Shown here one piece after another: positions 1-64,000 of a stretch of DNA of 64,000 nt. Origin of the DNA: Halorussus ruber. GTDB lineage: Archaea > Halobacteriota > Halobacteria > Halobacteriales > Haladaptataceae. Each line of letters begins with the position of its first letter. Within the stretch, counting starts at the first letter, position 1. Where the stretch lies: contig NZ_ML219768.1 of the NCBI RefSeq assembly GCF_004765785.1, forward strand, positions 1-64,000, written 5' to 3'. The position numbers and the translations under genes were made by a program. The notes under the pieces were generated by a model. It did not search any database and had not been told where the DNA came from. It worked only from the letters and a program-made list of their open reading frames with translations.

Positions 1-137
1 ACAAGAGTGGCGGGAAATACCGGCGTCGGTAGACGGCGGGGAAACCGCCATGAACAAGAGTGGCGGGAAATACCGGCGTCGGTAGACGGCGGGGAAACCG
101 CCATGAACAAGAGTGGCGGGAAATACCAGCGTCGATA
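1..137. repeat. 53-bp tandem repeat, about 2.6 copies
   Basis: Two identical 53-base units (1-53, 54-106) are followed by a partial, diverging third unit (107 to about 137). Each unit carries a small hairpin, GGCGG-GGAAA-CCGCC. The array may continue to the left of the window. It lies just downstream of the ABC exporter gene, which ends at 170 on the minus strand. No reading frame or known family is recognised. Confidence 0.9.
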
Positions 138-169
138 AACTTGGCGCGAGTAGCGGCCGACTGCGGTAG

Positions 170-2134
170 TTAGTCGTCCGCGTCGGTCTCGACGCTGGCG
201 GTCCGGCGGGCCGCGCGCTCGATGAACTCCTCGGGCAGTTCGTCGATTTCTCCGGCCTGCACGCCCCAGAGGTGACCGTAGAGACCGTCGTTTTCGAGTA
301 GCTCCTCGTGGCTCCCGCGCTCGACGATTTTCCCGTCTTCGAGGACCACGATTTTGTCGGCGTCCTTGATGGTCGAGAGGCGGTGAGCGATGGCGAAGGT
401 GGTCCGATTCTCGGTGAGCTCGTCCAGACTGCGCTGGATGAGCATCTCGGTCTCGGTGTCCACGTCGCTGGTCGCCTCGTCCAGCACCAGAATCTCGGGG
501 TCTTTCAGGACCGCGCGGGCGATGGAGATGCGCTGGCGCTGACCGCCCGAGAGCTTCACGCCGCGCTCGCCGACCTCGGTCTCGTAGCCCTCCGGCAGGT
601 TCTCGATGAACTCGTGGGCCTCGGCGGCCTTCGCGGCCTCGACTATCTCCTCGTCGTCCACGTCGAAGGTGCCGTAGGCGATGTTCTCCTTGACCGTGCC
701 GTAGAACATGAACGTGTCCTGACTGACGTAGCCGATTGCCTGCCGGAGGCTCGGCAGACTCACGTCCCTGAGGTCGGTGCCGTCGATGCGGATAGCACCC
801 TCGTTCACGTCGTACATCCGGAGGAGAAGCTTCAGGACAGTCGATTTACCCGCGCCCGTGGGTCCGACCAGCGCGAGGGTGTCGCCGCCCTCGACCTCGA
901 AACTGATGTCGTCCACGATGGTCTCCTCGTCGTCGTAGCCGAAGGTCACGTCGTCGTAGACGACCTCGCCCTCCTCGACCGTGAGCTCCTCGGCGTCCGG
1001 CTCCTCGCGGATTCGGCTCGGTTCGTCCATCAGCCCGAAGATTCGGGAACTCGACGCGTACGCGCGTTGGTACATATTAATGATGGAGCCGAACTGCGCC
1101 ATCGGCCAGATGAACCGCTGGGTCAGCAGGATGAAGACGACGAACTCACCGCGGCTCAAATCGCCCGTGAAGAACCACGGTCCCGCACCGTTGAGAACCC
1201 ACAGACCGCCGACGACGAAGGTCAACGCGAAGCCGAGACCCGACAGAATCTGGAGCGAGGGGAAGAACTTGATGCGGGTGACGATAGCGCCCCAGTTCGA
1301 GTCGAAGTAGTCGTTCGACACGTCCTCGACTCGATCCGACTCGTAGCTCTCGGTGTTGGAGGTCTTGATGACCTGAATCCCGCCGAGGTTGTTCTCCAGT
1401 CGGGAGTTGACCTTGCCGACCGCCGAGCGCACGTCGGCGTATTTCGGCTGGATAATCTCCACGAACTTGTAGGTGAACAGCGCGATGAGCGGCACTGGAA
1501 CCATCGCCACTAGCGCGAGTTGCCAGTTGATGCTGAACAGGATGACCGCGATGGCGACCACCATCACCGACAGGCGGAAGGCCGAGTTCATCCCGTCGTT
1601 GAGGAACCGCTCCAGCCGGTTCACGTCGTTCGAGAGGATGGACATCATCTCGCCGGTCTGCTTGTCGGCGAAGAAGTCCATGTTCAGCCGCTGCATCTTG
1701 TCGTAGGTGTCGGTCCGGATCGAGTGCTGGATGTGCTGGGCGAAGGAGTTCCAGCCCCAGTTTCGCGCCCAGTGGAAGGCCGCGCCGAAGCCGAACGCCG
1801 CGGCGACGATTGCGACCGAGAACCAGAACTGGTCGGTCGCCGTCGCGGGCGAAATCTCGGTTGCGAGGGATTTCGATACGAGCGGGAACTGCCCCGCGAG
1901 TGCTTCCGGATACGGAACTTTTGCCGCGCCTTCCGAGAAGAGCGCGTCGATAGCGACCCCGAGGATGAGCGGCGGAAGTAGATTCAACACCCGAGCGAAG
2001 ATGCTCGCCACGACCCCCGTGACGAACGCGAACGCGTTTTCGGACCCGTATTCGAGGAACAGCCGTTTCATCGGGTTCTCGGCGTTCTCCCGTTGCTCCT
2101 CGAACGGGTCGTCTTCTTCGTCTTTGATACTCAT
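170..2134 (-). CDS. ABC exporter, fused membrane and ATPase domains (MsbA/MDR-like)
   Basis: 654-residue half-transporter that would dimerise in the membrane and export an unknown hydrophobic or peptide substrate using ATP. The first ~350 residues hold the six-helix ABC transmembrane domain, including the EMMSILSNDVNRLE coupling region. The ATPase domain follows, with Walker A GPTGAGKS, signature LSGGQRQR, Walker B ILVLDEAT and switch His in AHRLST. The ATG at 2134 is preferred over an in-frame TTG six bases upstream. The acidic N-terminal tail and C-terminal tail are typical of halophiles. Substrate cannot be told from sequence. It stands alone, with no partner half-transporter next to it. 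Confidence 0.95.
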   Translation of the reverse strand: MSIKDEEDDPFEEQRENAENPMKRLFLEYGSENAFAFVTGVVASIFARVLNLLPPLILGVAIDALFSEGAAKVPYPEALAGQFPLVSKSLATEISPATATDQFWFSVAIVAAAFGFGAAFHWARNWGWNSFAQHIQHSIRTDTYDKMQRLNMDFFADKQTGEMMSILSNDVNRLERFLNDGMNSAFRLSVMVVAIAVILFSINWQLALVAMVPVPLIALFTYKFVEIIQPKYADVRSAVGKVNSRLENNLGGIQVIKTSNTESYESDRVEDVSNDYFDSNWGAIVTRIKFFPSLQILSGLGFALTFVVGGLWVLNGAGPWFFTGDLSRGEFVVFILLTQRFIWPMAQFGSIINMYQRAYASSSRIFGLMDEPSRIREEPDAEELTVEEGEVVYDDVTFGYDDEETIVDDISFEVEGGDTLALVGPTGAGKSTVLKLLLRMYDVNEGAIRIDGTDLRDVSLPSLRQAIGYVSQDTFMFYGTVKENIAYGTFDVDDEEIVEAAKAAEAHEFIENLPEGYETEVGERGVKLSGGQRQRISIARAVLKDPEILVLDEATSDVDTETEMLIQRSLDELTENRTTFAIAHRLSTIKDADKIVVLEDGKIVERGSHEELLENDGLYGHLWGVQAGEIDELPEEFIERAARRTASVETDADD

Positions 2135-2328
2135 TATCAATTGGGAATGGTTCGGCTCTTGAAAAACTTTCCTTCGAATCGAAACACGGTGTTCAGCGGT
2201 GTGAGCGTCTTGCTGGACTTCGAAGTGAAGGAGACCCGACTCTTATCGTTGACGGTTCTTTGTTGGCGAGTCGCATGGGGTGCGGCGGGGTACGGCGGTT
2301 AGGGAGAGCCGTCGAGGAGAACCGATCG

Positions 2329-2598
2329 CTACAGCGACCGCGATTCGAGTTCCGGGTCCACGTCGGCCTCGACCAAATCTTGGCGTATCCGGTCGCGCAG
2401 GGGGTCGGGGACCGTGTCCCGTCCGACCGGGACCGCGGTCTCGCCGTCGCCTTTCACCTTCCAGTAGAGGACGCATTCGCTCGGCGCGTAGAACTCGATG
2501 CTGTAGTAGTCGTCGCCGCCGCGGTAGTGGACGCGCGCGGCGAATCCTTCGGCCTGCCAGCCGTCCTGCTCGGCGAGCGCCTCGACTCGTTCGTCCAT
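2329..2598 (-). CDS. conserved haloarchaeal protein of unknown function
   Basis: 89 residues, acidic, no membrane segment. It reads as a compact alpha/beta protein with the phrase YYSIEFYAPSECVLYWKVKG in the middle and a charged helical C-terminus. The codon use, acidic composition and clean ATG start support a real gene. Several antisense frames over the same stretch are Arg-rich shadows. Function is not recognised. It sits alone between the exporter and tRNA-Val. Confidence 0.7.
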   Translation of the reverse strand: MDERVEALAEQDGWQAEGFAARVHYRGGDDYYSIEFYAPSECVLYWKVKGDGETAVPVGRDTVPDPLRDRIRQDLVEADVDPELESRSL

Positions 2599-2689
2599 AT
2601 CCGGAGGTCGTCGCCGGTCGTGGTAGTGGTTACGAAAGCCGACCGAGAAGGTAACAGTTATTTCCGGCGAGCGATTTTGGTCCGATACC

Positions 2690-2763
2690 GGGTCCGTGGT
2701 CTAGTTGGTTATGACGCGGCCTTTACAAGGCTGAGGCCGGTGGTTCGAATCCGCCCGGACCCA
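2690..2763 (+). tRNA. tRNA-Val (UAC)
   Basis: Full cloverleaf: acceptor GGGTCCG/CGGACCC, anticodon stem CGGCC/GGCTG around loop TTTACAA (anticodon TAC), T-loop TTCGAAT and discriminator A at 2763. No intron and no encoded CCA. A TATA-like CAGTTATTT at about 2654-2662 lies the usual ~28 bases upstream. The last 22 bases are repeated downstream (see 2764-2885). Confidence 0.97.
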
Positions 2764-2885
2764 TCCTGCGACGAACGAAGGTGAGGAGCGGATAGTCCTC
2801 CGATGATTCGAACCCTGCGAGTCGCACGTCCGCGCAACGAAGTGAGCAGAACCGTCTCGCTCAGGTTCGAATCCGCCCGGACCCA
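2764..2885 (+). repeat. tRNA-Val-linked 3'-end repeat element
   Basis: Begins directly after the tRNA. It contains an inverted copy of the T-loop region (GATTCGAACC, 2805-2814) and ends with a perfect 22-base direct copy of the tRNA 3' end (2864-2885 equals 2742-2763). The first part, TGCGACGAACGAAGGTGAGG, closely matches the start of the first tRNA-Lys unit at 51870. The inverted and direct T-arm copies can pair to close a long hairpin. Without the other tRNA arms this is not a second tRNA gene. Confidence 0.9.
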
Positions 2886-2892
2886 CTTGTTT

Positions 2893-2976
2893 TCAAATCG
2901 CGCCTTCGTTGGAGGCCCACTCCACCAGCGCGGCGAGTTGCACGAGGACGAACAGCGCGGCTCCGAGTTTTACCAT
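2893..2976 (-). CDS. possible 27-residue membrane microprotein
   Basis: ATG at 2976 opens a 27-codon frame, MVKLGAALFVLVQLAALVEW followed by seven more residues. It is one hydrophobic helix with a short polar tail. No good ribosome site is visible, and it starts 7 bases after the end of the tRNA-Val-linked repeat. The hydrophobic pattern is not expected by chance in Arg-rich shadow frames, but the evidence is thin. Confidence 0.3.
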   Translation of the reverse strand: MVKLGAALFVLVQLAALVEWASNEGAI

Positions 2977-3136
2977 CGACGATAGTTTTTCACGCATCAC
3001 GCAAGACTACGGTCGAGACGTAATTACGTTTGTCGGACTTGGGCGACTCAACCGCCGCGTCGAAGCCATCAAACCTATACAACCCCACGAGAAACGCCAC
3101 GGCCATGCGTCTGCACGCGAGTTTCGGGGTGATAGG

Positions 3137-3688
3137 GTGAACAGAGGAGCAGTCCTCGCGGTGGTGGCCGCGGTCGCGCTCGTCGGGGGAGGAGTGCTGT
3201 TCGTCAGCGGAGGGCCGGGTCAGACACCCGGTTCGGCCGGGGACGGCGCGACGACCGCGACGACAGTCGAGGAGACGAACGGGAAGACGACTCACGCAGA
3301 CGGTTCTGGTAGTTCTGGCGGAGCGAGTGACGAAACCACGAAGGTCTCGACGCCGAGTCCCGGGTACAAGTTCACCATCGAGAACATCGAGAAGTGCGGG
3401 AACACCTGCCGGGACGTGACCGCGCGCCTGACCAACGCTGGCGGCGAGGAGCGCCGGAGCGTCCGCGTCACGACGAAGATGTACGCTGGCGACAGCCTGA
3501 TTTGGTCGGGCAACGAGACCGTCGGGACCCTCGACGCTGGCGAGTCGCACGTCTCGACTCGGCGCGTGAAAGTCGGGTTCTCGGGCGGCATGGCCATCAG
3601 CGCCAACGACGGCTACGTCACCATCGTCACGATAATCGGCTCGGAGTCCGGCACGACGCGGTTCTCCGAGCGCCGGAAAGTGGCCTGA
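3137..3688 (+). CDS. membrane-anchored extracellular protein, unknown function
   Basis: 183 residues from GTG 3137, chosen because GGTGAT (ribosome-binding) lies just ahead and the protein then begins with a hydrophobic segment (AVLAVVAAVALVGGGVLFV). A Thr/Ser/Gly-rich linker (residues ~30-75) follows, then a ~105-residue domain beginning YKFTIENIEKCGNTCRDV. Two cysteines there could form a disulfide. The alternation of strands resembles a beta-sandwich of the CARDB type. No lipobox cysteine is present. The longer upstream frame is rejected as non-coding. Likely a surface protein of unknown binding partner. Confidence 0.75.
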   Translation: MNRGAVLAVVAAVALVGGGVLFVSGGPGQTPGSAGDGATTATTVEETNGKTTHADGSGSSGGASDETTKVSTPSPGYKFTIENIEKCGNTCRDVTARLTNAGGEERRSVRVTTKMYAGDSLIWSGNETVGTLDAGESHVSTRRVKVGFSGGMAISANDGYVTIVTIIGSESGTTRFSERRKVA

Positions 3689-3718
3689 CGGGTTTCGGTC
3701 GAGCGCGACCTCGTATTT

Positions 3719-3820
3719 TCAGTCGAGCGCGGCCCCGCAGTCGGGGCACTCCTCGTCCGCGATGGTGACTTGCGCGTCGCACTCGGGACAGAATTCGAGG
3801 TAGCAGGCGGGGTCGCCCAT
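3719..3820 (-). CDS. CPxCG-type small zinc-finger protein
   Basis: 33 residues from ATG 3820: MGDPACYLEFCPECDAQVTI followed by 13 more. It carries CPEC and CPDCG, two zinc-knuckle halves that together would bind one zinc. Haloarchaea encode many such micro zinc-finger proteins. A few studied ones affect stress or motility, but the role of this one is unknown. It ends 30 bases from the convergent membrane protein gene at 3688. Too short for ordinary gene finders. Confidence 0.75.
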   Translation of the reverse strand: MGDPACYLEFCPECDAQVTIADEECPDCGAALD

Positions 3821-3888
3821 CTCGTTCGTGTGGTTCGTTCTCGTGACTCAAAGCGTTTGTCCCGCTTCCCTCGTGGAGTTTCGAAACG

Positions 3889-3900
3889 CTTTTTTATATC
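3889..3900 (+). promoter_or_regulatory. TATA box of tRNA-Phe
   Basis: TTTTTTATATC, 21-32 bases ahead of the first tRNA base, in a GC-rich setting. It fits the archaeal TATA element position for a tRNA transcribed from its own promoter. Confidence 0.6.
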
Positions 3901-3920
3901 ATCCGCCTCGTTTCGAGTGC

Positions 3921-3994
3921 GCCGCCTTAGCTCAGACTGGGAGAGCACTCGACTGAAGATCGAGCTGTCCCCGGTTCAAATCCGGGAGGCGGCA
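3921..3994 (+). tRNA. tRNA-Phe (GAA)
   Basis: Cloverleaf with acceptor GCCGCCT/AGGCGGC, anticodon loop CTGAAGA (GAA), T-arm CCCGG-TTCAAAT-CCGGG and discriminator A. No intron. A 24-base copy of the 3' end recurs at 4130-4153. Confidence 0.97.
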
Positions 3995-4153
3995 TGATTT
4001 TGCGATTCGCAACACTGCGAGCGACTTCTATGTCGCTCGTCTCTCCGCGAATCGCAAATCTGCTTCTCGGACGGATTTGAACCCTGCCAGAGGCAGCCCG
4101 CGCAGCGTAGCGAGCAGGAACCTCTGGCTCCGGTTCAAATCCGGGAGGCGGCA
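3995..4153 (+). repeat. tRNA-Phe-linked 3'-end repeat element with two nested cruciforms
   Basis: First hairpin: TGCGATTCGC (~4000) pairs with GCGAATCGCA (~4047) and encloses GCGAGCGAC/GTCGCTCGT. Second hairpin: CGGATTTGAACC (4072-4083), an inverted T-arm copy, pairs with GGTTCAAATCCG and encloses CCAGAGG/CCTCTGG. The element ends in a perfect 24-base copy of the tRNA 3' end (4130-4153 equals 3971-3994). The order hairpin A, hairpin B, tRNA tail matches the second tRNA-Lys unit at 52000-52167. Confidence 0.92.
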
Positions 4154-4226
4154 CTTCTCTGAACTTGACCGAATAGCAGGACGCGTTCCGGCGATACGGT
4201 TGTATTTCGAGAATAGCTGCGTAACG

Positions 4227-4246
4227 AAATAAAACCAAAATAAAGG
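4227..4246 (-). terminator. T-rich terminator of the GIDE-like gene
   Basis: Read on the minus strand, just after the stop at 4251, there are runs CTTTATTTTGG and TTTTATTTCG. Clustered T-tracts without a strong hairpin are the usual archaeal termination signal. Confidence 0.5.
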
Positions 4247-4250
4247 CAGT

Positions 4251-4964
4251 TCAAACGAATAATCCTATGAAGCCTGCGCCCAGGCTTCCAAGCCCAACGA
4301 TGGCTTGACCCAGACCTTTGGCAAACGATTTTTTGAGAACGTGTGTTCGAGTCTCTACCAGTTGGTTCGGGTTCTCGTCGGTTACGAAGAACGCCCCATT
4401 GTGGTTTGTAAGAACTGTCTCGCCGTTCTCTTGTTCTGCGTACCCGTAGAGGTACACTTCGTCACCGACATCGATGTGATCAATCTCGTAGTCTCGCTTG
4501 CCTTTTACTGGTTGCTCAGGAAGGTTAGCCCAGTCGTCGAATCGCTGGACTTTCTCCGGTGGCCGTTCGTCACCAGCAACTTGTTTAGTGACTGAGTTTG
4601 CATCCGAAGGTTCCACAGCGATTCCCTCGGGGTTGACCGGGATTCGTCCGGAATCTGTTTCGATGGCGAACGGCCTCGTAAAGGTATCGTCGGCGAGAAA
4701 CTCGTTATCGTCGCCGAGTTGACCCTGCCAGACTTCTACCTCCGCTGCCACGCATTCTCCACCCCCTATCGGGAGCGGGTCATCGGAAGTTATCGTTCCC
4801 GTAATCGCTACTTCTCCGCTTAGCGAGTCCGTCTCCCCTGTCGGTTCGTGTTCTCGAATCGCCTTGTTTTGCCGACGTTTTTGTATCCCCTCGCTCACGC
4901 TCCAGTACGCGAAGAGAAGCGCTCCAGCACCGAAACCCATGATCGCAAGTTCAAAGTACACCAT
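4251..4964 (-). CDS. membrane protein with GIDE-like (E3-ligase-like) domain
   Basis: 237 residues. One N-terminal helix (AIMGFGAGALLFAYW, residues ~8-22), a large soluble middle, and a C-terminal helix (GLGQAIVGLGSLGAGFIGLFV). The middle has the order GEVAITGTI, then a Cys-Val-Ala-Ala-Glu-Val-Glu-Val strand, then DSGRIPVNPEG, as in the GIDE domain of MULAN-type membrane E3 ligases and their prokaryotic relatives. No RING domain is present, so ligase activity is not implied. Prokaryotic members are unassigned membrane-associated proteins. GC content is lower than its neighbours. T-rich termination follows at 4227-4246. Confidence 0.75.
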   Translation of the reverse strand: MVYFELAIMGFGAGALLFAYWSVSEGIQKRRQNKAIREHEPTGETDSLSGEVAITGTITSDDPLPIGGGECVAAEVEVWQGQLGDDNEFLADDTFTRPFAIETDSGRIPVNPEGIAVEPSDANSVTKQVAGDERPPEKVQRFDDWANLPEQPVKGKRDYEIDHIDVGDEVYLYGYAEQENGETVLTNHNGAFFVTDENPNQLVETRTHVLKKSFAKGLGQAIVGLGSLGAGFIGLFV

Positions 4965-5299
4965 TACGAGTCCCTCAACGAATTGATTTTAGTCGAAAAC
5001 GCTTCGTAGCCGTACCCTTCAATTGGTCGCAAATCATATACTGTCCTCATTACACATATGGTTAATAAATTTATCGTATATCTATCAATCGGACTGATTC
5101 TGTAGTCCGGTTAGTAGACAAAGTTGGACAATCACAGTTAGGTATCGAAAGGAACCGAGTGCGCCACTCAATAGACTACTTGAATCAGGACGAACACCGG
5201 ATAACTCGCCCCAACGTCACTCGATTTCGCGTACCCTTCCGAGGCAAGAACCACCACCGAGCCAAGGGCTTATACTCCGGATGCCGCTAGCAACTCCTG
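4965..5299. other. intergenic region, AT-rich core
   Basis: Divergent promoter region between the GIDE-like gene and the J-domain ferredoxin gene. An AT-rich block at about 5030-5100 (ATGGTTAATAAATTTATCG and neighbours) could hold TATA elements or be remnant DNA. No convincing reading frame, RNA or repeat is seen. Confidence 0.5.
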
Positions 5300-6034
5300 A
5301 TGGAGTCCCCCTTCGAAGTCCTCCGCCTCGACGCCGACGCCGACGAGGAGGAAATCGAGCAGGCTTACAGAGAGCGGGTCAAGCAGGCCCACCCGGACCA
5401 AGGCGGGTCGATCGAGGAGTTCCAGACGGTCCGGACGGCCTACGAGCGAATCAAGGCCGGATACTCGCCGAACGGAAAGTCGGCCTCCGCCGAGGGTGCC
5501 AGCGCGGGCAACGGGACCCGAGCGCAGGACCGCGCCAGCGGACAGGACCGCGCCGGTGCGAAAAACGAAGCCCGAGATACGGCGGAGTCCGAACCCGACG
5601 ACCGAGCGGAGTGGGCGACCTCCGAGGTCACGTATCTCAACTACGACGTGCTGAGCGATTTCGGCTGGGAGACCGACGACCGGAACCTCTTCCGGAAGGC
5701 GTCCGCCGCGGACTTGGACGAGGACGATTTCGGGCAGTTCGTGGCCGACCCCGGCCAGTCGCTGCTCGAAGCCGCCGAGGACCACGGCTTCGCGTGGCCC
5801 TTCGCCTGCCGCGGCGGGGCGTGCGCGAACTGCGCAATCATGATACGCGACGGCGAACTCTCGATGCCCTCCAGCCACGTCCTCTCTGCGGAGATGATGG
5901 AACAGGGGATTCGCCTCTCGTGCAACGGCGTGCCCATCACGAGAGAACTCGAAATCATCTACAACGTCAAGCACATGCCCGAACTCGAAGACCTGCTGTT
6001 GCCGCCCGACCCGTTCGAGAACGCCTACAGCTGA
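5300..6034 (+). CDS. J-domain and [2Fe-2S] ferredoxin fusion protein
   Basis: 244 residues. Residues 1-60 are a J-domain with the HPD signature (VKQAHPDQGGS), which stimulates DnaK ATPase in known cases. Residues ~60-100 are a low-complexity linker. Residues ~110-240 are a plant-type [2Fe-2S] ferredoxin with cysteine pattern CRGGACANC and a fourth Cys in LSCNG. J-domain/ferredoxin fusions occur in haloarchaea. Whether the J part recruits DnaK to Fe-S assembly or to a redox partner is inference. The ATG at 5300 gives the J-domain its normal N-terminus. It is monocistronic, with no DnaK nearby. Confidence 0.9.
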   Translation: MESPFEVLRLDADADEEEIEQAYRERVKQAHPDQGGSIEEFQTVRTAYERIKAGYSPNGKSASAEGASAGNGTRAQDRASGQDRAGAKNEARDTAESEPDDRAEWATSEVTYLNYDVLSDFGWETDDRNLFRKASAADLDEDDFGQFVADPGQSLLEAAEDHGFAWPFACRGGACANCAIMIRDGELSMPSSHVLSAEMMEQGIRLSCNGVPITRELEIIYNVKHMPELEDLLLPPDPFENAYS

Positions 6035-6277
6035 ATCGCCGATTCGCGGCCGAGGGCGAATGATGGCAGAGAGCAATGGTTTTGATTTTCTAAGAATTAC
6101 AGAGGTAGTTCTGGAAAACAAAAACAATGCTTTCGTCGCTCGTGACCCGACGATTTCGCTCGACCGGCCTCACCGGTTCACCTCCGTTCCGAGCGTCGAG
6201 CGTTCGGCTCCCCCGAAACCCGTGGCATTCGTTCTCTCGGAAGCCTTATCCGTAAGCCGACTCTCTCTATAGTTGCA

Positions 6278-6472
6278 ATGGCGAAAGGTACGGTCGACTT
6301 CTTCAACGACACCGGCGGTTACGGCTTTATTGACACTGAGGACGAGGACGAGGACGTTTTCTTCCACATGGAGGACGTTGGCGGCCCTGACCTCGAAGAG
6401 GGACAGGAAATCGAGTTCGACATCGAGCAGGCTGACAAGGGTCCGCGCGCGACCAACGTCCAGCGACTGTAA
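6278..6472 (+). CDS. cspA: cold shock domain protein
   Basis: 64 residues, a single cold-shock OB-fold: MAKGTVDFFNDTGGYGFI and VFFHMEDV correspond to the RNP1/RNP2 nucleic-acid binding motifs (GYGFI, VFFH). Binds single-stranded RNA or DNA. Acidic for the family, as in halophiles. TATA-like GCCTTATCC at ~6241 puts the transcript start near the ATG, so it is probably leaderless. The preceding 243 bases hold no other gene. Confidence 0.95.
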   Translation: MAKGTVDFFNDTGGYGFIDTEDEDEDVFFHMEDVGGPDLEEGQEIEFDIEQADKGPRATNVQRL

Positions 6473-6582
6473 TTCGGTCGGACTTTCAGACAACTAACTT
6501 TACTTCAATTTTCGAGTCGGACAGCGACAGCATTCATCTGATTAGAGTTACAGTAAAGAGACCAAAATTCAATTTACAAATC

Positions 6583-7428
6583 CTACTCCTGTAGTCGTGT
6601 CATGACTTCATGAGCCCGCTCAAAGCGATTTAACAATTGTTCAAGGTCTTCCTTCTCGTGTACTATAGTTCGATTTGCATGCATTACCTTGTTTCGGAGA
6701 TTCACTACTCCACTCATATTCTTTTTAAATTGATTCCGAGATGAAAAGCCACAGTCTTCACGAAGTTCTTCCTGTTTCTCAATTATACTTTTCATCTCTC
6801 CAAGCGTCATATATTCTGCAATGTGGACTCCTACTCCTTTTGACTGTGATTTCTGCCAGCGACCAATTGTGCACGGCCGAGCATATTTGAAGAGATTTTC
6901 TGATTCTTCGTAGTGAGTTTCAATTACCGTCGAAAATTGATTTTCAAGTTCAGCTAAAACAGGATACAGCATTTCATTTACGCTACGCTTATTTGCATCT
7001 GCTATAGTTGCAATATAATATCTCTGGCCCTCTAATATATTTCTAATTATATCTGGGAACTTGGCTTCATTGATTCTCTCCTCATCAAATTCTGCTATCT
7101 CATCTATTCCATACTTTTCTCCATCAGGAAATGTAAACCGCATATCTTTCTGGGTATCTACTAATATAAAACTATATTCCACCAAGAGTTTAAGACCTTC
7201 ATAGAGATGGTCATCCTCCTTTAGATACTGCTCGTCTTTTATTTCCCCCAATTCCTCTTGTTCAACATCATAGTATTCATCTTTCTCCGGGATTGGAATG
7301 TAACTATACTTTTGATTTTTATAGAATTCTATATTTGATTTGTAGTTCCCTATAGTCTCTGTCTCTGCTTTGGAGCAAATGGAAAAGATTGTGTGAATAC
7401 TAGGTATGTCTCGTCGGTCCAATTCCAT
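6583..7428 (-). CDS. AT-rich HEPN-like protein, possible defence RNase
   Basis: 281 residues, far more AT-rich and Lys/Asn/Ile-rich than its neighbours, which suggests recent acquisition. The C-terminal ~110 residues are helical and include GVVNLRNKVMHANRTI, an R-x4-H motif (RNKVMH) typical of HEPN RNase folds used in abortive-infection and toxin systems. The N-terminal half is acidic and unrecognised. No partner nucleotidyltransferase or antitoxin is adjacent: it is flanked by cspA and an aldo/keto reductase. A defence role is inference. A non-nuclease HEPN-fold protein is equally possible. Confidence 0.65.
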   Translation of the reverse strand: MELDRRDIPSIHTIFSICSKAETETIGNYKSNIEFYKNQKYSYIPIPEKDEYYDVEQEELGEIKDEQYLKEDDHLYEGLKLLVEYSFILVDTQKDMRFTFPDGEKYGIDEIAEFDEERINEAKFPDIIRNILEGQRYYIATIADANKRSVNEMLYPVLAELENQFSTVIETHYEESENLFKYARPCTIGRWQKSQSKGVGVHIAEYMTLGEMKSIIEKQEELREDCGFSSRNQFKKNMSGVVNLRNKVMHANRTIVHEKEDLEQLLNRFERAHEVMTRLQE

Positions 7429-7460
7429 ATAATCCGTTATTATTGGAACGGGCTTAAATT

Positions 7461-8309
7461 CTACCCGTCTAACTGCTTCATCTCCTCCTCGTCGAGTTCG
7501 AGCGCCGAGGAGGCCACGTTCTGCTCCAGATGCTCGACGCTAGAGGTCCCCGGAATCGGAATCGTGACGGGCGAGTGCTGGAGCAACCACGCCAGCGCGA
7601 CCTGTCGAGGAGTCGCGTCGTGGTTCTGGGCGACGTCCTCCAGCACCGACTTCTTCTCGCCCAACTCGCCGCCGCCGATGGGGAAGTAGGAGATGAAGCC
7701 GATTCCGGCCTCCTCGCAAGCTTCCAGCACGTCCTCGTGGTCGCGGTTGCCCACGTTGTACTCGTTCTGGACCGTCGCCACCTCGACCATGTCGCGGGCC
7801 TCGTCTAACTGTTCGACCGAAACGTTGCTCAGACCGACGTGGTCCACGAGGCCGTCGTCTTTCAGCTCTGCGAAGGTGTTCACGGCGTCCTCGAACGAGC
7901 AGTCCACGTCGGGCGTGTGCAACTGGTAGAGGTCGATGCTCTCGACGCCGAGGCGGTCGAGGCTACAGAGAATCTGGTTCCGGAAGAAGTCGGGACCGCC
8001 GTGGAGAATCCAGTCGCCGGACTTGTTCCGCAGGAGTCCGGCCTTGGTCCCGACCACCGCGTCCTCGGGGTCGATGGCCTCGCGGATGATGCGCTCGCTG
8101 ACCCCCGGTCCGTAGGAGTCGGCGGTGTCCACGAAATCGACGTTCATCTCGACCGCGCGCTGGAGGACCTCTCGGGCCTCCTCCTCGTCGTCGGGCCGAC
8201 CGATGATGTCCTCGCCGGTCAACCGCATCGCGCCGAACGCGAGGCGATGGACCGTCAGTTCGCCGCCGATGTCGAACGTGTCGCTCTGGTTCTCGCTGAC
8301 TTCGACCAT
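7461..8309 (-). CDS. aldo/keto reductase
   Basis: 282 residues. The catalytic tetrad is visible: Asp and Tyr in DFVDTADSYGPG, Lys in VVGTKAGL, His in LYQLHTPD. NAD(P)H-dependent reduction of aldehydes or ketones. The physiological substrate is unknown. The C-terminal IPIPGTSSVEHLEQN is the usual cofactor phosphate-binding loop. Complete length for the family. It ends 32 bases from the start of the HEPN-like gene on the same strand, but composition differs sharply, so they are unlikely to be an old operon. Confidence 0.93.
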   Translation of the reverse strand: MVEVSENQSDTFDIGGELTVHRLAFGAMRLTGEDIIGRPDDEEEAREVLQRAVEMNVDFVDTADSYGPGVSERIIREAIDPEDAVVGTKAGLLRNKSGDWILHGGPDFFRNQILCSLDRLGVESIDLYQLHTPDVDCSFEDAVNTFAELKDDGLVDHVGLSNVSVEQLDEARDMVEVATVQNEYNVGNRDHEDVLEACEEAGIGFISYFPIGGGELGEKKSVLEDVAQNHDATPRQVALAWLLQHSPVTIPIPGTSSVEHLEQNVASSALELDEEEMKQLDG

Positions 8310-8462
8310 ACCGTTCCGTCTCTCCGGCCGTCAATAGTGGTTCTGGCGGACCACTCGGTTGCCGGTTCCGCGGGGGACTTCCGTGCCCATTTCGAGGCCG
8401 AGACTCTCGTCTCTATTCCGAGGCCGAGACTTTTGTCGGTCGGGGCCGAATACGATACCCGA

Positions 8463-9332
8463 ATGAGCGACGCGACCGCGACCACGGACCCCTCGGCCGA
8501 CGCCGATGCCGACGCCTTCGGCTACCCGCGGTCGGTGGTCGCGGCCGACCTCACGGCTATCGCCGCGGTCGGAGTCGTCCTCGTCGCGGTCCAGTTCCTC
8601 CTACCCGAAACCACCCACGAGCGCCTCGCGTTCGACCACTCGGTGTTCGGCCCGGCCACGCTCCTGACCGCGGCCTACGTCCACGCCGGGGCCGAACACC
8701 TGTTCAGCAACCTCGGGGGCTACCTCTCGCTGGCGCTGGTGACCTACCTCGTCTGCCTCCACGCCGACCACCGGGCGTGGTTCCGCCGGACCTTCCTCGT
8801 CCTCCTCGTGGCGCTCCCGATCGCGGTCAACCTGACGAGCTACGCCATCCTCGAAACGCGGTTCCCGGGCGTTTCGCCAGTCTCGCGGGGTTTCTCGGGC
8901 GTCGTGGCTGGCTTCGGCGGGTTCCTACTGGTCGCGGTCGGGGTCCACCTCCGCCAGAGCTACTCGCGCGAGACCGTCTTCTTCGTCGGCCAGTTCGCGG
9001 TCCTGCTGATGCTCGGGGAACTGCTCTGGATTTACGCCGGGCGCGTCACCCTCCTCGAAGGCGCGGCGGTCGTCGCGGGCCTCTCGCTTGCGGTCGCTGG
9101 TATCGTCTCGCGGGCGCGAGGGAGGAGCCTCAGCGAGGAGCATTACCACCGCGTCGGGGTGGACCTGATGTACGTCTCGCTGGTGTTCGCCCTGCTGACG
9201 TGGTTGATTTACGGCCTGTTCCCGGCCGACCCCATCGACCACGGGACGTTCACCAACATCTTCGCCCACGGCGCGGGGTTCGTCGAGGGCGGCCTGCTGG
9301 CGGCGCTCGCGCTCGTCGTATTCCGTCCTTAA
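8463..9332 (+). CDS. rhomboid-family intramembrane serine protease
   Basis: 289 residues with about seven hydrophobic segments. Rhomboid marks are in order: YVHAGAEHLFSNLGGYL (loop-1/helix-2 HxxxN), GFSGVVAGFGG (catalytic Ser in GxSG) and FAHGAGFVEGG (catalytic His). It would cleave membrane proteins within the bilayer. The start at 8463 follows from the membrane topology and acidic N-terminus. The long upstream frame from 7839 is antisense shadow of the reductase. Followed closely by another membrane protein gene (gap 46 bases). Confidence 0.88.
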   Translation: MSDATATTDPSADADADAFGYPRSVVAADLTAIAAVGVVLVAVQFLLPETTHERLAFDHSVFGPATLLTAAYVHAGAEHLFSNLGGYLSLALVTYLVCLHADHRAWFRRTFLVLLVALPIAVNLTSYAILETRFPGVSPVSRGFSGVVAGFGGFLLVAVGVHLRQSYSRETVFFVGQFAVLLMLGELLWIYAGRVTLLEGAAVVAGLSLAVAGIVSRARGRSLSEEHYHRVGVDLMYVSLVFALLTWLIYGLFPADPIDHGTFTNIFAHGAGFVEGGLLAALALVVFRP

Positions 9333-9378
9333 GCCAGCAACAGATTTGAATACCCTCGATACCTACCCTCTCACAACG

Positions 9379-9969
9379 ATGATGGCGACCACCCACGCCC
9401 TGTTCGGGATGGCGCTGGGAGCAATCTCGCTCCTCGTCGCGCCCGAGTTCGCCCCGCTCGCCATCGCGGCGGGCGGAGCGGGCGGTCTCTTTCCGGACCT
9501 CGACCTCGCGGGCGACCACCGGAAGGACCTCCACTTCCCGGTGTACTACTCGCTGGCGGCGGTTCCAGCGCTCGCGCTGGCGGTGCTCGCACCCTCGGTA
9601 GCGACGGTTGCCGGTGGGGTCTTCCTCGCGTCGGCGGCGGTTCACTCCGCCTCGGACGCGCTCGGCGGCGGTCTGGAACTCCGGCCGTGGGAGGCCACCT
9701 CCGAGGAGGCTGTCTACGACCACTTCGACGGGCAGTGGATTCGCCCTCGGCGCTGGATTCGCTACGACGGCGCGCCCGAGGACCTGCTCGCCGCCGCGGT
9801 GTTCGCGGTGCCGGGGGTCCTCTACGCCGAACCGCTCCAGCAGGCGGTCCTCGCGCTCCTCGGGATTTCGACAGGCTACGTCCTCGTGCGGAAGCGACTC
9901 GTGGACCTCGGCGAGACGCTGGCCGATAGGCTTCCGGCCCGCGTCGCCGCGTTCGTGCCGGTCGAGTGA
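9379..9969 (+). CDS. YdjM/DUF457-like membrane-bound metal-dependent hydrolase family
   Basis: 196 residues, about four membrane helices. Conserved motifs are THALFGMALG near the N-terminus, GGLFPDLDL, a His-rich DHRKDLHFPVYYS, and AAVHSASDALGG. These His/Asp positions are the putative metal ligands of the family, whose biochemistry is poorly defined. Two adjacent ATGs (9379, 9382) are both possible starts; an upstream TTG is less likely. Probably co-transcribed with the rhomboid gene. Confidence 0.8.
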   Translation: MMATTHALFGMALGAISLLVAPEFAPLAIAAGGAGGLFPDLDLAGDHRKDLHFPVYYSLAAVPALALAVLAPSVATVAGGVFLASAAVHSASDALGGGLELRPWEATSEEAVYDHFDGQWIRPRRWIRYDGAPEDLLAAAVFAVPGVLYAEPLQQAVLALLGISTGYVLVRKRLVDLGETLADRLPARVAAFVPVE

Positions 9970-10080
9970 CGACCGCGCTGGTCGCTCGCCAGCGTTCTCC
10001 TCGGCGCTTTCGCTGAGCCGTGAGAGTGATTCGCGGGGTTTCGGCCCCGAGAAACGCCGTATCGGCCTACCGTGCATCGA

Positions 10081-10090
10081 AGGGTTTATC
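10081..10090 (+). promoter_or_regulatory. TATA box of rpl10e
   Basis: AGGGTTTATC lies 33-42 bases ahead of the ATG at 10123. This predicts a transcript start about 10 bases before the coding region. Confidence 0.45.
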
Positions 10091-10122
10091 CGCCGCGTGA
10101 CCCTCAGACTCCAGTAATAACC

Positions 10123-10653
10123 ATGTCGGACAAACCCGCCTCGATGTACCGGGAAATCAGCAAGCAGCCGTACACCCGACGCGAGTACATCACCGGCATT
10201 CCCGGTTCGAAGATTGCACAGCACGCCATGGGCAACCTCGAGAGCGACCAAGAGGACTACCCCATCCAGATTAGCCTCATCACCGAGGAAGAGTGTCAAC
10301 AGCGCCACGGCGCGCTCGAGGCCTCGCGCCTGTCGGCCAACCGACACCTGCTGAAGGAACTCGGTCAGGAGAACTACAAGATGATTCTTCGCAAGTTCCC
10401 CCACCACGTCATCCGGGAGAACAAGCAGGCGACTGGTGCGGGTGCGGACCGTGTCTCCGACGGAATGCGTCAGGCCTTCGGGAAGGTCGTCGGCACGGCC
10501 GCCCGGATTCAGGCCAACGACCGCATCTTCACGGTGTGGTGCCAGCCCGAGGACGCCGACGTGGCGAAGGAAGCACTCCGCCGCTCGTACAACAAGATTT
10601 CCCCGCCCTGCCGCATCAAGGTCGAGAAGGGCGAGGACCTCCTCGTCGCGTAA
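10123..10653 (+). CDS. rpl10e: 50S ribosomal protein L10e (uL16 family)
   Basis: 176 residues, full length. Opens [20 protein letters not shown] and carries the family core [21 protein letters not shown] and the flexible loop [21 protein letters not shown] near the peptidyl-transferase centre. Part of the large subunit at the tRNA A-site side. Monocistronic with its own promoter, as often in haloarchaea, and not in a ribosomal operon here. Confidence 0.97.
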
Positions 10654-10779
10654 CTCCCACTCGCGTTCGTTCTTTTGAGTCTCAGCTATCGACGCTCGGT
10701 AGCCGACGTTTCGAACAGTCGAATTTGTGTCACTCTCGGTCACCGAAACTAACTTAATAATTTGTGAGAGGTAGGGAGT

Positions 10780-11118
10780 ATGGAGTTACGCGAGGTCGCC
10801 ATCTTCACCGACGACGTGCAGACGACGGCGCGGTTCTACGAGCGCGCCGTCGGCGAACCGGTGTTCGCCGAGGAGTCGAAGGCGCTGTTCGACGTGGAGG
10901 GCGTCGAAGTCCTCGTTCACGAGACCTACGACCCGTCGGACGGCGACCTCCCGTGCGAAGACCACTACACCTTCGAAGTCGAGGACGTAGACGAAGCGTT
11001 CGCCCGCCTCTCCGAGAAGGACCTCAGCGTCTACCGCGAACCCGCCGACTACGACTGGGGCCGGTCGGCGTACTTCCGCGCTCCCGACGGGCGAATCGTG
11101 GAGATTACCTCGGCGTAG
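10780..11118 (+). CDS. VOC/glyoxalase-fold protein
   Basis: 112 residues with paired beta-alpha-beta-beta-beta modules: REVAIFTDDVQTTARFYERA at the start, DHYTFEVEDVDEAFARL in the middle and GRSAYFRAPDGRIVEITS at the end. Possible metal ligands are His in EDHYTF and Glu in VEITS. Family covers lyases, dioxygenases and resistance proteins; the substrate cannot be told. A TATA element AACTTAATAATTT at ~10751 sits about 25 bases before the ATG, so the mRNA is probably leaderless. Confidence 0.85.
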   Translation: MELREVAIFTDDVQTTARFYERAVGEPVFAEESKALFDVEGVEVLVHETYDPSDGDLPCEDHYTFEVEDVDEAFARLSEKDLSVYREPADYDWGRSAYFRAPDGRIVEITSA

Positions 11119-11352
11119 TCGCGGCGTGTCGGAAGCAGTAGAGAACGAGTGGCCTCGGCGCGTCTTCGCTAAGACTCCTCGTCCTTGATTTTGCTTAGAG
11201 CCGATTTTCTCCCGATTAGTTAAATTCGCGGTAGTGAACTGTAGCTACTGCGCGTAATTCGGAATCTCCATTAAACTCAGATGTCTGTGTGAAACTCACT
11301 TCGCAACCTCCACAAACGCACTTTTTTACCCTTACGCTCCCACCAAGCGCGT

Positions 11353-12222
11353 ATGCTGGACCTCGCGGTCGCCTACCGAGAGGAGACCTTCGAGCGGATG
11401 CGCGACCCCCTCGACGAGCGCGGAATCGCGGTTCACCACGTCCCGAGCGAGGCCCGGACCATCTCGCTGTCGGACCCGCCGTGGTCGCCCGAGGAGTTCG
11501 ACGCCGGGTTCGTCTACCCCTCGCGGGCGATGGAGGGCGGCGTCGTGGACGCCCTGCTCGACGTGCCGTGGGTCAACGACCGCGAGGCCGTCCTCACGTC
11601 GCGGAACAAGGCGGGCGTGATTGCAGAACTGGAGCGGGCCGACGTGCCGGTCCCCGAGAGCGTCCTCGTGTCGAACCCCGCCGACGAGGAGGCCCTGCTC
11701 TCGGCCTTCGAGCGATTCGACCCGCCTGTCGTCGTCAAACCCAACTCCACGACGCGGGGCGTCGGCGTGGCGAAAGTCGGGGACGCCGACTCGTTTCTGG
11801 GCGTGAGCGACTACCTCGACTTGGTTCACGACTACCGAGCGACCGGAGACAAGTCCTTCCTCGTCCAAGAGTACGTCGCCGACGCCACCGACTACCGGGC
11901 GATGGTCGTGGACGGCGAGTGCGTCGGCGGCGTCGAACGCCGGATTCCCGACGCCGCCGACAGCGACCGCTGGAAGCACAACGTCCACCGCGGCGCGCGA
12001 GCGACCGGCGTGGACCTTCCGGAGGACCTGCGGGACCTCGCCGAGCGCACGGCCGAGGCGCTGGGCATCGACTTCCTCGGCGTGGACCTCCTCGTGTCGG
12101 ACGAGGGCGCGGTCGTCAACGAGACGAACGCCCGGCCGACCATCGACGCCGAGACGAAGTACGACGAGGGGTTCTACGACCTCCTCGGGGCGCTGGTTCG
12201 GCGGACGGCCGGAGAAGTGTGA
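11353..12222 (+). CDS. RimK-type ATP-grasp ligase
   Basis: 289 residues. N-terminal pre-ATP-grasp domain (1-95), then ATP-grasp with RNKAGVIAELERADVPVPES, PVVVKPNSTTRGVGVAK (ATP lysine and glycine loop), FLVQEYVADATDYRAMVVDG and the metal-binding VVNETNARP. This family joins a carboxylate to an amine, for example Glu additions to proteins or cofactors. The substrate here is unknown. LysX/ArgX-like carrier proteins are not adjacent. A TATA-like CACTTTTTTACCC lies at ~11319-11331. Confidence 0.88.
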   Translation: MLDLAVAYREETFERMRDPLDERGIAVHHVPSEARTISLSDPPWSPEEFDAGFVYPSRAMEGGVVDALLDVPWVNDREAVLTSRNKAGVIAELERADVPVPESVLVSNPADEEALLSAFERFDPPVVVKPNSTTRGVGVAKVGDADSFLGVSDYLDLVHDYRATGDKSFLVQEYVADATDYRAMVVDGECVGGVERRIPDAADSDRWKHNVHRGARATGVDLPEDLRDLAERTAEALGIDFLGVDLLVSDEGAVVNETNARPTIDAETKYDEGFYDLLGALVRRTAGEV

Positions 12223-12301
12223 CGTGTATTCTAAATTGTTTTAGAAATATATCCAAATTCTATACAACTATATTCATTTCTTTGAGACAACGAGTTATTT
12301 C
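12223..12301. terminator. AT-rich convergent end region
   Basis: Directly after the ATP-grasp stop lie TTCTAAATTGTTTTAGAAAT (a small inverted repeat), ATATTCATTTCTTTGAG and other T-tracts. This is consistent with termination of the plus-strand gene before the family 2 repeat. Confidence 0.45.
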
Positions 12302-12450
12302 CGGCGGTCGGCGCGCGTGGGTGCGGCGCGTGAGCGCCGCGCCCCACGCGCGAGGGAGTCGGTCGCGTCACGCGACCGACGAGGTTGGGGAGGTGTGAGG
12401 TTCGTGGGGCGGTTGCGGTAGACGCCTCGGCTTCGGCAATAGCTAGCTTC
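12302..12450 (-). repeat. family 2 dispersed repeat, copy A
   Basis: Minus-strand copy of a GC-rich element. Read on the minus strand it has AGCTAGCT, a GCCGAGGCGTC stretch, CCGCAACCGCCCC, CCTCACACCTCCCCAACCTC, then strong hairpins GTCGCGTCACGCGAC and GCGCGTGGG/CCCACGCGC. It lies between the convergent ATP-grasp and Hsp20 genes. The remaining bases up to 12605 contain no gene that I can support. Confidence 0.85.
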
Positions 12451-12605
12451 CCGCTACTAGCATCGTGTTTCGCGGCGGTCAAGCCGAATCATTCAGTAAA
12501 ATATCCCGTGGTCAAACGACCAAACCACCCGCCGAAATCGCGTATCCGACCGAAAAGAACGAGCGTAGAAAGCCAGAACCCCCGGAGGTCCCCGAGCGAG
12601 CGCGA

Positions 12606-13016
12606 CTACTGCACGTCGATGTCCGCGGAGTCCTCGGACTTGTCGAACTGGACTTCCAGCACGCCGTTGTTGTAGGTGGCCGACGCCGAGTGTTCGTCTA
12701 CCTGCGTGGGCAGACGGACTCGCTCGTCGTACTCGCGGTGGTCGCTGGCCGCGCTGATGGTCAGCATCTCGCCGTCGCACTTGAGGTCGATGTCGTCCTT
12801 CTCGACGCCGGGCAAGTCTGCGATGACTCGCACGACGTCGTCGCTCTCGTGGATGTCGACGTGCGTCTCGGTGCCGAATCCGGTCTGGCCGCCGTCCGCG
12901 CCGGGACCGCTCCGCTCTACGTGCATGTCGAAGTCGTCGCCCATCATCTCGTTCATCATGCGCTCGATTTCGCGGAAGAGGTCGTCGAAGGGGTCGTCGC
13001 GGTCGTCTCTTCGCAT
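12606..13016 (-). CDS. hsp20: Hsp20/alpha-crystallin small heat shock protein
   Basis: 136 residues from ATG 13016 (an in-frame start at 13043 is less likely). The alpha-crystallin domain runs from about residue 45: THVDIHESDDVVRVIADLPG, KDDIDLKCDGEMLTISA, and the strand VRLPTQVDEHSASATYNNGV with LEVQF. N-terminal acidic/Met-rich helix FREIERMMNEMMGDDF. ATP-independent holdase against aggregation. Family usually works as oligomers. TATA-like GGCTTTTGC at ~13039-13047 upstream on the minus strand. Confidence 0.93.
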   Translation of the reverse strand: MRRDDRDDPFDDLFREIERMMNEMMGDDFDMHVERSGPGADGGQTGFGTETHVDIHESDDVVRVIADLPGVEKDDIDLKCDGEMLTISAASDHREYDERVRLPTQVDEHSASATYNNGVLEVQFDKSEDSADIDVQ

Positions 13017-13090
13017 GTTCACCGCTACGGCGTATGCAAGCAAAAGCCTTTGGCACTCGGGGTTGTTCGCTGGCTTTCGCGTGACTGCAA

Positions 13091-13214
13091 GAAAGTATTT
13101 ATGTCTAGCGACCGAAATTATCGGTGGAGGTACGTCGAATGCCGATTACGCAGTAAGCGCCTTCGGTCCCCGTATCGCCCCCGCCAACTAACGCTCCGCA
13201 TCTCCGATTTTTTG
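13091..13214 (+). other. candidate orphan transcript (promoter, leader ORF, T-tract)
   Basis: A TATA-like GAAAGTATTTATG (13091-13103) is followed at the right distance by GGTGGAGGTA, a strong ribosome-binding sequence, then ATG at 13139 with only five codons (MPITQ) before TAA. A T6 tract at 13208-13213 could end the transcript. This could be a small RNA, a leader peptide, or a promoter left from a lost gene. Sequence alone cannot decide. Confidence 0.3.
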
Positions 13215-13249
13215 ACGCCGAACGCAGAAAACTGCACGTCGAGCGCCGA

Positions 13250-14263
13250 CTAGATGCCCATCCCGAGCGACTCGTTGGTCGTCCGGATGCTCTCCTCGGC
13301 GTCGGCGCTGTTCGTGACCGCCCGAATCGCGTCCACGTTCTCGGGCACCACGTCGCTCTCCTGATGGATGGCCTGGAACAGATAGAGGTCGTCGCCCTCG
13401 GTCGTGATGGACTCGCCCCAGACGCAGTTCTCCCAGATGTCGGCCCGCGGGCGGCCCACGTCCTGAGCGTACTCCTTCAGCTTGCCCGCGCCGTCGATGT
13501 CGAAGTGTTCGGGGATGACGAACAGGCGCGACTCGCCTTCCAGCAGTTCCCGAACCTCGTCGGCGTCCGGCTCGGCGTCGAGCGTGACGTTGACGCTGTG
13601 CATGTGCATCAGCGTGGCGGGGACCTTCAGCCCGAGGGTGTCGATGTCGAGGTCGGGGAAGATGGTCTTGACGTCCGGTCCGTGATGGGAGGGGAGCGTG
13701 ACCGGGTTCGGCACGATGTCGTTGATGGGGCCGCGACCGGTCTGGGCGGGGTCGCCGCCCCGGCGGACCAGCGTGGTGCGGACCTTCTCGACGCCGTACT
13801 CCTCGCGGAGCGGCGCGACCAGTCGGGAGAGACCGGTCGTGTTACACGAGACGACGCGGACGTGGTCCGCGCCGTTCGCGTCCGAGAAGTTCGACCGAGC
13901 GTTGAAACTGGTGTCCACGAAGTCCGCGGACTCGCCGCCCTGATACAGCGCGGGCGTGTCGTACTCGTCGTACATCTCGGAGTTCTGCTCGCCGATGCCG
14001 GAGGGACAGGCGTCGACCACCACGTCGCTGGCCTCGACTAGCTCCTCGACCATCCCGGCGAGTTCGATGCCAGCCTCGTCGAACAACTCGACGCGGTCCT
14101 CGACGGCGGCGTAGAGGGGAAAGTCCTTCTCGACGGCCTGCTCGGCCTCGAAGTTGGGGCGCGTCTTGGCGACCCCGACGACCTCCATATCTGGCTGAGC
14201 GCGTACAGCATCTGCGACGCGCTTCCCAATCGTCCCGTACCCGTTGATTCCGACCCGTAGCAT
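13250..14263 (-). CDS. gap: type II glyceraldehyde-3-phosphate dehydrogenase
   Basis: 337 residues, archaeal type II GAPDH. Rossmann motif [16 protein letters not shown] at the N-terminus, [18 protein letters not shown], catalytic Cys in [12 protein letters not shown], and MHMHSVNV in the catalytic domain. Oxidises or forms glyceraldehyde-3-phosphate with NAD(P). In studied haloarchaea the type II enzyme serves gluconeogenesis, so that role is likely here. Full length. Monocistronic. Confidence 0.97.
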
Positions 14264-14412
14264 GTACTTCGGTTTCCGACGCCGACGCGCATAATGGTTT
14301 CGAGGTATGCCGTTGGAAATGAACTATAGATCGAGTAAGTTCTCCAATTCTGCGGGCGGTGGTCGGTTCCGGAAGGGGAAGGTCTAACCCCACGCCGACC
14401 CACCTGCCGAAC

Positions 14413-15357
14413 ATGAGCCTCCGAGACGCGGCCGAGACCGCCATCACGCAGTGTCTCGCCCTCGACGAGACCGAGTCCTGTTGCATCGTCACCGACGACA
14501 AGCGCGAACCCATCGGCGAGGCCCTCTACGAGGTCGCCAGCCAAGTCACCGACGACGCCACCATCGTCCGCTTCCCGCCGGGGGCCAGCCACGGCGCGGA
14601 ACCGCCCGAACCCGTCTCGGCCGCGATGGCCGGAAGCGACGTGTTCCTCGCGCCGACGACCAAGAGTCTGAGCCACACCCGCGCCCGAGGAGACGCCAAC
14701 GAGGCCGGGGCGCGCGGCGCGACCCTGCCGGGCATCACCGAGGAGGTCTTCACGACAGGCCTGGACGCCGACTACGAGACCATCGCCCAGCACTGCGAGG
14801 ACGTCCTCGAACAGGTCGAAGGTGCCGACGAGATTCGCGTGACCTCGCCCCAGGGCACCGACATCACCTTCGAACCCGGCGACCGCGAGTGGCACGACGA
14901 CACCGGCATCGTCCACGACGCGGGCGACTTCTCGAACCTCCCCGCGGGCGAGGTGTTCGTCAGCCCCGAGGACGTCAACGGCACCTACGTCGTGGACGGG
15001 ACGATGATGCCCCACGGCCTCCTCGAAGACGGCCAGACCCTCGAATTCGACGTGGAGGACGGCCGAGTCACTCGCATCTCCGACGACGAAATCCGCCAGA
15101 GCGTCGAGGAGGCCGCGGAAGAGGTCGGCGACGCGGCCTACAACCTCGCGGAACTCGGCATCGGCACCAACGTCGCGGTGACGGAACTGGTCGGCTCGGT
15201 CCTGCTGGACGAGAAGGCGGGCGGCACGGTCCACATCGCCATCGGCGACGACGCGGGCATCGGCGGCGACACCGAGGCACCCATCCACTTCGACGGGATT
15301 CTCCGAGAGCCGACCGTCTACGCCGACGGCGAAGAAGTCGAACTTCCGGAACCGTAA
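14413..15357 (+). CDS. M29-like aminopeptidase
   Basis: 314 residues from ATG 14413. M29 family features: SLSHTRARGDANEAGARGAT, LPAGEVFVSPEDVNGTYVVD (conserved metal-site Glu) and AELGIGTNVAVTELVGSVLLDEKAGGTVHIAIG (second metal-site region). Metal-dependent release of N-terminal residues from peptides, in the cytoplasm. A second, more typical M29 gene lies at 36243-37340. The two share the GEVF and GIG...DEK...HLAV-like motifs but differ widely elsewhere. Followed 18 bases later by the CHY zinc-finger gene, so likely an operon. Confidence 0.85.
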   Translation: MSLRDAAETAITQCLALDETESCCIVTDDKREPIGEALYEVASQVTDDATIVRFPPGASHGAEPPEPVSAAMAGSDVFLAPTTKSLSHTRARGDANEAGARGATLPGITEEVFTTGLDADYETIAQHCEDVLEQVEGADEIRVTSPQGTDITFEPGDREWHDDTGIVHDAGDFSNLPAGEVFVSPEDVNGTYVVDGTMMPHGLLEDGQTLEFDVEDGRVTRISDDEIRQSVEEAAEEVGDAAYNLAELGIGTNVAVTELVGSVLLDEKAGGTVHIAIGDDAGIGGDTEAPIHFDGILREPTVYADGEEVELPEP

Positions 15358-15375
15358 CCGCCGATTTCGCCAGCG

Positions 15376-15738
15376 ATGGAGTGCGAAATCCACGGCCACC
15401 GAGTCCGCGGCGTCGAGGTGGATTCGGAGACGCGCTGTGCCCACTACGACACCGACCGCGACGTGGTCGCCCTGCGATTCGCGTGCTGTGGAGGGTTTTA
15501 TCCCTGTTTCCGGTGCCACGAGGCGGTCGCGGACCGCGATGGGGACGGGACCGGAGACCACGAAGTCGAGCGCCTGTCGGTCGAGAGCGACGCAATCGCG
15601 GCGCTGTGCGGCGTCTGCGGCGCGGGGCTGACCCCGCGAGAGTTCGTGGACGGGGACCACGAGTGTCCGGAGTGCGGAGCGGCGTTCAACCCGGGCTGTG
15701 CGGACCACTACGAACTGTACTTCGATTTCGAGGAGTAG
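15376..15738 (+). CDS. CHY-type zinc-finger protein
   Basis: 120 residues. Zinc-binding Cys/His pattern: CEIHGH, RCAHY, FACCGGFYPCFRCHEAV, CGVCGAG, CPECGAAFNPGCADHY. This CHY finger binds three zinc ions in known structures. Single-domain archaeal and bacterial forms are unassigned; eukaryotic versions occur in the E3 ligase Pirh2. The 18-base gap to the M29 gene suggests co-transcription. Confidence 0.9.
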   Translation: MECEIHGHRVRGVEVDSETRCAHYDTDRDVVALRFACCGGFYPCFRCHEAVADRDGDGTGDHEVERLSVESDAIAALCGVCGAGLTPREFVDGDHECPECGAAFNPGCADHYELYFDFEE

Positions 15739-15860
15739 CGGTTGACTTCGGGAGTTGTTTTTCGTTTCTTTGCATTCCCATATACTCCTTTAGCACCATT
15801 TTAGTTGTCTTTAGAGATATTTTAGGTTAGTTTCAGTCAGGGGACGAACAGAAGCGGTCG
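15739..15860 (+). terminator. AT-rich end region with T-tracts
   Basis: After the CHY gene stop: TTGTTTTTCGTTTCTTTGC, then CTCCTTTAGCACCATTTTAG and GTCTTTAGAGATATTTTAGG. Several T-runs in a GC-rich genome suggest termination. The CTTTAG word recurs three times here and also at 61300-61345. Confidence 0.5.
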
Positions 15861-15911
15861 CCGAGTCGAGGTGCCCTACCGCCCTTCCACAACCGTACAG
15901 CCCTTCCACGC

Positions 15912-16090
15912 CGCAAGCTACCCCGCACCGCGACAGCGACCGCGAACCTCACGCCTCCCCGGCCTCCTCTCACTCCCGCCGGTCGTTCGGTCGTCCACCG
16001 TCAGAGGCAAGCTCTGACGAGCCTTCGTTCGCTTCTTTCACGAAGACCTCGCGCGTGGGCGCGCAGAACTGCGCGCCCTCACGCGCCGGA
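15912..16090 (+). repeat. family 2 dispersed repeat, copy B
   Basis: Contains CCCCGCACCGCGACAGCGAC, CCTCACGCCTCCCCGGCCTC and the hairpins CAGAGGCAAGCTCTG and GCGCGCAGAACTGCGCGC, ending ACGCGCCGGACG. The usual GCTAGCTTCAGGCTTGAGCC head is degraded to GCAAGCTACC. It separates the CHY gene from the FlaD/E-like gene. Confidence 0.82.
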
Positions 16091-16163
16091 CGTAACTGTT
16101 GGGTCGGAACCAGTCTTCGTTGCGCCGATACCTGTCTTCTCTCCGTCGGGAGAATGGCAGGAA

Positions 16164-16171
16164 CTTTTAAA
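16164..16171 (+). promoter_or_regulatory. TATA box of the FlaD/E-like gene
   Basis: CTTTTAAAT, predicting a transcript start near 16193. That favours the ATG at 16209 over the one at 16185. Confidence 0.5.
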
Positions 16172-16208
16172 TGGGGCGTCTGAGATGGAACGGACGTACC
16201 CGAGTACC

Positions 16209-16691
16209 ATGCCGCCGACGACTGGAGACTACGACCTGCGCGAACTGCGCCGCCTCGCGGACCCCGACCGGGAGACCCCCGAGGAGTTCGCCGACGAGGG
16301 CGAAGCACTACCGGCCACGCCCGACGAGGTCCTGCGCCACAGCGAGCGCGACGAACTCGTCCGCCTCCAGAGCCAGTTCTCGGCGGCGGGGGCGCTCCCC
16401 GAGAAGCCGTATCTCGAACGCATGCCCGACCAGTACAGCACCGAGGTGGTCGTCTTCGAGTGGCTCGACTTCCTCATCAACAAGGCGGGGTTCGAGAACA
16501 CGGGCAACGCTCTCGAATACTACGCCGAAATCGACTGGATAACCGAGGAGGTCCGCGAGGAACTCCGAGAGTACATGCGCGGATTCTCCGAAGTCGAGAG
16601 CTTCGACCCCGACGTGCCCGGCCCCGCCGACCTCGACGTGGACGACCACGTGCTGAGTCTGGTCTACATCGCGCGACTCGCCTCGGTCTGA
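16209..16691 (+). CDS. stand-alone FlaD/E-domain protein (archaellum accessory-like)
   Basis: 160 residues. The C-terminal ~95 residues match the FlaD/E (ArlD/E) domain: EKPYLERMPDQYSTEVVVFE, WLDFLINKAGFENTGNALEY, YAEIDWITEEVREELREYM. ArlD/E couple the archaellum motor to the chemotaxis switch in haloarchaea. The N-terminal part is an acidic linker. No other archaellum gene is nearby; the next gene is a PAS sensor kinase 93 bases downstream. It may be a paralogue used in a separate signalling route. That is inference. Confidence 0.8.
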   Translation: MPPTTGDYDLRELRRLADPDRETPEEFADEGEALPATPDEVLRHSERDELVRLQSQFSAAGALPEKPYLERMPDQYSTEVVVFEWLDFLINKAGFENTGNALEYYAEIDWITEEVREELREYMRGFSEVESFDPDVPGPADLDVDDHVLSLVYIARLASV

Positions 16692-16784
16692 CCGGCGAGA
16701 GGGGCGTGCGCTCACCCCGGGCAAAGGCGTGACACTATTGACCCGGGAGTGGCTAATGAGACCAATGGGAGACGAGGGTCTGTT

Positions 16785-19631
16785 ATGAGGGGGCCGAGAG
16801 AACACCCGTCGGAGGACGGAGAGCCGTCCCAATCTGACCGCGGCGGGGCGCTCGGTGAGACGTTCTTCGAGGAGATGGTCGCCAGCGCGACCGACGCCGT
16901 GATTACGGCCGACGTCCACGGGAACATCGTCTACGCCAACGACGCCGTCGAGCGACTGCTGGGCTACGCGCCGGAGGACATTCGGGGCCGGGAGTTCGGG
17001 GAGTTCGTGCCCGAGCGACTGCGGGACCGCTACGAGGGGTGGTACCGCCGGTTCGCCGACGGCGACGACGGGACGCCGATAAGCGACGAGTCGTTCGAGG
17101 TGACGTGGCTGACCGCCGACGGCGAGGAGGTTCGGGTCTCCGTCTCGGCGTTCGAACACGGCGCGGACGAGACGTTCTTCACCGGGTTCCTCGAGAGAGC
17201 GCCCACCGACAGCGAGTCCGCCGAGCGACTCCGCGAGGAGGAGGCGCTCATCGAGGAGATATTCGACACGAGTCCGGTCGCCTTCGCGGTCAGAGACCAC
17301 GAGGGGGAACTCCTCAGGGCGAACGATCGGGCCGCCGAACTCGTCGGGGTCGGGAGCGACGAACTCCCGGCCGAGGAGGACGACGAGTGGATGGTCTACG
17401 ACACCGACGGACGGGAGCTATCCGAGGACGAGTATCCCGTCATGCAGGTCCTCGACGCTGGCGAACCAGTCTACAACGAGGAAGTCATCGTCGAGCAACC
17501 GAACGGCAAGCGCGTCCACCTCTCGGTCAGCGTGGCCCCGGTCTACGACGACGGCGAGGTCCAGCGGGTCGTCAGCGCGGCCGAGGACATCACCGAACTC
17601 AAGCAGACCCAGTTCGAACTCGAACAGCGACGCGACGAACTCGAAACCGAGCTTTCGGAGGTGTTCAGCCGGGTCACGGACGCATTCTTCGCGCTCGACA
17701 CCGACTGGAACTTCACCTACGTCAACGACGAGGCCGAGGAGCTAATCCAGCGCTCCGAGGAGGGACTGCTCGGAGAGAGCATCTGGGACGAGTTCTCCGA
17801 GGCGGTCGGCACGACGTTCCAGCGCGAATACGAACGCGCCATGGACGACCAAGAGCCGGTGTCGTTCGCCGAGTACTACCCGCCGCTCTCGACGTGGTTC
17901 GAGGTCCGGGCCTACCCCTCCGAGACCGGCCTGTCGGTGTACTTCCGAGACGTGACCGACCGCAAACAGCGCGAGCGGGAACTCGAACGCTACGAGACCA
18001 TCGTGGAGACGGTCGAAGACGGCATCTACGTCGTCGGCCCGGACAACGAGTTCTCGATGGTGAACACGTCGTTCGCCGAGTTGGTCGGCTACGACAGCGA
18101 CGACCTCGTCGGGACCGACCCTTCGCGGCTCTACGACGAGGAGACACGCGAGGAGGCCGCGAGCCTCATGCAGGAGATAATCGACGGCGAGCGGACTTCG
18201 GCCACCATCGAGCATCTGCTTCAGACCAGCGACGGCGAGACGTTCTCGGCCGAGACAACCTTCGTCGTGCGCGAGACCGAGAACGGCGACTACGAGCGCG
18301 TCGGCGTGACCCGCGACGTGACCGAGCGAAAGGAGCGCGAGCGCGAGTTGCAGAACCGCGTCGAGCAACAGCGCGTCCTCTCGGAGTTCTCTCAGTACGC
18401 GCTCGAAGCTCGGTCGCTGGACGACCTGTTCGACGAGGCAGTCGAACTCGTCGCCGACGTGTTGGACCACGACTACTGCAAGGTGCTGGAACTGTACCCC
18501 GAGGACGACGAACTCCTACTTCGCAACGGCGTCGGATGGCGCGAGGGCATCGTCGGGTCGGCCACCGTCGCCGACGACCGGGGTTCGCAGGCGGGCTACA
18601 CCCTGCTGACCGAGGAGCCGGTCGTGGTCGAGGACTTGGAAGCCGAGGAGCGATTCTCCGGGCCGGACCTGCTGAACTCTCACGACGTCGAGAGCGGCAT
18701 CAGCACGATAATCGGCACGCCGGACGACGTGTGGGGCATCCTCGGGGTCCACGACACCGAGTCGCGGTCCTACGCCGACCACGACGTGCAGTTCGTCCGG
18801 AGCATCGCTCACATCCTGCTGACCTCCATCCAGCGCCGGGAACACGAGCGGGAACTCCGCGAGCGAAACGAGCGTCTGGACGCCTTCGCCAGCATGCTGG
18901 CCCACGAACTCCGCAATCCGCTCGAAATCGCCCAGATTTACCTCGACATGGGCGTCGAAAGCGCCATCGGGAGCGAAGTCGGGGGCGGGAGAGACAGCGG
19001 AGGCGGGAGCGACAGCAGGGCCGGGAGCAAGGTCGAGGGCGAGAGCGAAGTCGGAGGCGAGCACGAAGGGGAGGGCGACGGCGGCGAATCCGCCTTCCGC
19101 GAGGTCGAGCGCGCTCTCGACCGCATCGAGCAGATGATAGACACCCTGCTGGTCGTCACCCGCCGGGGCGGCGACGTGGACAACACCGAACCGGTCGCGC
19201 TGGACGAGGTGGCCGCCGAGTGGTGGGACGACGTGGACCCGGACGGAGACCTCGTCGTCGAGACCGACGCCGAGATTCTGGCCGACCCCTCGCGCCTGCG
19301 CCAACTGCTCGAAAACCTCTACCGGAACGCGGCGGAACACGGCGGGTCGGACGTGACGGTCCGAGTCGGCGACTTGAGTGACTCCTCGGCGGGGACGTCG
19401 GGGGCGACGGAGGCGACCGGCTTCTACGTCGCCGACGACGGACCGGGCATCCCCCCGGAGGACCGCGAGGAGGTGTTCAATCCCGGCTACTCGACCAGCA
19501 ACGTCGGCATCGGCTTCGGCCTCGCCGTGGTTCGGCAGTTGGTCGAAGCCCACGGCTGGGAGTGCGAAATCACCGAGAGCGAGGCGGGCGGCGCTCGGTT
19601 CGAGTTCCGAGGCGTCGAGACGCCGGAGTAG
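16785..19631 (+). CDS. multi-PAS/GAF sensor histidine kinase
   Basis: 948 residues from ATG 16785 (a GTG at 16749 is possible). No membrane segment, so cytoplasmic. Order: PAS1 (~15-135), PAS2 (~145-280), PAS3 (~290-395), PAS4 (~405-530), GAF (~535-690), HisKA with phospho-acceptor His in MLAHELRNPLEIAQ, then HATPase with N-box ENLYRNAAEHGG, DDGPGIPPEDREEVF and GIGFGLAVV. A ~45-residue Gly/Ser/Glu-rich insertion lies inside HisKA, right after LDMGVESA and before the second helix AFREVERALDRIEQ. The signal is unknown. No response regulator is adjacent. Confidence 0.93.
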   Translation: MRGPREHPSEDGEPSQSDRGGALGETFFEEMVASATDAVITADVHGNIVYANDAVERLLGYAPEDIRGREFGEFVPERLRDRYEGWYRRFADGDDGTPISDESFEVTWLTADGEEVRVSVSAFEHGADETFFTGFLERAPTDSESAERLREEEALIEEIFDTSPVAFAVRDHEGELLRANDRAAELVGVGSDELPAEEDDEWMVYDTDGRELSEDEYPVMQVLDAGEPVYNEEVIVEQPNGKRVHLSVSVAPVYDDGEVQRVVSAAEDITELKQTQFELEQRRDELETELSEVFSRVTDAFFALDTDWNFTYVNDEAEELIQRSEEGLLGESIWDEFSEAVGTTFQREYERAMDDQEPVSFAEYYPPLSTWFEVRAYPSETGLSVYFRDVTDRKQRERELERYETIVETVEDGIYVVGPDNEFSMVNTSFAELVGYDSDDLVGTDPSRLYDEETREEAASLMQEIIDGERTSATIEHLLQTSDGETFSAETTFVVRETENGDYERVGVTRDVTERKERERELQNRVEQQRVLSEFSQYALEARSLDDLFDEAVELVADVLDHDYCKVLELYPEDDELLLRNGVGWREGIVGSATVADDRGSQAGYTLLTEEPVVVEDLEAEERFSGPDLLNSHDVESGISTIIGTPDDVWGILGVHDTESRSYADHDVQFVRSIAHILLTSIQRREHERELRERNERLDAFASMLAHELRNPLEIAQIYLDMGVESAIGSEVGGGRDSGGGSDSRAGSKVEGESEVGGEHEGEGDGGESAFREVERALDRIEQMIDTLLVVTRRGGDVDNTEPVALDEVAAEWWDDVDPDGDLVVETDAEILADPSRLRQLLENLYRNAAEHGGSDVTVRVGDLSDSSAGTSGATEATGFYVADDGPGIPPEDREEVFNPGYSTSNVGIGFGLAVVRQLVEAHGWECEITESEAGGARFEFRGVETPE

Positions 19632-19649
19632 CGGGAAGCGACAGACAAA

Positions 19650-19705
19650 CAATCCTAATTCTAAAAGACGCTTTTTAGTTTCCTAAAGAAACAAAATTGT
19701 TTCTC
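19650..19705. terminator. bidirectional terminator between convergent genes
   Basis: Between the kinase stop (19631) and the ATPase stop (19738): GACGCTTTTTAGTTTCC on the plus strand, and on the minus strand CAATTTTGTTTCTTTAGG. The palindrome AGAAACAAAATTGTTTCT (19685-19702) can form a hairpin flanked by T-tracts on both strands. Confidence 0.65.
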
Positions 19706-19737
19706 TGGCGAGTCCCTACCGTTCTCTCGATGGGTTC

Positions 19738-22308
19738 CTACCGCAACGACCGCGCGGAGTTCGCCACGACGACGAGACTGCTGGTGCCCATCGCCACCGC
19801 GGCGAACAGCGGGTTCAGCAGGCCCAGAATCGCCAGCGGGACGGCCACGGCGTTGTAGAGGAAGGCCCACCCGAGGTTGGTCCGGATGCGCCGGTTGGTC
19901 CCCGACGCGATTTCGAACACCGAGGCCACGGCGTCGAGGCCGCCGTCCACGACCACGGCGTCGGCGGCGTCGCCCGCGAGGTCGGTCCCGCTCCCGAGCG
20001 CGATGCCGATGTCGGCGACGGCGAGCGCGGGGGCGTCGTTGCTCCCGTCGCCGACCATCGCCACCGTGCCCCGCGACTGGAGGCGCTCGACGGTCGTTGC
20101 CTTGGCCTCCGGGGGCACTCCGGCGAAGACCTCCGAGACGTTGGGGTCGGCGCGGAACCGCGCCGCGGCGCGCTCGTGGTCGCCCGTCAGCACCACCACG
20201 TCGCGCCCGCCGTCGGTCCCGCCAGCGAGGTCGGCGACGGCCTCGCGCCACCCCTCGCGGGGGCTATCGCCGACCGCCACGACGCCCCGGACCCGGCCGT
20301 CCCACCCGACCGCGACGGGGACGTGGCCCTCCTCGCGGGCCTCCTCAACCGCCTGCCGGAGGTCCGCCGAGAACGAAAATCCCCGGTCGGCCAGCAGGTC
20401 GGGGTGGCCGACCGCCGTCTCCGCGCCAGCGAGTTCGCCGGTCACGCCCCGGTCGTGGCTCTCGACGCTCTCGGGATCGAGAGCGATTTCCGCGGATTCG
20501 GTGGCGGTCTCGGCGGTTGCTGTCGCGGTCGCGGTGCGGTCTACTGTATCAGCGGCTTCGGCTTCAGTGGCGGTCTCTGCTGTCGAGTCGGCGCTCGCAG
20601 TCGCGGTGGCTCCGGCCTCCTCGACACCCGCCGCGTCTACAATCGCGTCAGCAATCGGGTGCGCCGAGTAGCGTTCGAGCGCCGCGGCGCGGGAAAGCAC
20701 TTCGTCGGAATCGACTGTCCCGTCCGAACCGACCGACTCGCCGCCCCCATCGCCCACGACAACACCCTGAACCGCCATCCGACCGTCGGTCAGCGTCCCG
20801 GTCTTGTCGAGGACCACCACGTCGGCCTCGGGCGCGGACTCGAAGACGGCGTCGGAGGCGACCACGACGCCGCTATCCGCGGCCTCGCGGATGCCCGAGG
20901 CCACCGCCAGCGGCGTGGCGAGGCCGAGCGCGCAGGGACAGGAGACGATGAGGACCGTCAGGCCCGCCAGCAGGGCGTCGGCGACCGGCGCGCCGCCGAG
21001 GAGTCGCCACGCGGTCGCCCCCGCCGCGAGGACGAGGACGGTGGGCACGAACAGCGTCGCCAGTTTGTCGGCGAGGCGCTGGACGCCCGACCGGGAACTC
21101 TGAATCTCCCAGAGGAGGTCCACGAGTCTGTCGAGCGTACTCTCGGCCTCCTCGCCGACCTCGACCACGAGCGGTTCGTCCGTGACGACGGTGCCGCCCA
21201 GAACCGGGTCGCCCGGTCTGCGGGTCTCCGGCAGGGACTCGCCGGTCACGAGCGACTCGTCCACCGCGGCGGTGCCTTCCGAGACCTCGCCGTCCACCGG
21301 GACGCGCTCGCCGGGTCGGACCAGAACCTGCTCGCCCGGCGCGAGGTCCGTGACGGGAACGGACTCGTGGCCTCTCCCGTCGCCCTCCTCCGTGACGCGG
21401 GTGGCCTCCGAGACTCTCGCGCTCGTCAGCTCCGAGAGGCCGCTGGCGGCCTTGCGCTTGATGCGGTCCTCGTAGTAGTTGCCCAGCGTCACGACCAGCA
21501 CGATGGCGACCGACACGTCGAAGTAGACGTGGGTCTGGCCGACGAGGACCGCGACCGAGCTGTAGAGGTACGAACTCACCGCCGCCAGCGAGACCAGCAG
21601 GTCCATGTTGGGTTGGCCCGCCCGGAGGCTGACCACCGCACCCCGCAGGATGGGATAACCGGTGTAGAACAGCACGATGGAGGACATCAGCCAGACGTTG
21701 CCGAACAGGTAGAGACCGTCGAACCCGCCCAAATCGACCAGCGGGTCGTAGCCGAGGTAGGTCGGGTAGAGGAAGAGGAGGTACCAAATCATCACCATCA
21801 TGCCGAAGATGCCGCCGCCGAGCAGGAACCGGACGATTTGGTTGTCCGCCCGGTCGTCGTCGCCGGACCCGCCCTCGGGGTCGCCGACCGCGTAGCCGTA
21901 CCGGTCGAGGGTCCGCCCCAGCGAGTCGAGGTCCGACGCCTCGTCGTGGGCGACCCGGAGCATGTCGGTGGCGTAACTCGCCTCGGCGGCGTGGACGCCC
22001 TCGGCGTCGGCGGCCGCCGACTCGATGAACGTCTCGCAGGTCGCGCAGTGCATTCCCTCGACCGAGAGGTAGGTGTGTTCGGCGTCCTCCGGCGCGTCCT
22101 CGACGCCGCCCGCGTCGCGCTCCTCGCGGACCTCCTCGGGGTCGGCCGACTCCACGTCGTCGAGCGTCCGGGCGATTTCCAGACAGCCGCGACAGCAGTA
22201 GCCGCCGGGGACCTCCTCGTCCGTGACGGGCGAGTCGCCCGTCGGCAGGCCGCAGAGGGTACACTCGTCGGGGGCGGACGTTCGCTCGTCCATTGTGGTT
22301 TCACTCAT
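19738..22308 (-). CDS. copper-type P1B ATPase (CcoI/FixI-like)
   Basis: 856 residues. N-terminal Cys-rich module (CTLCGLPTG, YCCRGCLEI), then a heavy-metal-associated domain with GMHCATCETF, eight membrane helices, metal-transport motif CPCALGLATPLAV, TGES actuator loop (VTGESLPE), phosphorylation site DKTGTLTDGR and hinge GDGSNDAPAL. The Cys-rich N-terminus plus HMA is the CcoI/FixI arrangement, which exports or loads copper for heme-copper oxidases. A ~45-residue Thr/Ala/Glu low-complexity insertion lies in the nucleotide-binding domain. It is the third gene of an operon diverging from the ba3 oxidase genes. Confidence 0.94.
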   Translation of the reverse strand: MSETTMDERTSAPDECTLCGLPTGDSPVTDEEVPGGYCCRGCLEIARTLDDVESADPEEVREERDAGGVEDAPEDAEHTYLSVEGMHCATCETFIESAAADAEGVHAAEASYATDMLRVAHDEASDLDSLGRTLDRYGYAVGDPEGGSGDDDRADNQIVRFLLGGGIFGMMVMIWYLLFLYPTYLGYDPLVDLGGFDGLYLFGNVWLMSSIVLFYTGYPILRGAVVSLRAGQPNMDLLVSLAAVSSYLYSSVAVLVGQTHVYFDVSVAIVLVVTLGNYYEDRIKRKAASGLSELTSARVSEATRVTEEGDGRGHESVPVTDLAPGEQVLVRPGERVPVDGEVSEGTAAVDESLVTGESLPETRRPGDPVLGGTVVTDEPLVVEVGEEAESTLDRLVDLLWEIQSSRSGVQRLADKLATLFVPTVLVLAAGATAWRLLGGAPVADALLAGLTVLIVSCPCALGLATPLAVASGIREAADSGVVVASDAVFESAPEADVVVLDKTGTLTDGRMAVQGVVVGDGGGESVGSDGTVDSDEVLSRAAALERYSAHPIADAIVDAAGVEEAGATATASADSTAETATEAEAADTVDRTATATATAETATESAEIALDPESVESHDRGVTGELAGAETAVGHPDLLADRGFSFSADLRQAVEEAREEGHVPVAVGWDGRVRGVVAVGDSPREGWREAVADLAGGTDGGRDVVVLTGDHERAAARFRADPNVSEVFAGVPPEAKATTVERLQSRGTVAMVGDGSNDAPALAVADIGIALGSGTDLAGDAADAVVVDGGLDAVASVFEIASGTNRRIRTNLGWAFLYNAVAVPLAILGLLNPLFAAVAMGTSSLVVVANSARSLR

Positions 22309-22311
22309 TGG

Positions 22312-23139
22312 TTATCCTATCGGCTGGTACTTCGGTGCCGGAAGCGGGAGCGACACCCGCGGCACGTCGATACCGAGCAGGGCCAGTCCGTGCGCGACCA
22401 TCAGGTAGCCCAGCACGACGAACGCGATTCCCAGCACCTGATGCAGGCGCTTGCTCGCCGACAGCGACCCGAAGACCGTCCCGTACACCAGCAGCGTCGG
22501 GAAGGTCCCGACGCCGACCAGCGCGAGGAGGAAGGCCCCGCGAACCGGGTCGCCGAGCGCGAAGGCGTAGACGTAGGCGGGGTAGGTGATGGGACACGGC
22601 AGCAGCGCGTGGACCAGACCGAGGCCCGCGATGCGACTGTCGCCGACGAAAGCGTCCACTCGGCGCGTCAGCACCCCGCTCACTCGACCGAACAGGTCGT
22701 CTACCGGACCGAGCGAGGGGTGAGAGGCCGACCCGCCGACGTAGGTGAATCCCGTCACGCCGATGAACGCCCCGGCGAGGAGCGCCGTGGTCGCCTGTAC
22801 ACCGGTTCCGGCCGCGAGGACGCGGTCCATCGCGCCGACCGTCACCGCGCCGATGGCGGCCAGAAGCGCGCCGACCGCGGCGTACCCGACGGTCCGGCCG
22901 AGGTTGAACAGGAAGTGCTGGCGGACCTGCCGGAGCGTCAGTGTGTCGTCGTCTGACCCTTCGCTTGCCCGGAGTCGGTCGGCGTAGACGCTCACGAGCG
23001 GGCCACACATCCCGAGGCAGTGGGCACCGCCGAGGAATCCCACGACGAGAAACACCACGGCGTCCAAATTTCCGGTCGGGAGCGGTCCGCCGTGGCCGTG
23101 GAGTGGGACCAGCCCGATTCGCCCGAGAAGCTGGAACAT
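22312..23139 (-). CDS. TauE/SafE-like membrane protein (COG2836 type), oxidase-linked
   Basis: 275 residues from ATG 23139 (a TTG at 23148 overlapping the upstream stop is possible). About seven helices. The signature FLGGAHCLGMCGPLVSVY, with two Cys and a His, marks the family commonly encoded beside CcoI-type ATPases. A second motif, HALLPCPITYPAYVYA, is repeated in the second half. Likely handles copper or thiols in the membrane during oxidase assembly (inference from context). Only three bases separate it from the ATPase start. Confidence 0.82.
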   Translation of the reverse strand: MFQLLGRIGLVPLHGHGGPLPTGNLDAVVFLVVGFLGGAHCLGMCGPLVSVYADRLRASEGSDDDTLTLRQVRQHFLFNLGRTVGYAAVGALLAAIGAVTVGAMDRVLAAGTGVQATTALLAGAFIGVTGFTYVGGSASHPSLGPVDDLFGRVSGVLTRRVDAFVGDSRIAGLGLVHALLPCPITYPAYVYAFALGDPVRGAFLLALVGVGTFPTLLVYGTVFGSLSASKRLHQVLGIAFVVLGYLMVAHGLALLGIDVPRVSLPLPAPKYQPIG

Positions 23140-23144
23140 GAGGC

Positions 23145-23489
23145 TCAATGCGCCGATTCGCTGGTGTCGGTCGCGCTCTCGTGACCAGTCGCCTCCGCGG
23201 TCTCGTCGTGACTGGTCGTCTCTTCGCCGTGGCCGTGTTCCTCACCGTGGGCCTCGTCGTGGCCGTGGGCCCCGCCGCGACCCTGCTCGGCCTCAGTCGG
23301 TGCGGTGAGCAGGTAGAGACTGCCGAAGATGAGACCGACGTTCACGAGGGCGACGACCGCGAGGAGGCTCCGGCCGAGTGCGAACAGCGCGACCGGAACG
23401 AGGGCTAACAGCGTTACGATAGTAAGACTCCGAGGCGAGCGGTTCGATACCAGCTTTTTTATTCCAGATCGACTCTGAGACGACTCCAT
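23145..23489 (-). CDS. His-rich small membrane protein
   Basis: 114 residues. Two hydrophobic segments (TIVTLLALVPVALFALG, LLAVVALVNVGLIFGSLYLL) and a C-terminal tail of about 50 residues with ten His alternating with Gly/Glu (GAHGHDEAHGEEHGHGEE). The tail would bind soft metals. First gene of the copper operon, and adjacent to a P1B ATPase, so a copper donor or buffer for oxidase assembly is likely but inferred. Its stop overlaps the possible TTG start of the next gene. Confidence 0.8.
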   Translation of the reverse strand: MESSQSRSGIKKLVSNRSPRSLTIVTLLALVPVALFALGRSLLAVVALVNVGLIFGSLYLLTAPTEAEQGRGGAHGHDEAHGEEHGHGEETTSHDETAEATGHESATDTSESAH

Positions 23490-23556
23490 ACGAACCCCTA
23501 ACGACGGGAGTACTAATCTAGTTTCGCCAGTTTTCAGCAGGTGGGAATCAGCTTCT

Positions 23557-23567
23557 TTTATTAAATA
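23557..23567 (+). promoter_or_regulatory. TATA box of the cba (ba3 oxidase) operon
   Basis: TTTATTAAATA, 23 bases ahead of the first ATG at 23590, so the mRNA likely starts at or near the coding region. The 100-base region is shared with the divergent copper operon starting at 23489, where one regulator could act on both. Confidence 0.65.
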
Positions 23568-23589
23568 GGCACTCTACCTAGCATCGGCT

Positions 23590-23823
23590 ATGTCGCTGGA
23601 ACCGGAGACAGAAAATACAATACGCGAGGACGTACCCGACCGTCCTCGCGGATACGTGGTCGGCTCCGCGCCCGACAGCATCGAACGCGAAATCGGACAC
23701 GACGATTTCGACCCGGTGGGAACGCTCGTCCTGATATTCGGCTACTTCCTCATCCTGGTCGTAATGTGGGTGTTCATGTACTTCGTGGAGTTCCTCGGTC
23801 GAGGAATGACGGTAATCGGATAA
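23590..23823 (+). CDS. cbaD: ba3-type cytochrome oxidase small subunit CbaD-like
   Basis: 77 residues. Polar N-terminus (~45 residues) then one helix, VGTLVLIFGYFLILVVMWVF. This is the expected place and form for the small CbaD subunit in the four-gene ba3 operon order cbaDBAE described from Natronomonas. Single helix comparable to subunit IIa of the Thermus ba3 enzyme. The next gene starts 16 bases later. Confidence 0.8.
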   Translation: MSLEPETENTIREDVPDRPRGYVVGSAPDSIEREIGHDDFDPVGTLVLIFGYFLILVVMWVFMYFVEFLGRGMTVIG

Positions 23824-23838
23824 TCGAGGTGAGAAGAG

Positions 23839-24360
23839 ATGGAAATCCACGCATACGAGAAATTCTGGCTCGGCGCGGCGCTACTGCTCATCGTCGGCTT
23901 CATCGCCACCGTCTCCTACGGGGCGATCGGGGCTGGCGTCGAAATGATCGACGACGACGGCGGGACGGTAGACCCCCAGAACTTAGACCAGCATCCCAAG
24001 TTCAGCGACCCCGGGGTCTACAAGTCCGGGCCGAACGAGTACGACGTGTACGTCATCGCCAAACAGTTCCTCTTCCAGCCCGGAACGAGCGAGCCGATTC
24101 GAGTCCCGGCCAACAGCACCGTCACCTTCCACGTGACCTCGGCTGACGTGATTCACGGCTTCGAGGTCGTGGGCACGAACGCCAACACGATGGCGATTCC
24201 CGGCCAAATCTCGACGTTCACGGTCGAAGTGGACGGTCCCCAAGAGTACGGCCTTCTCTGCAACGAGTACTGCGGGTCGGCCCATCACGCGATGGAAGGC
24301 ACGATGAAGGTCGTCCCCGAGGACGAGTTCAACGCCAGCGCCACGGCGGGAGGTGCCTGA
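23839..24360 (+). CDS. cbaB: ba3-type cytochrome oxidase subunit II
   Basis: 173 residues. One N-terminal helix (LGAALLLIVGFIATVSYGAIG) and an extracellular cupredoxin domain carrying the dinuclear CuA site: first His in VIHGFEVVGTN, then CNEYCGSAHHAM with two Cys, the bridging Glu position, His and Met. Accepts electrons, probably from halocyanin, and passes them to subunit I. Stop TGA is one base before the start of cbaA. Confidence 0.93.
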   Translation: MEIHAYEKFWLGAALLLIVGFIATVSYGAIGAGVEMIDDDGGTVDPQNLDQHPKFSDPGVYKSGPNEYDVYVIAKQFLFQPGTSEPIRVPANSTVTFHVTSADVIHGFEVVGTNANTMAIPGQISTFTVEVDGPQEYGLLCNEYCGSAHHAMEGTMKVVPEDEFNASATAGGA

Positions 24361-24361
24361 G

Positions 24362-26089
24362 ATGGCGACGTTCGTAGACCGGTACGCCGAGGAGGCGTCG
24401 GTCATCAAGGCCAACTTAGTCGTCTCGTTCGTAGCGCTCGGCATCGGGGCGTTCTTCGGCCTCGTGCAGGCGCTCCACCGGACGAACTACTTCCGGTTCA
24501 TCGACTCGGTGGACTACTACACCGTCCTGACGGGCCACGGCGTCCTGCTGGCGCTCGTGTTCACCATCTTCTTCCTCCTGGGACTGTTCACGTGGGCGGT
24601 CGTCCAGAGCTTGGAGCGACCGATGCCGGACATCAGGCTGACGTGGGCGTGGTTCGGCCTGACAACGACCGGCGCGACGTTCGTGGCAATCGCCATCCTC
24701 GCCGGATTCATGCCGAGCATCGACATGAGCGCGGACGTGCTGTACACGTTCTACGCACCCCTGCAAGCCCACCCGCTGTTCTACGTCGGACTGGCGATGT
24801 TCATCGTCGGGACGTGGCTCGCGGGCGCAGACTGGTTCCTCGCGTACCGCAACTGGCGCGGTGACAACCCCGACGAGCGCATCCCGCTCCAGACGTTCAT
24901 GGTCCTGACGACCATGCTGATGTGGTACCTCTCGACGCTCGGAGTCGCCGTCTCGACGGTGTTCTTCCTCATCCCGTGGTCGTTCGGCATCGTCGAGACC
25001 GTCAACCCCCTGCTCACCCGGACGCTGTTCTGGTTCTTCGGCCACCCCGTGGTGTACTTCTGGCTGATGCCCGCCTACCTGATGTGGTACACCGTGCTGC
25101 CGAAGCTCGCGGGCGGTCGGCTCTTCAGCGACCCCCTCGCTCGGGTCGTGTTCGTGCTGTTCCTCCTGCTGTCGACGCCGGTCGGCATCCACCACCAGTA
25201 TCTGGACCCCGGCATCGCGGAGGGCTTCAAGTTCATCGCCATGACCAACACGATGTTCCTCCTGCTCCCGAGCCTGCTGACCGCGTTCACCGTGGTCGCC
25301 TCGGTCGAACACGGTGCCCGCCAGCGCGGCGGCGAGGGCTACCTCAAGTGGCTCGGCGCGCTCCCGTGGCGTGACCCCGCGTTCACCGGCATGGCGCTCG
25401 CTGGCGCGATGTTCGCGGCAGGCGGCTTCTCCGGCATGATCAACGCCGGGATGAACATCAACTACCTCATCCACAACACGCTGTGGGTCCCCGGCCACTT
25501 CCACCTCACCGTGGGCACCGCAGTCGCGCTCACGATGATGGCCGGGTCCTACTGGCTCGTCCCGCAACTGACGGGCAAGCGCCTCTACAGCCGACCCATC
25601 GGCCTCCTGCAGGTCGTCCTCTGGTTCGTCGGCATGGTCCTCATGTCGAACGCGATGCATCGGGCCGGACTGGTCGGCATCCCGCGCCGGACCGCCGAAC
25701 CCCAGTACCAGAGCTTCGACTTCACGGCGGTCATCGGAACGGTCGGGGAACTCCGCGCCCAAATCGCAATCGGCGGAACCCTGCTGTTCCTCTCGGTCGT
25801 GCTGTTCCTGTTCAACATCCTGCTGTCGGCGTTCGAGGAACCCATCGCCAACCCCGTGGACGACCGCCTGCCCGCGCCCCTCTCGGGTGCCAGCGGCAGT
25901 CCGCTCGTCCTCGACGACCTCCGGCTCTGGACCGGCATCGCGGTCGTGCTGGTGATTCTGGCCTACACGCTCCCGCTGGCTGGCATCGTCGGCGACGCCG
26001 GATTCTTCGGTAACGTGCCCGGAGTTCCGGTCTGGGTGTCCGCGAACGCCGAGGCGATAGTCGAGACGCTAACGGAGGTGATAGCATGA
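24362..26089 (+). CDS. cbaA: ba3-type cytochrome oxidase subunit I
   Basis: 575 residues, 12-13 helices, type B heme-copper oxidase. CuB ligand and cross-linked Tyr in FFGHPVVYFWLMPAYLMWY (His then Tyr four residues on), CuB His pair in GIHHQY, heme ligands in WVPGHFHLTVG, low-spin heme His in LTGHGVLLALVF. Reduces O2 to water and pumps protons. Preferred start is ATG 24362; an upstream in-frame start at 24353 overlaps cbaB. The last four bases overlap cbaE (ATGA). Confidence 0.96.
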   Translation: MATFVDRYAEEASVIKANLVVSFVALGIGAFFGLVQALHRTNYFRFIDSVDYYTVLTGHGVLLALVFTIFFLLGLFTWAVVQSLERPMPDIRLTWAWFGLTTTGATFVAIAILAGFMPSIDMSADVLYTFYAPLQAHPLFYVGLAMFIVGTWLAGADWFLAYRNWRGDNPDERIPLQTFMVLTTMLMWYLSTLGVAVSTVFFLIPWSFGIVETVNPLLTRTLFWFFGHPVVYFWLMPAYLMWYTVLPKLAGGRLFSDPLARVVFVLFLLLSTPVGIHHQYLDPGIAEGFKFIAMTNTMFLLLPSLLTAFTVVASVEHGARQRGGEGYLKWLGALPWRDPAFTGMALAGAMFAAGGFSGMINAGMNINYLIHNTLWVPGHFHLTVGTAVALTMMAGSYWLVPQLTGKRLYSRPIGLLQVVLWFVGMVLMSNAMHRAGLVGIPRRTAEPQYQSFDFTAVIGTVGELRAQIAIGGTLLFLSVVLFLFNILLSAFEEPIANPVDDRLPAPLSGASGSPLVLDDLRLWTGIAVVLVILAYTLPLAGIVGDAGFFGNVPGVPVWVSANAEAIVETLTEVIA

Positions 26090-26283
26090 AGATGACCCGC
26101 GCGAAGCTCCTCGTGATGATCGCGTTCAGCATCCCGATTGCCATCGAGCTTCGGGTGCTGTTCGGCTTCTTCGGCATCGACCTGCCGCTGTTGGCGGTCG
26201 TCGTCTTCGAGGCCGTCTTCCTCGTGCTCATCGCGGTCACCTACATGATTAGCGCGGAACCGAAGTCGGCGACGAAGCACTGA
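26086..26283 (+). CDS. cbaE: ba3-type cytochrome oxidase small subunit CbaE-like
   Basis: 65 residues with two hydrophobic segments (LLVMIAFSIPIAIELRVLFGF, LLAVVVFEAVFLVLIAVTYMI). Overlaps cbaA by four bases, indicating translational coupling. Position and size match the fourth subunit of archaeal ba3 oxidase. Confidence 0.78.
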   Translation: MKMTRAKLLVMIAFSIPIAIELRVLFGFFGIDLPLLAVVVFEAVFLVLIAVTYMISAEPKSATKH

Positions 26284-26284
26284 G

Positions 26285-26944
26285 ATGGCAAGCGCCGCCT
26301 CGACCCGCGACCGGTCGCTGCGCCCCGCGGCGAGAGCAGCGCGCACGCTCGTCGTCCTCACGGTCGTCGAGGCGGTCGTCATCGGCGCGTACCTCGCGGT
26401 CGCCGACTCGGAAGTGCTGTCGCTCAGATACCTCGCGTACCCCGTAATCTGGACCAACACCGCGATTCTGGCGGTGACCTACACACAGACTCCGCGGCCC
26501 ACCGACCGGCGGACCTACGCCGCGCTCGCGGTCGCCGTCGGCTACTTCGCGGTCCTCTGCGTGGCGGGCGGGCTGGCTTCGCTCGGCGACGGGTCGGGCC
26601 TCGGGTCGATTTCGGTCGCCCCGGTGGTTCCCGGCTGGGGACCGCTCGTGATGGTCTCGGGCGGCGCACTCGACCTCGCGCTCGTCCCGTTCAAAGTCGT
26701 CGGCTACCTCGGACTGGCGACCCTCGCTTATGCGGCGCTGGCCCGTGCCAGTCGCGGCCTCCTCGGAGGCGCGCTGGGCCTCGTGACCTGCGTGAGCTGC
26801 ACGGGGTCGGTCCTCGGCGCTGTCCTCGCGGGAGTCGGTAGCTCCTCGGTGGCCGTCTCGGCGATGCTGGCCCGGTCCTACGACCTCTCGACCGCGGTCT
26901 TCCTCCTCGCGGTCGGCGGGCTCTGGGTCGGGCTGAAACGATAG
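26285..26944 (+). CDS. oxidase-operon membrane protein with CxxC
   Basis: 219 residues with about six helices. One base after the cbaE stop, so the last gene of the cba operon. Near the C-terminus GLVTCVSCTGSVLGAV places a CxxC pair in a membrane segment, which could bind copper or cycle thiols. No homologous family of known role is recognised. A function in oxidase assembly or heme/copper insertion follows only from operon position. Confidence 0.72.
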   Translation: MASAASTRDRSLRPAARAARTLVVLTVVEAVVIGAYLAVADSEVLSLRYLAYPVIWTNTAILAVTYTQTPRPTDRRTYAALAVAVGYFAVLCVAGGLASLGDGSGLGSISVAPVVPGWGPLVMVSGGALDLALVPFKVVGYLGLATLAYAALARASRGLLGGALGLVTCVSCTGSVLGAVLAGVGSSSVAVSAMLARSYDLSTAVFLLAVGGLWVGLKR

Positions 26945-27001
26945 CTCCGGTTTCCGACTCCTCGATTTTTCGACCAACGCGAGACGGACAGCAGACGCTC
27001 G

Positions 27002-27368
27002 CGCTCGGTGAATCAACCGCCAGCGAACGCTCGGCCAATCAACCGCCAGCGAACACCCGGCCAATAACCACCGGCGAACGCTCGACTAGCCAATCCACCC
27101 TCCTGGCGGACTGAAAGGGCGAGCGGGGTTCGCGGGTCACGCGAGCGAAGCGAGTGTGACCTCGGAAGTCGCAGTCCGCGCAGGCCGCAGGCCGAGCAGA
27201 ACCGTCTTCCGGCGGCCGAAGGCCGTGGTCGTCTCAGCGACCCCTATCCGGAGCGACCGGAGGGAGCGGAGGATATGTCGCTGAGTCGCCGAAAATCGAA
27301 AATTTTCGAGATGACGAGCGCGTCGCGCTCGAACCACGACCGCGAACCGCGCGAGGGCTTTCGAAAAT
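27002..27368 (+). repeat. family 1 dispersed element, copy 1, with 26-bp iterons
   Basis: Three direct repeats of about 26 bases (27002, 27028, 27054; core CGCTCGGCCAATCAACCGCC) lead into the head GGCGGACTGAAAGGGCGAGC. The centre is GGTCGTCTCAGCG, CCTATCC...GGATATGTCGCTGAG. The tail is CCGCGCGAGGGCTTTCGAAA. Extra GC hairpins are inserted between centre and ends. A second, imperfect tail copy follows at ~27399. It fills the gap between the oxidase operon and the convergent gene at 27479. No gene lies in 26945-27478. Confidence 0.88.
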
Positions 27369-27478
27369 CTCGCTGTCTACTCCACTCCTCTGACTCTAAC
27401 CGCGAGGACTTTCGAAAACGAAGTCGTCACTCAATCGAATTGAACCAACCCAACACGAAGTATCCTCGAAGAAGCAGT

Positions 27479-27721
27479 TTAGGCGCTGCGGCGCGGCCGA
27501 CGCCGACCCATCTGGTTGTGGAGCCACATCGTCAACACGACGGCGAACGCCAGCAGCGAGACGCCCGACAGCAGCGACACCGCGAGGTCGGCCGAGATGG
27601 CGAAGCTCGCGGGGGCCAGCAGGGCGTAGCCCGCGACAGCGGTCAGGACGACGCCCAGGACGACGAAGAGGCCGATGGCGACGCGAAGCAGGTCGAATCG
27701 CTCGGTGAGTCTGGTGTTCAT
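27479..27721 (-). CDS. small two-helix membrane protein, unknown function
   Basis: 80 residues from ATG 27721 (an upstream in-frame start at 27751 is possible). Two hydrophobic segments, IGLFVVLGVVLTAVAGYALL and LAVSLLSGVSLLAFAVVLTMW, and a basic C-terminus NQMGRRRPRR. Hydrophobicity and position suggest a real membrane protein. Family not recognised. Confidence 0.65.
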   Translation of the reverse strand: MNTRLTERFDLLRVAIGLFVVLGVVLTAVAGYALLAPASFAISADLAVSLLSGVSLLAFAVVLTMWLHNQMGRRRPRRSA

Positions 27722-27821
27722 GATACGAGATACACTACGCGGTATACCCATATCAAGAGTGAACGCGATTCTCAGGTTCTGAAAATCGGGTCGGGCGTCC
27801 GAGAAAGGAATCGCCGAGAGA

Positions 27822-27931
27822 TGGGCCCTGACGGATTCGAACCATCGACCACTCGGTGTCCCATGACAATAGGCTTCGCACCTAATTGCCAGTATGAGCC
27901 GAGCGCTCTAACCAGACTGAGCTAAGGGCCC
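27822..27931 (-). tRNA. tRNA-Met (CAU), elongator, with intron
   Basis: Acceptor GGGCCCT/AGGGCCC, D-stem GCTC/GAGC, T-arm GATGG-TTCGAAT-CCGTC, anticodon CAT. A 35-base intron (27858-27892) sits one base 3' of the anticodon, the standard archaeal site, and forms a hairpin with AATTAGG/CCTATT. Exons join to anticodon stem CTCGG/CCGAG. tRNA-Ile2, which also carries CAU, cannot be ruled out by eye, but an intron is typical of haloarchaeal elongator tRNA-Met. TATA-like element ~27955-27967. No 3'-end repeat follows this tRNA. Confidence 0.9.
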
Positions 27932-27984
27932 TCTACGAGTTTCTCTTATCCGCATCTGTTTAAGCTTACCGAATAGGAGCAAGG

Positions 27985-28455
27985 TTAGAGGTCCGAGAGG
28001 GCGGAATCCAGCCGATAATCGGCATGCCAGTTTACGTTAGTCCAGTTTCCATTTGCTGGTTCCTCATAGCGGATAGTCATGCTTCCTGTCGGTGTAATTT
28101 CAACTGGTACGAGATATATATCTCCGTTAACTGGGTTATAGACTGCAAAGTATTCAATTGCGCCGCGGTAACTTTCCCGCTCATAGCCGTGATTCTTTAC
28201 GCGAGTACTCCGGGTCTCAAATCGTACAGTCCCATCACTTTGACCATCATAGCCTGTCTTCGCTTGGATTCGATAGAACTCGCCATCCGTTTCTACCACA
28301 AAATCGTAGGAGGCATTATCGTGTTCTGGTCGTAGTACCGTCACTCCACGCACAGCAAAGGCAGCCCGTATAATCGCCTCAGCAGCATCCCCCCGTCGTT
28401 GTGGTTCTTCCAGTTTTTGGAAATGTGCTTCCTGGTTGCTTTCTCCAACGCCCAT
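27985..28455 (-). CDS. PD-(D/E)XK nuclease-like protein
   Basis: 156 residues from ATG 28455 (a GTG at 28461 is possible). Pattern of the PD-(D/E)XK fold: RRGDAAEAIIRAAFAVRGVT (helix with Glu), YDFVVETDGEFYRIQAKTGY (core Asp, then the Q-x-K of the catalytic strand). Resembles the archaeal family grouped with intron-encoded endonucleases. More AT-rich than surroundings and wedged between two tRNA genes, so probably brought in by a mobile element. No integrase is present. Confidence 0.72.
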   Translation of the reverse strand: MGVGESNQEAHFQKLEEPQRRGDAAEAIIRAAFAVRGVTVLRPEHDNASYDFVVETDGEFYRIQAKTGYDGQSDGTVRFETRSTRVKNHGYERESYRGAIEYFAVYNPVNGDIYLVPVEITPTGSMTIRYEEPANGNWTNVNWHADYRLDSALSDL

Positions 28456-28640
28456 AGTCACAATCGACTATCCCGGTATATGAATATAACGACATTATCT
28501 GTGAGTAAAACCATCAAGTTAGGTGGCGTTACGCTTTTCGGGAATACAATTTATCTGCTCAATTTCGACGGGGAGTACAACTACTCGCGGACAGAAGTTG
28601 CTCGGAGACAAAACTCCTTGATTAGTGTCCGCGAGAAAGT
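28456..28640. other. AT-rich intergenic stretch beside the tRNA-Asn element
   Basis: Upstream region of the nuclease-like gene, with AT-rich DNA (TATATGAATATAACGACATT). No convincing gene. Frames that cross into the tRNA-Asn repeat element are rejected as shadows. Confidence 0.5.
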
Positions 28641-28796
28641 AGCGCCGTCGCCAGGGCTCGAACTCGCCGAGATGTTCCGGGCGTGCGGCGCTTCGCGCCG
28701 GTCCGGGCGTGCAACTCGTCTGCTCGAGCCTGTCGAGTTGCGCTTTCACGCCTCGCAGACGACTCGCTACGCTCGTCGTGATTGCTCGGCGAGAGA
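28641..28796 (-). repeat. tRNA-Asn-linked 3'-end repeat element
   Basis: Read on the minus strand, downstream of tRNA-Asn. Hairpins come first, including GCAACTCG...CGAGTTGC. Next is GCCCGG, then GGCGC-GAA-GCGCC and GCACGCCCGG, and finally a perfect 23-base copy of the tRNA 3' end (28641-28663 equals 28797-28819). The GCCCGG core with its GAA-loop hairpin is shared with both tRNA-Lys units, with compensating stem changes (GGCCC/GGGCC versus GGCGC/GCGCC). Confidence 0.9.
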
Positions 28797-28798
28797 AG

Positions 28799-28871
<73 letters not shown>

Positions 28872-28995
28872 TTCCGATTGCATTCGTCTGTATGCGCGAG
28901 TCATTTGATAGGGCTTTCGTTTTCGCCCGAGGAGAGCCATTAGTTAACGCACCAAGGCGACACGTTTTCGGCGGGGGGTGGCGAATCCACCGGTA

Positions 28996-30360
28996 ATGAC
29001 CGGCGAGGACGAGTTCGAGGAGGTAGTCGCCGCGGTCGGCGAGCGAATCGACCCCGACGACGACGAGCGCGGGCGGATGACCGAGGCCGTCGCGGCGCTG
29101 ACCGAGCGCGCAGAGGAGGCCATCGCGGACCTGCCCGTCTGGGGCGACGTGATTCAAGTCGGAAGCACCGCGCGCGGGACGTGGATAAGCGGCGACCGGG
29201 ACATCGACCTGTTCGTGCGATTCCCCGCCGACGTGGAGCGCGAGGAGCTAGAATCCTACGGGTTGGAAGTCGGCCACGCGGTCCTCCCCGAGGGCCGCGA
29301 GGAGTTCGCCGAGCATCCGTACGTGACCGGCGAGTACGACGGCTTCGACGTGGACCTCGTGCCGTGCTACCATCTCGATTCGGCGACCGAGATTCAGTCC
29401 GCGGTCGATCGGACGCCCTTCCACAACGAGTATCTAGACGCGCGCATCGACGCCGACCTCGCGGGTGACGTGCGCCTGCTCAAGCAGTTTCTGAAGGGCA
29501 TCGGCGCGTACGGGAGCGACCTCCGGACGGAGGGGTTCTCGGGCTACCTGACCGAACTCCTCGTCCTCGAATACGGCGGCTTCCGGGAAGTCGTCTCGGC
29601 CGCCGCGGACGAGTGGCACCCGCCGGTCCGGTTCGACCCCGAGGACCACGGGACCGCGGAGTTCGACGACCCGCTCGTCGTCATCGACCCGACCGACCCC
29701 GAGCGCAACGTGGCGGCGGTCTGCTCGGCGGAGAACGTCGCGCGCCTCCAGCACTACGCCCGAGACCTGCTCTCCGACCCCCGCGAGGAGTTGTTCTTCC
29801 CCGAGACAACCGACTCGCTCTCGGCCGAGGCGGTCCGCGACGAAATCGCAGACCGCGGGACCACCCCCGTCGCAGTCCGGTTCGACGCGCCCGACGTGGT
29901 CGAGGACCAGCTCTACCCCCAACTCCGGAAGTCGCTGGCCGGGGTCCACGACGAGTTGGCGCGCCGCGGGTTCGACCCGCTCCGCGCCGAGACGTTCGCC
30001 GACGAGGACGCCGTCCTCCTCGTGGAGTTGGAAGTCGCCGAGCGCCCCGCGGTCGAGCGCCACGAGGGGCCGCCGATTCACGTCCGCCAGCACGCCGAGG
30101 GATTCTACGGAAAGTACGCCGACGACCCGGACTGCTACGGCCCGTTCATCGACGGCGACCGCTACGTCGTGGAGCGCGCCCGCGAGTTCGAGACCGCCGC
30201 GGAATTTCTGGAGAGCGACGCCCTCCTCGATGTGGCGTTAGGGGTTCACGTCGAGTCGGCGCTGGAGGACGGCTACGACGTGCTGGTCGGCGAAGCGGTC
30301 GGTGAGTTAGCAGGCGAGTTCGGTGTCGAGTTGGCCGAGTTCTTCGACCCGAAACCGTAG
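28996..30360 (+). CDS. cca: archaeal class I CCA-adding enzyme
   Basis: 454 residues from ATG 28996 (GTG 28978 possible). Nucleotidyltransferase head with GSTARGTWISGDRDIDLFVR (GS and DxD metal ligands) and a third carboxylate in FDVDLVPCY. Then the archaeal body and tail domains with YGSDLRTEGFSGYLTELLVL. Adds CCA to tRNA 3' ends, needed here because the tRNA genes do not encode CCA. It lies 124 bases from the tRNA-Asn gene, divergently oriented. Confidence 0.95.
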   Translation: MTGEDEFEEVVAAVGERIDPDDDERGRMTEAVAALTERAEEAIADLPVWGDVIQVGSTARGTWISGDRDIDLFVRFPADVEREELESYGLEVGHAVLPEGREEFAEHPYVTGEYDGFDVDLVPCYHLDSATEIQSAVDRTPFHNEYLDARIDADLAGDVRLLKQFLKGIGAYGSDLRTEGFSGYLTELLVLEYGGFREVVSAAADEWHPPVRFDPEDHGTAEFDDPLVVIDPTDPERNVAAVCSAENVARLQHYARDLLSDPREELFFPETTDSLSAEAVRDEIADRGTTPVAVRFDAPDVVEDQLYPQLRKSLAGVHDELARRGFDPLRAETFADEDAVLLVELEVAERPAVERHEGPPIHVRQHAEGFYGKYADDPDCYGPFIDGDRYVVERAREFETAAEFLESDALLDVALGVHVESALEDGYDVLVGEAVGELAGEFGVELAEFFDPKP

Positions 30361-30394
30361 TCAGAAATAACCCATATCACAAATTGAACTGCGG

Positions 30395-30655
30395 TTTCGA
30401 AAGCCCTCGCGCGGTTCGCGGTCGCTCTGCGGGATATTTCTGCGCTCTCAGCACCGCCCGCGCAGAAATAGTTGCCCGCAGAGACGACCACGGCCTTCGG
30501 CCACCGGCGGACAAACCGCGTCCGCCGAGCAGTCGTTCGCTTCGCTCACGACAACCGCGAACCCCGCTCGCCCTTTCAGTCCGCCAGGAGGGTGGATTGG
30601 TTAGTCGAGCGTTCGCTGGCGGTTGATGCACCGAGCGAAACGGCCGGTTGGTCAC
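30395..30655 (-). repeat. family 1 dispersed element, copy 2
   Basis: On the minus strand: iteron remnants (CGCTCGGTGCATCAACCGCC, CGCTCGACTAACC), head GGCGGACTGAAAGGGCGAGC, and an inserted hairpin with GGCGGACGC/GTCCGCC. The centre is GGTCGTCTCTGCGGGCAACT, ATTTCTGCG/CGCAGAAAT and TATCCCGCAGAGCGACC. The tail is CCGCGCGAGGGCTTTCGAAA. It fills the gap between the convergent cca and RidA genes. No gene lies in 30361-30724. Confidence 0.9.
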
Positions 30656-30724
30656 GCGAGTCGTACCGGCGGAAATGTAATCATTTCTTAAGAAAAGGAT
30701 TTCATTTCCTAAAGACGTGGTTAG

Positions 30725-31167
30725 TCACTCTTCGCCCGTGAGAACAGTCGTCTCCCACTCGTCGTCGGGAATCTCGGCCTCGATTTCGATTTCCACGAGG
30801 GCGTCGGGATGAAGGAGGCTGGCGACGCCGACCATCGTACTCGCCGGGAAGTGCGGTCGGTCGAAGAAGTCGGCGCGGACCTCGTGAATCGCGGCCTGCG
30901 TCTCGCGGGAGAGGACCTCCTCGCGGACGAACAACTGCATCTTCACCACGTCGTCCAAACTCCCGCCGAGGTCTTCGAGCGCGTGCTGTCGGTGAGTCAG
31001 CACCGTGCGGACCTGCTCGGCCAAATCGCCCTCGGCGAGAGCGCGCCGGAGAAAATCACGCGCCGATGGTCGGCGCGCTGTGTCACGGTCGCGTAGGCGG
31101 ATTGGGGTTCGTCTAAGTTCTCGGACTCGACGGTTCGGAACTCCGGCAGGACGACTGTCTTGTCCAT
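30725..31167 (-). pseudogene. RidA/YjgF-family gene with frameshift
   Basis: Two reading frames join to one RidA-like protein. The N-terminal part begins at ATG 31167 (MDKTVVLPEFRTVE ... HRRVIFSGAL) and the C-terminal part reads AEGDLAEQVRTVLTHRQHAL to the stop at 30725. The break is in GGCGAGAGCGC (31034-31044), where two bases too many (or one too few) shift the frame. RidA hydrolyses reactive enamines from amino-acid metabolism. The C-terminal half keeps the family pattern (HFPASTMVGVASL, ALVEIEIEAE). Either a recent pseudogene or a sequencing error. Confidence 0.75.
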
Positions 31168-31341
31168 ACGCCGAGCAAACCAGCGACTGTGTGAGAAAAC
31201 AACACGGTGGTTAAGCCCGTCTTTCGACGCCGGTCGGGCGACCTTAGCAACCGGCCAAGGACCTTAGTCCCCTACTGCGAATTTCGACCGGCGTGAAACG
31301 CACGCCAAGTTTGATACGTGGTAGCGTTGTCGTAGACTCCG

Positions 31342-32355
31342 ATGTGGCGAATACTGTTCGTCGCCGTCCTCCTCGTCCTCGCCGGGTGCGCGACCGAGGC
31401 TCCGGACACCGCGACGGACGACCGCACCGTAGACGAGCGGGCGCTGACCGCCGACCAGACGCCGAACCGCCCGAACCCGTGGGGGGACGACCAGCTAACA
31501 GTCGCTATCAACAACACCGCGAACGACTCTCGGAACTTCCGGCCGCTCGTGGCCGACGCGCTCGACTTCTGGGCGAACAACAGCACGCGCTACGCCGGAT
31601 TCGACATCGACTATCGATTGGAATCGAACGCATCGAACCCCGACATCGTCGTCGAGTTCGTGGACAGCATCGAATCGTGCGCCAACGTCACCGACCCCGC
31701 CGGGTGCGCGCCATACGTCAACTACGGCGGAGAGGTCTCCCGCCCGGTGACCATCGAAGTCGTGGGGTCGTACTCCAACGAATCGACCCGCCTCATCCTG
31801 AAACACGAACTCGGGCACACGCTCGGACTGAACCACACCGCGAAACCCCAGTCGGTCATGGCACCCTCCTCGCAGTTGCAGACCCTGCCTCGGCCCAACG
31901 CCACCGAGCGCAGACTGCCGTGGACCGACGCCAACTTCACGGTCTACCTCGCCGACGAGAACGTCTCGAACCCCGAGGAGGTCCGCCGACAGGTCCGCCA
32001 CGCCCTCGATTACTACGCCGACGGCGCGAACGGCACCGTCCCGGCGAACTCCTCCTTCGAGTTCGTGGACAACCGGAGCGAGGCCGAGGTGGTCGTGGAG
32101 TTCGGCGAGGAGCTACCCTGTCGGACCGGTGAGAGCGGCTCTTGCGGCCGAGTCCGGGGGACCGACCCCGACGGTGACAACGCCCTCGAACGCTACGACC
32201 ACCTCCGCATCACGCTCAGCGACCTCGACACCGAGGCCGTGGGCTGGCACGTCGGCTACTGGCTCGGATACGGTTTCGGCTTCGAGCAGGACGCCGAGTG
32301 GCCCGACGCCTTCCGGAACGCGAGCTACGAGGAGCGCAGAAGCGAGTGGTGGTAG
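31342..32355 (+). CDS. lipoprotein with matrixin-type zinc protease domain
   Basis: 337 residues. Signal peptide with lipobox (VLLVLAGC, Cys at about 16), so membrane-anchored and extracellular. Zinc site HELGHTLGLNH at ~155 followed by the Met-turn QSVMAPSS, the metzincin arrangement. An acidic C-terminal region of ~150 residues contains four Cys (CRTGESGSCG and others). It looks like a second degenerate protease-like repeat: DANFTVYLADENVSNPEEVR echoes the first half. Substrates unknown. Confidence 0.88.
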   Translation: MWRILFVAVLLVLAGCATEAPDTATDDRTVDERALTADQTPNRPNPWGDDQLTVAINNTANDSRNFRPLVADALDFWANNSTRYAGFDIDYRLESNASNPDIVVEFVDSIESCANVTDPAGCAPYVNYGGEVSRPVTIEVVGSYSNESTRLILKHELGHTLGLNHTAKPQSVMAPSSQLQTLPRPNATERRLPWTDANFTVYLADENVSNPEEVRRQVRHALDYYADGANGTVPANSSFEFVDNRSEAEVVVEFGEELPCRTGESGSCGRVRGTDPDGDNALERYDHLRITLSDLDTEAVGWHVGYWLGYGFGFEQDAEWPDAFRNASYEERRSEWW

Positions 32356-32505
32356 ACTACTTTTTCCTGCGGTCGGCGCATGAACGCGCCGACCTTGCAA
32401 AAACGTAGGGAAAAACCACGGCGCTCGTCCCGATGGTCCTCGCTTGGGCCGCTCGCTCAGTTCCTTCGTTCGCGGTAGAGTCGGCGTGGAGACAACTGGC
32501 CGCAC

Positions 32506-32973
32506 TTACTCCCGAATCACGACGATTTCTGACTCGCCGCCCGGCGCGGCACCGCCCGCCAAGGCACCTTCCGCGACGTACACAGTTGCGCAGACGAGCG
32601 CCGCCCCGACTCCCAGAAGCGCGTCGTAGCGCGCCGCAAATCCCGGCGGGAGCCACGCCGCGCCGGTCGCCAGCAGGTAGTTGACCGACCAGAGCGCGCC
32701 CGCCGGAGTGCCGGGCTGGAGCGACCACCAGACCGCGACCGCGAGGACCGCGCCGCCGACGAGACCCGCGAGGAGACCGCTCCGGACCCGGTTTCGCCAC
32801 GACCCGCCAGCGAGTCGCCCGGCGAGGTAGCCGCCGACGAGTCCGCCCGCGGCGACCCCGGCGAAGGCGGGCCAGCGGGCCTCCTCGGGGAGCGCGACGA
32901 CCGCGGCGGCGAGGGCGATTCCGGCATCGGCGAGGCCGCCGACCGCGACCGCCTCGGCGTTTCGGTCGAGCAT
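32506..32973 (-). CDS. four-helix membrane protein, unknown function
   Basis: 155 residues from ATG 32973 (GTG 32994 possible). Gly/Ala-rich helices including AFAGVAAGGLVGGYLAGRLA, and a second pair GLLAGLVGGAVLAVAVWWSL and LLGVGAALVCATVYVAEGAL. Resembles the haloarchaeal DUF5518-like small membrane proteins, but this assignment is tentative. Not in an operon. Confidence 0.65.
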   Translation of the reverse strand: MLDRNAEAVAVGGLADAGIALAAAVVALPEEARWPAFAGVAAGGLVGGYLAGRLAGGSWRNRVRSGLLAGLVGGAVLAVAVWWSLQPGTPAGALWSVNYLLATGAAWLPPGFAARYDALLGVGAALVCATVYVAEGALAGGAAPGGESEIVVIRE

Positions 32974-33133
32974 GCTCGACAGTTGGGACTGCACGAATTT
33001 GGGTACTCCGCCCGGGACGGAACAGCGACAGAGGAAGTAGGAAAGGGTAGAAAGGGGGAGGAAATGGGAAAGGGAAAGAGGGTAGAAAAGGGGAGAAGTG
33101 GGGAAGGGAACGTGTGACTGCCTCTGCGCCGCG

Positions 33134-34447
33134 TTACTTCAGCCCACCAGCGTCGAGGGCCTTGTCGGCGTTGAGTCGGCCCGCACCGATGTCGGCGCTA
33201 CTCTGACCGTCCACGCCCTCGGCACCCTCTCGGATGGCCTTCTCGACCTTCTCGCTGTTCGCGTCGGGCGACTGGCTTCGGACGAGTCCGACCGTCCCGG
33301 TCACCTGCGGCGCGGCCATCGAGGTGCCCGCGAAGTAGGCGTAGTACGCGCCGTAGATGTCCGGCGGCACCGACGACAGCACGAGGTTGGTCGGGTACGG
33401 CCACTCGGTGCTGTCCGAGAGCGTCTTGTCGAGGGTCTCGTACCCGCCGCCGGGCGCGCCGACGTCGATCTCGTTGGTGCCGTAGTTCGAGTAGAACACG
33501 CGCTTGTCGTTCGGTCCGGTCGCCGAGATACTCATCGCGCCCGAGATGCTGTTCGGGGTCGTGAAGTAGCCCTCGTGTTGGAGGTCAGCGCCGCTGTTGC
33601 CCGCGCTGGCGACGATGACGGTGTCGCGCTGGGTCGCGCTCCGGACCACTCGCTCGTAGGCTCCGCGGATGCCGCTACCGTTGACCTGCGGCGGGAGCGG
33701 CGGCGTGCCGATGGACATGTTCGCGGCGTCGGCGTCGATGCTGGCCGCGTAGTCGATGGCGGTGAGGATGTCGCCGACCGTGGTGTAGAGTTCGGCCTCG
33801 CCGTCGCCGTCGTAGTCCTCGTAGTAGAACACTCGGAGCGAGACGAGTTCGGCGTCCGGCGCGGTACCGACGACGCCCGTGGTGCCGTCGTCGCTCGCGG
33901 CGGTAATCCCCGCGACGTGAGTACCGTGGCCGTACACGTCCTGTTCGTCGTGAAGGATGTCGCCGTGCTTGAACAGCCGTCCCGCGTCGGCGTTGACGTT
34001 GGCCTGCAGGTCGGGGTGGTCCACGTCGATACCCGTGTCGATGATGGCGAGTCGGGTGCCCTCGCCCGTCGTCGTGTCGTGTGCCTCGGGCACGTCCGTG
34101 ACCTGCTTGTCCCACTGATAGGGATAGAGGTCGTCGTCCGTGGTGGTGTTCTCGTGTTCTTTCTCGGGCTTCTCGAAGTCGAGGTTCACGTCGCGGGCGA
34201 CGTCTCCGACGCCGTTGACGTCCTCGAGTGCAGTTCGGTCGTCGCTCGACCCGACCGCCAGATAGACGTTGCCACCGAGTTCGTGCTGGATGCTGTAGCC
34301 AGCGTCCTCGATGTTCGATTTCACGCCGCTCCCGTCGGTATTGACGACGTAGCGGGTGTCGTCCCCGGCCGCGACGGGACGAACCGCGCTAAGTGTCAAT
34401 CCGGCTGCTGCCGTGGTCTTCAGGAATGAGCGCCTCGTTTTATCCAT
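33134..34447 (-). CDS. Tat-exported subtilisin-like serine protease (halolysin-like)
   Basis: 437 residues from ATG 34447. Twin-arginine signal KTRRSFLKTTAAAGLTLSAV. A propeptide (~40-120) precedes the S8 catalytic domain: Asp in AIIDTGIDVDHPDL, His in GHGTHVAGITA, oxyanion Asn in VASAGNSGAD, Ser in FAGTSMAAPQVTG. Secreted folded, as Tat export is usual in haloarchaea. It lacks the C-terminal extension seen in longer halolysins and ends soon after the catalytic domain. Confidence 0.95.
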   Translation of the reverse strand: MDKTRRSFLKTTAAAGLTLSAVRPVAAGDDTRYVVNTDGSGVKSNIEDAGYSIQHELGGNVYLAVGSSDDRTALEDVNGVGDVARDVNLDFEKPEKEHENTTTDDDLYPYQWDKQVTDVPEAHDTTTGEGTRLAIIDTGIDVDHPDLQANVNADAGRLFKHGDILHDEQDVYGHGTHVAGITAASDDGTTGVVGTAPDAELVSLRVFYYEDYDGDGEAELYTTVGDILTAIDYAASIDADAANMSIGTPPLPPQVNGSGIRGAYERVVRSATQRDTVIVASAGNSGADLQHEGYFTTPNSISGAMSISATGPNDKRVFYSNYGTNEIDVGAPGGGYETLDKTLSDSTEWPYPTNLVLSSVPPDIYGAYYAYFAGTSMAAPQVTGTVGLVRSQSPDANSEKVEKAIREGAEGVDGQSSADIGAGRLNADKALDAGGLK

Positions 34448-34622
34448 TGTCGGAACCACTCACACCAAATGCTGGTGCAAATAAATAAACTATGGAAGCG
34501 GCGTAATAAGTCACTATTTTTATAAAAACTACTTCAGACGAAAGAGGAATGCTCGGAGTCTGGGTTCATCTCAGCACACTGTAGCGCGGCAAATCCCGAG
34601 ACATGCCGAGTACTGCGAGAGA

Positions 34623-35687
34623 TTATTCATCTGAAATACCGACGGAGAGACTTCCGGATTCCTCGTCAATAGAAATAGCAATCCGGTCTTGCTGACGGTT
34701 GAACTGCTGTATCAGTAGAAAATCTGTCACTAGATATTGTATATAATAATCTCTATACGTTTCCTTCGCTCGTTCGAACGAGATGTAGAACACGGCAAGG
34801 ACGAATAGAATTTCTGCGACGAAAATCCCGATTTCCATGGTTTGGATGCTATATATTTTGGTTGGATAGGGGAGCAGTCGAGGCAAACCCGATACATCTG
34901 CAGTAAAGCTGAAAAACACCAGTTGTTCAACGTCGGACAAGTAGATCCATATCGCGGCCATGAAATATAGACCACCTAACAAAAGAAACGCCAACTGAGT
35001 GCTTCGATAGAAGGCGAAAATCGCTTGGAACGTCCGCGAACGGCCTCTCGCATCGAAATGGATATTACCACGGACGAGGGAATACACCATTCCGACTCGT
35101 CGTGAGATTATCGTTTTGGCGCGTTCCTGCGTATCTGGCTCGTCATCACCAATTGCCGACCGAATTTGGTCGATTCTTCCATCGTCTTTGCCCTGTGTAC
35201 TCGTCCCATCATTGCCGTCGTTCGCCTCATCATCTTCTTCACCGCTTTCGGTGAATTCGGCCTCCACTTCCTCTTTCGAGGGGGGAAAATCGAAGTCCAA
35301 GTCGAAAGCCTGCGTACACTCGTTGCAAAACTGCCGGAGGGTGTCTTCGTCCACGATTTTTGGACTTTCTTCGTCAGTTGTCAACGAAAGGAGTTCATCT
35401 TGAAGCAACTCCCGATGGGAGACAACCGTCGGCAAGGTACGCTCCAACCAATCAGCAGAAATATGCAAAAACCGACCTGCTATGTACCCCCCTGCAAGAA
35501 TTGGAAATAGCAAACTTAGCGAGACGACCGGGTCACCAACGTTCAATCCTTGAGGCAGAAAGAGATAAAATCCAGAGAGAAATAACACACCGGGAATTAG
35601 TACACTAAAGAAGTCGTAAAGGTCAAAGTGGCGTGTACTACCTGCCATATGGTCCATTTTCCGATAATTCGGTTTGAGTGTTTTCAT
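34623..35687 (-). CDS. multi-helix membrane protein, unknown function
   Basis: 354 residues, AT-richer than average. Helices at ~28-45 (FFSVLIPGVLFLSGFYLFLP), ~55-75, ~220-245 (LAFLLLGGLYFMAAIWIYL) and ~290-310 (IGIFVAEILFVLAVFYISF). A charged cytoplasmic segment (~110-200) is rich in Glu/Asp/Gly. Starts at 35657 or 35648 are also possible. No family is recognised. With the small membrane gene at 35817 it forms a divergent pair in an AT-rich patch, perhaps acquired. Confidence 0.72.
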   Translation of the reverse strand: MKTLKPNYRKMDHMAGSTRHFDLYDFFSVLIPGVLFLSGFYLFLPQGLNVGDPVVSLSLLFPILAGGYIAGRFLHISADWLERTLPTVVSHRELLQDELLSLTTDEESPKIVDEDTLRQFCNECTQAFDLDFDFPPSKEEVEAEFTESGEEDDEANDGNDGTSTQGKDDGRIDQIRSAIGDDEPDTQERAKTIISRRVGMVYSLVRGNIHFDARGRSRTFQAIFAFYRSTQLAFLLLGGLYFMAAIWIYLSDVEQLVFFSFTADVSGLPRLLPYPTKIYSIQTMEIGIFVAEILFVLAVFYISFERAKETYRDYYIQYLVTDFLLIQQFNRQQDRIAISIDEESGSLSVGISDE

Positions 35688-35779
35688 TTACATTTCATCA
35701 GGCGGCTTCTATCAGGTTGTGGCTTTTTAGGAGTAAACACAGTACAGGAACCAGGGATTGGATGTCACTACATTAGGAA

Positions 35780-35790
35780 AAATATATTAT
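35780..35790 (+). promoter_or_regulatory. TATA box of the small membrane protein gene
   Basis: AAATATATTAT, ending 26 bases before the ATG at 35817. It predicts a leaderless mRNA and supports that start over upstream in-frame starts. Confidence 0.65.
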
Positions 35791-35816
35791 ACAGTCGGAC
35801 CGTACTCTCAGTCGAT

Positions 35817-36056
35817 ATGGGCCACCAGTATCGAACCAGCGGCGGATATCGGCAGAGTGAGGAGGAAATAGACCTCGCCGATTGGGTTTACAACGGATTT
35901 AGCTTGGGGTTCAAGCTGCTCATTTACCTTATCCCGGTTAGCTTCGTGTATGCAGTTCTTGCGGGACACAATCTTGACCTATTCTCGCTGGTTATCGGTC
36001 CCGCTCTCGTCGGCTTCCTCCTTGCACTCGTCGTTCTCTGGGTCCGCTGGCGATAA
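35817..36056 (+). CDS. small two-helix membrane protein
   Basis: 79 residues. Polar N-terminus (YRTSGGYRQSEEEIDLADWV) then two helices (SLGFKLLIYLIPVSFVYAVL, LVIGPALVGFLLALVVLWV). Function unknown. Start set by the TATA box 26 bases upstream. Divergent from the larger membrane protein at 34623-35687, and it may act with it. Confidence 0.68.
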   Translation: MGHQYRTSGGYRQSEEEIDLADWVYNGFSLGFKLLIYLIPVSFVYAVLAGHNLDLFSLVIGPALVGFLLALVVLWVRWR

Positions 36057-36110
36057 TCAACTTCCCGATACTGGTGGCTTCTTCCTTCTCCTCGAAGCTA
36101 TCTGCTTCGT

Positions 36111-36262
36111 AAAACGTCGATGAAAAAGACCGCGACTACTCCTCGAACCCGTCTTACCCCGACCTTTTTCCTCGTCGGTGTCCTCGGTCGCTTCGCTCCC
36201 TCGGACACGCTCCTCGAAAAACGTCGATGAAAAAGACCGCGACTACTCCTCGAACCCGTCTT
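36111..36262 (-). repeat. 45-bp duplication of the M29 gene 3' end, with hairpin spacer
   Basis: 36218-36262, which covers the last ~20 coding bases, the stop and 25 bases after it, is copied perfectly at 36111-36155. The 62-base spacer includes a hairpin GTGTCC...GGACAC (36178-36208) with the word GAGCGAAGCGAC in its loop on the minus strand. The layout (gene 3' end, hairpin, copied 3' end) parallels the tRNA-linked elements. Confidence 0.9.
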
Positions 36263-37340
36263 CCCACCGGAAGGTCCCGTTGCGCTGGACGACTTCCCCG
36301 TCGATTTCCATCCGGGAGTCCTCGCTCACGTCGGTAATCATGTCCACGTGGACCGCGCTCTGGTTGCCCTCCTCGCCCTCGGGGAGACACGAGGAGTACG
36401 CTCGGCCGACCGCGAGGTGGATGGTGTCGCCCATCTTCTCGTCGAAGAGGATGCTGTCGGTGAACCGGTCGATGCCGCGATTCATGCCGATGCCGAGTTC
36501 GCCGAGTCGCTTCGCGCCCTCGTCGGTCGTCAGGATGGCGTCGAGGGCCGCCTCGCCGGTCTCGGCCGACCAGTCCACGACTTCGCCGTCCTCGAAGGTG
36601 AGATGCACGTCCCGGATGCGCTCGCCGTCGTGAGTCATCGGCACGTCGAAGTAGACCTCGCCCTCGGGGTCGTAGGGCGCGGTGAAGACCTCGCCGCTGG
36701 GCAGGTTGTGCGAGTCGTAGGCCACCGACGCGGCGCTGTTGACCGCGGTTCGGCCCTCGATGGACATCGTGAGGTCGGTCTCGGCTTTGACGATGCGGAC
36801 CTCGCTCCCCTCGTCCAGCAACTCTTTCATGTTCGCCATCTGGTCAGCGAGTTCCTCCCAGTCGCGCAGGACGGCGTCGTAGACGAAGTCCTGATACTCG
36901 CGGTAGCCCATCCCGGCCTGCTGGGCCAGCGCGCGAGTCGGGTGGATGGTCGAGACCCAGTCGGTGTCCATCCGGCGAGCGCGGATGCCGGTTCGGGACT
37001 TCCGGTAGGCGGCGCGCTTCTCGCCGGGGACCGAGGCCTTCGTGGTCGTGTTCCGGTTCGCGCGCAGCGACAGCACCGAGTCGGCGCGGTCGAGCATCTC
37101 GGTCTCGAAGTCGGGGTCTTGGTCGAAGTCGCCGTCGTGGCTCTGGACGAACGCCGCCTCGACCTCGTCGGAGATGTACGTCGTCAGGTAGTTCGCGCCG
37201 CGCTCGCCGAGTTTCTCGGCCACCGCGACCGCGAGGTCGTGTGCGCCCTCGTCCACTCGGACGACGACGTTGTCTCCCTCCTCGACGCGCGCGCTCCAAT
37301 CGACTAGGGTCTCTGCGTGGTCGTAGACTCGCTGGTCCAT
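36243..37340 (-). CDS. M29-family aminopeptidase (aminopeptidase T-like)
   Basis: 365 residues, full length. Metal-site regions: NLPSGEVFTAPYDPEGEVYF, then GELGIGMNRGIDRFTDSILF and DEKMGDTIHLAVGRAYSSC with the closing HVDMITD. Cobalt or zinc-dependent removal of N-terminal residues, cytoplasmic. Closer to classical AmpS/aminopeptidase T than the gene at 14413. Its 3' end is duplicated downstream (36111-36155). Confidence 0.93.
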   Translation of the reverse strand: MDQRVYDHAETLVDWSARVEEGDNVVVRVDEGAHDLAVAVAEKLGERGANYLTTYISDEVEAAFVQSHDGDFDQDPDFETEMLDRADSVLSLRANRNTTTKASVPGEKRAAYRKSRTGIRARRMDTDWVSTIHPTRALAQQAGMGYREYQDFVYDAVLRDWEELADQMANMKELLDEGSEVRIVKAETDLTMSIEGRTAVNSAASVAYDSHNLPSGEVFTAPYDPEGEVYFDVPMTHDGERIRDVHLTFEDGEVVDWSAETGEAALDAILTTDEGAKRLGELGIGMNRGIDRFTDSILFDEKMGDTIHLAVGRAYSSCLPEGEEGNQSAVHVDMITDVSEDSRMEIDGEVVQRNGTFRWEDGFEE

Positions 37341-37491
37341 GTCGTCGGAGTCGTGCGTCGAAGTGATAACGGCGATGATTCCTCGCGCGGGTTCGACTCG
37401 CCGAGGGAAATGGCAGAGACGTGTGAAACAAATAATTAGATGCGGTAAAGAAATACAGAATGATGTATTCCGCGTTGGAGGCCGCGAAGCG

Positions 37492-38583
37492 TCAACTCGG
37501 GACCGCGCCGGGTCGGTGCCGTTCGTCGAGCGGGTCCTCGATTTCGCCCATCACGGCTTCGAGCGCGTCGGTCGCGGTGACGAGGCCGACGACTTCGCCG
37601 TCCGAGAGGACGAGCGCGAGTTCCTGACTCTCGGCCTGGAACTGGTCGATGGCGTCGCTGACGGTCGTGGTGGCCGAGACCGTCATCGGCGGTGCGGCGA
37701 TGTCCTCCAAGCTGATTTCGCCGTCGCGCAACTCGTCCACGTTATCGAGGACCGCCGGGACGTAGACGATACCGCGGAAGTCCCCCTCGTCGGTCCCGAC
37801 CAGCGGGTACCGGGTGTGAGGCGAGGAGGACATCCGGTGGAGGTTCTCGTCTATCGAGTCCTCCGTCGAGAGGTAAATCGCGTTCTCGCCTTCGACCATC
37901 ACCGACTCGACGGCCTTGTCTCCGGCGGCGAGCGCGCTCAGGACCTCCTCGTGGCGCTCGTCGGAGAGTTCGCCCCGCTCCAGCACCGAGTTGAGTCGGT
38001 TGTGGAGTTGCGCGCGGGTCTCGATGGCGTCCTCCTCGGTTTCGAGCCACGCGCCCGTCATCTCGATGCCGAAGAGCTTGAGCGTCCACTTCGCAACGTA
38101 GTCGCCGAGCGTGATGAGCGGCGAGATAATCTTGTAGAACCAGTAGAGCGGCGTCGCACCGTAGCGGCAGACCATCCGCGAGCGCTCGACGCCGAGGTAG
38201 GTCGGGGCCTGCTCGCCGTGGGTCAGGTGGATGAGGTTGATGATGGCGTACGCGATAATCGCCCCCGCTCCAATCGTCGCGAGCGTCGTGCCAGCGAACA
38301 GCGGCGCGAACAGCGCCGCAAGTGCGGGTTCGGCGACGATACCGACCGCGATGCTCGACGCCGTGATTCCGACTTGGCAGGTCGTCAGGTACAGTTCGAG
38401 GTTCTGGGTCATCTCCCACGCCCGTTCGAGCCGGGAGTCGCCGTCCACGAACTCGCTCTCGGTGAACTGGCGAGCCCGCGTCAACGCGAACTCGATGGCG
38501 ACGAAGAAGCCGTTCGCCAGTATGAGCAACACTCCCGCGATTAGTCTGAGGCCGATTTGAGCCGTACCCATCGACGCTGACAT
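37492..38583 (-). CDS. CNNM/CorC-type membrane protein with CBS pair
   Basis: 363 residues. DUF21 transmembrane domain with about four helices (GVLLILANGFFVAIEFALTR, LTTCQVGITASSIAVGIVAE) followed by two CBS domains (VEGENAIYLSTEDSIDENLH through VGLVTATDALEAVMG). CBS pairs bind adenosyl ligands or Mg-ATP. Family members are linked to Mg2+/Co2+ or Na+ movement. The CorC_HlyC C-terminal domain is missing, which is common in archaeal forms. Confidence 0.9.
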   Translation of the reverse strand: MSASMGTAQIGLRLIAGVLLILANGFFVAIEFALTRARQFTESEFVDGDSRLERAWEMTQNLELYLTTCQVGITASSIAVGIVAEPALAALFAPLFAGTTLATIGAGAIIAYAIINLIHLTHGEQAPTYLGVERSRMVCRYGATPLYWFYKIISPLITLGDYVAKWTLKLFGIEMTGAWLETEEDAIETRAQLHNRLNSVLERGELSDERHEEVLSALAAGDKAVESVMVEGENAIYLSTEDSIDENLHRMSSSPHTRYPLVGTDEGDFRGIVYVPAVLDNVDELRDGEISLEDIAAPPMTVSATTTVSDAIDQFQAESQELALVLSDGEVVGLVTATDALEAVMGEIEDPLDERHRPGAVPS

Positions 38584-38744
38584 TGGTCGGGGGTTAGAGA
38601 GCCAGCGGTTAGTGTTTTTTGGGCTTTCGCCAATGCCATTAAATATTGGAATCGCGTTCTGACACCGAGACGCCGAATAAATATCAGGCCGGGCGTGTTC
38701 AGTGGCCCACCGTTATTATCCTCCGTCCACAACTCCCGCTCAGA

Positions 38745-39215
38745 ATGGGAGTTCGAGAACTCGACGACTTGGACAAGCAAATCGTCTACGCGCTCCAAGC
38801 GGACGCCCGACGTACCTCGTCGAGCGACATCGCGGAGAAACTCGACGTTTCTCCCAGCACCGTCAGGAACCGAATCCAACAACTCGAAGCGGACGGCGTC
38901 ATCCGGGGCTATCACGCCGACGTGGACTACGAGGAGACCGGGTTCCAGCTGTTCACACTCATCGTCTGCACCGCGCCGATTCCCGACCGCGAGGAGCTAG
39001 CCGAGAAAGCGGTCGAGGTCTCCGGCGTGGTCGAGGTCCAAGAGGTGATGAAGGGCGAGGCCAACGTCCTCGTCCGGGCGGTCGGCACCGACGGCGACGA
39101 CCTGAGTCGCATCGGCGAGGAGTTAGACGAACTCGGTCTGAAGGTCACGGACGAGGACATCATCCGCGACACGCACCGCCACCCCTATCACCGGTTCGAG
39201 AACGGCGGAGAGTGA
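38745..39215 (+). CDS. Lrp/AsnC-family transcription regulator
   Basis: 156 residues from ATG 38745. N-terminal helix-turn-helix DLDKQIVYALQADARRTSSS, DIAEKLDVSPSTVRNRIQQL, then the RAM/effector domain (TLIVCTAPIPDREELAEKAV, EVMKGEANVLVRAVG). Regulates amino-acid or central metabolism in known cases. Effector unknown here. TATA-like CGTTATTATC at 38711-38720 lies about 25-30 bases before the ATG. Confidence 0.93.
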   Translation: MGVRELDDLDKQIVYALQADARRTSSSDIAEKLDVSPSTVRNRIQQLEADGVIRGYHADVDYEETGFQLFTLIVCTAPIPDREELAEKAVEVSGVVEVQEVMKGEANVLVRAVGTDGDDLSRIGEELDELGLKVTDEDIIRDTHRHPYHRFENGGE

Positions 39216-39384
39216 AAAATCAGCGAGCGCAAAAAAGAGCAGACATTATAGAAACAATACTATAATCCTCGTTTAAACGCAGGTATCATTTTACTATTAA
39301 TAGCCATATCAGACTGCAATTTTGGCAAGAAACCAGGGAAAAGACGTCTAATATTAGAACCAAAATCCTTCTTCTTCCCATAAA

Positions 39385-39394
39385 CTTTTAAATA
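39385..39394 (+). promoter_or_regulatory. TATA box of the AT-rich membrane gene
   Basis: CTTTTAAATA, about 27 bases before the ATG at 39421. Implies a leaderless transcript. Confidence 0.55.
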
Positions 39395-39420
39395 ATGTGG
39401 AACTATTTTACTGTAATACA

Positions 39421-39966
39421 ATGGTCCAGTATCCCGGTGCATTCCGTGCGTCAATTCGCTATCTCCTAAACTCCTTATCGTCAACAGTGCTTGCGTTTAT
39501 TGGAGTTGGGTTTTGGTCCATTCCTGCTCTCCTCATTGGCTTTAGTGCAGGCGGAAGATACGCTACTTTTGCATTTCTCGCGTGGGTCGGTTGGGGTGTG
39601 TTGATTGGTCAAGGAACTCTGGATACTAACGACTCGAACGATTTCGAGGATAAGTCCACAAAAGAAAAATTCCTAGCTGGAATATTTGCACTCTCATATT
39701 TCAGTGCAGTTACATTTATCAGTATTGTCTTTGGCTCTGTTGCCGTTACGTTTGGGTATCCGGCAGCAGCTACGGGGATCGCTTTTTTGTACCCTGCTTA
39801 TGACATATTTATGGGAAAGAAGACCATTCCGTTAAGCGCGTTAGGAATCATTGTGATGGGAGCAACATTTATTAATGCCTTACATGCCCTCACTCAATTG
39901 GCTGCTGAGGGATTACAATTACCGGGCCGTTTTGTTCGAAGAGGTCCCGGGAGGATAATGGGCTAA
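39421..39966 (+). CDS. membrane protein, unknown function, AT-rich
   Basis: 181 residues with four or five helices (STVLAFIGVGFWSIPALLIG, FAFLAWVGWGVLIGQG, AVTFISIVFGSVAVTFGYPA). AT-rich, with codon use unlike the housekeeping genes around it. Ends with a basic tail (RFVRRGPGRIMG). Overlaps the convergent gene's end by four bases. No family recognised. The compact AT-rich pair suggests lateral acquisition. Confidence 0.7.
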   Translation: MVQYPGAFRASIRYLLNSLSSTVLAFIGVGFWSIPALLIGFSAGGRYATFAFLAWVGWGVLIGQGTLDTNDSNDFEDKSTKEKFLAGIFALSYFSAVTFISIVFGSVAVTFGYPAAATGIAFLYPAYDIFMGKKTIPLSALGIIVMGATFINALHALTQLAAEGLQLPGRFVRRGPGRIMG

Positions 39967-40247
39967 TTCTTGCTTTTCTCAGATTCTTCAGTCGTTATTC
40001 GGGTCTGAAAACACCAACCTTTCTTAAACGTCAATAAAAACGATCCAGTGAAAACATAACTAAGGTTGGTATGCGGAGGAAGGGATAAATAAGTATGAGT
40101 AATCACTAAGAAGGCCCCTCCAGTAATGATTCCCGAAAAGACCGCAAATGTTATGCCTTCTACAAGTAATTTAGCTAGCATCCCAATAGAACGCTCAAAG
40201 ACAGAACCATTAAGATAATCAATTATGAGTTTCTGTCCGTTTGCCAT
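39963..40247 (-). CDS. small membrane protein, unknown function, AT-rich
   Basis: 94 residues from ATG 40247. Two hydrophobic segments (LLVEGITFAVFSGIITGGAFL, LSYVFTGSFLLTFKKG) and a charged tail. Converges with and overlaps the 39421 gene by four bases. Region 40248-40449 upstream is AT-rich and holds no gene I can support. Unknown role. Confidence 0.6.
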   Translation of the reverse strand: MANGQKLIIDYLNGSVFERSIGMLAKLLVEGITFAVFSGIITGGAFLVITHTYLSLPPHTNLSYVFTGSFLLTFKKGWCFQTRITTEESEKSKN

Positions 40248-40449
40248 AGTTGATTCAAATGTCAAGTCATCCCATTAAACTTTCTATACCCTCTACTAGC
40301 ACAATAAAAATGGGATGTTGAAGGAACCCGTCTTACTCTAATCATTCTAAGTAATTAGATAATTGTATGAATAATCACCAAGATTTAATGATCTCTAATC
40401 CATGATGGTAGATTGAACTCTATCGCTCTATAAAAACGGAGGCGAATCC

Positions 40450-43074
40450 TCAGGGGAAGACCAGAACCGTCGCGCGGTCGGTCTCCAGCACCTCGACTTC
40501 CTCGCCGCTCTCGGCGCGGTACTCCTCTTCGATGCCGACGGCGTCACCCTCGATAGTGACCTCCTCGCCGTCGACGGTGAGGCTAATCTCGCCCTCGATT
40601 TCCTTCTGGTTCTTGAGTTGGGTCAGGTCGGCGGATTCGAGCGCGCCGATGACCTGCCCGGCCTTGTCGCGGAACTGCGGGCCTATCTGGCTGTGGTCGG
40701 GGTCGATTCCGACCGGGACGAGTTCGACGTTGGGTTCGCCCGCCTCGGGGTAGACCGGCGCGTTGACGGCCTCGCTCAGGTCGTAGGTGTCCCACTCGCG
40801 GCCGTACTCCGAGTAGATTTCGACGCGGTCGAGGTCGGCGTTGAGCGCCATCCCCTCGTCGGACTTCCAGGCGCGAATCTCGCTGGCGACCTCCGCGATG
40901 AGGTCGCCCTTCTCGGCGGCCTCCTCGTCGGCGAACTCCACGTCGGGCCACGAGGCGGCGTGGACGCTCCCCTCCGTACCGGGGAGGTAGTGGTAGACCT
41001 CGTCGGCGAAGTGGGGCGAGAAGGGCGCGAGCATCCGGACCGAGGCCGAGACCGCGGTGTAGAGGGCCTTCCGGGCGGCGTCGCGCTCGCCGGGGCGGCC
41101 CTCGTAGAGGCGACCCTTGACGAGTTCGAGGTAGTCGTCGGCGAGGTCGTTCCAGACGAACTCCCGTAGCTTGCGGAGCGCGGCGTCGAAGCGGTACTCG
41201 GCCATGTCCTCCTCGACGGCGTCGGCAGTCCGCGAGAGCTTCGTCAGAATCCACTTGTCGGCGTCGCGGTAGGCCGGAGCGTCGATTTCGGGCGTGTCCT
41301 CGTCGAAGTGGTCGGCGGAGAACTGGAAGATGTTCCAGAACTTGGTGAGGAACCGCGAGGCCGACTTGACCTCCTTCCACTGGAACTGGATGTCGCTGCC
41401 GGGTTGGCCGCCGAGCGCGAGGGCCTGTCGAACCGAGTCGGCGCTGTACTCCTCGATGGCCTCCTCGGGGCCGACCGCGTTGCCCCGAGACTTGCTCATC
41501 TTGTGGCCGTCGTCGCCGAAGACCATCCCGTTGACCAGCGACTCCTCCCACGGAATCTCGTCTTCGAGCGCGGTGACACGCAGGAGGGTGTAGAACGCCC
41601 ACGTCCGGATGATGTCGTGACCCTGCTCGCGGAGCGTGGTCGGCGTGAACTCCTCGTCCGGCCAGCCCTGAACGTGCATCGGCGAGATGGACGAGTCCAT
41701 CCACGTGTCCATCACGTCGGTCTCGCCCTCCCAATCCTCGCCGCCGCACTCGGGACAGGCGTCGATTTCGGGGTCGGTCTCGGTCGGGTCCAGCGGGAGT
41801 TCGCCGATTTCGGCGACGTGGACGTACTCGCAGTCGTCGTTCCCGCAGAACCACGCCGGGATTGGGGTGGCGAACACGCGCTGGCGGGAGATGACCCAGT
41901 CCCACTCCATCCCCTCGGTCCAGTCTTCGAGGCGGTCGTACATGTGGTCCGGAATCCACTCGACCTGCTCTGCCTTCTCCAGAATCTCGTCCTGACGCAC
42001 CTCGACGAACCACTGCTCCTTCGAGAGGATTTCGATGGGCGTGTCACACCGCCAGCACGCGCCGACCGACTGGTCGGTGGGTTCGGTGTCTTCGAGGAGT
42101 CCTTCCGCCTCCAAATCGTCGGCGATGAGTCCCTTGGCCTCCTCGATTTTCAGGCCCTCGTAGTCGCCCGCGAGGTGGTTGAGGTGGCCGTCCTCGGTGA
42201 AGACCGGACGGAGGTCGAGGTCGTGTTCGGCCCACCAATCGACGTCCTGCTTGTCGCCGAAGGTACAAATCATGACCGCGCCGGTCCCGAAGTCGCCGTC
42301 CACGTCGTCGTCGGCGATGAGTTCGACCTCCTGGCCGAACAGCGGGACCTCGAAGGTGTCGCCGATGCGGTCCTCGTAGCGCTCGTCGTCGGGACTGACC
42401 GCCATGCCGACGCAGGCCGCCAGCAGTTCGGGCCGGGTGGTCGCAATCTGGATGTCGTCGTTGTCCACGCCGGGGAAGGTGATGTAGTGGAGCGTCCCCT
42501 CGCGGTCGATGTTCTCGACCTCCGCGTCGGCGATGGCGGTCTCACACCGCGGGCACCAGTTGACGGGGTGTTCGTCGCGGTAGACGTAGTCGTCCTCGCC
42601 GTCGGCCATCTCGACGAACGACCGCTGGGTCTTCTCCCAGTAGTCGGCGTCCATCGTGCGGTACTCGGCCTCCCAGTCCTGCGAGAAGCCAAGCGACTGC
42701 ATCGTCTCTTTCATCCCGTCGATGCGGCGCTCGGTGTACTCGACGCAGAGGTCGCGGAACTCCTCGCGGGGGACGTCGGTCCGGTGGATGTTCTCCTCCT
42801 CCTCGACTTTGACTTCGGTCGGCAGGCCGTGGCAGTCCCAGCCCTGCGGGAAGAGGACCTCCTCGCCCAGCAGTCGGTGGAACCGGGCCGCGAAGTCCAT
42901 GTAGCTCCAGCCGAGTGCGTGGCCGAGGTGGAGCTGGCCGGTCGGGTACGGCGGAGGAGTGTCGATGACGTAGTCCGGCTCGCCCTCGGGGTTGTAAATC
43001 TCGGAGCCTCGCCACTCTTCTTGCCACTTCGGTTCGACTTGCTCGGGGTCGTAGCTGTCGGGAACGTCAGTCAT
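40450..43074 (-). CDS. valS: valyl-tRNA synthetase
   Basis: 874 residues. Class I signature as [15 protein letters not shown], editing domain (~180-330) with VATTRPEL-like [18 protein letters not shown] loop [13 protein letters not shown], and the anticodon-binding domain followed by a C-terminal coiled region. Contains zinc-finger Cys motifs ([15 protein letters not shown]). Charges tRNA-Val, whose gene lies at 2690. Long antisense frames over this gene are shadows. Confidence 0.97.
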
Positions 43075-43271
43075 GGTGTAGCTGTAGCTGGCTCTGTCGG
43101 GTCGTCAGTTCGGCGAGAAAACGCGCCGCTGGATTACACTGTTCGACGTACTACCGACACAGTCAGCCTCATACGTTATCGGAGAAGACGGGTACTGATA
43201 AAGGTTCTCGTCTGTGTGTGGGTGGTTCAGGGTGATGGCCGGGCGGGCGATGGTCCTCGTGACGCAACTCG

Positions 43272-43778
43272 TCACTTGTCGGATTGATTCGTAACGGTAC
43301 TCACGAACCCAGTCGCCTGCTCCTTGGAACCGAATTCGAGGAGTTTGAACCCCACTTTGGCTTGCTCTCCGCCTAAGAGTTGCATGTTGATGCCAATGTC
43401 CTCAGACTCGAACTCGCCGATTTCGTCAACATCCACATGCACGAACGAATCTTGTCCAGAGAGCCTGTATTCGATGGTGTAGGTTCCATCCTGAATTTCC
43501 CACTCGTCTTCGATTAGTCGGGCACTATCCATCGCCGCGAACGACGCTTTTTCGATTTGGTCGTCTTGGAAACTCGGGATATTCTCGTACTCGTGTTCGA
43601 ATACCACCCCACCATTGCGAAGGACGCGGATATCGACGCTTTGGTCGCTAGCAGTTCCGTTGTGAATTTTAACGAACCAGAGTCGATACTGTTTAGACCC
43701 AAAGAAAGATCGAGTACATCCAGCACTACCGGTAGCCGCGGCCATTACTGCGAATCCAAGAACTGACCGCCGTTTCAT
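43272..43778 (-). CDS. Tat-type lipoprotein, unknown function
   Basis: 168 residues. N-terminus MKRRSVLGFAVMAAATGSAG followed by Cys: twin arginine plus lipobox, so exported folded and lipid-anchored. Beta-rich remainder (WFVKIHNGTASDQSVDIRVL, YTIEYRLSGQDSFVHVDVDE). No family recognised. Lower GC than the valS gene beside it. Divergent from the nuclease-like gene with only 50 bases between, so promoters overlap. Confidence 0.75.
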   Translation of the reverse strand: MKRRSVLGFAVMAAATGSAGCTRSFFGSKQYRLWFVKIHNGTASDQSVDIRVLRNGGVVFEHEYENIPSFQDDQIEKASFAAMDSARLIEDEWEIQDGTYTIEYRLSGQDSFVHVDVDEIGEFESEDIGINMQLLGGEQAKVGFKLLEFGSKEQATGFVSTVTNQSDK

Positions 43779-43799
43779 GATTCTCTACTGTCGAACGAT

Positions 43800-43810
43800 T
43801 TATTTAAAAA
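43800..43810 (+). promoter_or_regulatory. TATA box of the EEP nuclease-like gene
   Basis: TTATTTAAAAA, about 25 bases ahead of ATG 43829. It predicts a leaderless mRNA. Confidence 0.55.
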
Positions 43811-43828
43811 CATTGTATTCGGTATTAC

Positions 43829-44536
43829 ATGACGACGCTCGCCACGTGGAACTGCAACATGGCGTTCCGGAAAAAGCAGGACCAAATACTCCAATATAAC
43901 CCCGACGTACTCGTGATTCAGGAGTGCGAAAATCCGGACTCGAAAGGCGACTGGTCGGAGTTTTCCGACTGGGTTTGGGTCGGTGAGAACGAGAACAAAG
44001 GTCTTGGTGTCTTCGCCAGAAACGGACTCACGCTTGAACTCGCGGACGACGAGACAGCGGAGAGCCAATATGTTGTACCAGTAGAAGTGAACGGAGCAAG
44101 AGATCTGCTTGCAGTGTGGGCGATGAACGACGAAAGTAATCCGAGAAATCGTTACATCGGTCAGGTGTTTACTGCTCTCCAGCAGTATCAGGACTTCGTA
44201 GAATCCGATGCAATCGTCGCTGGCGACTTCAATTGGAACGTCAGGTGGGACGAGTCGCCGAAAAGTCCACTCCGTGGTGACTTCATGGAGACAGTCAAGG
44301 TTCTGAACGAACTCGGACTTCAGAGCGTCTACCATCATCACAACGACGCCGAATTTGGAGACGAGGATGACGCGACCTTCTTTATGCACAAAAAGCCGGA
44401 GAAGAAGTATCACATCGACTACATCTTTGCCCCGGACAGAGCGATAACCCCCATACAGAACTACACTATCGGCACCTATGACGAGTGGATTGACGCTAGC
44501 GACCACGTACCGACCGTGGTGGAATTCGAAGACTGA
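43829..44536 (+). CDS. endonuclease/exonuclease/phosphatase-family protein
   Basis: 235 residues. EEP fold markers in order: TLATWNCNMAFR (Asn), LVIQECENPD (catalytic Glu), IVAGDFNWNVRW (Asp/Asn), YHIDYIFAPDRA (HIDYIF) and ASDHVPTVVEF (Asp-His). Metal-dependent phosphodiesterase or phosphatase. No signal peptide, so cytoplasmic. Its substrate (DNA, RNA, lipid or nucleotide) cannot be told. Lower GC than neighbours. Confidence 0.85.
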   Translation: MTTLATWNCNMAFRKKQDQILQYNPDVLVIQECENPDSKGDWSEFSDWVWVGENENKGLGVFARNGLTLELADDETAESQYVVPVEVNGARDLLAVWAMNDESNPRNRYIGQVFTALQQYQDFVESDAIVAGDFNWNVRWDESPKSPLRGDFMETVKVLNELGLQSVYHHHNDAEFGDEDDATFFMHKKPEKKYHIDYIFAPDRAITPIQNYTIGTYDEWIDASDHVPTVVEFED

Positions 44537-44609
44537 CGATTCCGGAAACTTCATTTCCGAGCGAAGCAGAACCGCAACCCCTACCTTCGCCCCCAAACCA
44601 CCCTAACCC

Positions 44610-45515
44610 ATGCAACTGGGAGTTATCGGACTGGGCCGGATGGGCCGCATCGTCGTGGACCGAGTACTCGACGCTGGCCACGACGTGGTAGCGTTCGACT
44701 TGGACGAGGAGGCCGTCGCCTCGGCCGCCGAAGCGGGCGCGACCCCTGCCAACTCCGTCACCGACCTCGCCGAGCGACTGGGCGACGAGAAGCGAATCTG
44801 GCTGATGGTCCCCGCCGGAGAGGCCGTGGACGCGGCGCTTGACGACCTCGAACCGCACCTGAGCGACGAGGACATCGTCGTGGACGGCGGCAACTCCTAC
44901 TTCGAGGACTCGACGCGCCGGGCCGAACAGACCCCGTCAGCGTACCTCGACTGCGGGACCTCCGGCGGTCCCGCTGGCGCGGAACTGGGCTTCTCGCTGA
45001 TGGTCGGCGGGCCGGAGTGGGCCTACGACGAGATGACCCCCGTCTTCGACGCGGTGGCGACCGGTCCCGAGGGCCACGACCGGATGGGTCCCGCGGGGTC
45101 GGGCCACTACGTCAAGATGGTTCACAACGGCGTCGAGTACGCGCTGATGCAGGCCTACGGCGAGGGCTTCGAACTGCTGGCGGAGGGCCGGTACGACCTC
45201 GACCTCGAAGCGGTCGCCCGGACGTGGAACAACGGCGCGGTCATCCGCTCGTGGTTGCTCGAACTCTGCGAGGAGGCCTTCCGCGAGGAGGGCACCGACC
45301 TCGGCGACGTGGACGACTACGTGGCCGGTGGCTCGACCGGCACGTGGACGGTTCAGGAGGCCCTCGAACAGGAGGTCCCGGTGCCGCTCATCTATCAGGC
45401 GCTGGGCGAGCGATTCGGGTCGAGAGCGCGTGAAGATGGACGCTTCTCCCGCCGACTGGCGAACCGCCTCCGGTACGGCTTCGGTCGCCACGAGGTCGCC
45501 CGCCGCGAGGAGTAG
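44610..45515 (+). CDS. gnd: 6-phosphogluconate dehydrogenase, NAD-type short form
   Basis: 301 residues. Rossmann start MQLGVIGLGRMGRIVVDRVL, substrate motif VDGGNSYFEDS, LDCGTSGGPAGAELGFSLMV and catalytic KMVHNGVEYALMQAYGEGFE. The short length fits the homodimer-forming NAD-linked GndA/YqeC-type enzymes. Oxidatively decarboxylates 6-phosphogluconate to ribulose-5-phosphate, which supplies pentoses through the oxidative pentose pathway known in haloarchaea. Confidence 0.93.
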   Translation: MQLGVIGLGRMGRIVVDRVLDAGHDVVAFDLDEEAVASAAEAGATPANSVTDLAERLGDEKRIWLMVPAGEAVDAALDDLEPHLSDEDIVVDGGNSYFEDSTRRAEQTPSAYLDCGTSGGPAGAELGFSLMVGGPEWAYDEMTPVFDAVATGPEGHDRMGPAGSGHYVKMVHNGVEYALMQAYGEGFELLAEGRYDLDLEAVARTWNNGAVIRSWLLELCEEAFREEGTDLGDVDDYVAGGSTGTWTVQEALEQEVPVPLIYQALGERFGSRAREDGRFSRRLANRLRYGFGRHEVARREE

Positions 45516-45569
45516 CGGTCGGGGGGTAGCGAGCGACGGGAAGCAGGGTATCAGATACACCACAATCCA

Positions 45570-45866
45570 CGTAGTTCGCTCGGTGAGACAGACAACGTCC
45601 TGGTGGACTGAAAGGGCGAGCGCGGTTCGCGCAACGCTTGGTCGCTTCAGCGTGGCCCTATCTGGCGCGCGCAGAACTGCGCGCGCCAGATATCCCGCTG
45701 AGCGACCGTCACGCGAGCGAAGTCTTGCCGAGCGAAGCGAGGCAACGGCTCGGAAGACGCGGTTTGTCTTCCGGTGCGAGTGTGACCTCGGAAGTCACAG
45801 CCCGCGCAGGAGCGGAGCGACGAGCAGGAATGTCTTCCGGTGGCGAACCGCGCGAGGGCTTTCGAG
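45570..45866 (+). repeat. family 1 dispersed element, copy 3
   Basis: Iteron remnant (TTCGCTCGGTGAGACAGAC) then head TGGACTGAAAGGGCGAGC. The centre is GGTCGCTTCAGCG, CCTATCTGG...CCAGATAT and CCCGCTGAGCGACC with a GCGCGCGCAG/CTGCGCGCGC hairpin. A long insertion with GGTTTGTCTTCCGG hairpins follows, then the tail CCGCGCGAGGGCTTTCGA. It sits between the gnd gene and the 45958 gene. No gene lies in 45516-45957. Confidence 0.9.
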
Positions 45867-45957
45867 ACCGTAATTCCGACTCGACCGACTTCTCGAAGCA
45901 CTCTCCGCAAACGGTCGAGGACAAAACACTTACACTTCGACTGACGATTCGTCTTCG

Positions 45958-46734
45958 ATGGCCGCTCGAAGCCCCGCGCTCGTCCTCCTCGTCCTCGGAC
46001 TGGTCCTGCTCCCCGGGCCGATGTACGGCGCTGCGTTCGACCGCCTCGACGGTCCGGAGCGCCATCGGGCGACGACGGGCTACGTGGCGACGCCGGTAAA
46101 CGCCTCGAACGACTCGGCGCTGGCCGATGGGTACGCCCACCACGTCTCCTTCCAGTCGAGCGACCTGCAATATCGCCACGTCGCCGAGGACCACCGCGCC
46201 CCGAACCGGACCCGGCGGGTCCTCGAACGCGCGGTTCGGACCGGCGAGGCGACGACCGGCGACGACGCGGTCCGGTCTGACCTCCGGAAAATTGAGCGCA
46301 ACCACACCTTCCTCACCATCGAGTACGACGAGTATTATCAATTCTCGCTGGCGGAAGGCGACGGGACGACGACGCTCCGGACGAGTCGCGCGACCGACGC
46401 CGAAATCGCCGGCGCGATTCGAGACGAAATCGTGGTCGGGTACGCCGACCTCCCGCCCGCCGAGCGCCAGACCTTCCGGAAGATTCGCAACGCGACTGAA
46501 TCGGACAGCGCCTACCGCCCGTGGTCCGACGAACCGGTTCCCGAGCAGACCCTCGTCCGGGCGAACGGGACGTACTACGAAGTCGAAGGGATGTCTCACT
46601 TCGACGATTTCGGCCCCTCCCGAGCGGTCCTGTACGGCTTCCTCGCGTCGCTTGTCGGCGTCGGGTGCCTCCTCGCGGCCGGACTATTCGCCTTCCACGC
46701 GTGGCTCTCGGGCCGGGGCGAGACGGAATCGTAG
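45958..46734 (+). CDS. membrane-anchored extracellular protein, unknown function
   Basis: 258 residues. Signal/anchor at the N-terminus (SPALVLLVLGLVLLPGPMYG), a ~190-residue outer domain, and a C-terminal helix (VLYGFLASLVGVGCLLAAGL). So both ends are in the membrane with the middle outside. The outer part has several acidic and Asn-X-Thr/Ser sites (NASN, NHTF, NATE, NGTY) that could be N-glycosylated. No family recognised. Confidence 0.72.
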   Translation: MAARSPALVLLVLGLVLLPGPMYGAAFDRLDGPERHRATTGYVATPVNASNDSALADGYAHHVSFQSSDLQYRHVAEDHRAPNRTRRVLERAVRTGEATTGDDAVRSDLRKIERNHTFLTIEYDEYYQFSLAEGDGTTTLRTSRATDAEIAGAIRDEIVVGYADLPPAERQTFRKIRNATESDSAYRPWSDEPVPEQTLVRANGTYYEVEGMSHFDDFGPSRAVLYGFLASLVGVGCLLAAGLFAFHAWLSGRGETES

Positions 46735-46882
46735 CACGGTATCTACCCGTTTAACACACTTTTCTAATTGTTCAGTATATATTTTCAGCTCTTAAATATT
46801 TATAGAGGGTTCTTGCCACGGTTCTAGCAACCGCGGCGAGCGCGGGTGGTGAGCCACTCGGAATCGCCCAGAACTCGCCGAC
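46735..46882. terminator. AT-rich convergent end region
   Basis: Between converging genes. AACACACTTTTCTAATTG, then TATATTTTCAGCTCTTAAATA, gives T-tracts on both strands suited to termination of the two genes. Confidence 0.45.
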
Positions 46883-47500
46883 TCAGCTCCGATAAATCTC
46901 CCCGCGCGGTTCGTACTCGATGGTCTCCGCTACGTCCCCGGCGACCTCCTCGCCGCAGAGTCGAGCGACGAGGTGGAGCGCCAAGTCGAGGCCCGAGGTC
47001 ACGCCGCCCGCGGTCAGCACGTCGCCGTCGTCCACCACGCGAGCGTCCACGACTTCGGCGTCGGTTCGGGCGTCCGTCTCGCGGAGGTCGTCCAGCGCGC
47101 TCTCGTGGGTGACGGCGGGCCGACCGTCGAGAATCCCGGCCTCGGCCAGCAGCATCCCGCCGGTGCAGACCGCGGCGAGTTCGACGCCGCGCTCGTGCAG
47201 TTCTGCGAGCGCGCGGGGCAGGTCGCCTTTTTCGGCCTCGGCCCACGCACTCGCCTCGGCGCGGTCGTTCCACCCGCCGCCGGGGACGAGAACGAGGTCG
47301 GGGTCCGCGTCGGCGAGGAGGCCCTCGGTCTCGATGCGGAGGCCGTGGCTGGCCGTGATTCGGTCTCGGGAGTCGAGCGTTCGGAGACTGACTTCGAGGT
47401 CGCATCCCCGGTCGGCGGCGTTCGAGAAGACCTCGTAGGGCGCGACGGCGTCGAGTTCGTCGAAGCCCTCGTAGACGACGATGGCGATTTCGGTGGGCAT
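46883..47500 (-). CDS. DJ-1/PfpI-family protein
   Basis: 205 residues from ATG 47500. Nucleophile elbow AAVCTGGMLLAEAGIL with the conserved Cys at ~108, plus VVYEGFDELDAVAPYEVF at the start and TAGGVTSGLDLALHLV near the end. The pattern is that of GATase1-like AraC-N/PfpI proteins such as isonitrile hydratase relatives. Could be a hydratase, glyoxalase or protease-like enzyme. Ends with an acidic tail. Confidence 0.88.
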   Translation of the reverse strand: MPTEIAIVVYEGFDELDAVAPYEVFSNAADRGCDLEVSLRTLDSRDRITASHGLRIETEGLLADADPDLVLVPGGGWNDRAEASAWAEAEKGDLPRALAELHERGVELAAVCTGGMLLAEAGILDGRPAVTHESALDDLRETDARTDAEVVDARVVDDGDVLTAGGVTSGLDLALHLVARLCGEEVAGDVAETIEYEPRGEIYRS

Positions 47501-47563
47501 ACTCGCTCCTCCGGAGCGTGGGGGCAAAAGGGTGGGCGCTGGTAAAGGGTGGGCGCTGGCGTC

Positions 47564-48535
47564 CTACTCCGCGGTCGCTTCGCGTTCGAGGTCGTAGGTC
47601 ACGCCAGTCAGGTCCTCCGAGACCGCCCAGAGGCGCTCGGCCCGCGCCCCGTCGTAGGAGCGTTCGCTCGACCGCTGGACCGCCGGCGTGCCCCGCATGT
47701 TCATGAATCCGCCGGGGCCGACGTACTCCCCGCCGTCGATTCCCTTCGCGGTGGCGGCGAACAGCATCGGGAGCGCGCCCATCTCTCGGGGCTGGGCGAA
47801 CAGGGCGTTCGCGGCCTTCATCGCCCAGAGCCGGGCGGTCGAACCGGCCATCTCGGGGCCTCGGCGCTGGAGGTTCGTCGCGGCGTAGCCCGGATGACAC
47901 GCCACGCTGACCACGTCATCGACGCCCGCGTCCCCGAGTCTGCGGTCGAGTTCGTAGGCGAACAGCAGGTTGGCCAGTTTGCTCTGGGCGTAGGCCTCCC
48001 ACTTGTCGTACGATTGCTTGCTCTGGAGGTCGGCGAAATCCACCTCGCCGCGCTCGTGGACCCCGCTGCTCTGAGTCACGACCCGCGACTCGCCCGGCGT
48101 CTCGGCCAATCGGTCGAGGAGACGGCCCGTCAGCGCGAAGTGCCCGAGGTGGTTGACGCCGAACTGCATCTCGAAGCCGTCTTTCGTCTCGCGCCGGGGA
48201 ATCGCCATCACCCCCGCGTTGTTGCAGAGGACGTGGAGTCCGTCGTGAGCGTCCCGGAACTCGTCGGCGAACGACCGGACCGAGTCGAGGTCCGCCAAAT
48301 CGAGTCCGGCCACTTCGAGCGACCCGCGAGGACCGCCGGAGTCGCCTCGCCGAATCCGGCGCTTGGCCTCCTCGCCCCTGTCTTCGCTCCGACAGGCCAT
48401 CACGACGTGCGCCCCTTTCCGGGCGAACGCTCGGGTGGCCTCGTATCCGAGTCCGCTGTTCGCGCCCGTCACGACGACTGTCTCGTCGTCCATCTCGGGC
48501 ATCCCCGCCGTCAACTCGCCCCCATTCCGTGCCAT
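47564..48535 (-). CDS. short-chain dehydrogenase/reductase (retinol dehydrogenase-like)
   Basis: 323 residues from ATG 48535. Cofactor motif VVVTGANSGLGYEATRAFAR, NNAGVMAIP, catalytic Ser in VTQSSGVH and Tyr/Lys in QSKLANLLFAYEL (AYAQSKLAN). SDR enzymes of this kind reduce carbonyls with NAD(P)H. Substrate unknown. On the same strand as, and 63 bases upstream of, the DJ-1 gene. Confidence 0.92.
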   Translation of the reverse strand: MARNGGELTAGMPEMDDETVVVTGANSGLGYEATRAFARKGAHVVMACRSEDRGEEAKRRIRRGDSGGPRGSLEVAGLDLADLDSVRSFADEFRDAHDGLHVLCNNAGVMAIPRRETKDGFEMQFGVNHLGHFALTGRLLDRLAETPGESRVVTQSSGVHERGEVDFADLQSKQSYDKWEAYAQSKLANLLFAYELDRRLGDAGVDDVVSVACHPGYAATNLQRRGPEMAGSTARLWAMKAANALFAQPREMGALPMLFAATAKGIDGGEYVGPGGFMNMRGTPAVQRSSERSYDGARAERLWAVSEDLTGVTYDLEREATAE

Positions 48536-48590
48536 AGTCTCGCTACGAGCGCGAGTCACTGAAAGCCATCGCCCGACGGGAGTCGTTCAA

Positions 48591-48737
48591 TTACTTTTCG
48601 CGCGCGACCACGAATCCTCGGCACTTCGGGCATATCACCACCGAGCGCTTCTCGTAGGTCGCGCCGCAGAGCGTGCAGACGTACTTCCGGCCGTCGTCGG
48701 CGCGACGCCGCTCGGCGAGTCTGCTGAAAATTCCCAT
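48591..48737 (-). CDS. small zinc-ribbon protein
   Basis: 48 residues. A basic N-terminus (IFSRLAERRRADDG) precedes CTLCGATY and CPKCRGF, two CxxC knuckles separated by 14 residues, a classical zinc ribbon. Probably a nucleic-acid or protein-binding microprotein. Ends 53 bases after the SDR start. Start chosen as the ATG that gives an intact ribbon and no extra tail. Confidence 0.75.
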   Translation of the reverse strand: MGIFSRLAERRRADDGRKYVCTLCGATYEKRSVVICPKCRGFVVAREK

Positions 48738-48875
48738 TGTAACGAAGACGCCCCCGACGCGGAAAGCGATTTCTGACGACCGGTGACCTGTCTGCCCGCT
48801 GGCGATTCTCCGGGATGTCGGCGACCGTTGTGCGGACCCGCGGGCTTTTGACCGCTCGGTCCCATCGTTCGAGCG

Positions 48876-49532
48876 ATGAGCGACGAGCGACCGCCGACCG
48901 ACCGCGAGTCGCCGGTCGGCCAGCCTGTCGTCCGCGGCGACGAGGCCGTCACGGGACAGGACGCCGAGCAGGCGAAAGCCTTCGACCCGAACGACCCAGC
49001 GAGCGTGACAGAAGCCGCCGAGACGGTGGGCCAGTTCGCGGCCAACACCGCTGGCGGCGACGACAACGTGTTCATGCTCCGCGGCGCGGCGGCCTGCGCG
49101 GCGCTCGTCCGCGGCGAAGGCTCGTACAAGGACGCCGCCGAGCGCGCCGGAGAGGACGTGACAGTCGCGTTCATCCGGAAGTGGGCGCGAGTCCACGACC
49201 TGCCCCAGTCCATCCGGCGGTACGTCGCCATGGGCCAAATCGCCCCGACCGCGGCCAAGCACATCGCCCGCGTCGGCGGCGAGGAGCGCTTCCAACTCGC
49301 GTGGGCCGTCCTCGACGGCGACCTGACGGTTCGGGAGGTCCGGTCGGTCGCCAGTTCGGTCAGCGGCGGCACGCCGGTCGAGACGGCCCTGCGCGACCAC
49401 GGCGTCACCCCCGGCGAACTCGCGCTAACGCTTCCGACCGACACCTACCGGGAACTCCGGCGGACCGCCGCGATGGAGGGCAAGGAACCGAACGAGGTTG
49501 TCGCCGAGGCGTTGGAGAGCCGTTTAGAATAA
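48876..49532 (+). CDS. haloarchaeal protein with ParB-like HTH region
   Basis: 218 residues. Middle region GSYKDAAERAGEDVTVAFIR, KWARVHDLPQSIRRYVAMGQ, IAPTAAKHIARVGGEERFQL, AWAVLDGDLTVREVRSVAS resembles the ParB/KorB helix-turn-helix and its companion helices. The C-terminal TYRELRRTAAMEGKEPNEVV looks like a ribbon-helix-helix-type tail. Probably a DNA-binding regulator conserved in haloarchaea (the DUF7119 type). No ParA gene nearby, so not evidently a partition protein. Confidence 0.78.
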   Translation: MSDERPPTDRESPVGQPVVRGDEAVTGQDAEQAKAFDPNDPASVTEAAETVGQFAANTAGGDDNVFMLRGAAACAALVRGEGSYKDAAERAGEDVTVAFIRKWARVHDLPQSIRRYVAMGQIAPTAAKHIARVGGEERFQLAWAVLDGDLTVREVRSVASSVSGGTPVETALRDHGVTPGELALTLPTDTYRELRRTAAMEGKEPNEVVAEALESRLE

Positions 49533-49546
49533 TCCGACTCGGAAGC

Positions 49547-49921
49547 TCAAACGTCGTTCTCGGTGAGAAGTTTTCGGGAGTTGTTCTCCTTCTGGTCCGT
49601 CAACCACGAAGCGATTTTATCGGCTGATTTCTGTGTAAGCACGTCCTCAATGAGTCGCTTCGACCGAGTGTCGAACTGCGTCTGTTTAGCGTTGAATTTC
49701 CGCTCGTTCTTCTTTTTGAACGTAACCCAGACGAGTGCAATGTCGTAGTCATCGCCGTCGAAATAGCCCGTGAACGCTCGTGCCCCACTTCCCTGTCGCG
49801 GACTCCACTTGAACTGCCAGAGATGGCTCTGTAGTTTCTTTGCGAAGGCGGCCTTCGGTTGCCACGCTGTCAGAAAGTCTCGTATTTGGGAATCCAGTCG
49901 ATTCGACATTCGATTATCCAT
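49547..49921 (-). CDS. AT-rich hypothetical protein
   Basis: 124 residues from ATG 49921, chosen because a TATA-like ATATATCC/CTATATTTC stretch lies about 30 bases upstream (49945-49960). Basic, Lys/Gln-rich (RSKRLIEDVLTQKSADKIAS) with aromatic strand ALVWVTFKKKNERKF. Unlike the acidic host proteins, so likely acquired. No family recognised. It converges with the ParB-like gene (15-base gap). Confidence 0.62.
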   Translation of the reverse strand: MDNRMSNRLDSQIRDFLTAWQPKAAFAKKLQSHLWQFKWSPRQGSGARAFTGYFDGDDYDIALVWVTFKKKNERKFNAKQTQFDTRSKRLIEDVLTQKSADKIASWLTDQKENNSRKLLTENDV

Positions 49922-50015
49922 GTTGTTGAGGTTGGCGAGTGCAGGTTCGAAATATAGGATATATCGACTACCCATGTACCAAAAATCGAACACCTACGAA
50001 TAATAAAATGCGGCG

Positions 50016-50144
50016 TTATTCGTCGAACTCAGCCTCAAACTCCTCTTCTGTCGGGAGTGATTCAAGTGCCTCCTCCGGCGAAACGGCTTCAGACGTATCC
50101 TCGCCGTCGTCCTCCCCGCCGTGTCCCGACTTAGGTGTAGACAT
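50016..50144 (-). CDS. 42-residue acidic microprotein
   Basis: From ATG 50144: MSTPKSGHGGEDDGEDTSEA, then VSPEEALESLPTEEEFEAEF plus two residues. About 15 acidic residues and only one Lys. The predicted helix near the C-terminus (PEEALESL) could dock a partner. Upstream of, and on the same strand as, the basic AT-rich protein at 49547, with 94 bases between. An acidic/basic pair could be partner proteins (inference). Too short for ordinary prediction. Confidence 0.5.
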   Translation of the reverse strand: MSTPKSGHGGEDDGEDTSEAVSPEEALESLPTEEEFEAEFDE

Positions 50145-50216
50145 ACGAAAAAACACTCGGCGAAGATACATAAGACTTTGTCTCGTTCTTCATCGCTATT
50201 CTGGTAGCAAGGCCGC

Positions 50217-51491
50217 TTAGCTTTCGAGGAAACGTTTCGCCGCGTCGGCCAACACCTGCCCCGCCGTCAACACGTCCTCCCAGCGAATCGTCTCGTCGGG
50301 GAAGTGGGCCTGCTCGATGCTCCCCGGCCCGAACATCACGGTCGGGATTCCGGCGTCGATGTAGTGGCGGGCGTCCGCGCCGTAGGTCGCGCCTCGGGGG
50401 TCAGTTTCGGCGAGTCCGTTCGCCTCCATCGCGCGCTGGACCGCGCCGACCACCGGCTCGTCGGCGTCGATTTCCGAAGCCTCGAACTGGACCGAGAATC
50501 GCTCGAACTCGGGGGGATGGTCGGCCAGCCACTCGTCGTCGGCGACGAGTTCGGCGAGTCGCTGGTCGAACGTCTCCTCGACCTCGGCGACGGTTTCCCC
50601 CGGCGCGACCCCGATGCGGAACTCGGCGGTCAACTCCGCCGGGACCGAGGAGGCCCAGTCGCCCGCCTCGACGCGCCCGACCACGACCGGCCACGGCACC
50701 GGGAATCGCTCGTAGAGCGGGTGTGAAATCGACTCGCCGCGCTCGGTCTCCAACTCGCGGAAGGCGCGGCGAATCTCCTCGAAGTAGGGGAGGACGTCCA
50801 CCCCGCGCCACCGGGTCGCGGCGTGGGCCGACCGTCCGGTGAGTCGGAGGCGCTTCATCAGGCTTCCCTCCGAGGCCGTGATGGGGTGCAAGTCGGTCGG
50901 TTCGGCGATGATTCCGGCGTCGCGCTCGAAGGGGTAGGGGTTCGACAGGGCCGACGCCGCCGCGCCGATGCCGCCCGCCTCCTCGCCGACGACGCTCTCG
51001 ACCACGACGCGGCCGTCGAGGCCCGAGGAGGCAGATTCGAGATGCTTCGCGGCGAAGACACAGGTTGCGAGGCCGGACTTCATGTCGGCCGCACCGCGGG
51101 CGGTGAGCGTTTCGGCTCCGGTCTCCTCGTCTTCGCCCCACGTCGGCTCGAAGGGGTCGCTCGACCACGACTCGCGCGCGACCGGCACCACGTCGACGTG
51201 CCCGTTCAGGACGAGCGTCGGTCCCTCGTCGGGGTTCCCGAATTCGAGGACGCCGCCGACGTTCGGCCGGTTTTCGACCGGAATCGCGTCGGGGTCGTCG
51301 GGAAACGAGTCGTGACCGGCCAACGCCTCGGCGTCGGCGGTCCACTCGTAGGTCTCGAACCCGAGGTCGGTCAGCCGCTCGCGGACGAACGATTGGGCGG
51401 GCGCTTCGTTCTCCTCGGTGGTGTCGAACCGCAGGAGCGACTCGGTGAATCGTCGGAGGTCGGCCTCCCACTCGCTGGCGAAGTCGTTCAT
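50217..51491 (-). CDS. M20-family metallopeptidase (ArgE/DapE-like)
   Basis: 424 residues. Metal ligands in VLNGHVDVVP, AADMKSGL, and EEAGGIGA (general-base Glu), with a dimerisation domain between ~190 and ~310 and C-terminal His in YGADARHYIDAG and metal-site IEQAHFPDE. Hydrolyses N-acyl or peptide bonds of amino-acid derivatives. Substrate not fixed: ArgE, DapE or carboxypeptidase are possible. Confidence 0.92.
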   Translation of the reverse strand: MNDFASEWEADLRRFTESLLRFDTTEENEAPAQSFVRERLTDLGFETYEWTADAEALAGHDSFPDDPDAIPVENRPNVGGVLEFGNPDEGPTLVLNGHVDVVPVARESWSSDPFEPTWGEDEETGAETLTARGAADMKSGLATCVFAAKHLESASSGLDGRVVVESVVGEEAGGIGAAASALSNPYPFERDAGIIAEPTDLHPITASEGSLMKRLRLTGRSAHAATRWRGVDVLPYFEEIRRAFRELETERGESISHPLYERFPVPWPVVVGRVEAGDWASSVPAELTAEFRIGVAPGETVAEVEETFDQRLAELVADDEWLADHPPEFERFSVQFEASEIDADEPVVGAVQRAMEANGLAETDPRGATYGADARHYIDAGIPTVMFGPGSIEQAHFPDETIRWEDVLTAGQVLADAAKRFLES

Positions 51492-51719
51492 GCGCGTTTC
51501 GACTGAGTACGCGACGGTAAAGGTTATTACTCGTCGGGGTGGGTTCTGGGTCGGGAGCCAAGACGTAAACAGACGTTCTAGAGACCTATATTTATTTCTT
51601 TAATAAATATTCTATTGTTCTAAAGGCAGATATTGATTTGTTTCGAGTCTGCTGTACAGACGGGGCTGTTCTTCTACGGTGGGAACACGACGACGGGACG
51701 CCGTCCAACAAATAGTAAA

Positions 51720-51729
51720 CGTTTAACTT
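51720..51729 (+). promoter_or_regulatory. TATA box of tRNA-Lys
   Basis: CGTTTAACTT, 25-34 bases before tRNA-Lys. The 51492-51719 stretch upstream is AT-rich near 51583-51630 (CTATATTTATTTCTTTAATA) but has no gene. Confidence 0.5.
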
Positions 51730-51753
51730 CGCCCGGTGCAATCGGTGAAGTGA

Positions 51754-51866
51754 GGGCTGGTAGCTCAGTTAGGCAGAGCGTCTGGCTTTTAGCACGATTC
51801 ACCCGGGTCTTCCGGATGGTCGTGGAAGACACCAGACGGCCAGGGGTTCAAATCCCTTCCAGCCCG
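51754..51866 (+). tRNA. tRNA-Lys (UUU) with 39-base intron
   Basis: Acceptor GGGCTGG/CCAGCCC, anticodon stem TCTGG/CCAGA, loop CTTTTA...A with anticodon TTT (51788-51790). Intron 51792-51830 starts one base 3' of the anticodon (after A37). It forms a 7-base-pair hairpin, GTCTTCC/GGAAGAC, consistent with bulge-helix-bulge splicing. Discriminator G at 51866. Haloarchaeal tRNA introns are best known in Trp, Met and Gln, so Lys is less usual. Followed by two tandem 3'-end repeat units. Confidence 0.92.
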
Positions 51867-52167
51867 CTTCTGCGACGAACGAAGTGAGGAGCGAAGCGGC
51901 TACGAGGGATTTGAATGAGGCAAGTCGCATGCCCGGACCGGCCCGAAGGACCGCACGCCCGGACCGTCTCGGCGTAGTTCAAATCCCCTCCAGCCCGCTA
52001 CCTTTTGCGACGAGCAACACGGCGAGCGCCTCGTGCGCTCGCCACTCCGCGAGTCGCAAAGTACGATTCTGGAAGGATTTGAAGTAGACGAGTCGCACGC
52101 CCGGAATGGCCCGAAGGGCCACACGTCCGGACCGTCTCGGCGTAGTTCAAATCCCTTCCAGCCCGCT
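51867..52167 (+). repeat. two tandem tRNA-Lys-linked 3'-end repeat units
   Basis: Unit 1 (51869-51999, 131 bases) has an inverted copy GGGATTTGAA (51906), the GCCCGG-hairpin core, and ends in a copy of the tRNA 3' end with one mismatch (51977-51999). Unit 2 (52000-52167, 168 bases) has hairpin A (TTTGCGAC...GTCGCAAA enclosing GGCGAGCG/CGCTCGCC), an inverted copy GGAAGGATTTGAA (52071), TGGCCC-GAA-GGGCCA, and a perfect 23-base tRNA 3' end (52145-52167 equals 51846-51868). Confidence 0.93.
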
Positions 52168-52238
52168 TTTCCATCGTTCCAATCGGTTAGACCGTGGTTT
52201 CTTTCCCTGATTTAAGCGAGAGAGGGTAGCAACAGGAA

Positions 52239-52380
52239 GCTAGCTTCAGGCTTGAGCCGAAGCGTCTCCCGCCCCGCACCGCGACCGCACCTCGTCCTCC
52301 CCAGCCTCCTCGCTCGTTTCCCTCGCTCGTCCCTCGCACGAGGAGTGCGCGCAGTTCTGTGCGCACTCCCGCGCGCCGGA
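52239..52380 (+). repeat. family 2 dispersed repeat, copy C
   Basis: Starts with a clear head, GCTAGCTTCAGGCTTGAGCC, then CGTCTCCCGCCCCGCACCGC, CCTCGTCCTCCCCAGCCTCC and the hairpin GAGTGCGCGCAG...CTGTGCGCACTC, ending GCGCGCCGG. It lies between the tRNA-Lys repeat block and the convergent RAD55-like gene. No gene is supported in 52168-52486. Confidence 0.88.
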
Positions 52381-52486
52381 CGTGAAACTCGAACTAGAAT
52401 GGACCGAAAAAGACAATCGAGCGAGAAATCCGCTTCGAGAGAATCGGCTCGGACTGTCGGCTGCCGAAAACGAATCGCTGCGACCC

Positions 52487-53074
52487 TCAGACCTTCTCGA
52501 AGTCACTGTTCACGTCGCCGTCGCGGTCGAGGTCGATGATGGCGTCGAACAGACCCATGAACTTCTCGACGTGCTCCTCGTCGTGGACGCCCTTCGAGAG
52601 GTGGAACAGGCCGACGGCGTCGTGTTCGCGCAGGAGACCCAGAATCTGGCGAATCACGTCCCGAACGCGGGACTCGTCGGCGTAGTAGGCCATCTCGGTG
52701 ATGGAATCGAGGCTGATGCGGCGCTTGCCGTCGGTCTTCTCGAGGAAGTCACGGGTGACCTCCAGCACGCCTTCCAAGTCGTCGGGCGAGGAGACGTAGT
52801 GGACGTTTTCCGTACTTCGCCGGGAGTAGCCGCGTTCGATGCTGAGGGTGTCGAGAATCTCGGCCTTGCTCTCGTCAACGTCGTAGTGGTCGAGTTTCTG
52901 TTTGACTTCACGCGCGGTGGTTCGGGTCGAGATGACGAGGAAGTGGTCGGTGTCGGTCTTCAGGAAATCGGTGTCGATGCGGTCTGTCTCGCCGGTACTC
53001 GGATGCAGGAGGAGGATGCCGGTGCCGCCGGGTACCGTCTCGGGGGTGTTTTCGATGGCGAGCTGATAATCCAT
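52487..53074 (-). CDS. RecA/KaiC-superfamily-like protein lacking a clear P-loop
   Basis: 195 residues from ATG 53074. Start PGGTGILLLHPSTGETDRID stands where RAD55/KaiC-like proteins have the Walker A loop, but the Gly-Lys-Thr is absent. The later region YYADESRVRDVIRQILGLLR and AVGLFHLSKGVHDEEHVEKF matches this haloarchaeal group. Probably a non-ATPase regulatory or signalling relative (HTR-like). Convergent with nothing but family 2 repeat DNA. Known role uncertain. Confidence 0.68.
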   Translation of the reverse strand: MDYQLAIENTPETVPGGTGILLLHPSTGETDRIDTDFLKTDTDHFLVISTRTTAREVKQKLDHYDVDESKAEILDTLSIERGYSRRSTENVHYVSSPDDLEGVLEVTRDFLEKTDGKRRISLDSITEMAYYADESRVRDVIRQILGLLREHDAVGLFHLSKGVHDEEHVEKFMGLFDAIIDLDRDGDVNSDFEKV

Positions 53075-53142
53075 ATCCACGGATAATACGGCGTGGTGAC
53101 TTAAGAATGCGGGTCAAGCGGCGATTCGGGACGGCGTTCGCC

Positions 53143-53583
53143 TCAGAACACGCTGTCCGCGGTCGCCGCGCCGACCACGCTGAACACCGCGCCGACGCTG
53201 ACCGCCTGCAGGGTGATGCGGACCGTCTCCATCGAGGGGCGGCCGTCCACGTACGTCTCGGCGAGGAAGGTGCCGGGCGCGCCGAACGCGACCGTGAGGA
53301 TGGCGACCGACCCGAACGAGACCAACATCAGCGAGACGAACCGCGCCGGGATGCCAGCGACCTCGGACTCGCGGTCGGGGTCGCGGTCGTCGTCGGCCTT
53401 GTAGAGCGCGCCGTAGCCGATGAGAAACACGATGAGAACCGTGAACAACGCCTGCAAAGGCCCCATATCAGTTGCGAGGTCCCACACCTCCTCGGTGACG
53501 ACGAAGGGGCCAGCCAGCAGGAACCCGCCGACGATTTGCTGGGCGGTGTCGGCCAGCGCGAACCGCTTCTTCGGTCCGACCAT
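53143..53583 (-). CDS. DUF2391-like membrane protein
   Basis: 146 residues. Helices: IVGGFLLAGPFVVTEEVWDL, ALFTVLIVFLIGYGALY, FVSLMLVSFGSVAILTVAFG and TLQAVSVGAVFSVVGAA. The pattern matches the DUF2391 (TIGR02587) integral membrane family of unknown role. Divergent start near the methyltransferase at 53704. Confidence 0.8.
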   Translation of the reverse strand: MVGPKKRFALADTAQQIVGGFLLAGPFVVTEEVWDLATDMGPLQALFTVLIVFLIGYGALYKADDDRDPDRESEVAGIPARFVSLMLVSFGSVAILTVAFGAPGTFLAETYVDGRPSMETVRITLQAVSVGAVFSVVGAATADSVF

Positions 53584-53703
53584 ACGCGCCCTGACACACC
53601 GCTCGAATAAAAGGCTCCTGCCCCACCTTGGACTGTCTCGCCCACTCCCGACAGTCCCGCCGCAATCGAACTCGTTTTGTGGATGAACCGACTCCACCCT
53701 TCC

Positions 53704-54384
53704 ATGAGCGTCCGCGAGGAGTTCGACGACTGGGCGGCCGACGGCCGCGACAAGGGGATGGAAGACCGCCACTGGCACACCGCCAAGTACGTGCTGGCTC
53801 GGATGCCGGTCGAGGAGGGCGAGACGGTCCTCGACTTGGGTACCGGAAGCGGGTACGCTGCCCGCGCCCTCCGAGACGCCGACTCGGCGGGCCGGGCCTA
53901 CGGCCTCGACGGGTCGCCCGAGATGGCGCGCAACGCCGCCGACTACACCGAGGACTCGCAGGTCGGCTTCCTCGTCGGCGACTTCGACCACCTCCCGTTC
54001 GCCGACGACAGCATCGACCACATCTTCACGATGGAGGCGTTCTACTACGCCAACGACCCCCACGAGGCCCTGCGAGAGGTCGCCCGCGTCCTCCGGCCCG
54101 GCGGCACCTTCTTCTGTGCGGTGAACTACTACGAGGAGAACGTCCACTCCCATTCGTGGCAGGACAACATCGAGGTCGAGATGACGCGCTGGTCTGCTCG
54201 GGAGTACCGCGAGGCCTTCCGCGAAGCGGGCCTCTACGTCGCCGAGCAGGACAACGTGCCGGACCGCGAGACCGAGATTCCGGACGAATCGGAGTTCCCG
54301 ACCGACAGCTGGGAGACGCGCGAGGAGATGGTCGAACGCTATCGGGAGTTCGGGACTCTGCTGACGGTCGGCGTGGCCCCCTAA
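53704..54384 (+). CDS. SAM-dependent methyltransferase
   Basis: 226 residues from ATG 53704. Class I motif VLDLGTGSGYAARALRDADS, acidic YGLDGSPEMARNA, VGDFDHLPFADDSIDHIFTM (motif II/III), and EVARVLRPGGTFFCAVNYYE. Methyl acceptor unknown. The methylation domain covers the first 170 residues. The acidic tail has no extra domain. Confidence 0.9.
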   Translation: MSVREEFDDWAADGRDKGMEDRHWHTAKYVLARMPVEEGETVLDLGTGSGYAARALRDADSAGRAYGLDGSPEMARNAADYTEDSQVGFLVGDFDHLPFADDSIDHIFTMEAFYYANDPHEALREVARVLRPGGTFFCAVNYYEENVHSHSWQDNIEVEMTRWSAREYREAFREAGLYVAEQDNVPDRETEIPDESEFPTDSWETREEMVERYREFGTLLTVGVAP

Positions 54385-54412
54385 AACTCCGGATTCGGAT
54401 TCTTCGCTACCC

Positions 54413-54997
54413 TTACTTCTCTTTACTCGTCTCGCGCGCGAAGTCGTAAAACTCGTCGTTCGGGCGCATGTCCGCCATCGAGGCCATCCGGTTGCTCAGG
54501 TTGAAAAACGAGGTCACGCTCCCGACGTCCCAAATCTCCTCGTCCGAGAGGCCAGCCTCTCGCAACTCGTCGAGGTCGGACTCGGTCACGCGGCCCGGTT
54601 GCTCGGTCAGTTTCACCGCGAAGTCGAGCATCGCCCGGCGGCGCTCGGAGAGGTCGGCGGCGCGGTGGTTCGTGGCGAGTTGGTCGGCCAACTTGGGGCG
54701 CTCGCTGTAGAACCGGCAGAGCGCGCCGTGGGCGACCACGCAGTAGAGGCAATCGTTGACGCCGCTGACGGTGACGACTATCATCTCGACCTCCTCGCGG
54801 TCGAGCGGCGTGTCCTCGACCAGCGCGTCGTGGTACTGGAAGAACGGCCGGAAGTGACTCGGCTTGTAGCCGAACGCGCGGAAGACGTTCGGCGTGAATC
54901 CGGCGCGCTCGGTCTCCTCCTCGATGCGCTCGCGGAGGTCCTCGGGCAGGTCGTCGGCGTCTGGTACCGGGAAGTTCGTCATGGGTTCGTCGGACAT
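54413..54997 (-). CDS. AhpD/carboxymuconolactone-decarboxylase-like peroxidase-related enzyme
   Basis: 194 residues from ATG 54997 (ATG 54982 possible). All-helical, with CLYCVVAHGALCRFYSERP: CxxC and downstream His of the AhpD-type redox site, as in peroxidase-related alkylhydroperoxidase proteins. Uses the Cys pair to reduce peroxides or serve another redox role. Ends 29 bases from the convergent methyltransferase. Confidence 0.88.
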   Translation of the reverse strand: MSDEPMTNFPVPDADDLPEDLRERIEEETERAGFTPNVFRAFGYKPSHFRPFFQYHDALVEDTPLDREEVEMIVVTVSGVNDCLYCVVAHGALCRFYSERPKLADQLATNHRAADLSERRRAMLDFAVKLTEQPGRVTESDLDELREAGLSDEEIWDVGSVTSFFNLSNRMASMADMRPNDEFYDFARETSKEK

Positions 54998-55130
54998 AGG
55001 TGTGACTGACGACGGGTCGGCAGATAGTTCTCACCCCGCGTCGGCGTGACGGCGCGTCGGTGAGTCGGCGCGTCTCACAGGTTTGCGCTCGGGTCTCGAC
55101 CGGAAACCGAACCGACGACCGGTCCCGCGC

Positions 55131-56138
55131 TCAGATTCCCCGAACCGTCTCGATGACGCCCGTACTCTCCAGCGTCATCCACGCGAGAAAGACGAGATAG
55201 AGGCCGAGAAGGGCGTAGGCCTCGGCGTCGGTGAGTTCGAGGTGGGTGCGGGTGACGACGACGAACACGAGGGTCGCAAAGGCGAGGAACCCCATCATCG
55301 GGATGGCCGCGAGGAAGTTGACGGTCGCCGACCCGGCGAGGAGGACGCCGACCGGGATGGCGACCAACAGGTTGAACGTGTTGCTCCCGAGGACGTTCGT
55401 GAGGCTGGTGACGCTCTCGTCGTTCTTCGCGGCGTTGATGCTGACGAACGCGTCGGGCAGACTCGTCGCGGCGGCGATGACCGTCAGGCCCCACAGGAAA
55501 CTCGGGGTGTCGAACACCGCGCCGAAGCCGAGCGCGGCCCGGACGATGCCCTCGACGCCGACCGCGATGAGGACGAGCGAGACCCCGAGGACGGCCCACT
55601 CCCGGCCGGAGTTCACGTCGACCTCCTCGGTCGGCACGTGGTCCTGCGTGTCCTGATACTGGAGGAAGACGTACACCCCGTAGGTTGCGAGGGGCATGAC
55701 GGCCAGCGCGGGGGTGAGAATTGCCGCCGAGTTGGTGCCGCCGGGGACGTAGGTCGCGCCGAGCGCGAACGTGATGAACAGCACGAGGACGCTGATGATG
55801 TAGAACTGGGCGTCCTTGTGGACGATATCGCGGGTCACTTCGAGCGTCTCGCTGGCCAGCGCCGAGAACGCGGGGATGACGAGCAGATTGAAAATCGCGC
55901 TCCCGACGATGGCCCCGACGCCGAGGCCGAACTCGCCGTGCAGGAGCGTGCTGATGACGACCGAACTCAGTTCGGGGAAACTCGACCCGATGGCGACGAC
56001 GACGGCCCCGTGGACCGCGACGGGGAGTCCGTAGTGCTTGCTGAGTCGCTCCGCGGAGCCTTCGAGGAGTTCGCTCCCCTTCCAGATGACGCCGGTCGAG
56101 ACGACCGCCAGCAGGAGATACCAGAGGACGGGATTCAT
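55131..56138 (-). CDS. sodium/calcium exchanger-family protein
   Basis: 335 residues, ten helices in two inverted halves. Cation-binding alpha repeats: VVAIGSSFPELSSVVISTL (first) and VIAAATSLPDAFVSINAAKN (second). A cytoplasmic acidic stretch lies between halves (YQDTQDHVPTEEVDVNS). Exchanges Na+ for Ca2+ or other cations, useful in high salt. Confidence 0.93.
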   Translation of the reverse strand: MNPVLWYLLLAVVSTGVIWKGSELLEGSAERLSKHYGLPVAVHGAVVVAIGSSFPELSSVVISTLLHGEFGLGVGAIVGSAIFNLLVIPAFSALASETLEVTRDIVHKDAQFYIISVLVLFITFALGATYVPGGTNSAAILTPALAVMPLATYGVYVFLQYQDTQDHVPTEEVDVNSGREWAVLGVSLVLIAVGVEGIVRAALGFGAVFDTPSFLWGLTVIAAATSLPDAFVSINAAKNDESVTSLTNVLGSNTFNLLVAIPVGVLLAGSATVNFLAAIPMMGFLAFATLVFVVVTRTHLELTDAEAYALLGLYLVFLAWMTLESTGVIETVRGI

Positions 56139-56198
56139 CGCGTGGATAGTGGGAGTCCTCGCTAAAGCCGTTGGTGGAAGGCTCCGAATACAGACTCG

Positions 56199-56795
56199 CT
56201 ACGCCTTCTCTCCCGCGCGAATCTCGACCTCCAGCCAGTTCTCCTCGGGCGGAAGCGGGCAGGCGAACGTCTCGCTGTAGGCGCAGAACGGCGAGTACGC
56301 GAGGTTGAAGTCCAGCACCATCTCGTCGGTGTCGGCCAAATCTCCCTCGGCCTCGAACTCCATGTAGCGACCGTCTTTGTACGTCTGCTGGCCGGTCGTC
56401 TTGTCGCGGAAGGGGACGAACAGGCCGTCGTCGTCGGCCTGCTGGCGGTAGCCCGCGAGTTCGTGCGAGTCGGTGTCGTCCCCCTCGCCGAGGTCGAAGT
56501 GAAGCGTGGCGACGCGGAGGTACCGCTGGGGTCGCCCCGCGCTGACCTCCATCTCGACCGGTTCCGGCTGGTCGTGGTACTCGACGCTCGCGGTCACGCG
56601 GTAGTCCGGATCGGGGTCGAAGTAGTCGAGGCCCTCGAAGTCGTCGCGCTCCTCCGGCGGAATTGGCGACTGCGGATGGTCGGCGAAGAAGTCGTCTTTC
56701 TCCTCGCGGTGGGCTTCGAGCTGGTCGCGCCACTCCTCGGCGTCGAAGTCGTCCTCGGAGTCGTCGGAACCTGCGTGATTCGCGCTGTCGGTCAT
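56199..56795 (-). CDS. DUF1684-family protein
   Basis: 198 residues from ATG 56795. Acidic helix (EEWRDQLEAHREEKDDFFAD) then the DUF1684 core: HPQSPIPPEERDDFEGLDYF, LFVPFRDKTTGQQTYKDGRY and DFNLAYSPFCAYSETFACPL. The YSPFC/CPLPP end is typical. Function of the family is unknown. Two Cys near the end could bind metal. It sits between the exchanger and the small membrane gene. Confidence 0.88.
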   Translation of the reverse strand: MTDSANHAGSDDSEDDFDAEEWRDQLEAHREEKDDFFADHPQSPIPPEERDDFEGLDYFDPDPDYRVTASVEYHDQPEPVEMEVSAGRPQRYLRVATLHFDLGEGDDTDSHELAGYRQQADDDGLFVPFRDKTTGQQTYKDGRYMEFEAEGDLADTDEMVLDFNLAYSPFCAYSETFACPLPPEENWLEVEIRAGEKA

Positions 56796-57000
56796 GGTCG
56801 GCCGTACTCGTTCGCGCCGGGTAACGCTTCTCATCGTGCGGTCCCTGAAGTTCGTCGTAAAGTCGAGTGATGCGCACACCGACCGCCCGTGACTGGCGTA
56901 GAGAAATATTTACTCATCTCAGGGAGACGTATAGATGCAGTAGAATGGCCTCTGCAATGCTCGAAGAAGGAACTGTCTGTATGTATAGATAGTCTGTGGT

Positions 57001-57195
57001 ATGAAAACCAGCACGGTGCGGCAACACCGCGCGATACAAATGAAAGTCTGGATTATCTCTCTACTGTTGGTTGTGCTGATGCTGTCGTGTCTCCTCGGTC
57101 TTCGGTTAGTGCCGAGCCGTTGGGACTGTGTTGACCTGAAAGTCAGGCCTTGGGGTCTGACTGTGTCGGCGGAGGGTACCGACGACCCTGAGTAG
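57001..57195 (+). CDS. possible 64-residue membrane protein
   Basis: From ATG 57001. A basic start (STVRQHRAIQMKV) precedes one hydrophobic helix (WIISLLLVVLMLSCLLGLRL), then a soluble tail (LKVRPWGLTVSAEGTD). AT-rich DNA upstream (GTATGTATAGATAG) may hold a promoter. A second overlapping frame is a shadow. The length and helix support a real gene, but no family is recognised. Confidence 0.45.
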   Translation: MKTSTVRQHRAIQMKVWIISLLLVVLMLSCLLGLRLVPSRWDCVDLKVRPWGLTVSAEGTDDPE

Positions 57196-57300
57196 GGGCG
57201 AGGGAAACCCGCCTTGGTGGGGTTGCAATTACAGTTATGTACTCCAGCAGTCGACAACGAGAACGCGGGCCTTTTCCCCTCGCTCCCCCTACCAGCGGTA

Positions 57301-57725
57301 TGGCAAAACGCGAGCAGTTCCTCGCAGGCGAGCGCCCCGAGGACGTGGCAATCTTCCTCGCGGACTCGTTCGTGGACGGCGACGGCGACGGATTGGCGAA
57401 GCACGGCGAGGAGGTCGAGGACGGCGTCGTCCTCGTCGTCGAGGGCGACCAAGGGCGAAGCGTGTTCAAGACCGCGACTGGCATGGACGCGATGGGCTTC
57501 GCAAAGCAGGCGATGGGCACCGAGGGCGGCGAAATCGCGCGGGACCTCTCGGGCGGCGAGTGCCCCGACTGCGACGGCGGCGCGAAGTTCGTCTTCGCCT
57601 TCGCCGAGGAGCAAAACGAGGAGGTCGGCGACCTCTACGCCGAGGGCGACGTGATTCACGCCTACTCCTACTGCGAGTGCGGCACGGCGTACTCGGACAA
57701 GTGGGTCGCAGGCGACGAAGAGTAG
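57301..57725 (+). CDS. DUF5807-family haloarchaeal protein
   Basis: 141 residues from ATG 57301. Cys pairs CPDC and CEC in ECPDCDGGAKFVFAF and YSYCECGTAYSD suggest a zinc site in the second half. The first half (AIFLADSFVDGDGDG) is acidic. Family is unassigned. Monocistronic, before the family 1 element. Confidence 0.8.
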
Positions 57726-57799
57726 ATTTGGTTCGGCTCTGTCGAGCATACTCCCTTTTCGATGTCGTATTCAGATAGGCCACAAAACGGCGACTGAGG

Positions 57800-57950
57800 C
57801 TTCGAAAGCCCTCGCGCGGTTCGCGGTCGGTTCAGCGGGATATTCTCGGCTTCGCTCGCCTCGAATAGTGGCCTACTGCGCCGACCACGGCGGACGCGAA
57901 CCGCGCTCGCCCTTTCAGTCCGCCAGGCTGTCGGCTGGATGGCCGAGCGT
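57800..57950 (-). repeat. family 1 dispersed element, copy 4 (shortest)
   Basis: Minimal form on the minus strand: head GGCGGACTGAAAGGGCGAGC (iteron remnant CGCTCGGCCATCCAGCC ahead), centre GGTCGGCGCAG, GGCCACTATTCGAGG...GAGAATATCCCGCTGAACCGACC-like arms, tail CCGCGCGAGGGCTTTCGAAG. Shows that the extra hairpins in other copies are insertions around a ~130-base core. Confidence 0.9.
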
Positions 57951-58040
57951 CTGCCGGTGGTGGTCGAAGAACGGCGTGCGCTCGGAATCGTGACAAGTGC
58001 TAGCCCAAGTCGTTTTCCCGTTCTCTCTCGCAGGGCCGTC

Positions 58041-58319
58041 ATGGGGGACTACGAGCGAGTCGCAATCGAGAACTGGAAGGCTATCGTGAGCCACCTCCGC
58101 GAGTTCGCCGCGGGCGGCGAGGTTTCCGAGAGCGGCGAGGGCATCGAGATTACGGTCGGGAGCGCAACTTTCCTCGTCACGAGGGACGGCCGGGTCGCGG
58201 CCGGAATGGCCCTCCACGACTTCGAGGACGGCGGCGTCGAGGCGCTCTACTTCGACCACGACGCCGAGGCAATCCGCGTCGAGGGCGGCGACCTCTCCTA
58301 CGAGTTCCGGAAACCGTGA
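58041..58319 (+). CDS. small conserved haloarchaeal protein, unknown function
   Basis: 92 residues from ATG 58041. Reads as a beta-rich fold with the phrases EGIEITVGSATFLVTRDGRV and GMALHDFEDGGVEALYFDHD. No Cys, acidic. The start is set by the end of the family 1 element upstream and the size of the folded unit. Function not recognised. Confidence 0.68.
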   Translation: MGDYERVAIENWKAIVSHLREFAAGGEVSESGEGIEITVGSATFLVTRDGRVAAGMALHDFEDGGVEALYFDHDAEAIRVEGGDLSYEFRKP

Positions 58320-58404
58320 GCCGCGGTTTCCGCCCTGCCGCCCACCCGACTCCCGGCCCGCCAGCCCGTCGTCGTAAGCGGTTCGTTCGTCCGGAGGTTG
58401 AAAA

Positions 58405-59052
58405 ATGATAGCGCAGAATGCCCGGCCCATGAACGGTGGTCCGAATACGTCGGATGCACTCCCGCCGGACACGTCGGCGACCGAGGCGCTGGAGAACGCG
58501 GTCGAAGAGTCGCGCCGGGAGTACGACAAGAAGGTCGAGACGATGGAGGAAATCGACGACAAGGCGATGCGGAGCGTCCAGACCGCGGTGATTTTGGTCG
58601 GGTTAGTGGTGTCGGCGGTCAGCGTCGGTGGTCCGGGTGCTGTCGGGGAAGCTACGGTGTTACCGGTTCTCTTTGGAGCGCTCGGCGTCGTGGCCTTGGC
58701 TGTCTCGATTGTTTTCGGCATCGGTGTCTATTCCGTGACCGAATACCCGACTGGCATCAGTTCCGTGCATCGAGACGAGGCCACTACTGGTGGCTATACT
58801 AAAGACGAATGGGTGGTGAGTGTGCTGGACAACTACGACGAGTGGTCGGCTATCGTTGCCGAAGAAATCGAGCGAATGGCTACGTACTTCGAGTTCGTTC
58901 AGCTCTTTCTCTCGTTTGGCGTCGTTTCGCTTCTCGTTTCGGCGAGTATGGTTGTCTTCCGGATAGCATACGGAGTTCGGCCGTTCCTGATTTTCGTTGT
59001 CGCCATCGTCTTGGTCACGACAGTCCGAACCTATTTAGTCTATAAGGACTAA
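58405..59052 (+). CDS. four-helix membrane protein, Pycsar-TM-effector-like architecture
   Basis: 215 residues from ATG 58405, with a strong ribosome site GGAGGT at 58392-58397. A coiled N-terminal helix (EESRREYDKKVETMEEIDDK) precedes two membrane pairs: AVILVGLVVSAVSVGGPGAV with VLFGALGVVALAVSIVFGIG, then LFLSFGVVSLLVSASMVVFR with LIFVVAIVLVTTVRTYLV. The layout EEIDDKA...helix pair resembles DUF5706/PycTM-type effectors. No cyclase gene is near. The likeness is structural only. Confidence 0.65.
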   Translation: MIAQNARPMNGGPNTSDALPPDTSATEALENAVEESRREYDKKVETMEEIDDKAMRSVQTAVILVGLVVSAVSVGGPGAVGEATVLPVLFGALGVVALAVSIVFGIGVYSVTEYPTGISSVHRDEATTGGYTKDEWVVSVLDNYDEWSAIVAEEIERMATYFEFVQLFLSFGVVSLLVSASMVVFRIAYGVRPFLIFVVAIVLVTTVRTYLVYKD

Positions 59053-59061
59053 GAAGTCGGC

Positions 59062-59217
59062 ATGGTTAAATCACGAAAGACGGGTAGAGAACTCGAACCC
59101 TCTTGGATTCAGAAAGGAACGCCACGTGCGAGAAAGTTCTTCGCCAAACTCGGCATCACGTCGGCGCGGTACGACCGCCAGCAGAAGGAAGCAGAGAAGG
59201 ACCCCGAAGACGGGTAG
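59062..59217 (+). CDS. 51-residue basic microprotein
   Basis: ATG 59062 starts nine bases after the membrane gene stop: MVKSRKTGRELEPSWIQKGT and 31 more residues, about 13 of Lys/Arg. Ends (TAG 59215-59217) one base before the convergent DHH gene's stop, so it fills the gap exactly. A basic protein in a halophile is unusual, and it could bind nucleic acid. Probably co-transcribed with the membrane protein. Confidence 0.55.
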   Translation: MVKSRKTGRELEPSWIQKGTPRARKFFAKLGITSARYDRQQKEAEKDPEDG

Positions 59218-60333
59218 TCAGTTTTCGTCTTCCGTCTCTGCTTCGTCTGCGCCCTCTTTGCCTTCCTCGTCCCGCGCCAGATTGTAGAACGCCTCGATGA
59301 TGACCTGCTTGGCGGTCGCGCCGCGGGTCGTCCAGTGGTGGGCGTAGTCGAGCATGTCGTCGTAGATTCGGGGTTTGCAGCCCGCCGCCTTGGGGTGGCC
59401 GCCGCCGTTGACCTGCCGGGCGACTTCGTGGGCACGCTCGAACTCGTCGGTGCCGCGGATGGAGGCGCTTCCGGAGGGTTTGACGATTACTGCGGCGTCG
59501 GTGCCCTGCTGGCGGAGGGCCTCGGCGACCTCGTTCTGGGAACACCGGCCGTAGGTCACGCCGACGGTCCACGGGCCGATCTCCTCGATGTCGGCGCGGG
59601 CGACCGCCTTCTCGATGAGGGCGTCCTTCTCGACGCGCATCTCGGCGAGGAACTCCTCGACGTCTTCTGGCAGGTCCGCGCCGTGTTCGGCGACGGCGTC
59701 GATGTACTCCTCGGGTTCGGCCCAGTAGGAGAAGTCCGCGAGGTCGTCGCTTCGCTCGTCGTCTCGAATCCAGAGGTCGTGGTCGCGGGTGACTGCCGCG
59801 AGTTCCACGAGGTAGTCCGGAAAGTCGTAGTCGATGGAGCGGACCGCCACGTCGGCGGTACACTCCTCCTCGCTGTCGCCGACGACCAACTCGACGCCAG
59901 CGTCGCGGACCGCGTCGGCCACGGGGTCGGTCCACTGGTGGTGGTCGTACCAGAGGACCTCGCCCGCCTGCTCTACGAGGAGTTCCAGCGACTCGCCCAC
60001 CTCGTCGTAGGTGTCGGGACAGAGGTCGCAGACGAAGACGGTCGCGCCGGGTTCGCTGTACTCCACGACCCGCTCCAGCGCGTCTTCGAGGTCGTGGGGC
60101 CCGGCGTCGATGAGCGCGCCCTCGCCGTAGGCCTCCCGGACCAGCGCGGTGCAGGCCAGTCCGTCGGCGTCGGGGTCGGCCACGACCGCCACGTCGGCCC
60201 CGGTCAGGGTCGCCTCGGCCTCGGCCTCCTCTTTGGCCTCCTCGACCGAGTCGGGCACGAAGAAGCCCTCGCCCGGCAGAATCGACTTGCGCTCGATAGA
60301 GAGGTTGTCGTCGTCGATGACGTAATCTTTCAT
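59218..60333 (-). CDS. DHH-family phosphoesterase
   Basis: 371 residues from ATG 60333. DHH domain with DVAVVADPDADGLACTALVR, DLCPDTYDEVG, VLWYDHHQWTDP and DYLVELAAVTRDHDLWIRDD; DHHA1 tail with GGGHPKAAG. Manganese-dependent phosphoesterase (oligoribonuclease, cyclic-dinucleotide or ssDNA nuclease are known roles). The upstream in-frame extension to 60576 is rejected: it is a translation of the 54-base repeats. Acidic C-terminus (GKEGADEAETEDEN). Confidence 0.92.
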   Translation of the reverse strand: MKDYVIDDDNLSIERKSILPGEGFFVPDSVEEAKEEAEAEATLTGADVAVVADPDADGLACTALVREAYGEGALIDAGPHDLEDALERVVEYSEPGATVFVCDLCPDTYDEVGESLELLVEQAGEVLWYDHHQWTDPVADAVRDAGVELVVGDSEEECTADVAVRSIDYDFPDYLVELAAVTRDHDLWIRDDERSDDLADFSYWAEPEEYIDAVAEHGADLPEDVEEFLAEMRVEKDALIEKAVARADIEEIGPWTVGVTYGRCSQNEVAEALRQQGTDAAVIVKPSGSASIRGTDEFERAHEVARQVNGGGHPKAAGCKPRIYDDMLDYAHHWTTRGATAKQVIIEAFYNLARDEEGKEGADEAETEDEN

Positions 60334-60423
60334 GCCTTTCCTTCCGGGGGGAGCGCGGAAGAATCCTCGGTTGTCGGGCGACGCGAGGCGTGTGGCGTGG
60401 TAGCAGGCCAACCGCGGCGGCGG

Positions 60424-60710
60424 ATGCGCTCGGTGGAGCAAACCACGGGCAAACGCTCGGTGGAACAGACCACCGGGACGCGCTTGACTGACCAAACCAC
60501 GGGCAAACGCTCGGTGGAACAGACCACCGGGACGCGCTTGACTGACCAAACCACGGGCAAACGCTTGCCGGAACAACCACCGTGGGTGGGGTGAAGGGGC
60601 CGGTCGCTCGCGTTTAATTTAGTTGCTGGTCGGCCTCTATCCGGGCCGGGCGGTGTGGAGAGGCCCGGATATGCCGACCAGCGACCGCGAGCGGCCGGGG
60701 GCTTCAAGAA
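60424..60710 (+). repeat. 27-bp iteron array plus divergent family 1 copy 5
   Basis: Six 27-base units, CGCTCGGTGGAACAGACCAC-type, arranged as a 54-base higher-order repeat (60439, 60493, 60547). Then a degraded head (GTGGGGTGAAGGGGC), a centre GCTGGTCGGCCTCTATCCGG...GGCCCGGATATGCCGACCAG that is a long perfect stem, and a degraded tail GCGAGCGGCCGGGGGCTTC. No gene lies in 60334-60785. Confidence 0.82.
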
Positions 60711-60785
60711 GACGAAAACACACTGGTTCTGCGGTTCACACCGGTTCTATTGTCGGCAGTTGCAGCCTCACGTCCTCCAAACCCA

Positions 60786-61217
60786 CTACCCTTCGTCTTC
60801 CAGTTGCCGAACGGTCAACACAGGAACCGGGCAGGACCGGACCACCCGCTCGGCGACGCTCCCGATGAGGAACCGATTCTCGCCGTGGCGACCCCGCGTC
60901 CCGGTCGCCACCATGTCGGCGTCCTGCTCGCGGGCGTACTCCGTGATTTCGGCGGCGGGGCGACCCTCGCGGACCGCGGTCGTGACCTCGCGGTCGGCGT
61001 GGTCCCGGACGGCGTCGAGGGCCTCCTCTCCCTGCGATTCGAGCGCGCTGCGGAGTTCGTCGCGTAGCTCCTCGGGCGAGGAGTCGACTTCGCCGGTGTC
61101 CACGACGTAGAGGGCGTGAACCGAGGCGTCGAACCGCTGGGCGAGGTCGAGCGCGACTCGCACGGCGCGGGTGACGCTCTCCGAGCCGTCGGTGGCGATG
61201 ACGACGGAATCTATCAT
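60786..61217 (-). CDS. universal stress protein (UspA family)
   Basis: 143 residues from ATG 61217. USP fold with DSVVIATDGSESVTRAVRVA at the start, VHALYVVDTGEVD, and ATP-binding motif MVATGTRGRHGENRFLIGSV with SCPVPVLTVR at the end. The G-2x-G-9x-G(S) loop supports nucleotide binding. Role in stress; haloarchaea have many copies. Convergent with nothing; upstream region carries family 2 copy D. Confidence 0.93.
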   Translation of the reverse strand: MIDSVVIATDGSESVTRAVRVALDLAQRFDASVHALYVVDTGEVDSSPEELRDELRSALESQGEEALDAVRDHADREVTTAVREGRPAAEITEYAREQDADMVATGTRGRHGENRFLIGSVAERVVRSCPVPVLTVRQLEDEG

Positions 61218-61437
61218 GGCAGGTGCTACTGTCGGACGCCTCTTAAACCTCGGTGACGGGGCTGCTTCGGGGCCGGAGTACGATTCTATTGGGCTATAGA
61301 TTTGTGTAGATTTCTTTAGCAAATGTATTTATTTCTTTAGTGAATTGTCTTATTTCTGTCGTCGGTTCGAGGAGTGAGTCTGAGAGTCGAGACAGAAACG
61401 CAAGGAGCTATCGAGACGCGGAAAAAGTGGCGAGGGA
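61218..61437. other. AT-rich intergenic stretch with repeated ATTTCTTTAG
   Basis: Promoter side of the UspA gene. ATTTCTTTAG occurs twice (61311-61320 and 61331-61340) in an AT-rich block (TAGATTTGTGTAGATTTC). The same CTTTAG word is seen at 15793-15817. Nothing else is recognised up to the family 2 element. Confidence 0.45.
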
Positions 61438-61708
61438 GCTAGCTTCAGGCTTGAGCCGAGGAGTCACCGCAACCGCCCCGCAACAGCGACCGCGGGCCTC
61501 ACACCTCCCCAACCTCTTCCTTCACTCCCTCACTACGTTCGGTCGTTCAGTCATCCACCGGCAGAGACAAGCTCTGCCGAGCCTGCGGTCGCTACGCTCC
61601 CGCAGACCTCGCACGCCGATGGCGCGGCGACGAGACGCCGACAGACAAACCGCGTCTGTCGAGCCGTCGGTCGCTTCGCTCCCGACGACGCCGCGCCAGC
61701 GCGCGCCG
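61438..61708 (+). repeat. family 2 dispersed repeat, copy D
   Basis: GCTAGCTTCAGGCTTGAGCC head, CCGCAACCGCCCCGCAACAG, CCTCACACCTCCCCAACCTC, then hairpins GGCAGAGACAAGCTCTGCC, GCGGTCGCTACGCTCCCGC and a closing GGCGCGGCG...CGCCGCGCC. Longest copy. It lies between the UspA and ABC ATPase genes, which diverge. 61709-61903 has no gene apart from the promoter region of the next one. Confidence 0.86.
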
Positions 61709-61903
61709 ACTCTATCATTCGACCGACTACCCAAAACACCCCACAGAAACCGACGAGTCGGCAGAGCTACCACGAGTTCGAGAGACGGCGCGGACCCGCG
61801 CCCCGGTCGAGTCTTCGACTGCTAGCCCCTCGCCGTCCCGCCGTCGCGTCCGCTGGAAAAGTGGAAAGGTATTTGCCCGCGGACCTACCACTTCCGACTA
61901 ATT

Positions 61904-64000
61904 GTGAGTGACTTACTGTCAATCTCGAATCTGCGGACGCAGTTCAACACCGAGCGCGGTGTGGTCGAGGCGGTAGACGACTTCGACCTGACCATTCGGG
62001 AGGGCGAGACGGTCGGTCTCGTGGGCGAGTCGGGGTCCGGCAAGAGCGTGAGCGCGCTCTCGCTGATGCAACTCGTGGACGACCCCGGCCGGATTGCGAG
62101 CGGCGAGGCCGAGTTCTACCACGAGGAGCTAACGGCCGACTTCGCCGAGCGCTATCCCGGCGGCGTCGGCGACTTCGTCTTCCCCGAGGAGGGGTACCTC
62201 GACCTGCTCTCGGCTCCCGAGAACGCGATGCGCGAGATTCGGGGCGGCGAGATGAGCATGATTTTCCAGGACCCGATGACCTCGCTCAACCCCGCGCTGA
62301 CCGTGGGTGAGCAGGTCGCAGAGAGCCTGCGCCTCCACCAGTACGGCGGGCGAAAGAAGGACTCGTGGTGGAACGCGGTCCGGGAAATCGCGCCGAGTCT
62401 CGGCGGGAAGGACATGGACGAGGAGGTCCTGCAGGATACCATCGACATGCTCGAAGAGGTCGGCATCCCCGAACCCACCGAGCGCGTCGACGAGTATCCC
62501 CACGAGTTCTCCGGCGGGATGCGCCAGCGCGTCCTCATCGCCATCGCGCTGGCCTGCCAGCCGAAACTGCTGGTCGCGGACGAACCGACCACCGCGCTCG
62601 ACGTGACGATTCAGGCCCAGATTCTCGACCTCATCAACGAACTGCAGGACGAACTGGGCATGTCCGTCCTGTTCATCACCCACGACCTCGGCGTCGTCGC
62701 CGAGACCTGCGACCGCGTGGCCGTGATGTACGCTGGCGACATCGTGGAGGTCGGTCCCGTAGACGAAATCTTCCACAATCCGAGCCACCCCTACACCTAC
62801 GCGCTCCTCGAGTCCATCCCGCGCGAGGACAAACAGCGCCTCACGCCCATCGAGGGCAACGTGCCGGACCTCATCGACATGCCCGAGGGCTGTCACTTCG
62901 CCGACCGGTGCCCGTGGGCCCAACCCGAGTGTACCGAGGGCGAGATTCCGAACCTCCAGCACGGTCCCGAGGAGGTGGACCACCGCGCGAAGTGCATCCT
63001 CGAAGACTTCGACAGGAGCGAGTACGGCGAGGACCGCGAGGGCATCACCACCTCGGACCACGACATCGGCGACCGACTCCTGCACGTCGATGGCATGAAG
63101 AAGCACTTCTCGCGGGCCGACGGCATGATAGACGAGTGGCTGGCCGACGAAGTCGAGAGCGTCAAAGCCGTCGACGGCGTGAGCTTCGACATCTACGAGG
63201 GCGAGACGGTCGGCCTCGTCGGCGAGTCCGGATGCGGCAAGTCCACCGCGGGTCGGACCCTGCTCCACCTCGAAGAGCCGACCGAGGGCAAAATCGTCTT
63301 CCAGGGCACCGACCTCTCGGAACTCGACCGCGAGGAGTTGCGCGACAAGCGCAAGGACATGCAGATGATTTTCCAAGACCCGCTGTCGAGCCTCGACCCC
63401 CGAATGACGGTCGGCCAAATCATCATGGAACCGCTGAAAATCCACGACCTGCCGGAGGAGGCCCCGCCGGAGGGAATGTCGAAGAAGCAACATCGCCGGA
63501 ACCGGGTCACGGAACTCATGGAGGCGGTCGGCCTCGAACCGGGCCAGTACGACCGCTACCCCCACGAGATTTCCGGCGGTCAGCGCCAGCGCGTCGGTAT
63601 CGCTCGCGCCCTCGCCGTGGACCCCGACTTTATCGTGGCCGACGAACCGGTTTCGGCGCTCGACGTGTCGGTGCAGGCCCAGATTCTGAACCTGCTGGAG
63701 GACTTGCAGGAGGAGTTCGGCCTGACGTACCTGTTCATCGCCCACGACCTGAGCGTCGTCCGTCACATCTCCGACCGCATCGCGGTGATGTACCTCGGCG
63801 AAATCGTGGAGGTCGCCGAGACCGACGAACTGTTCGCCGACCCCAAGCATCCCTACACGCAGGCCCTGCTGTCGGCGATTCCGGAACCCGACCCCCGCAT
63901 CGACACCGACGACCGCATCATCCTCGAAGGCGACGTGCCCTCGCCCATCGACCCGCCGTCGGGGTGTCACTTCCGGACGCGGTGTCCCCAAATCATCCCG
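61904..64000 (+). CDS. fused dipeptide/oligopeptide ABC transporter ATPase (DppD-DppF type), partial
   Basis: 699 codons to the window end, no stop. Starts GTG 61904. Two ABC domains. First: [51 protein letters not shown] and the C-terminal oligopeptide motif [14 protein letters not shown]. Second: [60 protein letters not shown], ending in GCHFRTRCP. Usually two genes (DppD, DppF); here joined by a ~40-residue linker. It would energise peptide uptake through permeases, which probably lie beyond the window. No separate family 1 or 2 element is near its start; TATA-like GGTATTTGCC at ~61867-61876. Confidence 0.95.

Follow-up and report, generated by a model that had tools for sequence, protein, structure and literature searches.

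Palindromic units with direct and inverted copies of the tRNA 3′ end lie behind tRNA genes across haloarchaea

Short palindromic units, each ending in a copy of the 3′ end of the tRNA gene in front of it, lie behind tRNA genes of Halorussus ruber and of haloarchaea at large. A full unit has the order 5′-[hairpin A]-[inverted copy of tRNA nt ~53–64]-[K hairpin]-[direct copy of nt 53–73]-3′, and because it sits directly 3′ of the tRNA gene the tRNA is left intact. Each copy is usually cognate to the upstream tRNA, and the two can pair with each other as a long stem with K at the tip. We give a probability of roughly 0.55 to the reading that these are palindromic elements, non-coding and non-autonomous, which occur throughout the haloarchaea and settle at the T-arm and 3′ end of tRNA genes; a mobile or mosaic palindrome of this non-autonomous kind is what we infer to be the best reading, with movement and mechanism deduced from sequence comparison. 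More tentatively, the units could form a new class of mobile palindrome that duplicates nt 53–73, writes a backward copy of the T-loop into its own stem and is re-tailored for each tRNA, carrying no genes and yet persisting across almost all haloarchaea. In the three genomes counted, 15–28% of tRNA genes are followed by such a tail, and the elements seem to be unnamed.

The window – the whole stretch of DNA analysed, comprising the first 64,000 nucleotides of contig NZ_ML219768.1 – carries two units in tandem behind a tRNA-Lys gene. A preliminary description had reported them as being 131 and 168 nt long, each with an inverted T-arm, a GC hairpin and a terminal copy, and a repeat finder together with the coordinates bears this out. 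The tRNA-Lys 3′ end occurs three times, at 51846, 51977 and 52145 (spacing 131 and 168 nt), the copies at the latter two positions being 92% and 100% identical over 24 nt; the units share a 96-nt core that is 88% identical, and the inverted T-arm pairs were recovered as well. The ARAGORN listing as run lacks the tRNA-Lys gene of 51754–51866. Similar elements had also been described at tRNA-Val, -Phe and -Asn, and one unit is present at each. The features are as follows, where R1 and R2 are covariance models built on hairpin B (the inverted arm, K and the direct copy) and on K alone.

51754–51866, + strand: intron-containing tRNA-Lys gene, the host from which the copies derive (RF00005, 57.8 bits)
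51867–51997, + strand: unit 1, 131 nt, with a degenerate 5′ hairpin region, inverted T-arm, K hairpin and terminal copy
51904–51989: R1 match in unit 1 (76.1 bits)
51905–51916, + strand: inverted T-arm copy of unit 1, nt 53–64, facing 51977–51988
51919–51974, + strand: K hairpin of unit 1 (R2 match)
51977–51997, + strand: unit 1 direct copy of tRNA-Lys nt 53–73, 20/21 identical
51998–52165, + strand: unit 2, 168 nt, with hairpin A, inverted T-arm, K hairpin and terminal copy
52004–52060, + strand: hairpin A of unit 2, with a T-run inside the stem and an internal loop (inverted repeat and fold)
52072–52157: R1 match in unit 2 (80.7 bits)
52073–52084, + strand: inverted T-arm copy of unit 2, nt 53–64, facing 52145–52156
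52087–52142, + strand: K hairpin of unit 2 (R2 match)
52145–52165, + strand: unit 2 direct copy of tRNA-Lys nt 53–73, 21/21 identical
2764–2885, + strand: tRNA-Val unit, 122 nt, copy 22/22
3995–4153, + strand: tRNA-Phe unit, 159 nt, copy 22/22
28643–28798, − strand: tRNA-Asn unit, 156 nt, copy 21/22

Searching the same genome with the tRNA-Lys region returned 12 places, all 12 of which are, by position, at or beside listed tRNA genes. The association with tRNA genes far exceeds chance. When the last 22 nt of each of 46 tRNA genes (taken from RF00005, which missed at least one more) were sought in the next 600 nt, a cognate copy with at most two mismatches in 22 was found behind 13 genes against 0.13 expected, and one with at most five mismatches behind 16 against 1.7 expected, the expectation coming from non-cognate tRNA ends sought in the identical downstream stretches. 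Inverted copies also tend to be cognate: with every arm placed at its best fit, 6 of 21 units have one with a single mismatch over 13 nt, against an expectation of 0.25 for one mismatch or fewer. A further tRNA-like gene, which RF00005 did not list, precedes tandem units whose tails are identical (G000:C10, ~203.6–204.1 kb, minus strand); a run of N in the assembly lies inside one of these units.

The limits of the duplicated segment were profiled in 37 of 39 units, leaving out one that lacks K and one whose ‘copy’ is a neighbouring tRNA gene. The segment starts at nt 53–57 and ends at nt 73; since nt 53–56 (GTTC) are the same in nearly all tRNAs, the exact first duplicated base cannot be told. 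From nt 57 on the direct copy has a cognate identity of 0.86–1.0, compared with a non-cognate identity of 0.29–0.44 at nt 63–71, and at nt 52 the values are 0.68 and 0.54, falling further upstream with no clear excess. The inverted copy, profiled in 130 units, was located by the generic motif GATTYGAAC, which gives the unit's own tRNA no advantage, and its cognate versus non-cognate identities are 0.87/0.58 at nt 57, 0.87/0.78 at nt 59, 0.77/0.50 at nt 62, 0.60/0.36 at nt 63 and 0.45/0.23 at nt 64. The inverted arm is imperfect, with a cognate signal that fades past nt 62–64, a point against the mobile reading.

Most units are predicted to fold as hairpin A followed by the long hairpin B, in which the inverted T-arm and the direct copy enclose the inner hairpin K with its core NNAGTCGCA...ACCGTCTNN. 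Covariance modelling of the unit, proposed earlier as a check, supports this fold. Two of the 22 units of the genome (L051 and L053) were dropped, and an alignment of 18 of the 22 was set aside for misplacing some arms; R1 was built on 10 of those 18. Across these ten units 92.6% of 190 cells are paired, six pairs have changed on both sides, and the covariation of 0.226 compares with 0.094 after shuffling and was reached by 0/500 shuffles, while the slid control is biased by the structure having been picked from the same 10 sequences. K alone, in the 15 sequences underlying R2 (four of them from outside tRNA loci), has a covariation of 0.351 against 0.133 shuffled, reached by 0/500, and a count of pairs changed on both sides that was reached by 43/500 shuffles. 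In a test of strand by wobble asymmetry, G.T and A.C mismatches number 67 and 49 in the T duplex, 3 and 4 in the K stem, and 12 and 60 in hairpin A, where the A.C excess seems by eye to come from the internal loop and so carries no weight as to strand. That the elements do not belong to a named class, as had been suggested, agrees with the searches made: in the window only tRNAs score above the Rfam gathering thresholds, the unit region gives two matches (E 3.8 and 4.4) far under theirs, and titles, abstract starts and passages of the mostly open-access literature searched contain no description or name of such haloarchaeal elements.

Stems that covary would also be seen if the units worked as RNA. 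The preliminary description had offered a structured RNA or a processing or termination device as one of two options, and we consider it the less supported one and, overall, unlikely. Its hairpins would protect, terminate or process the transcript, selection would keep the identity of the tail, and the inverted arm would prevent competition between the tail copy and the 3′ strand of the tRNA itself. By eye, T-rich starts follow the tRNA and again many of the copies, in keeping with such a role. A function as single-stranded DNA, however, predicts covariation equally well, and 33 of the 46 tRNA genes have no copy at two mismatches or fewer. Were the units an RNA device after all, they would be a class-wide addition to tRNA gene anatomy.

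For comparisons within the genus, 132 units were collected from 11 genomes, where they occupy 34 tRNA groups (one solely through a span to a neighbouring tRNA). Copies with more than four mismatches were not collected, eight of the genomes were covered solely around R1 matches, and two match regions, one each in G635 and G274, are absent from the set; among its members are two units that lack K and two spans extending to a neighbouring tRNA gene. Analyses of 130 units leave out two longer than 260 nt – one a neighbouring-tRNA pair, the other probably alike – and keep the two without K. Unit lengths are 102–253 nt, and the 21-nt copy is perfect in 94/132.

In favour of mobility, nearly the same core occurs with different arms. 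K cores that are 55/56 identical (up to 98%) are found in different species at different tRNAs, as where a tRNA with TTCGACTCCC has the inverted arm CTCGACTCCC and another with TTCAAATCCC has the arm TTCAAATCCC. When each unit was paired with its one best partner, and own and partner arms were each taken at their best fit, the inverted arm was closer to the own tRNA in 77 of 103 units and to the partner's in 10, with 16 ties; placing the arm by the own tRNA instead gives 79 better, 14 tied and 10 worse. The direct copy is closer to the own tRNA in 103/103, a result that is largely by construction, since this copy was the criterion for collecting units. K sequences carrying a rare insert, one from G147 and one from G176, align over 107 nt with 99 identities; the two tRNAs that they follow differ at nt 57 (G and A), and each arm matches its own nt 57. 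Cores homogenised by gene conversion while the arms stay put could produce the same picture, which counts against the mobile reading.

Kinship among the units weighs against a simple transposon. The nearest neighbour in A plus K is at the same tRNA of another genome for 39 of 130 units (4.7 expected), from which we take units to be often long-lived at one tRNA; it lies in the same tandem for 15 (0.4 expected) and at another tRNA of the same genome for 8 (13.9 expected), with no sign of a burst within one genome. Mean scores in the first three genomes are 66.6 at a shared tRNA, 39.8 within a genome and 40.7 where units have neither in common. When units at one tRNA were compared across genomes, only 22 of the 313 pairs were closer than 99% of randomly drawn pairs. 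Modules A and K occur in differing combinations: 10 of 56 pairs at different tRNAs that are similar in A are also similar in K, against a background of 796/8041, and this loose coupling makes the family a mosaic.

The excess of neighbours at the same tRNA and in the same tandem is also what gene conversion with local template switching would leave. Here a tandem duplication would arise at the T-arm palindrome, conversion would keep the tails cognate, and K and A cores would be exchanged by recombination between units in the polyploid haloarchaea. A single tRNA gene is followed by five tandem units, each with a perfect 21-nt tail (L404, G176:C1:1417742-1418451), and a G172 locus (L184, G172:C1:487702-487786 and downstream) has a tandem duplication that runs from the T-arm GTTC through ~80 identical nt of trailer and contains no K; both are readily accommodated by this explanation. 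So is the slow drift of the copies, which in the 28 of 130 units with a recognisable ortholog have 10 mismatches where the divergence of the bodies predicts 24.5, a deficit that suits conversion or selection alike and may thus equally be cited for an RNA device. Nevertheless, for its conserved core to be present at so many tRNAs, K must first have reached each of them; K is found outside tRNA loci, and cores 55/56 identical across species call for frequent conversion over ~55 bp of homology, for which reasons we regard conversion as a distinctly unlikely account of the whole.

Turnover of a unit can be followed at one tRNA-Leu in 18 congeners. Intact units are present in G172, G638 and G634, and in G634 another hairpin A, lacking a tail copy, comes after the unit; G635, G640 and G632 retain remnants of a similar hairpin A but no tail. 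The site is empty, with the trailer directly 3′ of the tRNA, in G374, G637, G000, G633 (with one extra base), G147 and G176, where the trailer begins TACGACCTTTTTATTG or close variants; in G172 and G638 a 160-nt unit follows the tRNA and is in turn followed by exactly that trailer. The trailer is diverged or truncated in G024, G162 and G636, and other flanks are found in G274, G639 and G384. Empty and filled sites with a target duplication, as expected of a non-autonomous mobile element, are thus both present. A tree of the upstream flanks, poorly supported in its deeper parts, places the empty G374 as sister to the filled G638 (support 0.994) with the remnant-bearing G635 next, which makes exact loss likely. 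Precise loss is seen at this tRNA at least as clearly as gain, a point against the mobile reading, and any single insertion here is presumed, as is the direction of change. The native tRNA-Leu trailer is itself a palindrome, CTTTTTAT...ATAAAAAG (G000:C1:113377-113433 and similar), with matches elsewhere in the same genome at C7:104460, C7:94681, C2:403303, C3:233215 and other places.

These loci bear on the RNA device from both sides. In its favour, hairpin A of the orthologous Leu units has compensated changes, with CGACGCGC/GCGCGTCG in G172 against CGGCGCGC/GCGCGCCG in G638 (pairing partly by eye). Presence at the same tRNA nevertheless varies between congeners, degenerate units and remnants exist, and K occurs in intergenic positions away from tRNAs. 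The other option of the preliminary description, a mobile element that restores tRNA 3′ ends, is the better supported of the two, given the polymorphism among congeners, the empty, filled and decayed sites, and the near-identical cores with cognate arms. Cognate tails in three congeners, presence that varies by species and the occurrence of K outside tRNAs point the same way.

A mobile palindrome of this kind might insert at a folded T-arm by strand transfer or copying, duplicating nt 53–73. The inverted arm would be copied from the target, through snap-back synthesis from the K hairpin or a later quasi-palindrome correction, and the agent may be an enzyme acting in trans or ordinary replication and recombination. 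Loss could proceed by recombination between the 21-nt direct repeats, which would restore the empty site exactly. tRNA genes are also hot spots of integration, and if the units are mobile they would account for part of the fast-changing DNA beside these genes; their cognate direct and inverted arms would then call for a new mechanism of insertion or copying, and we know of no transposon that has one. Passages of a study of Haloquadratum describe repeat-mediated deletion there, including at partial tRNA duplications (PMC3119063).

Units of this type are spread through the haloarchaea. R1 matches 374 of 391 genomes of the class at E≤1e-3, in 81 of 86 genera (11 candidates scored per genome; all 391 genomes were drawn from one order), and in a draw from the phylum 50 of 294 genomes match at E≤1e-6, 50/50 of them in that same order (15 candidates scored per genome). 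An absence of such copies from other haloarchaea, named earlier as a refutation, is contradicted by these matches and by two sets of loci found by hairpin or pattern and not by tail copy. Of 29 scanned loci of best R1 matches, four of them in congeners, 26 combine a tRNA and its cognate 21-nt copy (two mismatches or fewer). A 22-base pattern sought in named genomes gave 22 loci – in Haloarcula argentinensis, Halococcus morrhuae, Halohasta, Natribaculum and Halorubrum, among others – of which 16 have a same-strand tRNA just upstream by ARAGORN and 13 of those 16 (13/22 overall) a cognate copy at three mismatches or fewer; three further loci show by eye a cognate copy with an inserted base, and the other six include degenerate, truncated or interrupted cases. 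In the congeners G172 and G374, copies with at most 2/22 mismatches lie behind 10/46 and 7/47 tRNA genes, often at other tRNAs than in H. ruber. At two loci (L294 and L308) a tRNA-Asp gene is interrupted by hairpin B, ~50 nt into the tRNA in one and 10 nt in the other, which may be a real disruption; a reading as introns was rejected, both contigs being from one metagenome assembly in which misassembly or deletion is equally likely.

Several known systems share features with the units. At E. coli tyrT, tandem repeats of ~178 bp each contain 19 bases of the tRNA-Tyr 3′ end. This analogue, proposed in the preliminary description, holds for the tail copy: in both cases tandem repeats behind a tRNA each carry a 3′-end copy, a likeness of architecture. 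The units differ in being found at many tRNAs across a whole class, with an inverted cognate arm and conserved K and A hairpins. Integron attC sites are imperfect hairpins with unpaired bases, arranged in tandem cassette-like arrays; hairpins and tandem arrays are common to both, whereas the units have no cassette genes and do have 21-nt cognate copies. REP/BIME palindromes are short, imperfect, modular, tandem, intergenic and gene-less. The units, as short intergenic imperfect palindromes in many copies, are REP-like in this sense, and like REP/BIME and the small hairpin elements of PMC12306157, as characterised in the parts of that paper drawn on here, they are short, modular, tandem, intergenic and without genes, as is K. 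They are unlike REP/BIME in their tRNA-specific placement, their cognate direct and inverted target copies and the lack of a link to Y1 transposases: at E≤1e-5, PF01797 is detected in 13/18 unit-rich and 12/17 unit-less genomes, which is no association. A Y1 (IS200/IS605-type) transposase was rejected as the mover, 5 of the 18 unit-rich genomes being without PF01797, with help from another genome possible. Y1 was the sole family tried in the search for a mobilising enzyme, which found none.

Casposons have a related target. The casposase of A. boonei, according to passages of PMC6614799, reads the T-loop motif TCAAATC and duplicates 14–15 bp starting 8 bp further on, so that casposons and units have in common a tRNA 3′-end target, the reading of a T-loop motif (or its presence in the target) and a direct target duplication. 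In the units, however, ~21 nt are duplicated, with the T-loop included and the end at nt 73, whereas the casposon duplication of 14–15 bp lies downstream of TCAAATC. Membership among casposons was rejected on this ground and because 102–253 nt leave no room for a Cas1 gene. As regards the terminal inverted repeats of casposons, the single inverted pair noted in the units is that of the T-arm. In Methanopyrus kandleri a palindrome CGTTA(N)9TAACG stands ~10 bp behind about half of the tRNA genes; its authors saw it in no other genome and proposed a signal for 3′-end processing (PMC5217627). It resembles the units as a palindrome behind archaeal tRNA genes, but the passages on it mention no tail copy.

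Haloarchaeal elements targeted to tRNA genes likewise have a direct repeat of the 3′ end downstream and are lost between the repeats, but they are kilobases long and carry genes, whereas units of ~100–250 nt are gene-less and have an inverted copy (PMC3119063, in passages; PMC3623002). The units might accordingly be deletion remnants of integrative elements that use tRNA 3′ ends as att sites, which we hold to be highly improbable. Such elements do seem to use these tRNA ends: in Halobacterium sp. CBA1126 (L307, 1936-4210) tRNA-Lys and a partial tRNA copy flank a 342-aa ORF, from its translation probably a tyrosine integrase, and a unit comes next, a hint that the tail region doubles as an att site. 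This element, though, ends in a copy of ~29 nt that begins at the variable loop and has one inserted base, not in a copy of nt 53–73; the units are further set apart by the cognate inverted arm and the conserved hairpins, and they sit at as many as 34 tRNA groups. That they might be att sites of a single integrase element had been named earlier as a finding that would refute the observation; a unit of ~100–250 nt holds no integrase, and the probable integrase insertion differs from it. A tyrosine-integrase element, with an integrase gene between direct repeats, was rejected by unit size.

K is not confined to tRNA loci. Of 37 R2 matches in the H. ruber genome, 16 are not behind a listed tRNA, and two of these are in the window.

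27163–27212, + strand: K hairpin away from tRNA, inside another repeated element (R2 match)
45789–45840, + strand: K hairpin away from tRNA, inside another repeated element (R2 match)

The tRNA-Lys units gave no blastn match in plasmid and phage records. A 171-nt stretch around a non-tRNA K matches 25 plasmid records, 22 of them haloarchaeal and three from Paraburkholderia; several of the haloarchaeal matches span K and many only its flank, and the two haloarchaeal places inspected are both intergenic. Against phages the same stretch finds 17 Gordonia phages at E 0.5, which is chance level, and 44 stretches of viral contigs with a 15-base K pattern include three weak R2 matches (18–22 bits), no good sign of a viral K.

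The repeated element that holds the two K hairpins listed above is a second structured intergenic repeat, found in the window at 27085–27400, 45598–45880 and 30395–30605. Its stretch at 27000–27450 has no Rfam match above the gathering score. It follows the pattern GGACTGAAAGGGCGAG ... GATATGTCGCTGAG ... GAGGGCTTTCGA, has 93 matching pieces in the genome, and holds nested K hairpins in some of its copies.
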